A stretch of DNA of 41,331 nt from a virus. The position numbers were made by a program, and so were the translations under genes. Within the stretch, counting starts at the first letter, position 1. The number at the start of each line of letters is the position of its first letter. Below the pieces are notes generated by a model. The model was not told the origin of the DNA. It searched no databases and saw only the letters and a program-made list of their open reading frames with translations. Shown piece after piece: positions 1 through 41,331 of this stretch. The stretch lies in the IMG/VR virus record IMGVR_UViG_3300031803_000003, positions 1 to 41,331 of that record; one strand, given 5' to 3'.

Positions 1-571
1 CACTAATATCTCGTTCTTGAATCAGTCCATTATTCCAAACCCACTCCCTACCTTCCATGATACCTTGTACAAAGGCATTGGGAGCAGAGGGGTCTGCAAC
101 AATATCCGCTGCGGTTGCAAGATGATAGTCGTCTTGGACAATCTGCATACCATTTGTTTTTCCGGGCTTCAATGAGCCCATTCCGCGAGACGAAACACCA
201 AGATTTGCGCCTTCGTCGATCAGATTCTTGACAATCTTTCCGTAGGGAGTGTCCATAATCTTGGCCTTACCAATAAAGTTGTTGTTTCCATCTTCTTGAA
301 TGTCTTTAATCATATGTGATACACGGTCAAGATTAATCTGGGGACCGTCAGGATGCCCAAGCTCACCGAATGCACGATTCTTTTCTACATATTCTTTATT
401 GTATCGCTTGACTTCATTTCGCAGAACAGAAACAGGATAGAATCTTCCGTTTCGATTCTTCTGCTCAGCCTGCATGAACACACCCTGAATGAAGTGCGAC
501 TTCTTACCAGTTGATTTATCAACTTCGGTTAGGAATTCTACGTTCTCGTTGAGTTCGGTGATTAGTCTCAT
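1..571 (-). CDS. 21: Prohead maturation protease gp21, partial (3' end outside window)
   Basis: Translating the minus strand from the ATG at 571 gives an open frame of 190 residues that runs off the left edge. It matches the T4 gp21 prohead protease (herpesvirus-assemblin-like serine protease fold), which cleaves scaffold and capsid proteins during head maturation. The candidate catalytic residues are visible: His73 in GELGHPDG, Ser127/128 in GVSSRGMG, and an Asp in DIVADPSAP (D160). The start lies one base beyond the stop of the upstream core-protein gene, with an AAGG about 8 bases ahead of it, so the two are probably translationally coupled. Position right after portal and core-protein genes is the standard T4-like order. 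The C-terminal part is missing only because of the window edge. Confidence 0.93.
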   Translation of the reverse strand, partial: MRLITELNENVEFLTEVDKSTGKKSHFIQGVFMQAEQKNRNGRFYPVSVLRNEVKRYNKEYVEKNRAFGELGHPDGPQINLDRVSHMIKDIQEDGNNNFIGKAKIMDTPYGKIVKNLIDEGANLGVSSRGMGSLKPGKTNGMQIVQDDYHLATAADIVADPSAPNAFVQGIMEGREWVWNNGLIQERDIS

Positions 572-572
572 A

Positions 573-1115
573 TTAGATTGCCTTTGGTGATGGGCCTTGT
601 AACCCCGTCTTTGCGCCAATTCTTCCCTGTTGGAATGCAAAATCAGCCATCTTTGCAAACCCGGCCTTGTCTTTTGAAATCGTTTGAGCCAACTTGACTT
701 GATTGTTTCTATTCAATGCACCATGAACTTGAAGAATAATGTTTGCTGTCGTGGCATCAACTTTTAATGTGGCTCCATCTTTGAACCTAATAGTAGAAGC
801 CTGATGCTGCGTCACAATCTTCTTTAGCGTATCCATTGCATTTTCGACAAGCTCTTGGTCTTTGCGAATAACCTGCTCGGTGTTCAAGGAATATGTACCG
901 TCCTTGCGCTTCACATAGATAGGCTTGATAGCCTTGGTGACCATATCTTCCGCAGAACCATCGAGATTGCGCGTATTCTCGTCTGCATCATCCAACTCTT
1001 CGTCGTCAGATGGAAGAGGAGCATCTACGCCTGCGCTCTTGATCTTTTCTTCTCGCTCAGGCTTTTCGTCTTCCCAAATACGTTGTGGTCTAATGCTTTT
1101 GAATGCTTTGGCCAT
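573..1115 (-). CDS. Probable prohead core (scaffold) protein, gp68-like by position
   Basis: A 180-aa soluble protein between the acidic core protein and the prohead protease, the slot occupied by gp68-type core proteins in T4-like phages. The first 60 residues are charged and probably disordered (acidic run PSDDEELDDADEN near residues 35-47). Residues 65-180 look ordered, with alternating helix and strand character and a closing Gly/Pro-rich tail. I see no catalytic motif. The start is supported by a GAGGAA Shine-Dalgarno made of the last two Glu codons of the upstream gene. Assignment to the core is inferred from synteny and composition, and sequence identity to gp68 is not obvious by eye. 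A role as a protease-cleaved scaffold component is plausible but unproven. Confidence 0.6.
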   Translation of the reverse strand: MAKAFKSIRPQRIWEDEKPEREEKIKSAGVDAPLPSDDEELDDADENTRNLDGSAEDMVTKAIKPIYVKRKDGTYSLNTEQVIRKDQELVENAMDTLKKIVTQHQASTIRFKDGATLKVDATTANIILQVHGALNRNNQVKLAQTISKDKAGFAKMADFAFQQGRIGAKTGLQGPSPKAI

Positions 1116-1120
1116 TGGTT

Positions 1121-1441
1121 TTATTCCTCGTCGTCGTCATCATCATCGTCATCTTCGTCATCGCCATTCTTTTTCTTTTTTGCAAACGGGTTCTTCTTTT
1201 TCTTTTTTCCGTTCTCTTCTTCTTCTTCTTCTTCTGAACCATTTTCCTCATCATCATCTTCTTCGTCGTCTTTGTCGTGCTTTTCTCCGAAGAATTCTCC
1301 AGCCAATTCGATTTTCTTTAGGTTAATGGCATCAGTAATCTTATTCGACAATGCAGCGCCAAGAGAATCCTGCATATCGTTAGGATTTTCTTCTTTGGCA
1401 TATTGAATTGCCTGAGCAATATAGGATTCTGTTTCGTTCAT
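1121..1441 (-). CDS. Acidic prohead core protein, gp67-like
   Basis: A 106-aa protein directly after the portal gene. Residues 1-50 form a helical segment containing DSLGAALSNKITDAINLKK, similar to the L-x-x-K-I-x-D-A-I-x-x-K-K pattern I associate with small phage core proteins. Residues 55-106 are extreme low complexity: Asp/Glu runs broken by two Lys clusters (GKKKKKNPFAKKKK) and an all-acidic end. T4 gp67 is likewise a short, highly acidic prohead core protein that is degraded on maturation, so the call rests on size, acidity and position. A TATAAATA late promoter lies 22 bases upstream with a GAGGAG ribosome site. The repetitive Asp/Glu codons create long Ser-rich open frames on the opposite strand that are not genes. 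Confidence 0.65.
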   Translation of the reverse strand: MNETESYIAQAIQYAKEENPNDMQDSLGAALSNKITDAINLKKIELAGEFFGEKHDKDDEEDDDEENGSEEEEEEENGKKKKKNPFAKKKKNGDDEDDDDDDDDEE

Positions 1442-1462
1442 GGTATCGTCTCCTCTAACTCT

Positions 1463-1470
1463 TATTTATA
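1463..1470 (-). promoter_or_regulatory. T4-type late promoter for the core-protein gene
   Basis: Minus-strand TATAAATA, the exact consensus -10 box recognised by the T4 gp55 late sigma factor with gp33/gp45. It lies 22 bases from the ATG at 1441, in the gap after gp20. Confidence 0.75.
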
Positions 1471-1485
1471 AGAATTGGTAAGTTA

Positions 1486-2994
1486 TTATACATCTTCCTC
1501 AGGTTCTTCTTCGCCTTCGGCTGGAGCTTCGCTACTAATTTGCTTATCAATCATTTCAATATCTTCGTGAGACTGTCGAAGAATATTCTTTCGGAGCCAC
1601 TCTTTCGAGAAATACTCACCCTTGAATTCTTCCATATCCCGAAGTAGTTCAACTCGACTTCGGAGTATTTCAGTTTCTTGAAGTTCAATAAAATGTGTAT
1701 CCTTCTGCCAATCGAAATAGATATTAGGCCTAAAATCTTCCCAATCTTCTGCTGTTACTACACCCTTCAATCGAAGCTGTGTCTCCAAAAGACTCAAGAA
1801 TAGTTGACCAAACCTACTTCGCAGTCGAGTAACAAATTTTCCAAACTTGACCTCGTCTCGCGTGATTTCAGCAGAACGACCAATATTAAACCCACCCTCT
1901 TGTTCCAGTCTAGATGCAGGAACATTCATGGCCTTATAGAGCTTCCTTCTGAAATACACAATATCTTCAATTTCACCGAGATTCTGCCCACCAGGAAGTG
2001 TTGTGATTTCAGTACCACGCCCGCCTTCGCGTCGAGGTAACCAATAATCCTCTAGCATGGTTCGATGTTCTCGCTCGTCACTAATTTCGCCTGTGCCTGA
2101 ATTATATACAAGACGATTCTTAAATTTAGTCATGATGTCGCGCAAGTATTGTTCGGCTTTGATCTTGGGAAGATTTCCTACATCAACATAGAAAATTCTT
2201 CGTTCAGGTGCGCGAGCAATACGATAAATGACAACAGCATCTTCTAGCATCTTTAGTTGGTTGTAAGGTTTGATGGCCTTGTGGAGATGAGAAATAATCA
2301 TCGCTTTTCTGGCGTCTAACAAACCACAATGCGTATAGCAAACACTATCCTTGGCAATTTTAATTCCGTTACCGCCGCCCTTTTGGTCTAGCCCTCGTTC
2401 ATTATAAATGAAATATTCTGCTCCGTTTGTTGTCACAGGAATATTCTGACCATCTCCAGACTTTATGCCAACTTTCTTAATGTGCTTTACTTTGCGTATT
2501 TTTCGGGGGTCAATATAACGAAGCTCTTGAATGCCTTTCTTGGGATTATCGACATCAATAATGATATGATAATACAATCGCCCATCTACATACCATCTCC
2601 GGAATGTGTCATAGCATTGATTTCCAAAATCAAGAAGGGTTAAGATTTCAATAAATTCGTTTTGAATTTTTGTTTTGATCGAAGAAGATTGTTCCAAATG
2701 GTCCAGGACAATATCAACTGGACCCCTTCCAACGCTAGTGACAATTGCCTCATTGACAATATCATCAACAGCATATTCAGCCTCAGGATACATTACCATT
2801 TCACGATACCGAGTGATTAACTCAGCTTCATTTTTAACGGCACCCTCAATATCAAGATAGGTGCCATACGCTCCCGCAAGCGGGGAGATTTGTAAGGCAC
2901 CCTCTAGGTTTTCTTTTTCAGCGAATGATTGAATTTTGGCGGGATTTTCTTCATCTTCCCGACCAATAGTAAAACCGAATAGTTTAACAGCCAT
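1486..2994 (-). CDS. 20: Portal vertex protein gp20
   Basis: A 502-aa protein (T4 gp20 is 524 aa) that forms the dodecameric ring through which DNA enters and leaves the head; it nucleates prohead assembly and docks the terminase. The N-terminal third carries the typical T4-like portal pattern YREMVMYPEAEYAVDDIVNEAIV (residues about 64-86), followed by YYHIIIDVDNPKKGIQELRYIDPRKIRK (about 142-170) and IYRIARAPERRIFYVDVGNLPK in the crown/stem region. The last 12 residues are acidic. The start uses an AGGA site about 10 bases upstream. Its own late promoter lies at 3067-3074, followed by a strong leader hairpin. Order tube, portal, core, protease is canonical. Confidence 0.95.
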   Translation of the reverse strand: MAVKLFGFTIGREDEENPAKIQSFAEKENLEGALQISPLAGAYGTYLDIEGAVKNEAELITRYREMVMYPEAEYAVDDIVNEAIVTSVGRGPVDIVLDHLEQSSSIKTKIQNEFIEILTLLDFGNQCYDTFRRWYVDGRLYYHIIIDVDNPKKGIQELRYIDPRKIRKVKHIKKVGIKSGDGQNIPVTTNGAEYFIYNERGLDQKGGGNGIKIAKDSVCYTHCGLLDARKAMIISHLHKAIKPYNQLKMLEDAVVIYRIARAPERRIFYVDVGNLPKIKAEQYLRDIMTKFKNRLVYNSGTGEISDEREHRTMLEDYWLPRREGGRGTEITTLPGGQNLGEIEDIVYFRRKLYKAMNVPASRLEQEGGFNIGRSAEITRDEVKFGKFVTRLRSRFGQLFLSLLETQLRLKGVVTAEDWEDFRPNIYFDWQKDTHFIELQETEILRSRVELLRDMEEFKGEYFSKEWLRKNILRQSHEDIEMIDKQISSEAPAEGEEEPEEDV

Positions 2995-3030
2995 AGTCTA
3001 GAATCCTATATTTACGAAGTAAAGGTAAGT

Positions 3031-3060
3031 GGTGTGGATAGACATGTTTCTACCCACACC
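3031..3060 (-). promoter_or_regulatory. Strong leader hairpin between late promoter and gp20
   Basis: An 11-bp stem (GGTGTGGGTAG pairing with CTATCCACACC, one G-T pair) with an 8-base loop. On the minus strand it begins 7 bases after the TATAAATA box, so it would sit at or very near the 5' end of the gp20 transcript. There is no T tract after it, which argues against a simple intrinsic terminator. It could instead protect the 5' end of the mRNA or mark the 3' end of readthrough gp19 mRNA. Confidence 0.6.
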
Positions 3061-3066
3061 TCAACC

Positions 3067-3074
3067 CTATTTAT
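3067..3074 (-). promoter_or_regulatory. T4-type late promoter for gp20
   Basis: Minus-strand TATAAATA in the gap between the gp19 stop and the gp20 start, 73 bases upstream of the gp20 ATG. Confidence 0.75.
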
Positions 3075-3082
3075 ATATTCAC

Positions 3083-3622
3083 TTAGGACGTAATTCCGGG
3101 AGTCTGCCAGAAATCATACTGCCATGTACATGTAAATTCTTCAAGTGCATCATTTGTTTCCCAAGCCAGATCAATTGGGGCAAGAACCGAAGGCCACATG
3201 TTTACAATAGTTACTCTCTTAATCTCTTCGCCAGCCTTTCCATAATGAATAACATCTGCTGTGGAATGATAGTTAATTGGATTACCTCCTGCTTCACGAA
3301 TATTCCCTGAATGAGAATTTATAGAATTCATCCAAGTCTGAATTGCGTTGTATACAGAAAAATCCTCATCATTAATAACTGTCGTAGTCCACTCTGGGAA
3401 GGTTCGATTGCCTGCAAGTTTGATTGTTCTACCAAAATATGGCATTTCAACCATCCCAAGATCCGAACCAGGCATCTGGGCCCCCTTACAGGTAAAGGTC
3501 ATCTTGGTCCCGGCCGCTCCTGGATTGGCAACTGAGGGGAATGGCATCACCACTTCAAACAGATTGGGGCGAGCCCCTCCGCCTGTCAATTGCGCCCTAA
3601 TATCGTTTACGTTAAAAGGCAT
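3083..3622 (-). CDS. 19: Tail tube protein gp19
   Basis: A 179-aa protein, close to the 163 aa of T4 gp19, which stacks as hexameric rings to form the inner tail tube through which DNA passes. The N-terminus MPFNVNDIRAQLTGGGARPNLFEVVMPFP is the typical marine T4-like tube start, and the C-terminal half contains the expected beta-rich core and a terminal TCTWQYDFW-type strand. It sits immediately downstream of the sheath gene, as in T4. An AAGGAG ribosome site precedes the ATG, and a TATAAATA box lies 38 bases upstream at 3660-3667. No oddities seen. Confidence 0.93.
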   Translation of the reverse strand: MPFNVNDIRAQLTGGGARPNLFEVVMPFPSVANPGAAGTKMTFTCKGAQMPGSDLGMVEMPYFGRTIKLAGNRTFPEWTTTVINDEDFSVYNAIQTWMNSINSHSGNIREAGGNPINYHSTADVIHYGKAGEEIKRVTIVNMWPSVLAPIDLAWETNDALEEFTCTWQYDFWQTPGITS

Positions 3623-3659
3623 TTAAGTCTCTCCTTGTTTAATCTTTCTTTCTAAAGAC

Positions 3660-3667
3660 TATTTATA
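3660..3667 (-). promoter_or_regulatory. T4-type late promoter for gp19
   Basis: Minus-strand TATAAATA just before the sheath stop codon (3668), 38 bases upstream of the tube start. A separate promoter for tube protein fits its high copy requirement. Confidence 0.7.
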
Positions 3668-5845
3668 CTAGAACTTCCCAACAACCTCTTCAAAGTCAAC
3701 ACCCGTGCGGACTGCAACGAAGTTTAATTGAATGAAGTTAATTGAGCGAGCAGGCTTGATGTAAATATCACCAATAAACTCGTTTCGATCAATAACTTCG
3801 CCTGTGTTGTTCGATTCGTCACAGACAACCTTGAAATCAAAGATGCCCCTTCGCCCTTGCACATCGCGGAGGAAAGGTTCTACCATATTCACGAATTGTG
3901 AACGAGTAAATTCATCATTGAACTCAAAGAGTGTGAACTTGGCTGCTGTTGCAATGGCCTTTTCTAGTACAATAAAGAGTCTTCGTACATTAATTCGGTC
4001 AAATGCGCTAGGTTTAGCCTGGAGCGTCTTATCACCGAACAGGACAGTACCTTGCCCAGGAATAGTAACAACAGGATTGATACCATTTTTGTAAAGCTCA
4101 TCGCGATGCGCCTTCTGAGGATTCCATGCGAGTCGGACAACATTCTTGATGTGCCCACGATTGAATCCCGCTGGTGACCACCATGGGTCACGAGACTCGT
4201 CTGTTCGGACACAAAGCCCTGCAATGTCACCATTCAGAGGCACCCAGCGATATTTGTCGTTGAACTTATCATACTGATACTTCCAACCACTATCCATGAA
4301 GCCATATGAACTACTCAGGCTGTTAATACCCTCGCTGCCTGGATTATTTAGGCGATAATCCTTGACAGCGGTTGTCTTTTGTGAAAGCGTATCCGAAGCA
4401 TTAGTAACATCAGTCTTGCGTGGCGAAATGAATGCAACACAATCTTTGCGGGCTTCGGCAATAGATTCAACGATGTACTTGGAAACAGTACCATCATGAG
4501 CACCACCAAGAATCATTGAAATGTCTATTTCTTCTGGATCTGAAAACATATCATATCCAAGTATGAATGCTGCTGGAGTAGTTGCATAGCCATTGTTGCC
4601 GCTGTGTAGTGTTATGCTATCTGGCATCCAAAGATGCTGATCATCAGGCGAGGACGCGCCTCGTGAGTCTGCGCCTTCGATAAACTCAAAAGATTCGACA
4701 GTATCTCCTATGACGCCAGCGACATATGCAGTATTTCCCCATTCGCGAGAAACTACACCAGCAGATTCGGTCGTAGCATCGGCTAGTGTTGAGTTGGGTG
4801 GGTTGCACCATCGAATATACTTGGAGTTTTGATTAATAACTTCTCCATAATAATTGGAGCTTCCGTCCTCAGCCTTTGCATCCCGAGCCTTTGATACATT
4901 AGGATAAGTTTCAAGAACTTGCCCTTTAGTGCCCGAAATCAAACCAGTTGCATCAGAGACAGCAATGTGAATTTCGTCATTGGCCGAGCCCCGTGCTGCT
5001 GAATATACCGAGGTGCCCGGAGCTTGGTCAAAGTTACCATAGAACTCCCACTTTCGGTTGATTCCGACATTGATTGCATCTGACGGAACGGCTTTATTCA
5101 ATTTTGCTGAAACATTATTTTTTACATTATCAGGACCAGTTCCCTCGGGGAATGAAACAATCTTAAAAGTTCCTGATGGTGGTGAGTAGACTGTGAAGTC
5201 CGCACCATCACCGGTGTTTTTAACAACAGCTAGTGTTTCAGCAATATCGGCGTCGGTAGCAGCTCTAAACGAAATAACATCACCAATATGGAAGTTAGTA
5301 TTACCATGAAGTTGAATAGTAGTTGAACCGTCGGTTGTGTTTGCAGTATCATTACAAACAATATTACTAAACTGCCCTGGATGGGAATCACAAATAGAGA
5401 CACGAATGTTATTTCCTAGGTCTCCAGGAAAACGAGCCGCCCATAGGCCAGCGTCGGTTACCGTAAGCGATCCTTCAAGGATTCCGACGCCGGTGGCTTG
5501 GTCTGCGAAATCTGCATCATTCCTGATGAGAACTCCACTCAGCGATGCAGCGGTATCGCGCTTTGAAATAGCATTATTTGCCAACCCAGTAGTTACACGA
5601 ACCGTATGCAGCTTGTTTCCATAGTCCAGGAAGTTTGATGCCGTAAACCAATGTTCGGACGTATCGCCATCCGGCTTACCAAAAGTGCTAACCAACACTT
5701 CTTGATTGTTGACTAAGGTGATTTCGTCCACAGGACCCCAACTGAATGAACCAACAAATGCTGTGTCTGTAGTAGCTACAGCAGGAATAATTGTGGTCAG
5801 ATCAATTTCTGAAACATTTACACCCGGTGATAGTTGAAAAGGCAT
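3668..5845 (-). CDS. 18: Contractile tail sheath protein gp18
   Basis: A 725-aa protein (T4 gp18 is 659 aa) that forms the contractile sheath around the tail tube. The N-terminus MPFQLSPGVNVSEIDLTTIIP is the conserved sheath start, followed by FVGSFSWGPVDEITLVNNQEVLVSTFG. The middle (about residues 110-400) is the variable, surface-exposed region expected to carry protrusion domains. The C-terminal 130 residues contain the conserved inner domain: ALFEFN-type segment, FVNMVEPFLRDVQGRRGI, then IYIKPARSINFIQLNFVAVRTGVDF that forms the mesh with neighbouring subunits. It has its own late promoter (5920-5927) and an AGGAG ribosome site. Confidence 0.96.
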   Translation of the reverse strand: MPFQLSPGVNVSEIDLTTIIPAVATTDTAFVGSFSWGPVDEITLVNNQEVLVSTFGKPDGDTSEHWFTASNFLDYGNKLHTVRVTTGLANNAISKRDTAASLSGVLIRNDADFADQATGVGILEGSLTVTDAGLWAARFPGDLGNNIRVSICDSHPGQFSNIVCNDTANTTDGSTTIQLHGNTNFHIGDVISFRAATDADIAETLAVVKNTGDGADFTVYSPPSGTFKIVSFPEGTGPDNVKNNVSAKLNKAVPSDAINVGINRKWEFYGNFDQAPGTSVYSAARGSANDEIHIAVSDATGLISGTKGQVLETYPNVSKARDAKAEDGSSNYYGEVINQNSKYIRWCNPPNSTLADATTESAGVVSREWGNTAYVAGVIGDTVESFEFIEGADSRGASSPDDQHLWMPDSITLHSGNNGYATTPAAFILGYDMFSDPEEIDISMILGGAHDGTVSKYIVESIAEARKDCVAFISPRKTDVTNASDTLSQKTTAVKDYRLNNPGSEGINSLSSSYGFMDSGWKYQYDKFNDKYRWVPLNGDIAGLCVRTDESRDPWWSPAGFNRGHIKNVVRLAWNPQKAHRDELYKNGINPVVTIPGQGTVLFGDKTLQAKPSAFDRINVRRLFIVLEKAIATAAKFTLFEFNDEFTRSQFVNMVEPFLRDVQGRRGIFDFKVVCDESNNTGEVIDRNEFIGDIYIKPARSINFIQLNFVAVRTGVDFEEVVGKF

Positions 5846-5895
5846 TTTAACACTCCTCGTTTAGAATATAATTAATAGTTGACCCGCAGTTGTAT

Positions 5896-5908
5896 GAAGG
5901 GGGCCTTC
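5896..5908 (-). promoter_or_regulatory. Small leader hairpin upstream of gp18
   Basis: A 5-bp stem GAAGG/CCTTC with a three-base loop, beginning 12 bases downstream of the gp18 TATAAATA box and about 50 bases before the ATG. The same GAAGG/CCTTC core forms the palindrome downstream of the gp25 promoter (40746-40759). Confidence 0.45.
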
Positions 5909-5919
5909 CATTCTGATGA

Positions 5920-5927
5920 TATTTATA
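5920..5927 (-). promoter_or_regulatory. T4-type late promoter for gp18
   Basis: Minus-strand TATAAATA in the gap between the terminase C-half stop (5940) and the sheath start (5845). Confidence 0.75.
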
Positions 5928-5939
5928 ATACCGAGTATT

Positions 5940-7154
5940 TTAATGAAATTTAGGATCTGGAGTAGAATCTTTCTCAAAATCATTTCCCCATAACCACTTA
6001 TCGTCACCACGGTCTACGGCCACTTCTTCGATCACAGGGCCCGAGTCAATAAACCCAAAGGGCAACAATTCTTCTTCTTCGACCTTTGATTTGTCAGCCA
6101 AAATGCGTTTTCTGGCATCCACACTAGTCAGGTCTTTGAAATAGGGTTGAGTTGTGAGCCAACAAAATAAAACGAGTGTCATCACCAAGTCGTCATTATG
6201 CCCAGGCTCAGCCTCATAAGAATATCCACGAGAAACAAATGAAGTCAGTTCGGCAATGGTGTCAAAGTCTTCGATAATTAATTTATCACTTTCGACAAGG
6301 TTCTTGAGATTGAGACATCCTACTTGCTTTACTTTCTTGGTTGTCTTGATTCCCATTTGAGCCTGCCCTATACCAAAACCACCACCAAGAACTTGCCCTG
6401 CGCGCCCCCGTTGTGTGACCATTAGCATGTTGTCATATTCTAGGTCATAATGCAAAATGTCAGCCACTTGCTGCCCAATGTCATTGATTTCGACAAGAAT
6501 AAATGCTTCATTGTATTTCAGAGCAGCATTATGGATAACTGTGGGATAGGTTAATGGGGGAATTGTTGCATTGCGATACTTGGCCACCTGTTTATATGGA
6601 AATTCTGACGAATCAATGATCGAAAACGCAGAATAGTCCAGCCCTTCACCGTGTGATACATCGACAACTAGTGTATAAACATGCCCTTCTTGGGGTTCTT
6701 CATAGATGTCCATGTCTCCCAAAACTATAACCGGGTCTTTGAATGGCATATTCTTTAGCTTCGTTGCGTTAATCAGAGTATTAATTGAGCCGACAAAATC
6801 ACAATTATGGGAAAGAACGCCATTGGTGTAATATGTATGATCCTTTCCTGCATTAACGGCATCATACAATTCAATGAGGCCATCTACAATCTCGGCATAT
6901 ACGATTTCTATGAATCCGGATTTGGCCTGGACCTTATCTCCAACCTTTAGGTCCATCGCCAAGATAATATCCGAATTGACATCGAATAGGGGATGTCTAG
7001 GAGAACACTTCAACTCCACTCCATCCGATCCAATCAGATGCACACACCAGTCACGTTCGATCTTGTTTACTGCATAGAAATGCTCAAATCCGTTCGGAGT
7101 TTCTATTTTATGATTTGGTGTGTTCTGTATTATGGTCTTAGGAAGTCTAGGCAT
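5940..7154 (-). CDS. 17: C-intein fused to terminase large subunit C-terminal half (gp17-C, nuclease domain)
   Basis: A 404-aa protein. Residues 1-117 are a C-terminal split-intein fragment ending in GVLSHN; residue 118 is Cys (+1), where the terminase resumes with CDFVGS. Residues 118-404 are the gp17 RNase H-like headful nuclease domain: D165 and D173 in DVSHGEGLDYSAF and D321/D322 in GHNDDLVMTLVLFCW correspond to the metal-binding Asp positions of T4 gp17. After trans-splicing with residues 1-266 of the upstream gene, a 553-aa terminase results, near normal family length (T4: 610). The ATG at 7154 lies inside the end of the endonuclease gene (25-base overlap, different frame), with only a weak AGAG site, so translation may be coupled. 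Translated alone it lacks the ATPase domain, so splicing should be needed for function. Confidence 0.93.
   Translation of the reverse strand: MPRLPKTIIQNTPNHKIETPNGFEHFYAVNKIERDWCVHLIGSDGVELKCSPRHPLFDVNSDIILAMDLKVGDKVQAKSGFIEIVYAEIVDGLIELYDAVNAGKDHTYYTNGVLSHNCDFVGSINTLINATKLKNMPFKDPVIVLGDMDIYEEPQEGHVYTLVVDVSHGEGLDYSAFSIIDSSEFPYKQVAKYRNATIPPLTYPTVIHNAALKYNEAFILVEINDIGQQVADILHYDLEYDNMLMVTQRGRAGQVLGGGFGIGQAQMGIKTTKKVKQVGCLNLKNLVESDKLIIEDFDTIAELTSFVSRGYSYEAEPGHNDDLVMTLVLFCWLTTQPYFKDLTSVDARKRILADKSKVEEEELLPFGFIDSGPVIEEVAVDRGDDKWLWGNDFEKDSTPDPKFH
6804..7154 (-). other. C-terminal split intein fragment (IntC, 117 aa)
   Basis: Unusually long IntC carrying block B (ELKCSPRHPLF around residues 47-57, with Ser at the position of the usual TxxH Thr), a block containing AMDLKVGDKV (66-75), and blocks F/G (LIELYDAV, HTYYTNGVLSHN). 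The penultimate His116, terminal Asn117 and +1 Cys118 are the standard splicing residues. The N-terminal pattern (IETPNGF...NKIER) resembles the C-fragment of the AceL-TerL intein as I remember it. The fragment contains two Cys (37 and 50). Confidence 0.9.
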
Positions 7155-8104
7155 TTTTGAATCTCTTTTTGTGGGTCTTTAATGTAATCCTGCTCGTTTA
7201 TTCGGAGTGTCATATATCCCTTGCTCTCTAAAATAGCATCCCGGACTTCGTCCTTTGCTGTTCTACCCAATATAGAATGCCAATATGTGCCATCAAATTC
7301 AATATTTCTGGTACCCAACACAAAGTCCAAATAGTAGCAATGTTTGTTTGTTTGTTCTGGTCCGAACATTTTTATATCATTTTTGTTGACCCGGACACGA
7401 ACCTCCGAATTTAAATCACCAAAGCGAGCCAAAGGTCTATATTCCCCCTCTAGGCTGTTGTAAATTTCCCAAAATAATTCTTGTGAAATTTTCGACGACC
7501 CAAGAAATACACTACTCATGTTTTGAGCATATCCCTTTCGAGTTATTTGATGTGTACTGTTGCCATACCCCTTAGTGACCGTATAAAATTTTAATGCTTG
7601 ACCCGTTTCTAGGCATTTTGGCAAATCCCCTTCACAAAAATCATTAATGATTCTATATATTCGTTCCGTCAGTTTATCGGATTGTAGAATATGCGTTGAG
7701 GTGTGGTGTATAATACTTGCGCGTAAATTTGGATCACCCCACGTTATACCAGGAACAATTCCGTGGTTATATTCATCAACGAATACCGCACATTTATCTT
7801 TGGTTGTTTGGGCGTCATATATTACTTCAGGAATTTCCATTCCCTGGTATTTGATCCGGCTGGTGATTGTGTTTGTTTTCACAGAGAAACATTTCGCAAT
7901 CTCAAATGGCGATTTTCCTTCGGACAGCATGTCCTTTAAGCCGGTATTATCAATACCTTTGAAATAATTGGAAACTAGGCCGTGCTCCTTTAACCACCTA
8001 CGAACTATTTTACGCCCAACACCATATTTCTTAGCAATCCGAACCTGGCTAGTGCCACTCAATTCAAACTGAAGTTCCGCCTTTGTTCCTGGATAGCTCG
8101 TCAT
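7130..8104 (-). CDS. Free-standing Vsr-like (EDxHD) homing endonuclease inside the fractured terminase gene
   Basis: A 324-aa protein encoded between the two terminase halves. The N-terminal part has two helix-turn-helix-like segments, about residues 17-41 (TSQVRIAKKYGVGRKIVRRW) and 60-87 (GKSPFEIAKCFSVKTNTITSRI), expected for site-specific DNA binding. The C-terminal domain (about 205-320) shows the EDxHD nuclease pattern of Vsr-type homing enzymes: Glu209/213 in SQELFWEIYN, Asp260 in YYLDFVL, EFDGTYWH with His276, Asp289 in KDEVRDA, and a closing LRI strand. Such enzymes cut alleles lacking the insert and drive its spread. The start overlaps the N-intein end by 41 bases; AGGAG (8111-8115) supports it. 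A late promoter and hairpin lie just upstream within N-intein coding sequence. It lacks intein splicing motifs and is not fused to either half. Confidence 0.88.
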   Translation of the reverse strand: MTSYPGTKAELQFELSGTSQVRIAKKYGVGRKIVRRWLKEHGLVSNYFKGIDNTGLKDMLSEGKSPFEIAKCFSVKTNTITSRIKYQGMEIPEVIYDAQTTKDKCAVFVDEYNHGIVPGITWGDPNLRASIIHHTSTHILQSDKLTERIYRIINDFCEGDLPKCLETGQALKFYTVTKGYGNSTHQITRKGYAQNMSSVFLGSSKISQELFWEIYNSLEGEYRPLARFGDLNSEVRVRVNKNDIKMFGPEQTNKHCYYLDFVLGTRNIEFDGTYWHSILGRTAKDEVRDAILESKGYMTLRINEQDYIKDPQKEIQKCLDFLRP

Positions 8105-8975
8105 ATAATTCTCCTATAGCAATTTCCTGGGGACCATGTCCCTTGTCTATATTTATAATAGTTGATGCGCTAACCGATTCAAATTCCTGCGCGAATTGTT
8201 CCTTGCTCGTATTTCTGATTGTCTCTTCTTTCCACTGTTCGTCACGCCCCGGAACTTCACTCCAATGAACCTCGACAGGTTTGTATAGATTCTTTTTTTC
8301 TTGTGCATCCGACCACAATTTATAGAAGTGGTTCATTCCGCAAGGGGTACTGACGATAATGACTTTTGTAGTTTTACCGGAAGAAATTGTTGGATAGACA
8401 GAACTAAAGAATTCGTCTGCAATATTCTTAGGAACAAACGCAAACTCGTCAAGCAGAATCATGTTGTATGTTCCACCACGAACTGCACTAGAAGAAGTCG
8501 ATGCTGCAACAATTTTTGACCCATTCTCTAATTGCATGTCCCCACGATTCCATACCTTGATTCCTTGCTGTAGAAATGGGGGGAGATTCTCATAGGCCAA
8601 CTGTAGTCTGCCTAGAATATCACGGGCCAATGACCCCTTGTTTGCAAGGATGGCAATATTGACATCTTCGTTGAATAGAATATAGTGTAGAAAATAAGAA
8701 ACAACAGTCGTGGTCTTGCCTGACTGTCTCGGAAGTTTGGCAATGGCAAAGCGATTGTTATGAATCGTGTTTATAATTTTCTCTTGAAAGTCATACATGG
8801 TAAAGGGAACAAGCCCTTCATCTACATTGACAATTTTTACATAGTTGAGAATAAAATAAACAGGATCTTTAGAACACTTGATGTATTCTGAAATCTGGTC
8901 TTTTGTGAACTCTTCGTGTGTTCCGGCCTTCTTGAGAAGGGGATTCCCAAGATAGCCTGATTGTTGAGTAGCCAT
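8064..8975 (-). CDS. 17: Terminase large subunit N-terminal half (gp17-N, ATPase domain) fused to N-intein
   Basis: A 303-aa protein. Residues 1-266 are the packaging-motor ATPase of gp17: Walker A at 81-89 (LPRQSGKTT, Arg/Gln variant as in T4), Walker B at 172-177 (MILLDE), and coupling motif around 206-211 (IIVSTP). The sequence reads up to KEQFAQEFE, which continues directly into CDFVGS of the downstream gene if the intein is removed. Residues 267-303 are the N-intein fragment, beginning with Ser267. In T4 the same region runs unbroken into the nuclease domain. An AAGGAG site precedes the ATG; the gene lies 6 bases after gp16. The last 12 residues overlap the endonuclease start in another frame. 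Confidence 0.94.
   Translation of the reverse strand: MATQQSGYLGNPLLKKAGTHEEFTKDQISEYIKCSKDPVYFILNYVKIVNVDEGLVPFTMYDFQEKIINTIHNNRFAIAKLPRQSGKTTTVVSYFLHYILFNEDVNIAILANKGSLARDILGRLQLAYENLPPFLQQGIKVWNRGDMQLENGSKIVAASTSSSAVRGGTYNMILLDEFAFVPKNIADEFFSSVYPTISSGKTTKVIIVSTPCGMNHFYKLWSDAQEKKNLYKPVEVHWSEVPGRDEQWKEETIRNTSKEQFAQEFESVSASTIINIDKGHGPQEIAIGELYDELSRNKGGTSV
8111..8115 (-). promoter_or_regulatory. Strong Shine-Dalgarno of the homing endonuclease
   Basis: AGGAG six bases before the ATG at 8104, lying inside the N-intein coding frame. It decides the endonuclease start. Confidence 0.7.
8130..8142 (-). promoter_or_regulatory. Hairpin in the endonuclease leader
   Basis: Perfect 5-bp GC-rich stem GGGAC/GTCCC around a three-base loop, 8 bases after the embedded TATAAATA box and 26 bases before the endonuclease ATG. 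It lies in N-intein codons, so the sequence carries a protein and a possible RNA structure. Confidence 0.5.
8150..8157 (-). promoter_or_regulatory. T4-type late promoter embedded in N-intein coding sequence
   Basis: TATAAATA formed by the Ile-Ile-Asn-Ile codons (intein residues 7-10), 46 bases upstream of the endonuclease ATG. It would give the endonuclease, and possibly the C-half, its own late transcript. Confidence 0.65.
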
Positions 8976-8981
8976 GATAGA

Positions 8982-9374
8982 TTACTCCTTATCGCCGCCA
9001 ATATTTAGGTCTAGCTTACCTTTTAGTAACTTCTGGAGGTCATGCGTACTCCCAACAAACAGCGCATTGGTGACATTCTTGGGGCCAGAATCAGTTTTTT
9101 TCAAGCCCTTGATGTCTTTTTGCAAGTCGATAAGCTGACGATTGACATCGGCCACATTCTTGATGATTTGCCCGACAACCTCATAGGCTCTAGGATGCTC
9201 GCTTTCTTTGGCTAGTTCAAGAATGCCGTCGAGAGCCTCCGACCCTTTCTCAATAATTGCTTTTAGATTGTCTCGGGTGTATTCGTAGTCCGTGTCAAGG
9301 TCTTTTGCAATTTCAATTTCACTAGTAGGAAGAAGTTCTGCGGGCAGAACTTCCACAAGTTTTTCATCACTCAT
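8982..9374 (-). CDS. 16: Terminase small subunit gp16
   Basis: A 130-aa, mostly helical protein (T4 gp16 is 164 aa) that recognises concatemeric DNA, forms an oligomeric ring and stimulates gp17. The central signature DYEYTRDNLKAIIEKGSEALDGILELAKESEHPRAYEVVGQIIKNVADVN (about residues 29-78) is the coiled-coil helical core typical of T4-like small terminases. The ends are acidic (start) and Lys/Gly-rich (GSTHDLQKLLKGKLDLN). Its ATG overlaps the gp15 stop as TAATG, indicating coupling; a GGAG lies about 13 bases upstream. It sits immediately before the terminase N-half, as in T4. Confidence 0.9.
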   Translation of the reverse strand: MSDEKLVEVLPAELLPTSEIEIAKDLDTDYEYTRDNLKAIIEKGSEALDGILELAKESEHPRAYEVVGQIIKNVADVNRQLIDLQKDIKGLKKTDSGPKNVTNALFVGSTHDLQKLLKGKLDLNIGGDKE

Positions 9375-10576
9375 TATAAGTCATCATCTCCTGTCTTCAA
9401 GTTTCGTCTAGTTCCAGCTAACACATTATTAGATGGGAAGAATGTTCTAGTTTGAATTATACCAAAATCTTCACCCGCATCAATTTCACCCAATTCTTCG
9501 CTTAGAGTGGAGTCGAGCGGATAGCCAGCACCCGATCCACTACTTGTCGGGTCGCTGGCACCAGTTAATCCTGGTTGGGTATAGATTCTTGTTGCAGTAG
9601 GAATTCCAAGAAGTTGGTCAGAAGATATAGAACTAGACCTGTCTGCTGTCAAATACTGTATTTCATAGGACCATGTATCTTGGGGTATATCGGCACTTAA
9701 AAATGCAGGAACAACTGTTGCTTTTTGTGTCGAACCATCATAGGAAGTAATGATTCGTGTATTACCAGCAATACTAGTTGTTCCACCAGGACCTTCTGCT
9801 GTTATTGTAATTTTTCCACTATCATAGGTATTGCTGACCCTGCTCGCCGTGTTAGCCTGCAAATAAATTTCCGAAGTTGTGGCTGAGTTTATTGCAAGAT
9901 TTCCTGAATGGTATACAGTTCGCGAATCTGTCGGGGGAATAAAGAAATCAACGTATGCTTTTTTAATAACTTTATTTTCTCGAACTGGCCCAAACAAAAG
10001 CCCCTTCATCGTGAAGTCCAAAGTCCAAGTCACAACTCTTCGTGATTCAAAATCTCCTTCATAGGTGTCTTCTCGACTGACGCTATTCAATATAATTGGG
10101 CAGTCAATATCAATTTCTAGATCAGTTGCATTGTTAATTGTAACTGTAAACTCTGGTGTAAAGAAAGGAAGAATCTGCTCAATAATATTTGATGCGTCGG
10201 CTGCATTGCGCGAATAAACAAACAACGAAAACTGAAAATCATAAGGAACAGGGGCGAACATGTTTCTAAATTTGTCTTGGTCAGCAGCAGCTACAGCCAC
10301 ATGTCGATTCATCGTATTCATTTTACGTTCAGGAGCATATGTGGCTGTCACCAACTCATAGCTGATTCTAGGTAAAGAAATAGCAATTTGCTGCGTAATT
10401 CTGGGATCCGTCAGCCTTGCGTGCCACTTCTCTTTGGGAGCATAGGACAATGGAACAGAAATCCATTGGGTATCTGCATCTTTTTCGATACGCTGGAGCT
10501 TAATATTATTGAACATGGTCCCAAATGCGACCACGAACTTTCTAATCATATCATGTGTAAATGGAGTGCCTAACAT
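9374..10576 (-). CDS. 15: Proximal tail sheath stabiliser / tail terminator gp15
   Basis: A 400-aa protein; T4 gp15 is 272 aa. It caps the tail tube and sheath and joins the tail to the head neck. The N-terminal half follows the T4 gp15 pattern closely: IRKFVVAFGTMFNNIKLQR, WISVPLSYAPKEKWHARL, LPRISYELV, FQFSLFVYSRNAADASNIIEQILPFFTPEFTVTIN and ESRRVVTWTLDFTMKGLLFGP (residues about 10-195). Residues from about 215 onward are a beta-rich, Ser/Thr/Gly-rich extension not present in T4. It overlaps gp14 upstream and gp16 downstream by one base each (TAATG junctions), so it belongs to a coupled neck-terminase block. Confidence 0.92.
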   Translation of the reverse strand: MLGTPFTHDMIRKFVVAFGTMFNNIKLQRIEKDADTQWISVPLSYAPKEKWHARLTDPRITQQIAISLPRISYELVTATYAPERKMNTMNRHVAVAAADQDKFRNMFAPVPYDFQFSLFVYSRNAADASNIIEQILPFFTPEFTVTINNATDLEIDIDCPIILNSVSREDTYEGDFESRRVVTWTLDFTMKGLLFGPVRENKVIKKAYVDFFIPPTDSRTVYHSGNLAINSATTSEIYLQANTASRVSNTYDSGKITITAEGPGGTTSIAGNTRIITSYDGSTQKATVVPAFLSADIPQDTWSYEIQYLTADRSSSISSDQLLGIPTATRIYTQPGLTGASDPTSSGSGAGYPLDSTLSEELGEIDAGEDFGIIQTRTFFPSNNVLAGTRRNLKTGDDDL

Positions 10577-11277
10577 TATCCAAAGTCTCCGAAGGGTGAT
10601 GTCTCGCTCAAGTCAAGAATTGATGCGGCTTCAGCCTCGATAAATGCATTATCGACTGTGGTACCAGACGGCATGGTGTTTCCTGTGGTAACATAGGTAG
10701 ACACACCGTTGGCAAATGCAGCATCAATAAGATCAACACCCGTTGCAAAGGTTTCATTGCTATAGGTAAATGTCTCGCATCGTAAGTCATATGTTTGTAG
10801 GGCGCCAGTCTGATAGAAAATAGCCTCATGCTCTACAAACTGAACTTCAAAGAACATGCCTGCTGCCCCAGGATATTTGGGATCAGGGCGAACGAAGTCC
10901 ATGAAGATTAGGTCACCTTCACGGGGGCGAGTGAGCCCCATCGCAGACATTCCAGGGGAAGATTGTAGTAGTTCCTCAAATCTGCGAATTGCTACAGTCA
11001 ATGTGGTCTGGTCGCGAATTTCTAACCCAAAACGACCTAGCAGGTCACCTTCACCTTCAAATCCTTCGACATTCTTGATGTACATTTCAATTACATGGGC
11101 TTCCTCGAATGATTTTCTTGGATCTTCACCATAGAGTTGGTCAAAACTACCACTCTGTTTACGAGGAATATAATAGAAATCGCGACCATAGAACTTAATA
11201 GACTCTATGATTAAATCTTCTATCAATCTCTGTTCTGGCGAACTGTCGAAATTGTTTATGTATAAATTTGTGGGCAT
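10576..11277 (-). CDS. 14: Neck protein gp14
   Basis: A 233-aa protein (T4 gp14 is 256 aa) of the head-tail connector, which with gp13 closes the portal after packaging. Recognised from the segment FYGRDFYYIPRK near residue 30, the gp14-type KSFEEAHVIEMYIKNVEGFEGEGDLLGRFGLEIRDQTTLTVAIRRFEE (about 56-103), and RPREGDLIFMDF with KYPGAAGMFFEVQFVEHE (about 117-150). The C-terminal 80 residues are Thr/Ala-rich and end in SPFGDFG. AGGGA precedes the ATG. Downstream gp15 overlaps by one base. Confidence 0.93.
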   Translation of the reverse strand: MPTNLYINNFDSSPEQRLIEDLIIESIKFYGRDFYYIPRKQSGSFDQLYGEDPRKSFEEAHVIEMYIKNVEGFEGEGDLLGRFGLEIRDQTTLTVAIRRFEELLQSSPGMSAMGLTRPREGDLIFMDFVRPDPKYPGAAGMFFEVQFVEHEAIFYQTGALQTYDLRCETFTYSNETFATGVDLIDAAFANGVSTYVTTGNTMPSGTTVDNAFIEAEAASILDLSETSPFGDFG

Positions 11278-11290
11278 ATTTAATTCCCTG

Positions 11291-12070
11291 CTATGCCATC
11301 ATGAAATCGACAGGAAGTTCATATTTGAGAGACATTTCTTCTCTAAGTTTGTCAATGTCCGTTCTGGCCTCGTCTAAAATTGCACGACCGTTGAGCGTGA
11401 CACCACCAACCATTTGAACTCCCTCAAATTTAGATAAATTAAGCCCCCATTGTTCTTTGAATAGCGCAGTCACATATTGTTTTAAGAACATGTCGTTATA
11501 GACATCCAGATATACTTCTGGATCAATAACCTTAAATGCTTCGATGATAATAAATTCACCAACTACGGCATCCACACCCCATTGCCAATCTAGATAAAGT
11601 TTATTTCCGTGCCGATTATGTCGAACAGGAATTTGACCCATTAACATTTCTTGAATCATAGACAAATTAGTCATTCGTGTTTTATAACTGAGCAAGTCAT
11701 ATCCACCAAGATATGTTCCAAAGGTTGTCAGGTCGCTAAGTCGCATCTGATAACGAATATCCCACATTCCAATAGAAGTACCGGTGACAGGAAAAATCTT
11801 TGTGATTCCAAGATAAACATTATTTCCTGTTGGGCTAGTAAATCCAGAAGAAGGCACTGAAATATATTTATTATCAATATCTTCTGTTGTCATCTTATAT
11901 TTTTCATAGACTTTCTCTGACCCATCAAAATGATACTCTTGATAGAATTGGAGAGCCTCGTCAATTCGGTCTTCCATTTGGTCATCATCTACATTAATTT
12001 CGATGACTGGTTTCCCTAATTTTCGTAGACACCATTCTTTTAAATCTGTTCTACTAACTGGTATTGACAT
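11291..12070 (-). CDS. 13: Neck protein gp13
   Basis: A 259-aa protein (T4 gp13 is 309 aa). The start MSIPVSRTDLKEWCLRKLGKPVIEINVDDDQMEDRIDEALQFYQEYHFDG is highly characteristic of marine T4-like gp13. The central region (WQWGVDAVVGEFIIIEAFKVIDPEVYLDVYNDMFLKQYVTALFKEQWGLNLSKF, about 165-218) and the end IDKLREEMSLKYELPVDFMMA also fit. gp13 binds the portal and works with gp14 to form the collar gate. It follows the 134-aa virion gene by 3 bases, with only a weak Shine-Dalgarno, so coupled translation from the 12506-12513 promoter transcript is likely. Confidence 0.92.
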   Translation of the reverse strand: MSIPVSRTDLKEWCLRKLGKPVIEINVDDDQMEDRIDEALQFYQEYHFDGSEKVYEKYKMTTEDIDNKYISVPSSGFTSPTGNNVYLGITKIFPVTGTSIGMWDIRYQMRLSDLTTFGTYLGGYDLLSYKTRMTNLSMIQEMLMGQIPVRHNRHGNKLYLDWQWGVDAVVGEFIIIEAFKVIDPEVYLDVYNDMFLKQYVTALFKEQWGLNLSKFEGVQMVGGVTLNGRAILDEARTDIDKLREEMSLKYELPVDFMMA

Positions 12071-12073
12071 GGT

Positions 12074-12478
12074 TTAATTCCAATCCCATTTGGTCGTTTG
12101 TGGTGCAATAGTAATGATGCCTTCACAAACTCTATAGATGTTATTATCCTCGGTACCATCACTATATCCAGTAACAATAGGGCCCCCAACCATTTCGACA
12201 TCATACAAATATCGCCCGCCAGTTATGGCTCCGGTGATAGAATTATTCATTGACAGCGTAATGACTCCTCCTGTATTTCCACTCCCTGCGGGATGAATAT
12301 CTACAGAAAGATTTGCTGTTTGGGTAATCGAGGTGTAAGATTTTCGTATCTGCCCAGCACCATTGGCAAACTGATAGAGATTAGCTGTAAAGGTGCCTGT
12401 AGCATTACTCGTATAGGCAATGACATTGATCGACCAACTACTCCCTTGGTCTACGATTAAGTTTTTCTGCTGGGCCAT
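12074..12478 (-). CDS. Small virion structural protein of the marine T4-like neck cluster
   Basis: A 134-aa beta-rich protein starting MAQQKNLIVDQGSSWSINV, with a central QIRKSYTSITQTA and a late GGRYLYDVEMVGGP ... RVCEGIITIAPQTTKWDWN. This layout (N-terminal strand with a QG turn, a QIRKSY motif, then GRYxYD and xEGIxTxxP) is one I associate with small structural proteins encoded near gp13/fibre genes in cyanophage-like genomes; the exact role is unknown. It has a clear late promoter 28 bases upstream and AAGGA before the ATG. It might be a fibre-attachment or neck-associated subunit; that is inference from position. Confidence 0.65.
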   Translation of the reverse strand: MAQQKNLIVDQGSSWSINVIAYTSNATGTFTANLYQFANGAGQIRKSYTSITQTANLSVDIHPAGSGNTGGVITLSMNNSITGAITGGRYLYDVEMVGGPIVTGYSDGTEDNNIYRVCEGIITIAPQTTKWDWN

Positions 12479-12505
12479 TTGATATCCTTATTATAGTATA
12501 TCTTC

Positions 12506-12513
12506 TATTTATA
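12506..12513 (-). promoter_or_regulatory. T4-type late promoter for the neck gene cluster
   Basis: Minus-strand TATAAATA 28 bases before the ATG of the 134-aa virion gene. The leader can form a weak 5-bp GATAT/ATATC stem enclosing the AAGG site. Confidence 0.75.
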
Positions 12514-12560
12514 TGTAAATAGAAACCTATTCAAAAATGACTTCATCATCAACATTATTA

Positions 12561-13289
12561 TCAAACGATTCGCCTTTTGATGTGAATCGTTTGTGATGGA
12601 TCTGCCAGATCGCCTTCGATGTCGAAGTCAACGCTCATAAATGCCAGCAAGTCTGTGGTGATCTGATCGGCGTCGAATGCTTCGCGCAACCCAATGATCT
12701 CTTCGGACTGGAAGTTGGGCAGGAAATGATAGTCTGTGAAGTCGAGTGTCCGACCATCTTCGAGTACGAACTGAGTGGTCAGAATGTGCGTATAGATTGC
12801 GCCCAATGTTTGAACGGTGTCGGTGCTGTCTGTAATGATTCCAGGCAGGATGATCCCGCCGCATACAATACCAGTCGCCGTGTCGCTTTCGATTTCAATG
12901 TTGACGAGTGTAAGCCCGCCGACACATTCATTGGTTACAGAATCGCGAACGCAAAAGAAGTAGTCGTGCTTAGATGGATCGGGATCATGCTCGCGATGTA
13001 AAGGCCGATTCGCTTGCCATTCCGCAAAGTCCAGGCCAGGAGTGGCATCCAGGGCAATGTAGAAAGCAGCCATATCAATTTTCATCTGTTCATTGTTGGG
13101 GCGGCAAACGATGTCACTCAACCCAACCCCGAGGCGATTAAAGATGCTGCCCATCTCTTGGGACCATGCATTAAAGGCATCCGACGACTCGTCGGGGTTA
13201 GTAGATCGTTGGTCTGTGAAGATCAAGTCATTGGCTGCAATCAAAGCGGTAAACGGCTCGATGATTGGTAATGGGTTGGCGTGTGGCAT
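12561..13289 (-). CDS. Unrecognised 242-aa protein of the fibre module (possible GNAT-like fold)
   Basis: I do not recognise this protein with confidence. Residues 90-190 have an alternating pattern: HDYFFCVRDSVTNECVGGLTLVNIEIES then GIVCGGIILPGI, a helix TVQTLGAIYTHILTTQFVLE and a strand LDFTDYHFLPN. That order (substrate-description strand, VGG-x-TL strand, central strand, helix, strand) is reminiscent of GNAT acetyltransferases, but the acetyl-CoA loop (Q/R-x-x-G-x-G/A) is not evident. The first 85 residues are helical. Local GC (about 55% near 12661-12720) is well above the sheath gene, suggesting a different origin. AGGAG supports the start; the gene follows the 278-aa gene by 4 bases. 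It could equally be a structural or fibre-associated protein. Confidence 0.55.
   Translation of the reverse strand: MPHANPLPIIEPFTALIAANDLIFTDQRSTNPDESSDAFNAWSQEMGSIFNRLGVGLSDIVCRPNNEQMKIDMAAFYIALDATPGLDFAEWQANRPLHREHDPDPSKHDYFFCVRDSVTNECVGGLTLVNIEIESDTATGIVCGGIILPGIITDSTDTVQTLGAIYTHILTTQFVLEDGRTLDFTDYHFLPNFQSEEIIGLREAFDADQITTDLLAFMSVDFDIEGDLADPSQTIHIKRRIV
12562..12593 (-). terminator. Inverted repeat at the end of the 242-aa gene (possible transcript boundary)
   Basis: Perfect 10-bp inverted repeat CAAACGATTC / GAATCGTTTG with a 12-base loop, overlapping the last codons and stop of the gene. A short T5 run lies about 20 bases downstream on the minus strand, not directly after the stem, so termination is uncertain. 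It divides the fibre module from the neck transcription unit, whose promoter begins about 50 bases further on. Confidence 0.45.
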
Positions 13290-13293
13290 GTTA

Positions 13294-14130
13294 TTATTCT
13301 CCTACTGGTTCTACATGTGATTCATATTTGACGGTGAACTGTGGAGCGTAAGTACCGCCCGAGAAGTCGGCGCAAATCAACCCCTGAAAGTGTAGATCGG
13401 TGAGAATTTCATCGGCATAAAGCTGAAAGAGAACAGGAACCTTACCCGTGACAATGCTACCGCGCAAGGAGTCTCCCGCACCGTCGATATAATCCTGAAG
13501 TTGGTCGATCAAACCTGTGACAGTTGTTGTTGGAGACGATATATCCATATCGTCAACGCCTTCGCCGAATGAATACTCGTGCCAGAGACCCGTGGCCATC
13601 GCCACCGCAGACGCAGAGAAAGCGGCCGCACCACCCTGGAATACTGTGAAGTCTGTTTGATTCCCCGAATCATAATACTTAGCCATTGGCACATCGCTAA
13701 AAGATGACCATGCAGCGATGCCAGCAGCAGCTTGCCAATTACGGCTTGATGGAGAATTGTTGTCGGGTAGGACGAAACCACCAGCTACGTCGAGACTACC
13801 TCCTACTGGTGCGTAACCGCTAGTCGCAAAGAATTTGATTTTCACGCCTAAGATGGTTGCATCTTTTGGGACATCGACTTCAAATCGAGTGAAAATGATA
13901 CCTTCAAGTTCGTTCGCGGGTTTGTTCCCATAGCGCCCTAACTCGTGATTGTTTAACATGTCTATCGCATTTGCCCACAATCCGGTCCCCCCGGTTGTGT
14001 AGACTTCTGCGTCTGGGTTGAACCCAGTACTAACGGCAGGCAATGGGGCATATGTTCTTTCATACACGACAAGAGGACCAAGAGGAACAGCACGAATCTG
14101 TGTAATTTTAGTTGAGAGCCCAAGCCTCAT
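13294..14130 (-). CDS. Probable surface-exposed virion protein, beta-rich (278 aa)
   Basis: No family assigned. The sequence is mostly beta: TRFEVDVPKDATILGVKIKFFATSG (about 80-105) resembles the first strands of jelly-roll or DNRLRE-like modules, and the last part runs KVPVLFQLYADEILTDLHFQGLICADFSGGTYAPQFTVKYE, a typical closing strand set of carbohydrate-binding-like domains. The middle is Ala/Ser/Gly-rich. It lies between the spike-base-like gene and the 242-aa gene with short gaps, and has local GC near 60% (13561-13620), so the three probably moved together as a host-range module. A decoration or fibre-associated adhesin is the best guess. An AGGGGG site precedes the ATG. Confidence 0.55.
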   Translation of the reverse strand: MRLGLSTKITQIRAVPLGPLVVYERTYAPLPAVSTGFNPDAEVYTTGGTGLWANAIDMLNNHELGRYGNKPANELEGIIFTRFEVDVPKDATILGVKIKFFATSGYAPVGGSLDVAGGFVLPDNNSPSSRNWQAAAGIAAWSSFSDVPMAKYYDSGNQTDFTVFQGGAAAFSASAVAMATGLWHEYSFGEGVDDMDISSPTTTVTGLIDQLQDYIDGAGDSLRGSIVTGKVPVLFQLYADEILTDLHFQGLICADFSGGTYAPQFTVKYESHVEPVGE

Positions 14131-14142
14131 CGTCGGGACCCC

Positions 14143-14544
14143 CTAATATAAACCAATCAATCCAGTGGCCGTTGTGTTGCTTGTGTCGTCGGTAGTAGGT
14201 TCACCTTGGTTGTTAGCCCAAATGGCTTGGACACGAATGGGGAGAATCGTGCCAGCAGGCACTCCTTGAAAAAGGACATTAGCCCCAAAATCATCATCGA
14301 CACCTACAGTAGGATTATAACTATTGGCCATGCGACAATAGACATTTCCTGCTACTCCAACATAAAGCCCGCGTGTCGTCTTCCCTCCTCCCCTCGCCGA
14401 ATCTGAATCTATAATATTAGTATCATTCAGAACACCAACCGAAACCGTAGTGTGAGCCCCGCCTGTGTGCATGTCTGCAATTTCAAACGCAAACTCAGCA
14501 GGGCTGTCTATATCGGATATTGAGGTTCTATACTTATCGGCCAT
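14143..14544 (-). CDS. Spike-base-like small virion protein (RCAP_rcc01079-like)
   Basis: A 133-aa protein whose C-terminal half follows a pattern I associate with the phage/GTA spike base family: RGLYVGVAGNVYCRM, then NVLFQGVPAGTILPIRVQAIWANN and finally TTATGLIGLY. In that family the arrangement is A-LYVG-x-x-G-d-v, v-f-x-x-V-P-A-G-T-I-L-P-V-R-V, and T-A-x-G-I-x-A-L-Y. This is a short beta-sandwich that anchors tail spikes or fibres. Residues 1-55 form a more variable N-terminus (SPAEFAFEIADMHTG). It lies directly downstream of the tail fibre gene, consistent with a fibre accessory role. The ribosome site AGGA sits in a hairpin loop. Confidence 0.7.
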   Translation of the reverse strand: MADKYRTSISDIDSPAEFAFEIADMHTGGAHTTVSVGVLNDTNIIDSDSARGGGKTTRGLYVGVAGNVYCRMANSYNPTVGVDDDFGANVLFQGVPAGTILPIRVQAIWANNQGEPTTDDTSNTTATGLIGLY

Positions 14545-14548
14545 GACA

Positions 14549-14564
14549 ATTAAATCCTTTTAAT
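14549..14564 (-). promoter_or_regulatory. Hairpin presenting the ribosome site of the spike-base-like gene
   Basis: Perfect 6-bp A/T stem ATTAAA/TTTAAT whose four-base loop is exactly the AGGA Shine-Dalgarno, 10 bases from the ATG. The stem is weak, so the effect on translation is uncertain. Confidence 0.35.
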
Positions 14565-14578
14565 CACAGGTAGTGACA

Positions 14579-17500
14579 TTACTTCCATGCCCTCATAATT
14601 AATTTCCAGTCGTAGGCTCTAACAATTTGCGCACCATTGGTGTGAAACTTAGTTGGGATCCTTGGCCAGCGCGGTGTCTCGAAGGCGTCGATTGGAGTGC
14701 CGGAATGAATTCTGTCGCCGACTATCGACCATGTCCAGAATAGGTGAGTAGTATTTGCTCCCACTGTAAAACCAGACGAGTATCCCGGGCCTTCAGCGCC
14801 CCAAAATCCAACCGTAAGCGCATCACACGAAATTTCATCACCCTCGGAATAATCAGTCCAGTAGGCGGCGCCCTGTTGCTGCCCGGTGCCGGCGGCCAGT
14901 GCCTTAAAAGTGCAGCGAAGTAGTCTAGGTGTCGCGTTGAAGCCGTGCGCCGCGCTTTCTCCCCAGGTGTAGTTGTGACCCCAGAACACGCCATTGACTA
15001 ATATTTCATTCGCCGGGTTCCATATTTTATCTTCTTCAAAATAGTTAGCCGCCGAAGATGTAAGCCCGCTGCTGCTAAGTAGATTGTGGTCAACCGCAGT
15101 ATCATCCGTGAACATTAGTTCAGTCGGGTTTGTGTTCTTGACCCAGATTTGACCCGCACCACCGTGCGAGGTTGCACTAACCTGACTCGATGCCTGCTCA
15201 GAGAGTGAAATGGCGCCATTGACACTTACTTTGGAGCTAGTCGCGACAATCCCCGGGCCTGTATTAAAACTAGTATTACCTTGTTCCCCACTAATAGAGA
15301 ACGGCCGCCGGGCGCTGGTATAAGTGCCGGTGACTGGGTCCCCGACCAAGGTGTCCGGGGCTCGGTCTACGACGAAATGCCCGCCATCTGCACCTAGTCG
15401 CCAATAAAAGACTCCATCCCCGGCGCCGGGATCGTTTTCATAAAACTCTAATGTAGGCGCGTTGGATTCAAGCCGAAGTATGGCGCCGCTGACGGCTCCT
15501 ACTATGTCTACCTTACGAACAGGAGCAGAAAGGGATCCGAATGTGGCTCCTTTATTTGCCCGAAGACCATCAGCACCCGAAACATGAAGTCCGCCGGAAG
15601 TAGTTCCGCCAGCTCCAATTATGACATTTCCGCCTCTCCAATTAAGATAAAGATCCTCGACGGCATACGCCTGTTGAACCTGTATTACATTTTTGCTAAA
15701 ATGAGTAGACAATGCAGGCGGATTACCAACCACAAAAGAACCGGTTTCATGTATATCAGCAATGGCTCCGATCTGGGAATTCCCATCTACTATCATCTTA
15801 ATACCAGCGATGACGGGATTGGCGCCAGAGCCGATTGATTCGGGGAGTCCCCCAGAGTCTCTTCCCACAAACACCTTACCGGCGGGAGTAATGTTCATAT
15901 GGGTGGTTAAAGTTGTCGTGCTGCTAGTGACATAAGTCCCAAGTCGTAATTCGTCGGCGTTGTCCCAGCCAATGACTGAGGACTCGGAAATTTCGCCAAC
16001 ACCTAACCGAAGAAACCTATTATCGTTGTGAGCAATAGCTATTTGTGTGGAACCCGACTTCTCGATATGAAGTTTTTGGAGCGGGGTTGATATTCCAATA
16101 CCAACATCACCATCGCCATCAATAACCATATATTCGGTGGAGCCCTCACCAAAGGTTATATTGTTACCTGACCCTACAAAGCCATTATGACCAAATCCAA
16201 TATAACCCATCCAGGTGTCATCAACAAGGCGCTGTATTTTATGTATAGCAGAATCCCAACTAGCATGAGTGTAAGTACGTTCTAGTTTATGAACAAGTGT
16301 ATCTCTACTACTGGTTGCTGTGCCAGACTGCCATACATTGGCTGTATCTCCCGCAGTTGCCCCTAAAGCTCCATAGGCTCCGGATCCTCCTCCCTTCATA
16401 TTAAGGAGGGCGCCTGTATCCCGTGCAGCCACGACAGACCACGGCTCGTTTGCTATTATTGCATCGCCATGTATGCGAAGATCGCCACCAAACTGAGAAT
16501 TCTCTTTTATACTTGAACCACCTGTTACTCGTAAGGCTCCAGTCAGGCTAAAGGGGTCTAGGGTACCTGCGGCTGTACCATCAGTAATGCTTGTAACTCC
16601 AGTTATACCAAGGGTACTACTAAACAATGAAGCTCCTGAGGCTCGGAATGTTCCGACTACATCTAATTTCTTACCTGGATTAGTTGTTCCTATACCAACA
16701 TCGCCGCCAGCCTCAATTGTCATATGAGAAGTTACGTCTGCGTCAGTCGGGCTGGTAAACACTCCAAACTGCATATCATCTGCGTCATCCCAACCCAATA
16801 CCATATCGCCAGCGGTATTTTCTACCCCCAAACGAACAAACTCGGTATCACTCTCCCACAGAATTATTTGTGGATTAGTCCCAGTAACATGAAGCATTTG
16901 ATCCGGCAATTCTTCATTAATACCAATGCTTGTACTGACCTGTTTTATAACAGAATCTTCAATCGTCATGCCGCCGGATCCGAATATAGGCAACACACCG
17001 GCAGATCCGGAAAACGCACTCAGCGTTGGTTTCCATTCTACACCACTGGCTACCCGAGTAAGGACATAATCATCTGTTCCGGTGCTGTCGGCGCTGTCCT
17101 CAAGGGTTCCAGTAAGTTTCAAACTACTAAGAGTTGTGAGTGCTGATGGTACGCTAAGGGTTCCATTAGTAAGCGTTGTAGCTCCTGCGGATACAGTAAG
17201 CCCATTACTAAGCGTTGCGAGGGATGTGGCGTTGAATGTTCCGTGTACTTTTAACTTGAATCCGTTGTCAACGCCGCCGATTCCTATAAGTCCTCCAGCC
17301 GTTTCCTGTATAATAGATCCTTCAATAGTGTCCGTGCCGGTCCAACGTGCCAGAACGCCGGCGGCGCTGCTTCCACCGACGGTTCCTGATCCTCCAAGCT
17401 CGGCAAGGCTTTTCCATTTTACAGTAGGGGTAGCGCCGCCAGTAGAACTAAGGACTTGGTTAAGGGCTCCGGTGCTACCATAAGTGCCTTCCGCATCTGA

Positions 17501-19030
17501 AAGGGCTCCTTTGATTCTCAAATGATGTACATTGGCATGGGAGGCCGAGGTTAAAGCAAGGTTATCGTTGAGCGTTGTGGCACCATCTACGGTAAGGGCA
17601 CCACCTAAATCCACAAGCCCCGTGCCTACGGTAAGGGTACCGGAGCCTTGAAGCAAGAGGTCTTTGTTAGAGGCTATGGTAACATCCTCGTTGAGCGTGG
17701 TGGCACCATCTACGGTAAGGGCACCACCTAAATCCACAAGCCCCGTGCCTACGGTAAGGGTACCGGAGCCTTGAAGCAAGAGGTCTTTGTTAGAGGCTAT
17801 GGTAACATCCTCGTTGAGCGTGGTGGCACCATCTACGGTAAGGGCACCACCTAAGTCTGTAAGACCAGTGCCTACGGTAAGGGTACCGGTGCCTGAAAGC
17901 GAGAGGTCTTTGTTAGAGGCTATGGTAACATCATCACGAAGCGTTGTGGTTCCGGTTACGTCAAGGGCCCCGCCAAGCGTTGTGGCTCCAGTTACGTCAA
18001 GGGCCCCGCCAAGCGTTGTGGCTCCAGTGCCTACGGTAAGGGTACCGGAGCCTTGAAGAAGAAGGTCTTTATCACTCGCTATGGTAACATCCTCGCTGAG
18101 CGTTGTGACTCCAGTTACGCCAAGGGTACCACCAATCAATGAAGCTCCTGAGGTTCGGAATGTTCCGACTACATCCAATGTTTTCCCTGGGCCGATTGTC
18201 CCAATACCAACCTGCCCAGAGGAGCCTTCTACAAATAATGCAGCGGTGCTGTTATTTCGATAAATCGCCGTATCTACATCAGTATCCGCCGCGCCGAGGA
18301 TAAGTATATCTTGGGTGTCGTCTTCGTGCATCTTAATAAATTGTCGGCCCCCGGCAGCGAAGGTGATCTCGTCCTGATGAAATAATATATAAGTATTATC
18401 GTCATCATTATGATATAGGTAATCTGTACCGCCTCCATCACCAAGTCCAATATTCCCAACAACATCTAATTTATAAGTTGGAGCATTAGTTCCAATGCCA
18501 AGGCGGCCGGCTCGGGTAAAGGTGAATCTGTCTGTTTCTGTTCCACTAATAAATTGTCTAATATCTAATTTAGCACCTTCATCATCATAACCAATTACCA
18601 TTCCATCAGTAGAATTTTCAAGAAAACGAACCGCTGAATTGCCGGTGCCTTGCAAATTTAAATTAGCCGTACCACCGGGGAAGGTGCTAACAACATTTAT
18701 ACTAGCGGATCTATCAGATTTTAGAATATAGAATTGTGTCTCCTCTCCGACAGAAGTTGGAAAACCACTTGATAAGAAATCACCAATACCAAGCCCTCGA
18801 TTGCCATTGGCTGGGTCTGGATTAATAATGAAAAGGCTACCATTGTCTCCTTGGAGAATCTCTTCTCCAACCTCACCACCGTCAATCGTACCACCGCGCC
18901 GGTCAAGGGGATCTCTCTTCACCGCTGGAAGCCCATTGACAATTTTAATCAATACATTGGTCTTATTTGCAAATTGAGTAAATGTATCGCTCATAACAAC
19001 ATTGGCGACTTGGGTAGTATTAACTGGCAT
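14579..19030 (-). CDS. Long tail fibre protein with tandem beta repeats
   Basis: A 1483-aa fibre. The N-terminus VANVVMSDTFTQFANKTNVLI resembles the SDTF-x-x-W-x-x-x-TN attachment motif of marine phage fibres. The shaft holds several GIGTxxPxxxLDVxG modules and, at about residues 300-490, tandem copies of a 41-residue unit (TLNEDVTIASNKDLLLQGSG, TLTVGTGLVDLGGALTVDGA) plus shorter 12-residue GALDVTGATTLG units. This is a trimeric beta-helical shaft design. The C-terminal 200 residues are non-repetitive and Trp/Gly-rich (HLFWTWSIVGDRIHSG, RWPRIPTKFHTNGAQIVRAYDWKLIMRAWK split over the end), the likely receptor-binding tip. No S74 chaperone/peptidase signature was seen. The start uses AAGGA and overlaps the 94-aa gene by 11 bases. 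Confidence 0.88.
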   Translation of the reverse strand: MPVNTTQVANVVMSDTFTQFANKTNVLIKIVNGLPAVKRDPLDRRGGTIDGGEVGEEILQGDNGSLFIINPDPANGNRGLGIGDFLSSGFPTSVGEETQFYILKSDRSASINVVSTFPGGTANLNLQGTGNSAVRFLENSTDGMVIGYDDEGAKLDIRQFISGTETDRFTFTRAGRLGIGTNAPTYKLDVVGNIGLGDGGGTDYLYHNDDDNTYILFHQDEITFAAGGRQFIKMHEDDTQDILILGAADTDVDTAIYRNNSTAALFVEGSSGQVGIGTIGPGKTLDVVGTFRTSGASLIGGTLGVTGVTTLSEDVTIASDKDLLLQGSGTLTVGTGATTLGGALDVTGATTLGGALDVTGTTTLRDDVTIASNKDLSLSGTGTLTVGTGLTDLGGALTVDGATTLNEDVTIASNKDLLLQGSGTLTVGTGLVDLGGALTVDGATTLNEDVTIASNKDLLLQGSGTLTVGTGLVDLGGALTVDGATTLNDNLALTSASHANVHHLRIKGALSDAEGTYGSTGALNQVLSSTGGATPTVKWKSLAELGGSGTVGGSSAAGVLARWTGTDTIEGSIIQETAGGLIGIGGVDNGFKLKVHGTFNATSLATLSNGLTVSAGATTLTNGTLSVPSALTTLSSLKLTGTLEDSADSTGTDDYVLTRVASGVEWKPTLSAFSGSAGVLPIFGSGGMTIEDSVIKQVSTSIGINEELPDQMLHVTGTNPQIILWESDTEFVRLGVENTAGDMVLGWDDADDMQFGVFTSPTDADVTSHMTIEAGGDVGIGTTNPGKKLDVVGTFRASGASLFSSTLGITGVTSITDGTAAGTLDPFSLTGALRVTGGSSIKENSQFGGDLRIHGDAIIANEPWSVVAARDTGALLNMKGGGSGAYGALGATAGDTANVWQSGTATSSRDTLVHKLERTYTHASWDSAIHKIQRLVDDTWMGYIGFGHNGFVGSGNNITFGEGSTEYMVIDGDGDVGIGISTPLQKLHIEKSGSTQIAIAHNDNRFLRLGVGEISESSVIGWDNADELRLGTYVTSSTTTLTTHMNITPAGKVFVGRDSGGLPESIGSGANPVIAGIKMIVDGNSQIGAIADIHETGSFVVGNPPALSTHFSKNVIQVQQAYAVEDLYLNWRGGNVIIGAGGTTSGGLHVSGADGLRANKGATFGSLSAPVRKVDIVGAVSGAILRLESNAPTLEFYENDPGAGDGVFYWRLGADGGHFVVDRAPDTLVGDPVTGTYTSARRPFSISGEQGNTSFNTGPGIVATSSKVSVNGAISLSEQASSQVSATSHGGAGQIWVKNTNPTELMFTDDTAVDHNLLSSSGLTSSAANYFEEDKIWNPANEILVNGVFWGHNYTWGESAAHGFNATPRLLRCTFKALAAGTGQQQGAAYWTDYSEGDEISCDALTVGFWGAEGPGYSSGFTVGANTTHLFWTWSIVGDRIHSGTPIDAFETPRWPRIPTKFHTNGAQIVRAYDWKLIMRAWK
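17566..18048 (-). repeat. 123-bp tandem repeats in the fibre shaft, with 36-bp sub-repeats
   Basis: Units start at 17566, 17689, 17812 and 17935 (period 123 bp, 41 codons). The first two are nearly identical at the nucleotide level; the third and fourth diverge. The fourth contains 36-bp units starting at 17941, 17977 and 18013 (12 codons). Confidence 0.9.
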
Positions 19031-19304
19031 CCGTATTGTTTTCCTTAGTTCCTGATATAATCTGCTTTAGCAAATTTTTTATTTCACCCATCTCTTCTTT
19101 GAGAATATCCATCTCTTCTTTAACTGTATTTATACTCTCTATCTTGGCTTGATTTGCTTTTATCTTCCGGGCTCGAATACGATATTCTTGAAGTGCCTTA
19201 TGATCTGACGAAATAATTGCCTTAGAATATGTATCTCTGACTAATCCCGCTTTATCGGTTGGCACATACTTCTTCTTTTCGTCGTCGTTGTTATTACTAT
19301 TCAT
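19020..19304 (-). CDS. Small coiled-coil protein upstream of the tail fibre
   Basis: A 94-aa charged protein with no family I recognise. Residues 1-20 are Asn/Asp/Lys-rich; residues 35-85 form a predicted continuous helix with heptad-like Ile/Leu spacing (AKIESINTVKEEMDILKEEMGEIKNLLKQI), fitting a coiled coil. It ends in a polar tail. It lies between the giant DUF4815-type gene (8 bases downstream of its stop) and the fibre, with 11 bases overlapping the fibre start, so it is translated with the fibre. A role as fibre-assembly chaperone or trimerising adaptor is plausible from position only. Its ribosome site is weak. A TATAAATA late promoter box is embedded at 19127-19134. Confidence 0.6.
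   Translation of the reverse strand: MNSNNNDDEKKKYVPTDKAGLVRDTYSKAIISSDHKALQEYRIRARKIKANQAKIESINTVKEEMDILKEEMGEIKNLLKQIISGTKENNTDAS
19127..19134 (-). promoter_or_regulatory. Possible internal late promoter for the tail fibre
   Basis: Minus-strand TATAAATA within the 94-aa gene, about 97 bases upstream of the fibre ATG. Exact consensus, but in coding sequence, so function is unproven. The following bases include a repeated AAAGAAGAGATGG. Confidence 0.5.
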
Positions 19305-19312
19305 ATGTATTA

Positions 19313-22300
19313 CTACTCGACTGCAATTGCTCTAAGATCCTTGACAATAGGAACGATTCGCGCATCTACACTTTGCATGATAATCTTTATGGCAAATTCG
19401 TTGAATGTATCGAATCGTTCTCCTGATGGTTGCTCGTTCTCCGCATATTCAATTCCATCTAGTTTTGCATCATAGGCGAGTGGGAACTCATCATCGGCCC
19501 CGCCTCCCATGAAGCTAATTTCTCGGTAATAATCTTCGCTTGGGGATAATTCATCACCAAAAGGTTGCATTCGTTTCGCCAATACCCAATTCTTTTGGTT
19601 AAACGATTCGATGTCATACTTACTCCGTACCTTTGTATATACCCACAATATTGTTCCTAACATCTGAGCAGCAGTCAAATAAATCTTGATGTCCTTTGCT
19701 TCTGCTCCAGGAGACATAACAACTCGTTTCGTCATGTATCGTGCAAGGAAGTTGCCTGGCCCTTGAGGGGTATCTTCGCCGACATAGTTGATGATGGCGC
19801 CTGTGCCGCCACCTGGGGAAGTTATACTAATGCTCGGAGCATGAAGATATGTATGTCCAGCATTAGTCAAAGTCACACCAACAACAGACCCCATAGAATT
19901 AATGACCGGAGTTCCTGTTGCACCCACACCAATATTTCCTGCGGCAGTAGTTATCTCAACAACATCAGCTTCATCATAACCTTCGCCGGCATTCTCGATA
20001 TAAAATCCTCCGCCCACAGTATTACCACTAGAATAAGGATCGGTAGTGATATAATTAGCTGGCCAAGTATTCGCAAACAACTCACCCTTATTAATCAGAT
20101 TCTTAATCATTGTCAGAGACACTCTCTCAAGGTTAATCATTGGAGAAATATCCTCATTATCAGATGAAATTGCTCCCTTGAGAACAAAAGAACCCTCCTT
20201 ATTTTTTATAATATCAAGGCTAGTATCTGGAATAATATCTCGGTGTAGAGCTATAGGAGTAAATCCTGTGGACAACGATGTTGCAGCAATATTGGGAGCG
20301 GTTAAATCACCTTCTTGTGCAGCAACATAAGAAAATCCAGTAAAACCAGACGGATAATCAAGTTGTGTTGTATCAATACGGAATCTATGATATGTGAAAT
20401 TCTTATCCCAAACTTTAAATCCATACGGGCTTGCGGTTGGGCCACTCAATGCATGGTCAGAACCTGAGGCGTTCCCCCAGTTTGTATGGGCCAATGCATT
20501 CTGAACTCTTGTATATGACGGAACATAATGTGACATTGCATTAGCTGTTTTCCAAATTGCACTTCCTACTACAGAAGTATCAAACTTGCACTTATGGATT
20601 CGGAACATCAAGTCTTGATTGACTTCTGGCACCCAAGTAGAACCATTCTGTGATTTAAGCATGACTCCCAAATGAGGCTGACTGTCGATCTTCACGGCAG
20701 GAAGTCCAGAGCCGCTGAATTCGCCCGTTCCTACTTCGTCACTACCAACGTGTGCAGTCCATACTTCATAAGATGTGTCTGCACACAGGATCACGATTGC
20801 ATATTCAGTTCCACCATTCAAATGAACCGGGCGAGTAAACTTAAAATTAGTACCATTAGTACTTACACTCGGACCCCCACCGAGAGAGAATGAAAAAGTG
20901 AATGGCACAGGCAAATCACCATTTTCCCCAGAAGAAACAGTTATTTCAGATGGATATTTAATGACAGAAGCCATTACCTCCCCACCACTAGGCATACCTC
21001 CAGTGGTTGGTCGAATTTGTACTTCTACAGGAATGCCCTCACCAGAAGCTAGTAAGGAGGTGTCTGGCTTTGTCTTGAACCATAGATCGACACTATCAAT
21101 AAAAAGTCCTTCTGGATACCTATGGGGATCAACTAAGATAGTTTGCGCCAATGGGTCGGCCCAACAGACTGCTCCGATTTCTACTCGGTTGGTTTCTGTA
21201 GTAGTTTCGACGACGGTATGACTAACATCGTTTTGGCTTACTTCTCTCTCAGTCAATGTTAATCCAAAGGAATTTTGAAAATGCTTTTGTCGTGTTTCGA
21301 TTACTCCAGCGGCTCTGAATGGGCTAACACCAAATGATTGGGCGCTTCCCCTATCTAATGAATCGCGTATAGAGAATGATTTGTTACCTGTTAGAAAACG
21401 AGTGCCATCATTTGTTCGTTCATTTGCAACGGCAGAACCATGTTCCCAAACACCCAACACCTCTGAAGTATCTTCAGATCCATCTCCTTCTTGCCTAGCA
21501 GATATAAGTCTATTTGCCCAATTATAATTAGGAACATGGAAGACACCATAAAGGTCTCCAGAAAGATTTGTTCTGTGATTACTAATACTGTAACGACTTT
21601 GTGTGTTAGGAGTAATAGTCCAAGGAGTGTTTAGAGTAACCGTACCACTAGAGCTATACTGCATAATTGTTCTAGATTGCCCGTATCCACGACCCTCTGT
21701 AATGTAAAGAGTCTTACCAAAAAGGTCTTTTTCTAATTGTGCGACTGGGAGCGGAGCAGGGGGATTAGTGATGTTCGGGAGCCACCAAGCCTTCGCCGAA
21801 TCGTCTAATTTTGCGGTTAAAGGATCCGCAGAGCTGATAGTTTGTATTGCGCCAGAGTAATTCTTATATTGTTTAACCTTGCGCGGGTTGTTTGAAATAG
21901 ATCCCCTAACCGTACTATCAAGATTAAACGCCCCATTAGCAGAAGTGACATAATAAGTATTGGATCCAGGATTGAATCCCGCAATAATGCCGCGGCCACC
22001 CCCACCAGATCCAAACGACACTATAATTTCTCCATTAATATATGGGTTGGTATAAACTACTTCCTCACCCAAGGTGTTGTCAAGTACCAACTCGTTTGCT
22101 CGTTCAGTATAGTTACGAATATCGACATCATCAAAAGTTGGAAACATTACGGTGTCTGGCTTGAGCCCACGAACCTTAAAGATAATATCAATGGGTCGCA
22201 TGAACGGAAGCGTACTAGAGTTTATAACAAACTCTCCAATTTCAGTCCGTATGCCTTCAACCTCCCAACTATGTTGAATTCCTTGACGACTTCGAGTAGT

Positions 22301-25300
22301 AGGTGTCGTTGATACTGTTGTCGTAACTTGGTCGCCAAACACAAGAGTTTGATTTGGCATGTATTCCACATGGAATTCACCCTCTCCGCCTTCACTATAG
22401 GATACCCAGTCTGTACCAGGAAGATCAAATGAATTCATTACCGTCCCTAAGTTTCCTAGGGGGACACCCGTAACCTCCGTCAAATCAAGACCAGAAGCAA
22501 CGGCGTACAGGCCATGGTCTTTAGCGCGGGTCTCTGAGCCATGCAAGATCGCCTGCCAACCCGCATCGAGGCCGGCCTGCTCTACTGCGGCAAACTCGCC
22601 TGCCTCATCTATTATCATTGAAGACTCGTTCGTGATGGTCTCGCCAGCCCAAGTTTCAGACCATTCTCCCCATATAAATGCGGATGCGCCCATTCGATCA
22701 TTTAGCGTTTGGGCCATTGCAATTAACGAGGTTTCATATCCAGTCGGAGGAACACCTTCATGGTCCTCAGCCTGAACAGTAGATTTCCAAATATCGCTAC
22801 TTGGAGAAAGAGCAACTGTTCCTCGCCAAGTACTCACATCAAACGGATTAACATTTTCTGCGCCATCAACAGTGGCTCTGACCTGCTGCAACCACGTATC
22901 GTCAGAAACAGTCGTATATGGAAGGTGAAGGAGACCATCAGTTTCCTGAACGCCTGTACTAAATTCTGGGGACCACATCAATGCAATATTTTCAGATTCA
23001 TATGCAGGGCGCAAGACCCCCCGACCAATCGAGGCTTGGAAGTCAAAGTTGGGCCCAGTTATAAGATTTCCAACATCAGCCAAGGCAGTTCCGACCTGAA
23101 AATTGTCTACAATAAACCCATGCTTGAATCTTTCAAGATTCCCTGAACTATCAAAGATTTTAAGATTAGAAACATCTTGTTCAATCATATTCAAAGAAGA
23201 ATAATATTCTAGCCGATCAACTCTCTTGTTAATCTTACCAATATCTTTCATCGTCCAACGACGATTTCCTTCTGTTACCACACTAATATCTCTAGCCCTA
23301 GGTGTATATGAAGGTAGGGCTAACGTAAATAATGCCATGTCGTTTGGGTCAACACGGGGAGGAATAGCAGGAGTTCTGTCATCGGTTCCTGAAATAATTC
23401 TCATGTATCCGGTGTTTGATCCATTACCTTTTTGTCGAACAGACAAGACAATCTTATCAAATCGAGGCGCAAAGAATTGCATGTCATATTGGAAATGCCC
23501 CTGAGAATCTGGATGGAGAATTTCTTGATTATCATTAATACTAGTATGGTTGGTACTAGTTGGTACCGAAACAATTGGAACATAATAGCTTGTATTGGCG
23601 TCATTAGTTGAAGTAGTTTCAACAGCCCTTGATGGTCGGAAGTCAAGATATTCTGCCAACTTATATCGTCTACCAGATTTATTTGAGAAAAACGAAGGAA
23701 TGTTTTCCAAACTAACCTGGCCATTATATGAGTCAACAGTAAATACTCCAGCATCAGGTGAGTTGTCATGAATAAATCTATCTACAACTACGGCCAGCTG
23801 CCCCTTTGGAGCTTTTGCACCAGGCTTTAATACAACAGAAGCATAGTCATAAAGAGCCTCACTCTGCCCAGCATCCAAAACATAGTTGTTAGTGACACGA
23901 TGCTTGTTGTTGTTTAACATTGCGCCATTTGCGGTTAGATTAAGATCACCAGTATCATAAACATCAATAAGTCGATATACATCCACCAACCCTAAGTTGT
24001 CTTTCCCTCCAGGAACGGTGTTTGGAGATGCAAATGTAATCCAACTATTACCGGCATTTGTTCTGTCTGTGCCAACAGAAACAGATTTAGCATCTTGGGC
24101 ATTTATTCCTCTGAGTAGCGACTTTCTCTTTGCAGTAAGATTGATTACTCTTACTGGACCAATTAATCTAATTGAATCAGTTCCAAAATCGACGCTGGTG
24201 GTCGACTCTACAGTAAGACTGGTTATACTATCTCCACTACCACTGACGGTACTAAATTCAAAATCATCAACACCAATAGTTTCCCCAGAAGTCTCATTGA
24301 TTACTGTATATGAATTTTTATTATCGGTTTTGAAATATGCCTTGTCGGTATATCCAGATGCAGTTCCTCTAAAGGCTTGCGAAGGAAAAATTGCTGGCCC
24401 AGATTGGGCGCTAACCGCCTTTGAATACCTTGCATGGAATTCAAAACCAGTTCCCGTAGAAGAAGCCTCAATTGAATTTGCAACTCTAGCCCCACCAACA
24501 GGCATCTTGTAAAGCAACCTTGGGACTGTTCCTCCACCAAAGATGCTTGTGTTTGCAATCGTTCCGAGTTTTGAAATATTGGCGTTACCGTCTTTGTTTG
24601 CAGGAAGGTTTGGATTGTCGCCTGCGGCTGTTAGGGCTCCAATAGCCGTACCAGAATCATTTACTGTCGAAGCAATAATACATCCATTTCCGGTTGCGGC
24701 TGCTCTAATGTCAGCGTTCAGCGAATATTTTTCCCAAGGTCCTGGGAAATCTGTATTACTAGTTGGTTGGTTGAATGGTGAATCTAATGTTAAAGTTGCA
24801 GTACCAGTTCCGGGGGTATTAAGCACAGTATCCGGAGCCGATGCAATAACTGTTCGTGTCTGCCCAGCAAAAGCCGGATTTACATGCGACCAAGTAATAG
24901 TAAATTTAGAACCAATATACGCATTAGGCCAAACACTCGTATTGGCTGTATCAATATTAACTACAGTAGGACCAGCACCATCTCCGGAGCTTACGCTAAC
25001 TTCACTAAAGTTTCCTGTGAGAGCAGCCGAACCTTCAAAGTCAGTAATATAAATCGCATGAGTATTGGCCGAAACATATTGTACATCTCTGACTCGAAAC
25101 TGCCCTACGCGAGTTGATTTATATGCTATTTCCTTTTCTGAAGTACTAGCGCCCGACCAAGCTGTATTGACCTGAAACGTATTACAGGTATGAAGGTCCC
25201 AGATAGGAAGATCCCCAACAGACAATGGATTGGGCGGACCTAGTTTTGCCGCAAGGTCTGTGACTAACATAAACGCCCCATGATTTAATGGGGTTGTTAC

Positions 25301-26515
25301 GTCCTTGATGATTGATGTTTTTCTAGCCTTTTGAATATATTCGACCCAAATGCCAGACTGCTCATATTGATGCCCACGAATATAAGCTCTGGCTGAAGTT
25401 TTACCCGGCTTAGGTTGAACCGTAACTTTTACAGTATCCGCAGGACCGTCTTCAACCCGACAATCAAAGTCTTCTACAATATAGTTTCCATTTTCGTCAA
25501 AGGTTCGTTTGGCCATGGCCTCGCCGAGAATGTTGTACATGGGATTTTGAGCTGATGAATCTGTACCATAGGCTCTTTGGCCATTTTCAATACGCAAAAT
25601 TTCAACAAAATCTTTAGCTGACCCCGGATTGATTGTTATACCATCAGAACCAGGAGCCTTAGCCAAGTCTAGCGCAATTTTTAGGCGATGGGCCCCAGGA
25701 GCATAAGTCGTATATGTTCCCTGAGCATTATCGAATAGAGTACCATCTTCGGCCTCAGTAACAATAGTTTCATTAATTTTAAGACCAATTTTATATGTTG
25801 GGCTGTCTGAATACTTGTCTAGAATAATTCGTTGTTTCGGAACATGAGCAAAATAACCACCAGTAGATGTCGTGACAAAATAGACACCTCTTGTAATTCC
25901 AGCATAGGAAGCTCGACCAACTTCAGCGCCCGAGCTTGATATTGTGTTGTTTACAACTGCGTTAAAACCACTATTATCGGCTCGATTAATAACAAAATCA
26001 TTGGCTGTAAACTTATCCCCAGATTCATAATTGAGTAATAGGGTAGCAGGATCTCCATTATCGGTTCGGTTTTCAGCCAAAACAACCTTTGCAACAGGGC
26101 GACGGCCATCGGGAGAACTAATTTGACCGTCGTCGTTTGTAATATAATCTCCGGGTCCTCCGAAAGTCGCAGTTCGAGAATCCAATTGAATAGTAATGCC
26201 GACTAATGTAGTAGAATCAAATGCAGTTGCAGTATTAACTGTAGCCGAGCCTATGGGGTGTGCCGGATCATTGCTCGTATAGTCGGCCAATTTAATATAA
26301 TCGCACTTGTTATATGCAATCTGACCATCCAACACACGGGAACCATGTTGAAAAATATGCTTACCATGATATTCAATCTGTTTCTGTAGATTCGTCTGGA
26401 GCTGTGTTAGTTCCCGAGCCTGGACTGCATATCCTGGGCGAAACAAGATCCGATAAAATTGTTTATCTTCGTTATAGTCATCCCAATAAGGAGTAGCATT
26501 TGTAGTAAGCGGCAT
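19313..26515 (-). CDS. Giant DUF4815-type virion structural protein (2400 aa)
   Basis: The N-terminus NATPYWDDYNEDKQFYRILFRPGYAVQARELTQLQTNLQKQIEYHGKHIFQHGS (about 6-58) is the hallmark of DUF4815 structural proteins encoded after gp8 in marine T4-like phages. The DUF4815 body appears to extend to about residue 1130 (KLAEYLDFRPSRA near 950; KINKRVDRLEYYSSLNMIEQDVSNLKIFDSSG near 1105). Residues 1130-1780 are poorly recognised beta-rich sequence; 1780-1960 include WADPLAQTILVDPHRYPEGLFIDSVDLWFKTK and VHLNGGTEYAIVILCADTSYEVW, likely a baseplate/fibre-associated beta domain; 2170-2240 hold two GxGYxxxPxxxIT-like turns. The protein ends NEFAIKIIMQSVDARIVPIVKDLRAIAVE. Twice the usual size of about 1000 aa I recall for relatives. 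Probably part of the baseplate periphery (gp10-like position). Confidence 0.85.
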   Translation of the reverse strand: MPLTTNATPYWDDYNEDKQFYRILFRPGYAVQARELTQLQTNLQKQIEYHGKHIFQHGSRVLDGQIAYNKCDYIKLADYTSNDPAHPIGSATVNTATAFDSTTLVGITIQLDSRTATFGGPGDYITNDDGQISSPDGRRPVAKVVLAENRTDNGDPATLLLNYESGDKFTANDFVINRADNSGFNAVVNNTISSSGAEVGRASYAGITRGVYFVTTSTGGYFAHVPKQRIILDKYSDSPTYKIGLKINETIVTEAEDGTLFDNAQGTYTTYAPGAHRLKIALDLAKAPGSDGITINPGSAKDFVEILRIENGQRAYGTDSSAQNPMYNILGEAMAKRTFDENGNYIVEDFDCRVEDGPADTVKVTVQPKPGKTSARAYIRGHQYEQSGIWVEYIQKARKTSIIKDVTTPLNHGAFMLVTDLAAKLGPPNPLSVGDLPIWDLHTCNTFQVNTAWSGASTSEKEIAYKSTRVGQFRVRDVQYVSANTHAIYITDFEGSAALTGNFSEVSVSSGDGAGPTVVNIDTANTSVWPNAYIGSKFTITWSHVNPAFAGQTRTVIASAPDTVLNTPGTGTATLTLDSPFNQPTSNTDFPGPWEKYSLNADIRAAATGNGCIIASTVNDSGTAIGALTAAGDNPNLPANKDGNANISKLGTIANTSIFGGGTVPRLLYKMPVGGARVANSIEASSTGTGFEFHARYSKAVSAQSGPAIFPSQAFRGTASGYTDKAYFKTDNKNSYTVINETSGETIGVDDFEFSTVSGSGDSITSLTVESTTSVDFGTDSIRLIGPVRVINLTAKRKSLLRGINAQDAKSVSVGTDRTNAGNSWITFASPNTVPGGKDNLGLVDVYRLIDVYDTGDLNLTANGAMLNNNKHRVTNNYVLDAGQSEALYDYASVVLKPGAKAPKGQLAVVVDRFIHDNSPDAGVFTVDSYNGQVSLENIPSFFSNKSGRRYKLAEYLDFRPSRAVETTSTNDANTSYYVPIVSVPTSTNHTSINDNQEILHPDSQGHFQYDMQFFAPRFDKIVLSVRQKGNGSNTGYMRIISGTDDRTPAIPPRVDPNDMALFTLALPSYTPRARDISVVTEGNRRWTMKDIGKINKRVDRLEYYSSLNMIEQDVSNLKIFDSSGNLERFKHGFIVDNFQVGTALADVGNLITGPNFDFQASIGRGVLRPAYESENIALMWSPEFSTGVQETDGLLHLPYTTVSDDTWLQQVRATVDGAENVNPFDVSTWRGTVALSPSSDIWKSTVQAEDHEGVPPTGYETSLIAMAQTLNDRMGASAFIWGEWSETWAGETITNESSMIIDEAGEFAAVEQAGLDAGWQAILHGSETRAKDHGLYAVASGLDLTEVTGVPLGNLGTVMNSFDLPGTDWVSYSEGGEGEFHVEYMPNQTLVFGDQVTTTVSTTPTTRSRQGIQHSWEVEGIRTEIGEFVINSSTLPFMRPIDIIFKVRGLKPDTVMFPTFDDVDIRNYTERANELVLDNTLGEEVVYTNPYINGEIIVSFGSGGGGRGIIAGFNPGSNTYYVTSANGAFNLDSTVRGSISNNPRKVKQYKNYSGAIQTISSADPLTAKLDDSAKAWWLPNITNPPAPLPVAQLEKDLFGKTLYITEGRGYGQSRTIMQYSSSGTVTLNTPWTITPNTQSRYSISNHRTNLSGDLYGVFHVPNYNWANRLISARQEGDGSEDTSEVLGVWEHGSAVANERTNDGTRFLTGNKSFSIRDSLDRGSAQSFGVSPFRAAGVIETRQKHFQNSFGLTLTEREVSQNDVSHTVVETTTETNRVEIGAVCWADPLAQTILVDPHRYPEGLFIDSVDLWFKTKPDTSLLASGEGIPVEVQIRPTTGGMPSGGEVMASVIKYPSEITVSSGENGDLPVPFTFSFSLGGGPSVSTNGTNFKFTRPVHLNGGTEYAIVILCADTSYEVWTAHVGSDEVGTGEFSGSGLPAVKIDSQPHLGVMLKSQNGSTWVPEVNQDLMFRIHKCKFDTSVVGSAIWKTANAMSHYVPSYTRVQNALAHTNWGNASGSDHALSGPTASPYGFKVWDKNFTYHRFRIDTTQLDYPSGFTGFSYVAAQEGDLTAPNIAATSLSTGFTPIALHRDIIPDTSLDIIKNKEGSFVLKGAISSDNEDISPMINLERVSLTMIKNLINKGELFANTWPANYITTDPYSSGNTVGGGFYIENAGEGYDEADVVEITTAAGNIGVGATGTPVINSMGSVVGVTLTNAGHTYLHAPSISITSPGGGTGAIINYVGEDTPQGPGNFLARYMTKRVVMSPGAEAKDIKIYLTAAQMLGTILWVYTKVRSKYDIESFNQKNWVLAKRMQPFGDELSPSEDYYREISFMGGGADDEFPLAYDAKLDGIEYAENEQPSGERFDTFNEFAIKIIMQSVDARIVPIVKDLRAIAVE

Positions 26516-26535
26516 GTATTATTTTTTCCTTATCT

Positions 26536-28542
26536 TTAAAACTCAATAACAATTTTAATATCTTCGGCCTGGTCTTCTGAACGAGTGATTGGAGTCCTAT
26601 GTTCTATATACAAAATATCTCCGGTATAGGGCTGAAGGTCTGGTTCATAGATGACCTGTGAGTTCTCGTCGAAGGCTAAATTTCCTCCCCCAAGCGGCAA
26701 ATGTTCTGGAGGCTCACGCGAATCGGCCCATCCATTTGCGGTTACATATTTCTCACCGTCGGTATATGTTTCGCCATCTTTATTTTTCACTAATCCTATT
26801 TGTTCATTAAACATAAATGTTCCGCCAGAGCTATTTGCCGTGATATTTGTTATGTTTATTCGGCCGGACGCGGAGGAGGATGTATTATACTCAATAATTC
26901 TTCCAGTGGCCCCAGAAGTACGACCTTTAATATCGTCATCTTCGGCAGGAATATAATTGCCAAATTTGCCGAAGTCAGTATTTGCAGTAATCCAAGTAGA
27001 TTGGTGCAGCGGGCTTGAATTTGCATACCAATTCTTACCACCTGTTGCAGGAGCTAATTCGGTTGCATCATAACCGTCTTTCAAGTATGGATTTCTCACT
27101 AGCCCTACAGTTCGATATTGATTTGATATAGGGAAGTTGCGGTCTACTCCTGTAACAGTATTAAGAATACCTGGTCCTGTCAATGTTTTAGCAATAACAA
27201 CATTAAATGCTCCTAATTCTGTGCCGGGGTCAGACCCGTGGCCACCAGGAGGTGCAATTATTGCCCTAGCCTGTAGACCTATGCCTGTAGGAGATACTCC
27301 ATGTGATCCTATAACTGATACAGTAGCAGTCGTATAATTATTTCCTGATGTCCATGCATTTATTTGGTTAATTTCACCACTCTGAGTGCAAATTGCATAG
27401 GCATTAGCCCCACCAGAACCATCTGTATTTCGGAGGCCATCACCAGTTACTTCAATGATCGGGCCAATTTCATATTTAACACCAGGTTCTCCATCCTCAA
27501 CAAAATATTCAGGAGCAAGCCCTGGGTCCAATAATACAGCCCTTTGTTGACCAGTAACATTAAAGGGCGAGGTGTCGTAGTCTAATGTCCCAGATGCTAC
27601 AATCCAACCAACACCCTTTTGATGTGTATTATTTGAGACAAAAATAGCAGAACCCTTATAGTCATCTTGACCTATTAATAAACCATCAGCAGGAGCTAAT
27701 GAAAAGAAATCGGTGGTAGATACGGGGGTACCCAGGCCACCGGAGGTAAGTGTTTGCCCCGTAGTTTGGACAATTCTATTTTCAAGAGCAACTCCTCCAG
27801 AATGTTTTGTAAATCCTGATCCACCACTGGATATAAAATAGGTTTCAATTGTTCCAGTATTTGCATTCTTTTGAACAAATGCTTGGTCGGCAAACCCGCC
27901 AGGAGGATTAGTAAGCTGTGTTCCTATGCCTCCCCCCTCACCAGACCCGGGAATTGCATTCAGCGTGAGAATTGGAATATAATTTGTAGTCAACCATTTC
28001 ACATATTGATCGGTAGAAACAGTACACATATATTTCCAACGATATCCATCTGATGTTACGAAAGGTAAATGTTTTGCAACATCTGAATATCCCTCCTTAG
28101 GATTTACTGTGGATATGGCCGCTTCATTATTATCAAGGCATTTAAAGACTCGATTTGAAGTTGTCTCGTATACATAATACTTAGAAGTAGCTTTCGTGAT
28201 TTGAGGGTCTTGGTCGTCATATTGGTCATATATCTCCCCCGAAGTCCAATCATATCGTTTTGCGGCAAATGATATATCTGTATTGGCAATCACCCTATCT
28301 AGCGCGATCATGTCTCGCCAAGGTATGAATTCATTTCCTTGGACATCACCATCAGGAGGTGGAGCCAGTGAATCACTATAACCAGCATGGGTTTTATCCC
28401 ACGATAAAATCTTTCCTATAAACAAGTAGACATAAGATTGCCCGACAACAGTATCACGCCCACCATTTTCCGGTTCTTCAAAAGAATCGACAAAGGCTTT
28501 TGCGTTGACTATTCTGAAATTTGATGTCACAAGTGCTGGCAT
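26536..28542 (-). CDS. 8: Baseplate wedge subunit gp8
   Basis: A 668-aa protein, twice the 334 aa of T4 gp8. The first 190 residues match the gp8 pattern: LVTSNFRIVNAKAFVDSFEE, VYLFIGKILSWD, RDMIALDRV, YDQYDDQDPQ, YYVYETTSNRVFKCLDNN, SDGYRWKYMCTVSTDQYVKWLT. The remainder is enlarged by beta-rich inserts (GGSGFTKHSGG near 240; GYDATELAPATGG near 500) and ends DILYIEHRTPITRSEDQAEDIKIVIEF, the expected gp8 finish. gp8 dimers brace the wedge with gp7 and gp10. A GGAG ribosome site and a variant late promoter (28592-28599) precede it. Confidence 0.9.
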   Translation of the reverse strand: MPALVTSNFRIVNAKAFVDSFEEPENGGRDTVVGQSYVYLFIGKILSWDKTHAGYSDSLAPPPDGDVQGNEFIPWRDMIALDRVIANTDISFAAKRYDWTSGEIYDQYDDQDPQITKATSKYYVYETTSNRVFKCLDNNEAAISTVNPKEGYSDVAKHLPFVTSDGYRWKYMCTVSTDQYVKWLTTNYIPILTLNAIPGSGEGGGIGTQLTNPPGGFADQAFVQKNANTGTIETYFISSGGSGFTKHSGGVALENRIVQTTGQTLTSGGLGTPVSTTDFFSLAPADGLLIGQDDYKGSAIFVSNNTHQKGVGWIVASGTLDYDTSPFNVTGQQRAVLLDPGLAPEYFVEDGEPGVKYEIGPIIEVTGDGLRNTDGSGGANAYAICTQSGEINQINAWTSGNNYTTATVSVIGSHGVSPTGIGLQARAIIAPPGGHGSDPGTELGAFNVVIAKTLTGPGILNTVTGVDRNFPISNQYRTVGLVRNPYLKDGYDATELAPATGGKNWYANSSPLHQSTWITANTDFGKFGNYIPAEDDDIKGRTSGATGRIIEYNTSSSASGRINITNITANSSGGTFMFNEQIGLVKNKDGETYTDGEKYVTANGWADSREPPEHLPLGGGNLAFDENSQVIYEPDLQPYTGDILYIEHRTPITRSEDQAEDIKIVIEF

Positions 28543-28557
28543 TTATATTTCTCCGGT

Positions 28558-28583
28558 TATTTTGTATATAATAATACACAATA
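28558..28583 (-). promoter_or_regulatory. Leader hairpin upstream of gp8
   Basis: A 9-bp stem with one internal mismatch around a six-base loop, A/T-rich, starting 9 bases after the CATAAATA box and ending 16 bases before the gp8 ATG. Confidence 0.4.
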
Positions 28584-28591
28584 ACGATTAC

Positions 28592-28599
28592 TATTTATG
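28592..28599 (-). promoter_or_regulatory. Variant late promoter (CATAAATA) for gp8
   Basis: One mismatch to TATAAATA, in the 84-base gap between the gp7-like stop and the gp8 start. Spacing to the following hairpin is like that of the exact promoters. Confidence 0.5.
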
Positions 28600-28626
28600 T
28601 TTACTTTCCTACTATTTAGTCGTTCA

Positions 28627-31600
28627 CTATATCTTTTCTGGGCGCAATACGACTTTACCTGGCCCTATCCCTCTGAACTTATTGAGACCTCCGGTGAAGT
28701 CTACTTCATACTTTGTGTTGGCGGCTGGGTTCTCGTCCATAATTGTCATGGCCAACTGCCCGCCTTCGTCTGATACGAACGAACCATTGGCGTTTGGATA
28801 GATGGCAATGAGGCGTCTTCCGTTTTCTTCAAGAGTGTCGCTATTGTAAGACGGACCATCATGCATCGTAATATATACACCTTCGCTGAAATTATTTGCG
28901 CCAGTAGAAGGATTCCCTGGGTCTCCACCAGTAAAGGCACTATTAGCTGTTTTGGCCCCAAGGACGAAACTATCAATGCTGGCTGTTATCTGACCATAAC
29001 CGAAATTAATATTTGATGTATACATGGCTGTATTAACGACAACTTGAAGTGTCGAGAATTCTGTGTTGGATTGATTATACAATGGAAGCAACTCTGTATT
29101 CGATCCACGAGAATAACAGAATAGATTCGCCATGCCACCAAAGTAAATTCGATTTCGACTATCGACTTGTAATTGTTGATAATTGTTTTGATAATAGAGG
29201 TAACTATTTTGATCCGATGGGCCTATTCCGTGACGAGTAAACCCGAGATAACCATAATAAATTGAACTACTGCCACCATGATAGTTTAAGGTGTCGCGGA
29301 AATAATTATCAGGGAATAATTGTTCGATTTCTGTGTCGCCCATCTGATAACTATATCCTTTGGGCTTGATTCGATACATGGTATTTGCGCTCATGTAATA
29401 TAAATTAGGAGGTTCTTCGTGGTCTAATACCATGCCTGCACATGATTGCGACATTCCAACATTACTAGTTTGAGTGACATAATCGGTCACGGGCCACGCA
29501 GTCAATCCTGATGTATTTGCAAAGACAGGATAGACATTCTTGGTATAGTGTTCTCCTGTTTCAATATTTTGTTCTGTCACAACATGATAGCAATAGACAG
29601 AATTTGCACCTCTATTGGTTGGATCATATCCAGTATCACAGGCCACGAACAATGAATCTTTCGGACCAGAAATAATATTTGTCGGTCTCCAATTACCAAG
29701 CACATCATTGTTTGCATCGAGCGTTGTCGGATTTGCAAGCTCGAATACTCGACGACCACGTACTTGCCCCACAATATCGTGCGAAAGTCTTGTCACCCCA
29801 TTTGCATATGAAGTATTTGCAGCAGGAAGAATCTTGATAATATTTTGCGAACCACTACCCACAACATAGAGTGACCCTAGATCATCGGTAGAGAAATCAA
29901 CAAAAGAACCAGATCCTCCTCCAATTTCCGAAGCTGCCCATTCAGATTCGCTACGACCATATAAATCATTACCCCCAACCATCACACCAATACCGTCTGT
30001 TCCTCCTGTGTTTCCCCACAGAATTTGTTCAGCCGAGTAAGTGTTGGACCTTCCTCTTACAACAGGAGATGTGCTACCAACAGACCTTAGATTGTGTGGG
30101 TCTGCTGATTCAGACATATCAGTCTGAACATTGGCTGTAGGTGTCAATCGGAATAACATCAAGGGTTTGCTATCGGTACTCGAACCAAATCTTGGATAAC
30201 CTCCCGTATGGTCTTCATATACATAACCAACATATAGATTGTCATGGACATCTGTGTCAAGAATAACTGGACCACTAAACTGTCCATTACCCGTGGGCGT
30301 TCCTCCTCCGATATAATCTCCAAGAGCAGGAGAACCAGGAGCAGTTCTCAAAAACTTTTCTGAGTCAATAACTTCGGTGACAATCCAATCGAGATTATTT
30401 GCGGTATTTGCAGAGACTCGAAAAATTGCTCCGTTTGCATCAGATATTTGGTCGATCATTCCCGCATTAATAATACTCTTATCCGAATGCACATAGAGAA
30501 CAGGCGCACCGCGAGTAATTTCGCTCGGGGTTGTTGCAGCGGGAGCCACAGTTACAGAAAAATCACCAATGGTCTGATTACTAAAGTCAGTTGATTCTGA
30601 AGCTCGAATTCTATAGGGAATACCACCTGTTCCAGTTCCTGTATCGTTCAGACTAACGCCGGCCATATTGATCTCTGATGTCCAAGTATTTGCATATCCA
30701 ACAGGAATCGCATACGAACCCCGTTGCCATAGTGCTCCATCGTCTACTTGAATCCATGCAATTTCAAACTTTTCGCCCACAGGTTTGTTGTCTGGTTCAT
30801 AACATAACTGAAATGACATGGCTCCAATTCGGCGACCAGTACCACCATCTTGAGGAGAGGCTCCTGTGGTAGGATTAGCATCCTTCCACATGTTCTTACC
30901 GCCGTTATCGGGGAATATAAAATTATCAATCGTGGTGGGTTCAGTCTGCCCCAATTCCCACATATCCCATTCTAGAATATGCCATGGGCTCTTTGTACCA
31001 GGCAATACATCTGCCGAATTGATGAGTGTAGAAGGCTGAGCTGTGTTGGCCGAAGCATAAAACAATTTTCGCGCATCCAAGTCCATCCGAGGAGGATCGG
31101 GCATATCCGGAACACTCATCCCAGCATTCCATTGCGTAGGAGTCAATCCTAATGTTGGTCTCCAATGAGAACCGCCTGAGCCGGACGATGGATTTGTTGT
31201 TGGTTGACAAACACCCAACCATGAATCCGCTCCATATCCTCCGGGACCAATGCGACGAATTTTCATTCTCACATACCGATGGGCCCTTCCATCAATATCC
31301 AAAGGAGCAGTAACACCATAAATGTTAAAAGATTCAGATACAGTCCCATATGTCGTAGAAGCCTTTTCCCAACCATATTGACCGCGGCCGGCCTGGTCCG
31401 GAGTCTGATGCGCCGGCGCGATGAGCGAATGTGCATATAAAGCTCCAACATTTTCATTCTCGAAAGGAGACACCAACAAAGTTCGCCATCCCTCAATATT
31501 CCAAATTAACGAATCGTTGGTTACTGTTGTATATGCATTAGATGTTGCATAAGGAGCATACCCTAAAGCCTGGTCTTCATACGGCCAAATCGTATCATGA

Positions 31601-34600
31601 GGAGTATAATAGTGCGAATTTGCATATGGGCTTGTCAGAGGAGACTGGTCCCATGCAATCCATCCAGGCGACCCGGGAGTATTTTTTCCAGCCCCATGCG
31701 GTGTCACACCATGGGCTGCATCAAGGTCAAAGTCAGCTTCACCTACAATGTCCAGTCCAAATTGAGTATGATAACCCACACCTCGGCCAGAAATAGGAAC
31801 ATCTGCATATTCAGAAAGAAGAGTTGATTCTGCTCCCATATAATATGTTCTGAACAGGTCAACAATGTCTCCCAGCAAGGTGTCGTCAAATGCCCTCATG
31901 GCGGCAGACACAAAAGTTTGGATCTCAACCTGCCCAAACATAATAAGCCCAGCAGGATGAACCAACTTCTTTACCAGTTCTTTGTAGGTTCCAATCGAAA
32001 ACCCAGACTTGATTACATATGAATAAATTTGATAAAACCTATCATCCTGAATAAACTTTGGGCGCCATCTCGTTGCAGGTGAAGTTCCTATCTTGCCTGA
32101 GTCATCTAGATATTCACCAGCCTGTTTGAATTCTGTACCAATTTCTGCGGTGAGTGTTGCATCTCTTTGCTGTTCGATTTTGATGTAGTCGATGAGTGTT
32201 ATGTCGTCTTGACCTAAAGAATTAATAAACATGACTGGTCGGATAAATGTTGTATTTCCTGTGCCTTGTTGTGTCGCGGCTGCTTCAGATCCAAATAATC
32301 GTACAGGATTGGCCCACTTAAATTCCTGCTTAGGAGTTCCAAGACCAGCACTAGACTGTTCAATATTTCCACCATGCCCGTTCGAGGCGGGGAGGAGGGG
32401 GGAGTAAGCCGTTGTTGAATGTGTTCCTAGATGAGTTGTATTACCGCCATAGACAGCCTTATAAGTGGTCCAGTTTGAAGTCAGAGAACCAGATTCGGCA
32501 GGGTCACCACCAGGCGATTGCACAATTGAATATAATTTATCCCAACTAGGTTCACCAAGGGTGCCAATCAAATCTATTCCAGTATTAGAGAATCCAATTA
32601 TACCAATACTAGTATTTGAAGCCGTGGATGCACTTCCATCTTTAGCATTTGCGCTCATCTTATAACGAATAGTTGGGTCGAATGGAATATTTTTATTAGT
32701 AATAATATGAAGACCATCATCGAGCGTCGTCGTATCTCCATCTCCAACCCTCAAATATTTTCCGACATTTCCAAGAGTGGTAGGAAAAGTAACCTCGACA
32801 GGGTTGGTATCAGAATAAAAATTAGTTCCTTGATTGAGTGCCTTCCAGTCTCCGCTCAATGTCTTGTCGAATCGACCCCCAGGATTATAGAACAAATGTT
32901 CAATTTGATTCCACGAAAGAGCCTTGTCATAATATCGAGCCTCGTCAAATCCACCATGGACCTTTTGATCTCCCTCGGTGACAAACATGTCTCCATTTGC
33001 GCTCTCGGACTTCTCGCCGAGTTTGACTGCGCGCCCTTGTGCAGGAATTCCAGTTCCTAACAACAAGGCTCCAGTTTCAGTGCCCTGATTAGGAAAGGCA
33101 TAAGGGCTTGGTTCGTATACCCCGTCCTCCGTAACCTCTTCTAACATGAAACCGTCTAGATAAAGATCCTGAGAATCACTACCAACCAAAAACTGAAAGG
33201 CTAGAGCATCAATTTCATTGCCTGGCGGCTCGGGTGTTTGTCCAACCGCAACATATTGAATATCAAATGCATCATCTTCTTCCAAATCTCGAAATATTTG
33301 AAATTCGATGCCGGTTATCGTTCTTTCGCGCCAAGTAGGAATTTTATGCATACGCCAATATTCAATAGCCCATACACCATCGTTTCCGGTACCGGATCGC
33401 AACCATGCCCTAGCTGTTTGATCGCCGCCATCTCCTCCCATGGTTTCGTCTAATGTAGTCGTCCACCGTAATAGCGAGGTTGATTCAAAATTAGACACAA
33501 GCTGTGGGATAGTGGGGATACCTTCACCAAGGCCGTTTGTTATACCCTTATTCCAACAAACAAGAGTTTCAGTCCTCACTAGTTTAGAAGTATCTAGTGT
33601 ACCACTAAACTCTGTATTTGCCCTCCATCTCAATTTGAAATCATTAATCAGCTTACCACTAAATGGATTGTCTCCGGCTGGAATGGCTGCACCGACTCCC
33701 TCGCCTTGAAGATTAAAATTGGCTTGAAGTTTTCGGTGCCTTGGGTCCGCTTCACCACCAGCACCAATAATAGTATATAATACAGGGCCATCCTCGGTCG
33801 CGGCCTTATATGTTGTAGTCATATTCGACCCAATGGGATCCCAATTAGAATCGTCGGTCAGAGCGGGGTTGTCCCAGTAATCATCAATAACTCTGAGAGC
33901 GGTGGTAGTGCTACCCCAGTTCGTATAACCATAATATGTATTTGAATGTCTCAGGTCAAAAAATTGATGTTTTCTAAACCACGTACCGGCAACAGCAACA
34001 TTTGCGGCCGAGCCGCCGGCGTGGCTTAGCTGTTCAAGTCCAATATTATCACCAATATGGGGAGGAAAGGTACTCCCCGGCGCATTCCCGCCTGTATTAT
34101 ACTGAGGTATTGTGTTATAACCTAAGTCAAAATCACTGGCATACCATGCATTAGTTTTCCAAATTCCACTTAACCAATTATTTGCTGTGCCATCGTCGTT
34201 GAAACGCTTGTATAAAGTCAATGTTCCACTATCATAATCGGATGTTGGTGCTTTTCCTGTAGAAGCACTAACGGGCCCGATCCCTGTTCCCTTAACCACA
34301 GATGATTTCACATAATAAGAAAAAATCCATCTCTTTCCTTTTGGAATTTCCATTAAATAGGGAGACACTCCATCATTAGGAGTGCCTAAAGGATCATCAA
34401 TCTCGCGGAGCTTGTTATTTTGTGCTCCCGTGGTGGACCCTCCCATAAGATAAGTCCATATATAATTTGGCATTTTTCCATCGGGAGCCGTCGTTGTTGT
34501 CGCGACATTAGAATTATATGTTCGGAAGGCATTTCCGGTGACATAACTATTTGCCCCAGGAGTATCACGAATAACCTCTGCCCTTGCGGTGTTTCCTGTA

Positions 34601-37600
34601 CCAGCGGTTGCTGATTGCAGCTCATCATTAATAGCAGCAATCGACGACCCAGTGTGCCATTGCGGGTCGCCGGTCTGCGGGCGTGCCTGCACATGCATTG
34701 CGTGTGTGGTCAGGCGAGGTTCATTGCCGCCCGAGATGGGACCATGAGTATATGCCGAACTCGGGGCCTGGCCGGTCAGTCCCATAGGAACAATATTTGG
34801 GCTGCTTAGTGTACCTGGACTAAAGCGTGAATCCAATGTAAATCCATTGGCCAAAAGCAATCCATCTGTTGTATTGAAAATATATACATTGGCTACAAGA
34901 TTAGTATAGTCAATCGTGAGCGTGAACATGTTCCATGTGTCAGCCCTTACAGTACCGCCGCCTTCAGGGAAGTGCAAGCCCGAAGAACCACCCCGTATGC
35001 GAATAGGCTGAACGTAAAGTTTCTTATTGACGATGCCAGTCCAGTTAATTACATTAACACTTGCCCATTTTGCACTAGCGGATGGAATGTAAGTAAAATC
35101 GTTAGTTGTCCATGTAGTTAGTACCGGACCATTAGTGATATTATTAAAATTACCACCGGACACGCCAGAAGTGGTCGTAGACGTAGACACCTGCACGTCA
35201 GGTCCATGCGGCAGACCTTCCGCGCCGTTTAATGAAATATAAAACTTATCGGCTGGCAGGTCACCATTATATTCATAAATTCTAACATAATACCCAGTGC
35301 CTGCATCTGAACCACTAACCTTTTTAGTTATGCTAAAGGTTCTTTCTATGCCATCCTCAACATTAAAGGCTTTCCATGCAGCGCCAAAGCTCTGGTCATG
35401 ACCAAGGCTTCCGTCAATAGTAATCACGGTCATCTCATCTACGGTTTCGGTATAAACATCACTTTCATCATCATTGGAATAACATACCTGTGCATCCAAC
35501 CCAGTATCAGCGCCAGGATAATAGCCTGCGCTATTTGCGAGCTTTTGATAGTAGCCGACATGATTACCATTGTCAAATTTTGCATTAGGGAATGAAAATA
35601 GGGTGTCTATATAATCGCCTGTCGTTACAGCCGACGATGTATAGGCATTCATAGACCAACTCCAATGGCCGACTGTATCTCTTGACACAATCATTTCAGA
35701 CCCACTACCTATTTGATCGGTCATTGTTCCCGTAGACTTTTCTGAAGGATTGAACCAGAAGGACCATGTCTGAGTATTTGCACTACTAATATCATCATGG
35801 GGCATCAGAACCAGGCCACCCTCGGCGAGCGTTCCAATTGAAGTGCTACCAGCCCCGAAAATTCCTGCATTTGCAAAGGCAGTTTCAAACCTGGGATTGA
35901 TAGTTGGCCTAAATTCGTCATAATCTTGCAGAGAAAACCCGTCATATAATACAGTATTTCCGACGCTTCGAGTGTGCAACCCGGCCGATGAAGAACCAAC
36001 ATTTAATATTACAGAATCTATTTCATTGGCTTTAAGATCGTTGCCGGTAACCGTTAGACCCCCATGACTATATTGCGAATTTATGGTGCCTATACCATCG
36101 CCGGTGATCCTATGATTGTTGTTGGGTTGGTCAGTCAATGTAAAATCAAGAATCATCTCAAATCGTTCCCATTGACGTGGGGCAGAAAAAATAGTTGTGT
36201 GCTTATAAAAAGCAACATTTGCCTGTAGGTCTTCCATATTTCTTACGAAAACCCAAGATTGAACATCTTCTGGGACTATGTTAGAGTCTGAATATGCATA
36301 ATAAGAAAAAATCCATTTTTTTCCTTTCGGTATTTCGGCTACCCATGAACCATTCCACACCCCCTCGGCATCATCTCTAAATTCATAACTACCTATAACA
36401 GGTAGAGCGTTTGCAAACGTCATATAACTTGCGCCGCCGACGGTAATCTTATACTCTAAACTAGAAGTTCCAACATAACTAAAAGAGGTATTAATGCTCG
36501 CCTCCGGAGTGGAGCCGTACTGGGCAATTGGATATAGGTCCGGGGTGTCCTCGGTAAGACTACTATGAGGTCCGATTACATATAAACTCTCTGGTTTCTT
36601 GCTAAAGTCTTGATATCCATCTGTAATTAGATTAGGTGTCGTCCCCCGCCACGATGCAACTCTCGCATGATGCCCCTGGCCACTTTCGTCACGGACAATA
36701 GGTTGAAAACCAGTCCATCCAGTTGAAAGATATGTATTTGCTCCTGTTCGATCTGGAACAGCCATGGCATTTGTATATGTGTGATTAACATAACTTAGCT
36801 GGACATCACTCAATGTGTCATAATTCGGGTTTGCAACAAATGTAATGTCGCCTACACGAGGACCCTTAAATGTATTGTTAGCCACAGGATCATTACTATC
36901 ATTGGCTGTTGCATCGGCTGTGCTAATCGTCGCATCTTTGTGATAATAGGAATTCATCTTCCAGTATCCCTTGAGCCCTTCGTCTACTCCCGGGATAGTA
37001 ACAAAATTCATAATACTGTTGGCAGTCACATCAGCAGGATTTAAAACTCCTCTAAATTCAGTATATGCCAAATCGTCATAAGGATGATTTGTAGAAGGAC
37101 CCACATTTGAACTTGCGCCTCGGTTATCCGATTCGGTAAAGAATGAATTGGCGCCTGTATACTGAGAGAAATCATTATAGAAAATTGTCTCTAGTGGCCC
37201 AGCCGCAAATCGCGCGGCTCCTGCATCTGCATTATGAGGGGCTGTCATATCCAAAATGGGGACACTAGTATAACTATAACCAGGGTCAACGATTTTCATG
37301 GAAGTAATTCCACCAGAGGTCGCATTTGTTGTTAATACTTCTGCAACCGCGCCTTTGGCATCGTCATTGGTAGAATTAACAACAACTCGGTCACCAACAT
37401 GATAGTTAGAACCCGAATCTATGATTTTAACATTATTGACTAAACCAAGAACTTCTGCTCTGACTGTCGTTCCATCACCAACATTGTCGGTGTTAATAAA
37501 TTCTCCTGCAACAAAAGTTCCTAGTTTATTGCTTAATTCCAACTCAACAAACCTAACCCCTACATAAAGAATCTCTAGTGCCTTTTCAACGACCGCGGTA

Positions 37601-38403
37601 GCCAGTGATACTCCACCTTTAATTTTTCGCCCAACAAAGTCAGATGATATGCCGGTCACTGGAAGGTTAACACGAATAACTACAACATTTTTCCAGTTGG
37701 CATCACTAGCCCGAAGCATATCTGTTTCCGGAAGATAGATAGAACTATCTTCACCATATAACAATCGAAACAAAAACTTGAACGAATTTTCAGTACCACG
37801 AGCCTTGTAAAAGTCTCGAATATTTTTTAAAACCTTACGAGTATCGGCATCTCTATGTAATGTCAAAGGAAGATTTACGGCAAATTCATTTTTGATATAT
37901 TGAACATAATCGTCCAAAGTTTCATCAATATCTTTTGTGCCCAATAAATCTAATGATGCTCGCGTAGAACCAGCCTTGAGACTTTCTGTCTTATTTACAG
38001 GAAAAAACTTAACTCCACTCTTTACTCCAACAATCTCAACATCTTTTATGAAAGTTTTACTTGTTCCCCCAAATGATGTAATAATCGCAGTTTGGGCTGT
38101 TGCATCTCCAGACCATGCAAAAACTTTTGCAGATGCAGTTACTTCAGTAGAATCATCTGAATTAGCCTTTTGTTGAATCGTTTCACCAATTTGAAATTGG
38201 CCACCATAAGGATTGTTATTAGGCTTATATATTGTGGGAAAGGGATTAATTACGACCAGAGGAAGTGTAGTGGGCGGAGATTCAGATTCCAAAAATTCAT
38301 AATAGGATTTCAAAAACTGGACAAAATTATCATGATCTTCTCTAATAAAATCAGGAATCTGTTCTTCGAGGATCGCAGAAATTTTGTTGTTTTTTATAGC
38401 CAT
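28627..38403 (-). CDS. Giant gp7-like baseplate wedge protein with LamG-like and beta-propeller-like insertions
   Basis: A 3258-aa protein in the gp7 slot between gp6 and gp8 (T4 gp7: 1032 aa). The first 400 residues are the wedge-type N-terminus: ILEEQIPDFIREDHDNFVQFLKSYYEFLE, YVQYIKNEFAVNLPL, FYKARGTENSFKFLFRLLYGEDSSIYLP. A second conserved piece, DRFYQIYSYVIKSGFSIGTYKELVKKLVHPAGLIMFGQ, is at about 2115-2155, so a large insert separates two core parts. The insert holds LamG-like sheets at about 840-1215 and 1700-1845 (GGFDEARYYDKALSWNQIEHLFYNPGG), and two modules marked by IPKGKKWIFSYY / IPKGKRWIFSYY. About 2690-3110 carries DxxGxLYV-type blades resembling an NHL/six-bladed propeller. These are sugar- or protein-binding folds. 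The start is coupled to gp6 (3-base gap). Confidence 0.82.
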   Translation of the reverse strand: MAIKNNKISAILEEQIPDFIREDHDNFVQFLKSYYEFLESESPPTTLPLVVINPFPTIYKPNNNPYGGQFQIGETIQQKANSDDSTEVTASAKVFAWSGDATAQTAIITSFGGTSKTFIKDVEIVGVKSGVKFFPVNKTESLKAGSTRASLDLLGTKDIDETLDDYVQYIKNEFAVNLPLTLHRDADTRKVLKNIRDFYKARGTENSFKFLFRLLYGEDSSIYLPETDMLRASDANWKNVVVIRVNLPVTGISSDFVGRKIKGGVSLATAVVEKALEILYVGVRFVELELSNKLGTFVAGEFINTDNVGDGTTVRAEVLGLVNNVKIIDSGSNYHVGDRVVVNSTNDDAKGAVAEVLTTNATSGGITSMKIVDPGYSYTSVPILDMTAPHNADAGAARFAAGPLETIFYNDFSQYTGANSFFTESDNRGASSNVGPSTNHPYDDLAYTEFRGVLNPADVTANSIMNFVTIPGVDEGLKGYWKMNSYYHKDATISTADATANDSNDPVANNTFKGPRVGDITFVANPNYDTLSDVQLSYVNHTYTNAMAVPDRTGANTYLSTGWTGFQPIVRDESGQGHHARVASWRGTTPNLITDGYQDFSKKPESLYVIGPHSSLTEDTPDLYPIAQYGSTPEASINTSFSYVGTSSLEYKITVGGASYMTFANALPVIGSYEFRDDAEGVWNGSWVAEIPKGKKWIFSYYAYSDSNIVPEDVQSWVFVRNMEDLQANVAFYKHTTIFSAPRQWERFEMILDFTLTDQPNNNHRITGDGIGTINSQYSHGGLTVTGNDLKANEIDSVILNVGSSSAGLHTRSVGNTVLYDGFSLQDYDEFRPTINPRFETAFANAGIFGAGSTSIGTLAEGGLVLMPHDDISSANTQTWSFWFNPSEKSTGTMTDQIGSGSEMIVSRDTVGHWSWSMNAYTSSAVTTGDYIDTLFSFPNAKFDNGNHVGYYQKLANSAGYYPGADTGLDAQVCYSNDDESDVYTETVDEMTVITIDGSLGHDQSFGAAWKAFNVEDGIERTFSITKKVSGSDAGTGYYVRIYEYNGDLPADKFYISLNGAEGLPHGPDVQVSTSTTTSGVSGGNFNNITNGPVLTTWTTNDFTYIPSASAKWASVNVINWTGIVNKKLYVQPIRIRGGSSGLHFPEGGGTVRADTWNMFTLTIDYTNLVANVYIFNTTDGLLLANGFTLDSRFSPGTLSSPNIVPMGLTGQAPSSAYTHGPISGGNEPRLTTHAMHVQARPQTGDPQWHTGSSIAAINDELQSATAGTGNTARAEVIRDTPGANSYVTGNAFRTYNSNVATTTTAPDGKMPNYIWTYLMGGSTTGAQNNKLREIDDPLGTPNDGVSPYLMEIPKGKRWIFSYYVKSSVVKGTGIGPVSASTGKAPTSDYDSGTLTLYKRFNDDGTANNWLSGIWKTNAWYASDFDLGYNTIPQYNTGGNAPGSTFPPHIGDNIGLEQLSHAGGSAANVAVAGTWFRKHQFFDLRHSNTYYGYTNWGSTTTALRVIDDYWDNPALTDDSNWDPIGSNMTTTYKAATEDGPVLYTIIGAGGEADPRHRKLQANFNLQGEGVGAAIPAGDNPFSGKLINDFKLRWRANTEFSGTLDTSKLVRTETLVCWNKGITNGLGEGIPTIPQLVSNFESTSLLRWTTTLDETMGGDGGDQTARAWLRSGTGNDGVWAIEYWRMHKIPTWRERTITGIEFQIFRDLEEDDAFDIQYVAVGQTPEPPGNEIDALAFQFLVGSDSQDLYLDGFMLEEVTEDGVYEPSPYAFPNQGTETGALLLGTGIPAQGRAVKLGEKSESANGDMFVTEGDQKVHGGFDEARYYDKALSWNQIEHLFYNPGGRFDKTLSGDWKALNQGTNFYSDTNPVEVTFPTTLGNVGKYLRVGDGDTTTLDDGLHIITNKNIPFDPTIRYKMSANAKDGSASTASNTSIGIIGFSNTGIDLIGTLGEPSWDKLYSIVQSPGGDPAESGSLTSNWTTYKAVYGGNTTHLGTHSTTAYSPLLPASNGHGGNIEQSSAGLGTPKQEFKWANPVRLFGSEAAATQQGTGNTTFIRPVMFINSLGQDDITLIDYIKIEQQRDATLTAEIGTEFKQAGEYLDDSGKIGTSPATRWRPKFIQDDRFYQIYSYVIKSGFSIGTYKELVKKLVHPAGLIMFGQVEIQTFVSAAMRAFDDTLLGDIVDLFRTYYMGAESTLLSEYADVPISGRGVGYHTQFGLDIVGEADFDLDAAHGVTPHGAGKNTPGSPGWIAWDQSPLTSPYANSHYYTPHDTIWPYEDQALGYAPYATSNAYTTVTNDSLIWNIEGWRTLLVSPFENENVGALYAHSLIAPAHQTPDQAGRGQYGWEKASTTYGTVSESFNIYGVTAPLDIDGRAHRYVRMKIRRIGPGGYGADSWLGVCQPTTNPSSGSGGSHWRPTLGLTPTQWNAGMSVPDMPDPPRMDLDARKLFYASANTAQPSTLINSADVLPGTKSPWHILEWDMWELGQTEPTTIDNFIFPDNGGKNMWKDANPTTGASPQDGGTGRRIGAMSFQLCYEPDNKPVGEKFEIAWIQVDDGALWQRGSYAIPVGYANTWTSEINMAGVSLNDTGTGTGGIPYRIRASESTDFSNQTIGDFSVTVAPAATTPSEITRGAPVLYVHSDKSIINAGMIDQISDANGAIFRVSANTANNLDWIVTEVIDSEKFLRTAPGSPALGDYIGGGTPTGNGQFSGPVILDTDVHDNLYVGYVYEDHTGGYPRFGSSTDSKPLMLFRLTPTANVQTDMSESADPHNLRSVGSTSPVVRGRSNTYSAEQILWGNTGGTDGIGVMVGGNDLYGRSESEWAASEIGGGSGSFVDFSTDDLGSLYVVGSGSQNIIKILPAANTSYANGVTRLSHDIVGQVRGRRVFELANPTTLDANNDVLGNWRPTNIISGPKDSLFVACDTGYDPTNRGANSVYCYHVVTEQNIETGEHYTKNVYPVFANTSGLTAWPVTDYVTQTSNVGMSQSCAGMVLDHEEPPNLYYMSANTMYRIKPKGYSYQMGDTEIEQLFPDNYFRDTLNYHGGSSSIYYGYLGFTRHGIGPSDQNSYLYYQNNYQQLQVDSRNRIYFGGMANLFCYSRGSNTELLPLYNQSNTEFSTLQVVVNTAMYTSNINFGYGQITASIDSFVLGAKTANSAFTGGDPGNPSTGANNFSEGVYITMHDGPSYNSDTLEENGRRLIAIYPNANGSFVSDEGGQLAMTIMDENPAANTKYEVDFTGGLNKFRGIGPGKVVLRPEKI

Positions 38404-38406
38404 TTT

Positions 38407-40329
38407 TTAATAGATACTCGATGCCCTTGTAACACCGACCGTTCCACTTATCACAGAAGAATCATCTGACATACTAACTGATAAATCAGAATCTCTAATT
38501 GTGAGTAATTGATTATAATTTGGAACAATATCATTATTATTAGGTTTGACTGTAATAGACAATGTTCCACCATTTGACACATTTATCGGTACAAATCCAG
38601 TAAGGACTATTTTCCCCGTAGTATAATCAATGGTTCCTGCATCAGAAGAAACAACCAATTGCCCCGAAACTATTTGCACTACCCCATCTACATCTGTCAA
38701 AGTACAATTGGTGTGCCCTGTATAGGTAAACTGGCTACTACTCAATGTTCCCTGATGCCCCGCATGAGGATGATATAATGGATTAGCAAACTTGATAGTA
38801 TAATTTGTTGATACGCCAAGAGTAGGAACAATCTCTGCACGCAACTTGACACTAATTTCGTTATTTACAACACCAGCATTGTAGTTATCAACGGCAGATA
38901 CTAGTTTAGAATATCTAAAGTAGGTTTCAAATTTTTCTAGATTATTCTGCCCCCATTCTACAATTTCATTTCTAACACCCGCCATTAGCGTGGCATCGGT
39001 CAATGGAGTCAATCGACTATCCCACTTGACAGAAGCATTGATAACCAAAAAGATATACTCTGGATCAACAAGAACCGGCTCTACTGTAATAATATTTCGA
39101 CTCTTTAGGATATTCGTTTTAATGTTTTCTTTTTCAGTATTCGATAAAATATATCCCTTAACAGGCTTTATAGAAAGATATACTTTACCATATTCTGGCG
39201 GATCATTTTCCTCTCCACCCCAACACCGAACAGCGTCCAGCTGAGGATAGTCAGATAATACCTTTACCACATAATCATCTGTCGTGACTGCTCGATTTTG
39301 CGATTCATAATTTCTAGGAGCTAAATATTTAATCGAGTTCAAATCTTCTTGAGGCGCGCCTGCGGCTGCTTTTTCGACCAACAATACTGTCGGAGCATAC
39401 GTTGTCGTCGAACTATTAACCCCATAAAACGGCGACTTAATAGGATCTGCTTTGAATATGGTTGCGCCATTACCCGCATCACCCTCAGAAACAACATAGG
39501 TAATGTCAATGATATTTCCGTTTACAGGACTGGCTCCAATGTTTCCATCACCAAAATAAATTTCATACTTGCTGTTTAGGGTCTCTTGGACAAAAAATAC
39601 TTTACTATCTGAAGTAATTGCAGCATAATCATTAGAAAGAGTATAGATTTCTCCAGCCGATCCTGATAATGTATCGGTAACCAAAACAGTAATCGTCGAA
39701 GTATCTACCCCTTCATTGGGTATGATAAACTGTTGATTTTTTATCTGTTCGTTATATGCATATTGAATAGACGAATATACACCTTGAGTAATTTCTATAT
39801 CTGATACAGTATAGGGAACAACACCTGATGATTGAGTAGAAGAAATTAAAAATCCGCCGTCAGTGTTTGGCGTAGGAGTAGCTGTATGTGAACCTGTTGA
39901 TACAAACCCATAGGTCTTGTTATTCAGTTCAGTCAAAAATACAGAACCTTTAGGAATTGCAACAGTTGATCCTAATCTCGTTATATCACTACCAGGTCCT
40001 CCCAGGTCATTTGGATTAAATGTAATGTCCACTTTGGCCTTTGCGCCTATGACAGACCTGGGGGTATAGCCCAATTGCTTGGCCAACGAAACGGCCGAGG
40101 AACGCAAGGTGGTCGAGTCCAAAAACATCTCATTGGCAATCATGTTTGTATAGAAGGCATTATAGTGTGTATTATATGAAAGCAAATCTAGAAGAACAGC
40201 CATTCCAGAACCTTCAAAATCATAATCCACGAATTGGGTCTGTGATTTTAAATAATCTTTCAGACTATTCTTGATTAAATCAAAATCAAGTTCGGTAACT
40301 TTAAGTTTACTTGTTGTATGGCTTGACAT
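38407..40329 (-). CDS. 6: Baseplate wedge subunit gp6
   Basis: A 640-aa protein (T4 gp6: 660 aa), whose dimers form the continuous inner ring of the baseplate and hold the wedges together through the dome-to-star change. Recognised by LDFDLIKNSLKDYLKSQTQFVDYDFEGSGMAVLLDLLSYNTHYNAFYTNMIANEMFLDSTTLRSSAVSLAKQLGY (about 15-90), the baseplate J-like middle (GEIYTLSNDYAAIT, DGNIGASPVNGNIIDITYV), and NYESQNRAVTTDDYVVKVLSDYPQLDAVRCWGGEENDPPEYGKVYLSIKP (about 333-385). The last 130 residues are beta-rich. It starts immediately after the gp25 stop with an AGAGAG ribosome site. Confidence 0.94.
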   Translation of the reverse strand: MSSHTTSKLKVTELDFDLIKNSLKDYLKSQTQFVDYDFEGSGMAVLLDLLSYNTHYNAFYTNMIANEMFLDSTTLRSSAVSLAKQLGYTPRSVIGAKAKVDITFNPNDLGGPGSDITRLGSTVAIPKGSVFLTELNNKTYGFVSTGSHTATPTPNTDGGFLISSTQSSGVVPYTVSDIEITQGVYSSIQYAYNEQIKNQQFIIPNEGVDTSTITVLVTDTLSGSAGEIYTLSNDYAAITSDSKVFFVQETLNSKYEIYFGDGNIGASPVNGNIIDITYVVSEGDAGNGATIFKADPIKSPFYGVNSSTTTYAPTVLLVEKAAAGAPQEDLNSIKYLAPRNYESQNRAVTTDDYVVKVLSDYPQLDAVRCWGGEENDPPEYGKVYLSIKPVKGYILSNTEKENIKTNILKSRNIITVEPVLVDPEYIFLVINASVKWDSRLTPLTDATLMAGVRNEIVEWGQNNLEKFETYFRYSKLVSAVDNYNAGVVNNEISVKLRAEIVPTLGVSTNYTIKFANPLYHPHAGHQGTLSSSQFTYTGHTNCTLTDVDGVVQIVSGQLVVSSDAGTIDYTTGKIVLTGFVPINVSNGGTLSITVKPNNNDIVPNYNQLLTIRDSDLSVSMSDDSSVISGTVGVTRASSIY

Positions 40330-40731
40330 TTATCTAATTCTCTCTAGGAAAAAGGTGACTTGTCTTGGTACAGCTTCGTTGACAATAAAAAAATTAATAG
40401 TAACATTATATGCATTTTCGTCAGGTACGGCAATGACCCTAATAGAAGTTAGATCCACTCGGGGCTCAAAATTATTCACAACCTCTTCGATTGACTTTTG
40501 AATCGTAATGGCCGTCGAAGGCATGATGTTTTCAAACAACGAATTTTTAATCTTGCATCCTATTTCGGGATGAAATGGGCGCTCATAATGGCTCGTAAAT
40601 ATCAAGTTTTTTAACGACCGGATAACAGCAGCATCGGACACAAGAGTATTCAATTGCTTGGTGTTTGGATGAATGTCAAAATCTAAATCCAAATCAGAAA
40701 ATACTTTATTTTTTGTAGCTAATAATGCCAT
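40330..40731 (-). CDS. 25: Baseplate wedge subunit gp25
   Basis: A 133-aa protein equal in size to T4 gp25 (132 aa), with the gp25/GPW lysozyme-like fold that links wedge core to the sheath and starts sheath polymerisation. Signature stretches: FSDLDLDFDIHPNTKQLNTLVSDAAVIRSLKNLIFT, SHYERPFHPEIGCKIKNSLFENI, and TIQKSIEEVVNNFEPRVDL. The conserved Arg-Pro-Phe-x-P (RPFHP) and EPR motifs are present. It leads the wedge operon (gp25-gp6-gp7) and has an exact late promoter with a palindromic leader hairpin, using an AGAGAG ribosome site like gp6. Confidence 0.95.
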   Translation of the reverse strand: MALLATKNKVFSDLDLDFDIHPNTKQLNTLVSDAAVIRSLKNLIFTSHYERPFHPEIGCKIKNSLFENIMPSTAITIQKSIEEVVNNFEPRVDLTSIRVIAVPDENAYNVTINFFIVNEAVPRQVTFFLERIR

Positions 40732-40745
40732 ATTTCTCTCTATTA

Positions 40746-40759
40746 GTGAAGGCCTTCAC
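40746..40759 (-). promoter_or_regulatory. Perfect 14-bp palindrome in the gp25 leader
   Basis: GTGAAGGCCTTCAC, a perfect inverted repeat beginning three bases after the TATAAATA box and ending 15 bases before the gp25 ATG. It could be an RNA hairpin (with a reduced stem to allow a loop) or a protein-binding site. Confidence 0.5.
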
Positions 40760-40761
40760 CC

Positions 40762-40769
40762 TATTTATA
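40762..40769 (-). promoter_or_regulatory. T4-type late promoter for the gp25-gp6-gp7 operon
   Basis: Minus-strand TATAAATA in the gap between the right-edge gene and gp25, 31 bases from the gp25 ATG. Confidence 0.75.
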
Positions 40770-40779
40770 TGAATTTTCC

Positions 40780-41331
40780 TTATGAAGTGTTGGCTATTGC
40801 ATTTTGAATTGCAGTAGATGTTCCTCCAGGAAGCGTTGTTCTGGACATAAGATCAATTAACTGAAGGGCTTGGGCTCTCTGTTGTAACCAATCTTTGGCC
40901 TCATATAAGAACGTATTGGCCCGAGTTACACCCAGAAGAGGTTCATAATCTCCGGCCGCAGGAGAATCTGTCATAAAGCTCCGAACCATATAGGTATAAT
41001 TATTGACTCGATTAAGAAACTGTAGGTAGACTTCTTGTGGTGTCATGTTTTCTGCTGGGTGTACGCCATCTACCTTGTCAATTTCTAAACCAGCAGGTCG
41101 GTCAGCAAGGATGCCAGCTGGATTAATTTCGGCAGTACCATTTGCAGTATACAACCACATGGCCATACTATTAACGGTCGGAGCAATAGCAAAACCCAAT
41201 CTGCAATCTGTGGTTGAAGATTGGTCATTGGCCGCAAATGGAGAATTATTACTTATGAGCAAAACACTTGCAGAATTAATAGATGCGTATATAATTGACT
41301 GGGCATTATGGGTGGTGTTGGCCGCATCATA
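40780..41331 (-). CDS. Unrecognised virion-region protein, partial (5' end outside window)
   Basis: The frame is open through the right edge: 23 further codons upstream of a TTG at 41262 read without a stop (AANTTHNAQSIIYASINSAS), so the TTG is unlikely to be the true start and the protein extends beyond the window. The visible 183 residues show a Ser/Asn-rich beta start, then FAIAPTVNSMAMWLYTANG, and a helical C-terminus (PQEVYLQFLNRVNNYTYMVRSF, LYEAKDWLQQRAQALQLIDLMSR). It does not match T4 gp53 or gp5 by eye. Position before gp25 suggests a baseplate or structural gene. Confidence 0.7.
   Translation of the reverse strand, partial: YDAANTTHNAQSIIYASINSASVLLISNNSPFAANDQSSTTDCRLGFAIAPTVNSMAMWLYTANGTAEINPAGILADRPAGLEIDKVDGVHPAENMTPQEVYLQFLNRVNNYTYMVRSFMTDSPAAGDYEPLLGVTRANTFLYEAKDWLQQRAQALQLIDLMSRTTLPGGTSTAIQNAIANTS

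What the first reader, a model, noticed from the sequence alone, without database searches (positions are those of the whole stretch)
5940..8975. Terminase gene fractured by a split intein with a free-standing Vsr-like endonuclease between the halves
The sequence shows gp17 ATPase residues 1-266 ending QEFE, a 37-residue IntN, a separate 324-aa EDxHD nuclease gene, then a 117-residue IntC ending SHN followed by CDFVGS and the gp17 nuclease domain. Joining the exteins gives a seamless 553-aa terminase. Fractured genes with a split intein around a stand-alone endonuclease are known from marine metagenomic phage loci (mostly DNA metabolism enzymes) and a TerL split intein (AceL-TerL) is known. 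Here the complete cassette is seen inside an otherwise intact T4-like structural cluster. Virion packaging, a step essential for progeny, would depend on protein trans-splicing.
Basis: partly seen in the sequence, partly recalled or inferred. Interest (0 to 1): 0.93.

Follow-up and report, generated by a model that had tools for sequence, protein, structure and literature searches.

The report
Split-intein DNA-packaging gene in a phage
In this T4-like phage fragment the DNA-packaging motor gene is broken in two by a mobile element that carries a DNA-cutting enzyme, and the two protein halves are almost certainly rejoined by a split intein; the arrangement is real but of a kind already known, its less usual points being a serine as the first catalytic residue and signs that the element swaps parts with a sister element.

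Summary
On the minus strand, gp17 residues 1-266 plus a 37-aa IntN (8975-8064), a free-standing 324-aa EDxHD endonuclease gene (8104-7130) and an IntC plus gp17 nuclease domain (7154-5940) lie between genes 16 and 18. Joined exteins give 553 aa, 98.4% identical to an uninterrupted gp17 in a near relative (L008). IntC is homologous to the consensus atypical TerL split intein CatC, and the endonuclease domain to I-Bth0305I.

It is a new member of a known kind. A review (PMC11766414) describes a tested TerL split intein, GOS-TerL, with the same IntN length (37 aa), IntC of 115 aa, and the same Ser1/Cys+1 nucleophiles. GenBank already annotates a fractured gp17 in Aeromonas phage PX29. A free endonuclease between TerL halves also occurs in Providencia phage PSTRCR_127 and many IMG/VR contigs.

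What is added: Ser1/Cys+1, recently called unique to GOS-TerL, is a recurrent class (18 distinct IntCs here) whose EDxHD enzymes form one clade in this sample (100/100). The window is a mosaic: IntN and endonuclease of that class, IntC closest to a Cys1/GIY-YIG element (L007) at the same site. Trans-splicing itself is inferred, not shown.

The parts
8178..8975 (-). gp17 N-extein, ATPase domain, residues 1-266 (Walker A RQSGKTT at 83, Walker B LLDEF at 174), ending QEFE
   Evidence: Pfam Terminase_6N 2.7e-26; PHROG terminase large subunit 4e-60; dN/dS 0.04 against L008; motif positions
8067..8177 (-). IntN, 37 aa, Ser1, motif A without Gly4 (SVSAST)
   Evidence: Same position as IntN in homologous loci; Ser1 is shared by 18 distinct elements
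7133..8104 (-). Free-standing EDxHD (Vsr-like / DUF559 / MTES_1575) endonuclease, 324 aa: N-terminal HTH region, C-terminal nuclease with D260, E269, D271, H276, D285
   Evidence: Pfam; 3R3P profile match E=1.7e-5; AF2 pLDDT 81.9, fold match 3r3p prob 1.00, TMt 0.62, E=0.027; D260, E269, D271, H276 invariant in 12 homologues, D285 in the 5-sequence set
8105..8129 (-). Shine-Dalgarno-like GGAG before the endonuclease ATG, inside the IntN coding sequence
   Evidence: Sequence caggaaattgctataggagaattat then ATG
6804..7154 (-). IntC, 117 aa, ending ...TNGVLSHN, with own ATG at 7154 (weak SD aaagaga)
   Evidence: CatC 6dsl_B E=1.7e-22, fold match to 6dsl_B TMt 0.79, purifying selection pN 0.22 / pS 0.79 against L007
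5943..6803 (-). gp17 C-extein, 287 aa, Cys+1 (CDFVGS), RNase H-like nuclease domain (VDVS, LVEIND, HNDDL)
   Evidence: Pfam Terminase_6C 2.3e-8; fold match T4 gp17 3cpe E=3.9e-20
8982..9374 (-). gp16, small terminase subunit (upstream neighbour)
   Evidence: PHROG_445 6e-43
3668..5845 (-). gp18, tail sheath (downstream neighbour)
   Evidence: PHROG_23 1.7e-131

Best explanation
A mobile 'fractured gene' element of the GOS-TerL type sits in gp17. Two precursor polypeptides are made: gp17(1-266)-IntN(37 aa) and IntC(117 aa)-gp17(267-553). IntN and IntC associate into a HINT domain; Ser1 attacks the peptide bond after Glu266, the acyl group moves from the Ser oxygen to the Cys+1 sulphur of CDFVGS, the terminal Asn cyclises, and an uninterrupted 553-aa gp17 is released. 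The endonuclease, translated from its own start inside the IntN coding sequence, would cut gp17 alleles lacking the element during co-infection, so that repair copies the whole cassette in. Shown here: gene anatomy, homology, complementary halves, purifying selection, the occupied and empty alleles, and cassette mosaicism. Inferred: splicing, DNA target specificity and homing.
For: Joined exteins equal an uninterrupted gp17 (98.4%, 553 aa, L008) and the insert is absent precisely at QEFE^CDFVGS in L008, L009, L011-L013 and L016. Natural contiguous mini-inteins at the same TerL site (L085, L087, L114, L115, L118) align nearly end to end with joined IntN+IntC (94.6 bits). IntC folds as HINT, closest intein hit CatC. 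IntC is under purifying selection. The review PMC11766414 describes GOS-TerL: Ser1/Cys+1, IntN 37 aa and IntC 115 aa, splicing at 4.6e-3 per s at 30 C. The endonuclease tree puts all Ser1-associated EDxHD enzymes in one clade (100/100), while the nucleophile label changes at least 5 times on the TerL tree, which fits horizontal movement. The element interrupts a gp17 that is 96-99% identical to L008 in the 400 bp on each side of the site, so its arrival postdates that split or the empty allele was restored.
Against: No experiment. Motif A is degenerate, and Ser1 is reported to inactivate the relative AceL-TerL (PMC11766414). The GOS-TerL sequence could not be obtained, so direct homology to it is inferred from lengths, nucleophiles and host gene. 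The IntC start has only a weak Shine-Dalgarno. The endonuclease fold match to 3r3p is suggestive, not strong (E 0.027). The element's DNA target was not tested. The window is a metagenomic contig of unknown host, and no reads were available.
Confidence: 0.93

Rival explanations
1. The halves no longer splice: the degenerate IntN (Ser1, no Gly4) is decayed, and gp17 function comes from the two unspliced domains working together, as in genes-in-pieces enzymes.
For: Motif A departs from consensus, and the NCBIfam intein N-terminal model scores below its cutoff (13.3 against 24.5 bits). A split ribonucleotide reductase that works as two peptides is known (cited in PMC10448857).
Against: Ser1 with a non-Gly position 4 recurs in 18 distinct elements in many TerL lineages, so it is a trait and not decay; IntC is under purifying selection; every catalytic IntC residue is kept (His54, His116, Asn117, Cys118); GOS-TerL of the same type splices.
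Confidence: 0.04
2. Assembly artefact: an uninterrupted gp17 allele and an element-bearing allele were mis-joined in the metagenome.
For: Empty and occupied alleles coexist in related contigs, which is the situation in which chimeras arise.
Against: Both junctions are exact at the codon level, the same junctions occur in L007 and in unrelated contigs from other samples and comparable ones in cultured phages; the endonuclease gene is intact and overlaps both halves.
Confidence: 0.02
3. The insert is a group I or II intron removed from RNA, the endonuclease being its ORF.
For: T4-like phages carry introns with endonuclease genes, and a terminase gene with an intein and an intron was reported in a Campylobacter phage (PMC3322345).
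Against: IntC is a conserved coding sequence with a HINT fold and the joined IntN+IntC matches contiguous mini-inteins at the same site; the coding overlaps leave little room for an intron core. Rfam was not run on this stretch.
Confidence: 0.01

Closest known systems
GOS-TerL split intein (Bachmann and Mootz; described in PMC11766414 and PMC10189870)
   Same: TerL host gene; Ser1/Cys+1; short IntN of 37 aa and IntC of about 115 aa; split after the first helix
   Different: A separate element from another source; sequence identity not measurable here. The genomic context of GOS-TerL and any endonuclease next to it could not be checked
AceL-TerL and consensus CatC (PDB 6dsl)
   Same: Atypical TerL split intein, IntC homologous (E=1.7e-22, 38% identity in the fold match), N-terminal split site
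   Different: Cys1, IntN 25-30 aa; Ser1 inactivates AceL-TerL according to PMC11766414
Aeromonas phage PX29 genes 17A/17B (GU396103)
   Same: gp17 fractured by N- and C-intein parts inside the 15-16-17-18-19-20 cluster
   Different: Cys1; GIY-YIG endonuclease fused in front of the C-intein instead of a free EDxHD gene
Providencia phage PSTRCR_127 TerL locus (MW358927)
   Same: Exact three-gene order: TerL-N+IntN, free-standing endonuclease, IntC+TerL-C
   Different: Cys1; GIY-YIG-like endonuclease (assigned by eye); unannotated as intein
L003 and L004 loci of IMG/VR (other TerL lineage)
   Same: Same site, free-standing EDxHD gene between IntN and IntC
   Different: Cys1; endonuclease of a different EDxHD clade
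Fractured genes with split inteins and a new endonuclease family (Dassa et al. 2009, known from citations; full text not held)
   Same: Split intein halves flanking a free-standing endonuclease of the EDxHD/Vsr-like type (own knowledge of that paper)
   Different: Mostly other host genes, from own knowledge; not compared sequence by sequence

Membership tests
T4-type large terminase gp17 | ATPase domain with Walker A/B plus RNase H-like nuclease domain with acidic triad, across the two halves | tested here: met
Fractured gene with split intein | One gene in two adjacent ORFs, each fused to a complementary intein part, with an endonuclease gene between | tested here: met
   uninterrupted allele in L008
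Atypical TerL split intein (AceL/GOS/Cat) | Insertion in TerL before a Cys+1, IntN of 25-37 aa, IntC homologous to CatC | tested here: met
   37 aa IntN; CatC E=1.7e-22; fold TMt 0.79
GOS-TerL type (Ser1/Cys+1) | Ser at intein position 1 with Cys at +1 | tested here: met
   Sequence and review data
GOS-TerL type (Ser1/Cys+1) | Trans-splicing activity with a Ser1 nucleophile | not testable with these tools
   Needs expression
GOS-TerL type (Ser1/Cys+1) | Sequence homology to GOS-TerL itself | not tested
   The source paper and sequence are not held
Class 1 intein / HINT fold | HINT beta-fold, block B His, block G His-Asn | tested here: met
   His54, His116-Asn117 invariant in 16 homologues; many inteins among fold hits
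EDxHD homing endonuclease | Vsr-like catalytic domain with conserved acidic residues and His, after DNA-binding modules | tested here: met
   3R3P profile E=1.7e-5; fold prob 1.00, TMt 0.62, E=0.027
EDxHD homing endonuclease | Cleavage of the element-free allele and homing | not testable with these tools
   Only indirect: empty sites and tree incongruence

The most novel reading that the evidence does not exclude
Ser1/Cys+1 TerL split inteins are a distinct, horizontally moving class whose IntN travels with its own EDxHD endonuclease clade, and the window arose by exchanging the IntN-plus-endonuclease part of an element while keeping an IntC shared with a Cys1/GIY-YIG element (or L007 did so in the other direction). 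Elements would then change catalytic nucleophile (Ser to Cys or back) in nature by swapping modules, and one IntC lineage would work with either.
Probability: 0.45. Interest if true: 0.55.

Novelty: new member of a known kind. Interest (0 to 1): 0.42.

Why it matters
It turns Ser1/Cys+1 splicing from a single laboratory example (GOS-TerL) into a recurrent natural class with 18 distinct members to test, and gives a natural pair (window and L007) with exteins about 96% identical and IntCs 75% identical but different first nucleophiles. That makes the chemistry of an uphill oxoester-to-thioester step, and IntN/IntC cross-compatibility, directly testable. It also shows phage DNA packaging as a recurrent host function for fractured genes.

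Tried and rejected
Assembly or frameshift artefact: rejected (29 in-frame stops against 29.4 expected, intact endonuclease, same junctions elsewhere). A decayed IntN because of Ser1: rejected as a quirk of this contig, since Ser1 recurs. Novelty of a fractured gp17 in a T4-like cluster: rejected (PX29, PSTRCR_127). Direct comparison with GOS-TerL and reading of Dassa 2009, Thiel 2014 and Bachmann and Mootz 2015: not possible, texts not held. Search for the NX histidine of Ser1 inteins: PMC10189870 says GOS-TerL lacks it; I did not align to PolB16 and draw no conclusion. The Desulfovibrio phage match to the endonuclease was not pursued. Promoters and RNA families were not examined.

Full report
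What is there. The minus strand of the window carries, in T4 order, gp14- and gp15-like genes, gp16 (9374-8982), the interrupted gp17, gp18 (5845-3668), gp19 and the portal gene. gp17 is in two ORFs with an endonuclease ORF between them. The first (8975-8064) is gp17 1-266 plus 37 residues beginning SVSAST; the second (8104-7130) a 324-aa endonuclease; the third (7154-5940) 117 residues ending SHN plus gp17 287 residues from CDFVGS. The ORFs overlap by 41 and 25 nt. The endonuclease ATG is preceded by GGAG inside the IntN coding sequence, the IntC ATG by a weaker AAAGAGA. The gp17 halves share a frame but 29 stops lie between them, as many as chance gives (29.4).

It is a split gene and not an artefact. 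Nine differences in 553 residues separate the joined exteins from the uninterrupted gp17 of L008, none near the junction. L008, L009, L011-L013 and L016 have the empty site. Around the site the window is 96-99% identical to L008 over 400 bp on either side. Substitution in the exteins is strongly purifying (dN/dS 0.04-0.07).

The intein. IntC matches the consensus atypical TerL intein CatC (E=1.7e-22). The predicted structure of the C-half (mean pLDDT 74.7) matches T4 gp17 (E=3.9e-20) and CatC (TM 0.79 on CatC length). Five contigs carry a contiguous mini-intein at the same TerL site, and a profile of these aligns with joined IntN+IntC over nearly the whole length (94.6 bits). IntC is under purifying selection against L007: over the 64 codons before the shared end, pN 0.22 and pS 0.79.

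The endonuclease. Pfam finds MTES_1575 and DUF559 (Vsr-like; MTES_1575 just below its gathering score) and HTH motifs. A profile of five relatives finds I-Bth0305I (E=1.7e-5). The model (pLDDT 81.9) has 3r3p as its best nuclease match, with probability 1.00 and TM 0.62 on the target but E=0.027. D260, E269, D271 and H276 are invariant among 12 relatives. DNA specificity was not tested.

Relatives. Scans of IMG/VR with IntC and with the endonuclease gave a large set of TerL loci interrupted at the same place. Between the halves are EDxHD enzymes, GIY-YIG enzymes, other nucleases or nothing. In some the endonuclease is fused to one half (Vibrio phages VP-1 and Va1); in others it is free (L003, L004, L135). 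Among cultured phages, PX29 is annotated as having a fractured gp17 with N-intein and C-intein parts, PSTRCR_127 has the three-gene form, and kaaroe, growing on E. coli K-12, has a fractured TerL at another site.

Ser1. [quoted passage not shown] PMC11766414 gives GOS-TerL as 37 + 115 aa, splicing at 4.6e-3 per s at 30 C, tolerant of Cys1, while Ser1 inactivates AceL-TerL. The window (37 + 117 aa, Ser1/Cys+1) is of this type. In the present sample 18 distinct IntCs go with Ser1. The sample was gathered partly with the window's own endonuclease and IntC, so frequencies mean nothing, but recurrence does. In 12 of these elements the EDxHD enzymes form one clade apart from those of Cys1 elements (100/100), whereas on a tree of TerL exteins the Ser1/Cys1 label changes at least five times. 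On the short IntC tree it needs three changes.

The mosaic. L007 has 95-97% identical exteins and the same site occupied, but its IntN has Cys1 and its endonuclease is GIY-YIG. Its IntC is 75% identical to the window's and groups with it (99/99). The last 99 nt of the two IntCs are identical, while the C-extein just beyond is 85% identical over its first 100 nt. The simplest reading is exchange of the IntN-plus-endonuclease part in one of the two lineages and recombination within IntC; the direction cannot be told.

Limits. Splicing, cutting and homing were not observed. Key papers (Dassa 2009, Thiel 2014, Bachmann and Mootz 2015) were not readable here; what is said of them comes from citing papers or own knowledge.

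Verdict.

Noticed in passing
L007:2069-4717 with endonuclease ORF 2931-3530: The Cys1 intein frame stays open (882 aa) right through a GIY-YIG ORF in another frame: 0 stops against 7-8 expected from synonymous shuffles (P about 2e-4 or less). It looks like an endonuclease overprinted inside a contiguous intein ORF.
   Followed up: partly
L126:1322-3385 and L131:1323-3386: At a second TerL site (before CIFLDEFAF) a contiguous intein ORF contains an HNH-like ORF of 254/268 aa in another frame: 0 stops against 15.5 and 16.1 expected, none of 5000 shuffles as low. Compare the hidden HNH endonuclease in a phage methylase (PMC11855218), which has no splicing domains.
   Followed up: partly
L129:2670-3839: A TnpB (OrfB_IS605, Cas12f1-like) gene lies between the TerL intein halves, replacing the middle of the endonuclease gene seen in L132; the ends of that gene remain on both sides.
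   Followed up: partly
L055, L056, L057, L060, L067, L079, L086, L117: TerL halves with IntN and IntC separated by only 12-165 bp without an endonuclease: split inteins that persist without a visible homing gene.
   Followed up: no
L051 (Vibrio phage VP-1, MH363700): TerL carries two inteins: a contiguous mini-intein in the Walker A region (RQSGK^C...SHN^TT) and the fractured one with a GIY-YIG domain behind IntN.
   Followed up: no
L216 (Campylobacter phage CPX, JN132397): An IntC plus TerL C-half gene stands next to a neck gene with no N-half upstream in the stretch shown; the N-half may lie elsewhere in the genome.
   Followed up: no
L002 and L043: Insertions at the Walker A site of TerL as well, in L002 with an EDxHD gene between the halves, so gp17 has at least three insertion sites.
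   Followed up: no

What the first reader, a model, noticed from the sequence alone, without database searches (positions are those of the whole stretch)
8064..8177. Ser1 N-intein split early between blocks A and B
The intein begins with Ser (TCG) rather than Cys, while the C-extein begins with Cys. The break leaves only block A on IntN and puts block B on IntC, as in the rare AceL-TerL/VidaL-type atypical split inteins. A Ser1/Cys+1 pair in that class is uncommon as far as I know, and would make IntN itself cysteine-free.
Basis: partly seen in the sequence, partly recalled or inferred. Interest (0 to 1): 0.72.

Follow-up and report, generated by a model that had tools for sequence, protein, structure and literature searches.

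The report
Serine-start split intein in phage terminase
A virus that infects bacteria makes its DNA-packaging motor as two separate pieces that a self-cutting protein element should join. It uses an unusual serine/cysteine chemistry that is already known from one laboratory-tested example and turns out here to occur in many environmental phages.

Summary
On the minus strand, TerL (T4 gp17-like) is broken into TerL-N+IntN (8975-8064), a free-standing endonuclease gene (8104-7130) and IntC+TerL-C (7154-5940). Close intein-free alleles read ...QEFE^C[DE]F, which fixes the junctions at FE|Ser1 and HN|Cys+1. IntN is 37 aa, cysteine-free and holds block A only; block B is on IntC.

The combination is not new. 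GOS-TerL (Bachmann & Mootz 2015, read here only through later papers) is a TerL intein with Ser1/Cys+1, the same atypical split and a 37-aa IntN. It was called the only known Ser1/Cys+1 intein in 2023.

What this work adds:
- Ser1/Cys+1 recurs: 25 distinct examples (window included) against 60 Cys1 at the same TerL site.
- A single Ser1 clade is rejected (AU p=0.0024).
- The 'NX' histidine of other Ser1 inteins is absent.
- Ser1 alleles carry Vsr-like (EDxHD) endonucleases, never GIY-YIG, though kinship confounds this.
- The nearest intein relative (L001, TerL 97% identical) is Cys1 with a GIY-YIG gene. It shares 119 identical bp at the end of IntC but no DNA similarity across IntN and the endonuclease, which suggests cassette exchange.

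Splicing itself was not tested.

The parts
8178..8975 (-). TerL N-extein (T4 gp17-like ATPase part), ends ...EQFAQEFE
   Evidence: ORF; Pfam Terminase_6N 2.7e-26
8064..8177 (-). IntN, 37 aa plus stop; Ser1 = TCG at 8177-8175; block A only; no Cys
   Evidence: junction from empty alleles
7130..8104 (-). Free-standing Vsr-like (EDxHD) homing endonuclease gene, 324 aa, overlaps the end of IntN and the start of IntC
6804..7154 (-). IntC, 117 aa; block B His54 (6995-6993), blocks F and G, ends His-Asn
6784..6902 (-). 119 bp identical in DNA to the Cys1 allele L001: last 33 IntC codons and start of the C-extein
5940..6803 (-). TerL C-extein (nuclease part) with stop; Cys+1 = TGT at 6803-6801
   Evidence: Pfam Terminase_6C 2.3e-8

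Best explanation
This is a naturally split, class 1-type TerL intein of the GOS-TerL kind, in a 'fractured gene' with a homing endonuclease gene between its halves. Three proteins are encoded in a row on the minus strand: TerL-N+IntN, the endonuclease, and IntC+TerL-C. Inferred from known intein chemistry and not shown here: the 37-aa IntN docks on IntC and completes the fold; block B His helps Ser1 attack the preceding Glu-Ser bond (N-to-O shift); Cys+1 takes over the acyl group (oxoester to thioester); the last Asn cyclises; and an intact T4-type TerL is released. The Vsr-like (EDxHD) endonuclease most likely cuts intein-free TerL alleles and so spreads the whole insert (inferred).
For: ORFs and plausible ribosome-binding sites. 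Junctions fixed by empty alleles. Intein blocks B, F and G conserved, and CatC match E 1e-20. 24 further distinct Ser1/Cys+1 loci with the same split at the same TerL site. GOS-TerL precedent: Ser1/Cys+1, IntN 37 aa, splices by the oxoester-to-thioester route (PMC11766414; PMC10189870). Endonuclease fold and motif. Rfam finds no intron.
Against: No splicing was tested. The same Ser1/Cys+1 combination inactivates AceL-TerL, so activity cannot be assumed from sequence alone. The window is one metagenomic contig and reads were not available. Pfam's intein models match only weakly (best E about 0.004-0.007).
Confidence: 0.92

Rival explanations
1. A decayed or inactive split intein: Ser1 is a loss-of-function change and TerL is no longer joined.
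For: The Ser1/Cys+1 combination inactivates the related AceL-TerL (PMC11766414).
Against: Ser1 occurs in 25 distinct sequences in several lineages, nearly all with intact block B His, block G His-Asn and Cys+1 (L058 reads NKN and L060 has a changed block F). TerL is essential for packaging in T4-like phages and both exteins are intact here. GOS-TerL with the same pair splices.
Confidence: 0.06
2. Sequencing or assembly artefact at the Ser codon.
For: Single contig; reads not available.
Against: TCG needs two changes from either Cys codon; 24 other distinct loci share Ser1, with four codon types in all.
Confidence: 0.01
3. The Ser1 state arose here by point mutation from a Cys1 ancestor shared with L001 (or Cys1 arose in L001 from Ser1), rather than arriving with an IntN-endonuclease cassette.
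For: Window and L001 are sisters in the intein tree even without the shared identical region (99/96 support).
Against: No DNA similarity between them from the first intein codon to IntC codon 17, while the extein up to the junction is 90.7% identical. Their endonucleases are unrelated (Vsr-like versus GIY-YIG). The window's IntN is most like other Ser1 IntNs.
Confidence: 0.35

Closest known systems
GOS-TerL split intein (Bachmann & Mootz 2015, J Biol Chem; read here only through PMC11766414 and PMC10189870)
   Same: Ser1/Cys+1, TerL host, split between blocks A and B, IntN of 37 aa, no NX histidine.
   Different: IntC reported as 115 aa, here 117. Its sequence is not held, so identity could not be measured. 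Its activity is measured, this one's is not.
AceL-TerL split intein (its IntN, as recalled, found here in L167/L168) and the consensus Cat intein (PDB 6dsl)
   Same: Same TerL site, same early split, homologous IntC (E 1e-20 to CatC).
   Different: Cys1 instead of Ser1; IntN 25 or 30 aa; no endonuclease gene between the halves in L167.
Vibrio phage Va1 TerL split intein (MK387337.2, L046)
   Same: IntN CVSGSTIINI closely resembles SVSASTIINI; a Vsr-like endonuclease lies between the halves.
   Different: Cys1; the endonuclease is fused in frame to IntC.
I-Bth0305I (EDxHD homing endonuclease, PDB 3r3p)
   Same: Catalytic domain fold (Z 10.5) and corresponding acidic residues.
   Different: Intron-encoded; about 25% identity in the aligned domain; the N-terminal DNA-binding part was not compared.
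PolB16 OarG atypically split intein (PMC10189870)
   Same: Ser1 and a short IntN.
   Different: Cysteine-less (oxygen nucleophile at +1), depends on the NX histidine, polymerase host.

Membership tests
GOS-TerL-type split intein (Ser1/Cys+1, atypical split) | Residue 1 is Ser | tested here: met
   TCG at 8177-8175; junction fixed by empty alleles
GOS-TerL-type split intein (Ser1/Cys+1, atypical split) | Residue +1 is Cys | tested here: met
   TGT at 6803-6801, also Cys in empty alleles
GOS-TerL-type split intein (Ser1/Cys+1, atypical split) | Break between blocks A and B, IntN about 37 aa, TerL host | tested here: met
   IntN 37 aa then stop; block B on IntC; TerL exteins
GOS-TerL-type split intein (Ser1/Cys+1, atypical split) | No NX-motif histidine | tested here: met
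   NKI at the NX position in the window; no His nearby in 24 of 25 Ser1 sequences, L308 has RIH. The NX position was inferred by spacing to block B, not from a structure
GOS-TerL-type split intein (Ser1/Cys+1, atypical split) | Sequence identity to GOS-TerL | not testable with these tools
   The GOS-TerL sequence was not found in any held collection or paper
GOS-TerL-type split intein (Ser1/Cys+1, atypical split) | Trans-splices via oxoester to thioester | not testable with these tools
   Needs bench work
Class 1 intein | Nucleophile at position 1, block B His, block G His-Asn | tested here: met
   S1, H54 of IntC, H116-N117
Class 3 intein | No nucleophile at position 1 and Cys in block F | tested here: not met
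   Ser1 present; block F has Asp (LYD)
Canonically split intein (DnaE-type) | Break near the usual endonuclease insertion site, IntN about 100 aa | tested here: not met
   IntN is 37 aa
EDxHD (Vsr-like) homing endonuclease | Vsr-like catalytic domain with conserved E, D, H, D residues | tested here: met
   E269, D271, H276, D289 invariant in 11 relatives; I-Bth0305I Z 10.5; profile match E 0.00038
EDxHD (Vsr-like) homing endonuclease | Cuts the intein-free site | not testable with these tools
   Needs bench work

The most novel reading that the evidence does not exclude
The identity of the splicing nucleophile is exchanged in nature as a cassette. IntN (carrying Ser1 or Cys1) travels with its own endonuclease gene and is swapped onto a resident IntC, so blocks F and G tolerate either chemistry. 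The window and L001 would be two products at one site, sharing the last 33 IntC codons exactly.
Probability: 0.4. Interest if true: 0.62.

Novelty: new member of a known kind. Interest (0 to 1): 0.48.

Why it matters
Going from an oxoester to a thioester is energetically uphill, and GOS-TerL stood alone as the intein that does it. A set of 25 natural Ser1/Cys+1 sequences, in several lineages and next to Cys1 relatives at the same site, lets one ask by comparison and mutation what a Ser1 intein needs. The window/L001 pair is a natural experiment: the last third of IntC is identical in DNA, so whatever sets the Ser1 or Cys1 requirement should lie in IntN and the first two thirds of IntC. New short, cysteine-free IntN peptides could also be useful for protein labelling.

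Tried and rejected
1. One origin of Ser1: rejected by the AU test (p=0.0024). A main clade of 20 is well supported (99/93), but the window, L059/L064, L060 and L308 fall outside it. The tree needs 5 changes; strongly supported branches force only 3, and long branches make L060 and L308 unsure.
2. Joining the window to the main Ser1 clade: rejected more weakly (p=0.022).
3. The window-L001 sister pair being only an effect of the identical 119 bp: not so, the pair stays without that region.
4. Ser1 requiring a Vsr-like endonuclease: among 15 Ser1 loci with a gene in between, 13 are Vsr-like, 0 GIY-YIG, 2 other (these two align with Vsr-like outliers); among 47 such Cys1 loci, 4, 35 and 8. Only 2-3 independent contrasts exist, so shared ancestry cannot be separated from a functional link.
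5. Intron instead of intein: no Rfam match in the window.
6. Residues specific to Ser1: block A Gly4 is usually absent (2 of 25 versus 47 of 60 in Cys1), and Gly22 of IntN and Pro after block B His are enriched, but kinship confounds these.
7. Plasmid search for the intein: no match. All TerL-site inteins in the phage records I opened were Cys1; the rest were not read.
These require Cys+1, so they say nothing about other +1 residues. Each scan kept only 80 of about 245-298 relatives, so counts are lower bounds and not unbiased frequencies.

Full report
WHAT IS THERE. The window is a fragment of a T4-like phage genome: small and large terminase, portal, sheath, tube and baseplate genes are recognisable. 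The large terminase region is in three minus-strand ORFs: 8975-8064, 8104-7130 and 7154-5940. Each start codon has a plausible ribosome-binding site (GGAG, AGGAG, AAGAGA), and the ORFs overlap by 41 and 25 bp. The first carries the TerL ATPase (Pfam Terminase_6N, 2.7e-26) and the last the TerL nuclease (Terminase_6C, 2.3e-8).

THE JUNCTIONS. Close relatives without the insert read QEFE^C[DE]F (L002-L007, L010). L002 is 91.6% identical upstream and 93.5% downstream in DNA. The inserted sequence therefore begins with Ser (TCG, 8177-8175) and ends with His-Asn (to 6804), and the Cys that follows (6803-6801) is TerL's own. IntN is 37 residues without cysteine and its stop ends at 8064. Blocks B, F and G are on IntC. 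IntC matches the engineered consensus intein CatC at E 1e-20.

IS IT KNOWN. Yes. A 2025 review (PMC11766414) describes GOS-TerL as the first intein with Ser1/Cys+1, atypically split, with a 37-aa IntN and a 115-aa IntC; the same combination inactivates its homologue AceL-TerL. [quoted passage not shown] The original 2015 paper is not held and the GOS-TerL sequence could not be compared.

HOW COMMON IS IT. Scans of IMG/VR with an IntC-tail plus C-extein alignment gave 245-298 relatives per scan, 80 kept each time. With the cultured phages and a few genome contigs added and duplicates removed, 84 sequences have both halves in order on one strand: 24 Ser1 (window included) and 60 Cys1, all with Cys+1, which the scans required. 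L058 makes 25 Ser1. All 25 Ser1 have a stop after IntN; 11 of the 60 Cys1 do not. Ser1 is encoded by AGT, TCG, TCT and TCA. The AceL-TerL IntN, as I recall its sequence, appears in L167/L168.

ANCESTRY. In a tree of IntN (without residue 1) plus IntC, 20 Ser1 sequences form one clade (99/93). The window pairs with the Cys1 sequence L001 (100/97), L059/L064 group with the Cys1 sequence L067, and L060 and L308 stand apart on long branches. Holding all Ser1 together is rejected (p=0.0024). Strongly supported branches force at least 3 changes of state. The direction of change is not resolved.

ENDONUCLEASES. The window's middle gene has a helix-turn-helix part and a C-terminal domain with IEFDGTYWH...D; these acidic and histidine residues are invariant in 11 relatives. 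Its profile finds I-Bth0305I in the PDB (E 0.00038) and its predicted structure (pLDDT 82.6, pTM 0.51) matches that catalytic domain best (Z 10.5, 93 of 97 residues). It is best called an EDxHD/Vsr-like homing endonuclease. Among Ser1 loci with a gene between the halves, 13 are of this family, none GIY-YIG and 2 other; among Cys1 loci 4, 35 and 8. With only 2-3 independent contrasts, shared ancestry cannot be excluded as the cause.

A MOSAIC. L001 comes from a phage whose TerL N-extein protein is 97% identical to the window's. At the same site it has Cys1 and a GIY-YIG gene. DNA similarity between the two is 90.7% up to the last extein codon, undetectable from the first intein codon to IntC codon 17, lower in the next part of IntC, then 119 identical bp covering the last 33 IntC codons and the first extein codons, then about 85-90%. 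The window's IntN is most like other Ser1 IntNs, and its endonuclease is most like those of Ser1 loci, while its IntC is most like that of L001. The sister relation holds without the identical stretch. The simplest reading is that IntN plus endonuclease were exchanged as a unit over a shared IntC, with later gene conversion at the end of IntC. The IntN part of this rests on about 30 residues and is inference.

MECHANISM. Shown: gene layout, junctions, conserved residues, predicted endonuclease fold. Inferred from GOS-TerL and class 1 chemistry: N-to-O shift at Ser1 helped by block B His, transfer to Cys+1, Asn cyclisation, joining of TerL. The NX histidine is missing in the window and in essentially all 25 Ser1/Cys+1 sequences (L308 has a His one position off). 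This fits the suggestion in PMC10189870 that a Cys+1 acceptor makes that histidine less needed. Because the last third of IntC is identical in a Ser1 and a Cys1 allele, what tunes the active site to Ser1 probably lies in IntN and the first two thirds of IntC.

VERDICT. A real, well-defined Ser1/Cys+1 atypically split TerL intein: a new member of the GOS-TerL kind. The single intein is not novel in type. The size of the group, its several lineages and the natural Cys1 counterpart are what deserve attention.

Noticed in passing
L001 2069-4717 with 2904-3530: A GIY-YIG gene lies out of frame inside one continuous 882-aa TerL-intein ORF. The intein frame has no stop across it, against a mean of 7.9 stops when the gene's own synonymous codons are shuffled (0.01% open). 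It may be an intein that can splice in cis while encoding an overlapping endonuclease.
   Followed up: partly
L058 314-2725 (-) and 4001-5224 (+): The IntN- and IntC-bearing TerL halves are on opposite strands, so they must come from separate transcripts. IntC ends NKN instead of SHN, and the N-half carries further intein-like inserts.
   Followed up: no
L060 3769-4305: The block F Asp is replaced by Cys (FYCVVN) in a Ser1/Cys+1 intein.
   Followed up: no
L166, L172, L175: Relatives of AceL-TerL without a stop after IntN; possibly a cis form of the same intein.
   Followed up: no
L054 (Campylobacter phage CPX) 2998-4326: An IntC-TerL ORF at a different TerL site (HN|CAFIDKW), annotated only as terminase; its N-half was not found nearby.
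   Followed up: no
L056, L061, L070, L076: Several TerL genes carry two or more inteins at different sites, among them the Walker A region and the site studied here.
   Followed up: no
window 28627-38403 (-): A 3,258-aa ORF whose N-terminus matches baseplate wedge families, with a very long extension.
   Followed up: no
window 1121-1441 (-): A 106-aa ORF with extreme runs of Glu, Lys and Asp.
   Followed up: no

What the first reader, a model, noticed from the sequence alone, without database searches (positions are those of the whole stretch)
8104..8157. Late promoter, hairpin and ribosome site for the endonuclease overlaid on N-intein codons
Intein residues 7-10 (Ile-Ile-Asn-Ile) spell an exact TATAAATA late box, followed after 7 bases by a GGGAC/GTCCC hairpin and then AGGAG six bases before the endonuclease ATG. 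The same bases encode the conserved intein block A region. The reported fractured-gene loci sometimes carry control elements brought with the endonuclease; here they are physically inside the intein. Late-only expression of a homing enzyme parallels T4 I-TevI.
Basis: partly seen in the sequence, partly recalled or inferred. Interest (0 to 1): 0.78.

Follow-up and report, generated by a model that had tools for sequence, protein, structure and literature searches.

The report
Nuclease gene's promoter inside intein codons
In a T4-like virus of bacteria, the start signal for a selfish DNA-cutting gene is written into the protein-coding letters of the split intein that it interrupts; the same trick recurs in dozens of related viruses far more often than the proteins alone would require, so it is probably a real promoter.

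Summary
The late-box reading holds up. All 8 TATAAATA of the window lie on the coding strand, 29-104 nt before a gene start. I collected EDxHD homing-endonuclease relatives without reference to the box. In 68 non-redundant loci with coding sequence upstream of the endonuclease, TATAAATA occurs in 24 against 3.8 expected under synonymous recoding. This survives clustering of the IntN segments at 60% and 50% identity and is weaker at 40%. Of 27 loci whose amino acids readily permit the box, 23 have it; three of the four misses are GATAAATA or AATAAATA. The box sits at different intein residues in different families, and is not enriched before the C-terminal-half ORF (3 of 82, 2.0 expected). The hairpin is not supported: it folds no better than shuffles and does not change ribosome-site accessibility, so the I-TevI parallel covers the promoter only. 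"Late-only" expression is untested. Near relatives at the same site (L001, L215, L216, L225) lack the exact box. New variant of a known kind.

The parts
8064..8975 (-). N-terminal half of terminase large subunit (gp17-like) plus 37-residue IntN (8177-8067)
   Evidence: Pfam Terminase_6N E 2.7e-26; intein-less relatives L002-L005 read QFAQEFE|CDFVGS across the site
8150..8157 (-). TATAAATA late-promoter box in IntN codons 7-10 (Ile-Ile-Asn-Ile)
   Evidence: family-wide enrichment beyond protein constraint
8143..8145 (-). predicted late transcript start (inferred from the usual T4 late box-to-start spacing, from memory)
   Evidence: inference only, no transcript data
8130..8142 (-). GGGAC-ATG-GTCCC hairpin near the 5' end of the predicted late transcript; function not supported
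8111..8115 (-). AGGAG ribosome-binding site, encoded by the intein motif I-G-E (ATA GGA GAA)
   Evidence: the motif directly precedes the endonuclease ATG in 25 of 68 coding loci
7130..8104 (-). EDxHD (Vsr-like) homing endonuclease gene, 324 aa; its ATG lies in TAT-GAC (Tyr-Asp) of the intein motif IGELYD
   Evidence: Pfam MTES_1575 and DUF559 weak matches; profile match to I-Bth0305I 3r3p E 4.8e-7; top fold match 3r3p
5940..7154 (-). IntC (7154-6807, 116 aa, ends HN|C) plus C-terminal nuclease half of terminase
   Evidence: Pfam Terminase_6C E 2.3e-8; IntC profile matches atypically split intein CatC 6dsl E 2.9e-28, gp41-1 and VidaL

Best explanation
TATAAATA in IntN codons 7-10 is a working T4-type late promoter for the homing-endonuclease gene that splits the terminase intein. 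The phage late sigma factor and RNA polymerase would start a transcript near 8144; ribosomes would use the AGGAG and ATG that the intein motif I-G-E-L-Y-D happens to spell, and make the endonuclease. The same RNA continues into the IntC-terminase half, which has no box of its own. So the endonuclease's promoter, ribosome site and start codon are overprinted on IntN, and selection keeps the promoter letters at synonymous positions. Shown: the sequence, the use of the box before other genes of this phage and of its relatives, and conservation beyond protein constraint, specific to the endonuclease's 5' end. Inferred: sigma use, start site, timing and translation.
For: Window: 8 boxes, all coding strand, all 29-104 nt before gene starts; one box in long ORFs against 0.72 expected. 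Family: relatives chosen by endonuclease alone (Va1 by tblastn); 92 non-redundant loci; 68 with coding sequence upstream; TATAAATA in 24 against 3.83 under synonymous recoding, P about 6e-20, and the highest z of all 56 rearrangements of the same letters. One locus per IntN cluster: median P 4e-10 at 60% identity, 5e-8 at 50%, 3e-4 at 40%. In the Walker-A-site class the Ile of the box is ATA in 15/15 while upstream Ile codons are ATA in 30/119; Asn is AAT in 17/17; neighbouring codons vary. In the terminase C-site class residue 7 is I, Y or L but its codon ends in T in every boxed locus. Placements differ: residues 7-10, 3-6, further downstream (L084/L086), L326, L364, and the non-coding IntN-HE gap (L082, L218, L294, L317). 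In box-bearing loci the box is 15 times denser before other genes than elsewhere (1.75 against 0.11 per kb). C-half ORFs show no enrichment: 3/82 against 2.0. Isolates Vibrio phage Va1 and Providencia phage PSTRCR_127 (GIY-YIG enzyme) carry it at -50 and -47.
Against: No transcript data. The nearest intein relative L001 has TCTAAATA and a GIY-YIG enzyme; L215 and L216, close endonuclease relatives at the same site, lack the box, and L225 has GATAAATA. Isolates TG1, PspYZU05 and PX29 have separate endonuclease ORFs without it. Loci share ancestry, so raw P values are overstated; at 35% clustering there is no power left. The late sigma gene was not looked for; the contig covers only 41 kb.
Confidence: 0.8

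Rival explanations
1. The box is a codon accident: AT-rich codons for Ile-Ile-Asn-Ile happen to spell TATAAATA and nothing uses it.
Against: Family-wide 24 observed against 3.8 expected, different residue placements, invariant ATA and AAT codons, no enrichment before the C-half ORF.
Confidence: 0.1
2. It is a real promoter, but its main duty is the downstream IntC-terminase half, an essential late gene left far from its promoter by the insertion; the endonuclease rides along.
For: No other box lies between 8157 and 5927 in the window, so the transcript would cover the C half. In Va1 and L267 the endonuclease is fused in frame to IntC-terminase, so the two cannot be separated there.
Against: C-half ORFs have no box of their own (3/82 against 2.0 expected) while boxes track the endonuclease start; the gene run already has an upstream box at 12513. 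Not exclusive with the best explanation.
Confidence: 0.3
3. Full I-TevI-type control: the late promoter plus the hairpin keep the endonuclease silent on earlier read-through RNA.
For: The hairpin is really there, just after the predicted start. T4 precedent: I-TevI, I-TevII, I-TevIII, segB and mobE combine late promoters with ribosome-site hairpins (PMC2988022).
Against: The hairpin does not cover AGGAG; accessibility is 0.53 late and 0.54 read-through; z about 0; not seen in relatives. It looks more like the non-sequestering seg43 hairpin described in PMC2988022.
Confidence: 0.08
4. The conserved letters are an operator or binding site for the endonuclease itself, as in I-TevI autorepression, rather than or as well as a promoter.
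For: I-TevI binds an operator overlapping its late promoter (PMC2988022).
Against: The same word lies before other late genes of these phages and before an unrelated GIY-YIG enzyme in PSTRCR_127. No homing-site similarity was tested.
Confidence: 0.07

Closest known systems
[quoted passage not shown]
   Same: Homing endonuclease nested in a self-splicing element in a T4-type phage, with its own middle or late promoter just upstream inside the element
   Different: Host element is an intein, so promoter letters are also protein-coding; no ribosome-site-sequestering hairpin; different nuclease family (EDxHD)
Fractured genes: split intein halves separated by a free-standing endonuclease (Dassa et al. 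2009, known to me from memory and from its citation in PMC3229294; full text not held)
   Same: Same architecture: extein-IntN / endonuclease / IntC-extein, with a Vsr-like endonuclease family
   Different: Overprinting of the endonuclease promoter on IntN codons and its conservation are what is added here; I could not check whether that paper mentions promoters
I-Bth0305I, EDxHD homing endonuclease
   Same: Catalytic domain: profile E 4.8e-7 and top fold match
   Different: I-Bth0305I is deposited as a mobile intron protein; here the gene sits in a split intein
Atypically split inteins (CatC consensus, VidaL) and gp41-1
   Same: IntC profile match E 2.9e-28 to CatC, weaker to gp41-1 and VidaL; short IntN (37 aa) and long IntC (116 aa)
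   Different: Here with the endonuclease between the halves; splicing activity not tested
mobE of phage Aeh1 (PMC2988022)
   Same: Endonuclease in a T4-like phage with a late promoter
   Different: mobE is regulated by a ribosome-site hairpin; not found here

Membership tests
T4-type late promoter | TATAAATA (NATAAATA in cyanophages, PMC2984593) | tested here: met
   exact match
T4-type late promoter | lies a short distance upstream of late genes on the coding strand and is used repeatedly in the genome | tested here: met
   8 of 8 within 29-104 nt of gene starts, 0 on the other strand; 15-fold upstream enrichment in box-bearing relatives
T4-type late promoter | drives transcription with gp55-type sigma and sliding clamp | not testable with these tools
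   no RNA data; the contig covers only 41 kb
EDxHD (Vsr-like) homing endonuclease | conserved E, D, H, D catalytic residues | tested here: met
   E41, D67, H83 and D92 of the catalytic segment invariant in alignment A3; D67, E76, H83 invariant and D92 at 90% or more in A5
EDxHD (Vsr-like) homing endonuclease | catalytic-domain fold of I-Bth0305I | tested here: met
   3r3p E 4.8e-7 by profile; Foldseek top hit 3r3p probability 1.00, E 2.5e-3, TM 0.49/0.62, model pLDDT 82.7
Fractured gene with split intein | IntN and IntC on separate ORFs with an endonuclease ORF between | tested here: met
Fractured gene with split intein | intein-less alleles at the same site | tested here: met
   L002-L005 QFAQEFE|CDFVGS
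Fractured gene with split intein | trans-splicing activity | not testable with these tools
   Ser1, terminal HN and Cys+1 present in the sequence; no assay
I-TevI-type late switch | hairpin sequesters the ribosome site on read-through RNA but not on late RNA | tested here: not met
   accessibility 0.53 late against 0.54 read-through; fold z about 0

The most novel reading that the evidence does not exclude
Across T4-like phages, homing endonucleases of split inteins have their whole 5' control region (late promoter, ribosome site, start codon) overprinted on IntN; the conserved intein motif I-G-E/D-L/F-Y-D/E pre-supplies the ribosome site and ATG, and the promoter has been placed in IntN codons several times, so that intein and endonuclease are locked together at the DNA level.
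Probability: 0.5. Interest if true: 0.75.

Novelty: new variant of a known kind. Interest (0 to 1): 0.62.

Why it matters
Promoters for intron-encoded endonucleases in T4 lie inside the intron. Here the promoter is written in protein-coding intein letters, so it can be tested by synonymous changes, and it ties expression of a selfish nuclease to the catalytic end of an intein. It suggests how such nucleases can invade inteins: the IGELYD motif already offers a ribosome site and an ATG, and a late box needs few changes. It also warns that codon changes in such phage genes can remove a promoter, and it offers a criterion for finding separately expressed endonucleases in split genes.

Tried and rejected
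Hairpin as a regulatory element: rejected on energy, accessibility and absence in relatives. Box serving the C-half ORF directly: no enrichment before that ORF, though co-transcription remains open. An IntC profile search of viral contigs failed because the six-member alignment A1 was too divergent. A pattern scan (TATAAATA plus GARYTNTATGA) was too loose, mostly chance hits, biased by design, and was not used as evidence. Dassa 2009 could not be read. The first synonymous test left out loci whose IntN shares the endonuclease frame (L084, L086); corrected. Loci with cut or short endonuclease N-termini were excluded.

Full report
What is there. The window is an IMG/VR virus record of 41,331 bases, with T4-like structural genes on the minus strand. 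The terminase large subunit gene is split: TerL-N plus IntN (8064-8975), an endonuclease gene (7130-8104) and IntC plus TerL-C (5940-7154). Intein-less relatives at 89-95% TerL identity read straight through the site, QFAQEFE|CDFVGS. The IntC profile matches the atypically split consensus intein CatC (E 2.9e-28), gp41-1 and VidaL. The endonuclease matches I-Bth0305I, a representative of the EDxHD family, by profile (3r3p, E 4.8e-7) and as the top fold hit of a model with pLDDT 82.7.

The observation. TATAAATA lies at 8157-8150, in the codons ATT ATA AAT ATA of intein residues 7-10; GGGAC/GTCCC at 8142-8130; AGGAG at 8115-8111; ATG at 8104. All eight TATAAATA of the window are on the coding strand and 29-104 nt before a gene start; none is on the other strand. 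Recoding the 15 long ORFs synonymously predicts 0.72 boxes in all of them; the one observed is this one. NATAAATA is the published cyanophage late motif and TATAAATA that of T4 and KVP40 (PMC2984593).

The comparative test. I collected relatives by the endonuclease alone, so the set was not chosen for the box: six by the window protein, 80 by alignment A3, 80 by alignment A4, plus Vibrio phage Va1, found by tblastn. After removal of truncated genes and near-identical upstream sequences, 92 loci remained. In 68 of them an ORF, as a rule the IntN one, covers the region upstream of the endonuclease. Each was recoded 2000 times with the codon usage of its own upstream ORF. TATAAATA was observed in 24 and expected in 3.83 (P about 6e-20); among all 56 rearrangements of the same letters it has the highest z, 11.5, the next being partly overlapping words. 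Shared ancestry inflates that P. With one locus per IntN cluster the median P is 4e-10 at 60% identity, 5e-8 at 50% and 3e-4 at 40%; at 35% single linkage leaves only nine clusters and no power.

What the codons show. Where the amino acids readily permit the box, 23 of 27 loci have it; of the four misses, L225 and L359 read GATAAATA, L370 reads AATAAATA, and L272 has none. In the 18 loci of the Walker-A insertion class, the Ile of the box is ATA in 15 of 15, though upstream Ile codons are ATA in 30 of 119, and Asn is AAT in 17 of 17, while several nearby invariant residues use mixed codons. In the terminase C-site class residue 7 varies (Ile, Tyr, Leu) but its codon ends in T in every boxed locus. 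The box is at different residues in different families and in the non-coding gap in others. It therefore follows the endonuclease start, at -35 to -95 nt, rather than one intein residue.

Controls. In box-bearing loci TATAAATA is 15 times denser before other genes than elsewhere. The C-half ORF downstream of the endonuclease has a box in 3 of 82 loci against 2.0 expected. Among terminase inteins checked whose endonuclease is fused in frame or absent, five loci have no TATAAATA on that strand at all (L088, L091, L375, L377, L378) and kaaroe (L089) has one far from IntN; some of these belong to phage groups that may use other late motifs, so this control is weak. PSTRCR_127 has a box at -47 before an unrelated GIY-YIG endonuclease. 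Counter-examples exist: TG1, PspYZU05, PX29 and L001 have separate or nested endonuclease ORFs without the exact box.

Ribosome site and start codon. The intein motif I-G-E-L-Y-D spells the endonuclease's AGGAG and ATG (TAT GAC). In 25 of the 68 coding loci the endonuclease ATG directly follows the equivalent IG(E/D)(L/F) codons.

The hairpin. It is present but folds no better than shuffles (z -0.18, -0.86, +0.05), I did not see it in relatives, and the ribosome site is as open in read-through RNA as in the predicted late RNA (0.54 against 0.53); across 14 loci there is no consistent difference. The I-TevI mechanism, in which a hairpin blocks translation of earlier transcripts (PMC2988022), is therefore not supported. 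The terminase run itself begins with a late box at 12513, so 'late-only' may be a property of the whole run.

Verdict. The most likely reading is a functional late promoter for the endonuclease, overprinted on IntN, with the C half co-transcribed. That step rests on conservation and context, not on RNA. The architecture (fractured gene, EDxHD enzyme) and the idea of endonucleases with their own late promoter are known; the overprinting on intein codons, recurring in many loci, is the new part as far as I could find. Searches of the held papers turned up no report of it by title and abstract, but Dassa et al. 2009 could not be read, so this is a statement about the held library only.

Noticed in passing
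L001:2928-3530 (IMGVR_UViG_3300023216_000229): A GIY-YIG endonuclease gene lies wholly out of frame inside an uninterrupted TerL-intein ORF (2069-4717, 882 aa). The terminase frame has no stop over 199 codons; recoding the endonuclease gives 8.6 stops on average and none in 5e-5 of trials. It looks dual-coding, with a cis intein.
   Followed up: partly
L081, L083, L223, L236, L237, L240, L241, L250, L252, L256 and others, within 60 nt before the endonuclease ATG: In 20 fractured-intein loci [AT]TATTTAT precedes the endonuclease; ATATTTAT is 17 times denser 8-45 nt before other ORFs in these phages (2.62 against 0.15 per kb). Possibly another phage promoter type.
   Followed up: partly
L087:2772-5057 (Vibrio phage Va1) and L267:5437-7506: The endonuclease is fused in frame to IntC-terminase, so one ORF carries nuclease, IntC and the C half.
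   Followed up: no
L092:3498-4826 (Campylobacter phage CP81): An IntC-terminase half stands alone after a head-tail adaptor gene; no N half was seen in the 7.3 kb fetched, so the two halves may lie apart in the genome.
   Followed up: no
window 19127-19134 (-): A second in-gene TATAAATA, inside a 94-aa ORF and 104 nt before the large gene starting at 19030.
   Followed up: no
window 28592-28599 (-): CATAAATA 57 nt before the gene starting at 28542, fitting the NATAAATA cyanophage form.
   Followed up: no
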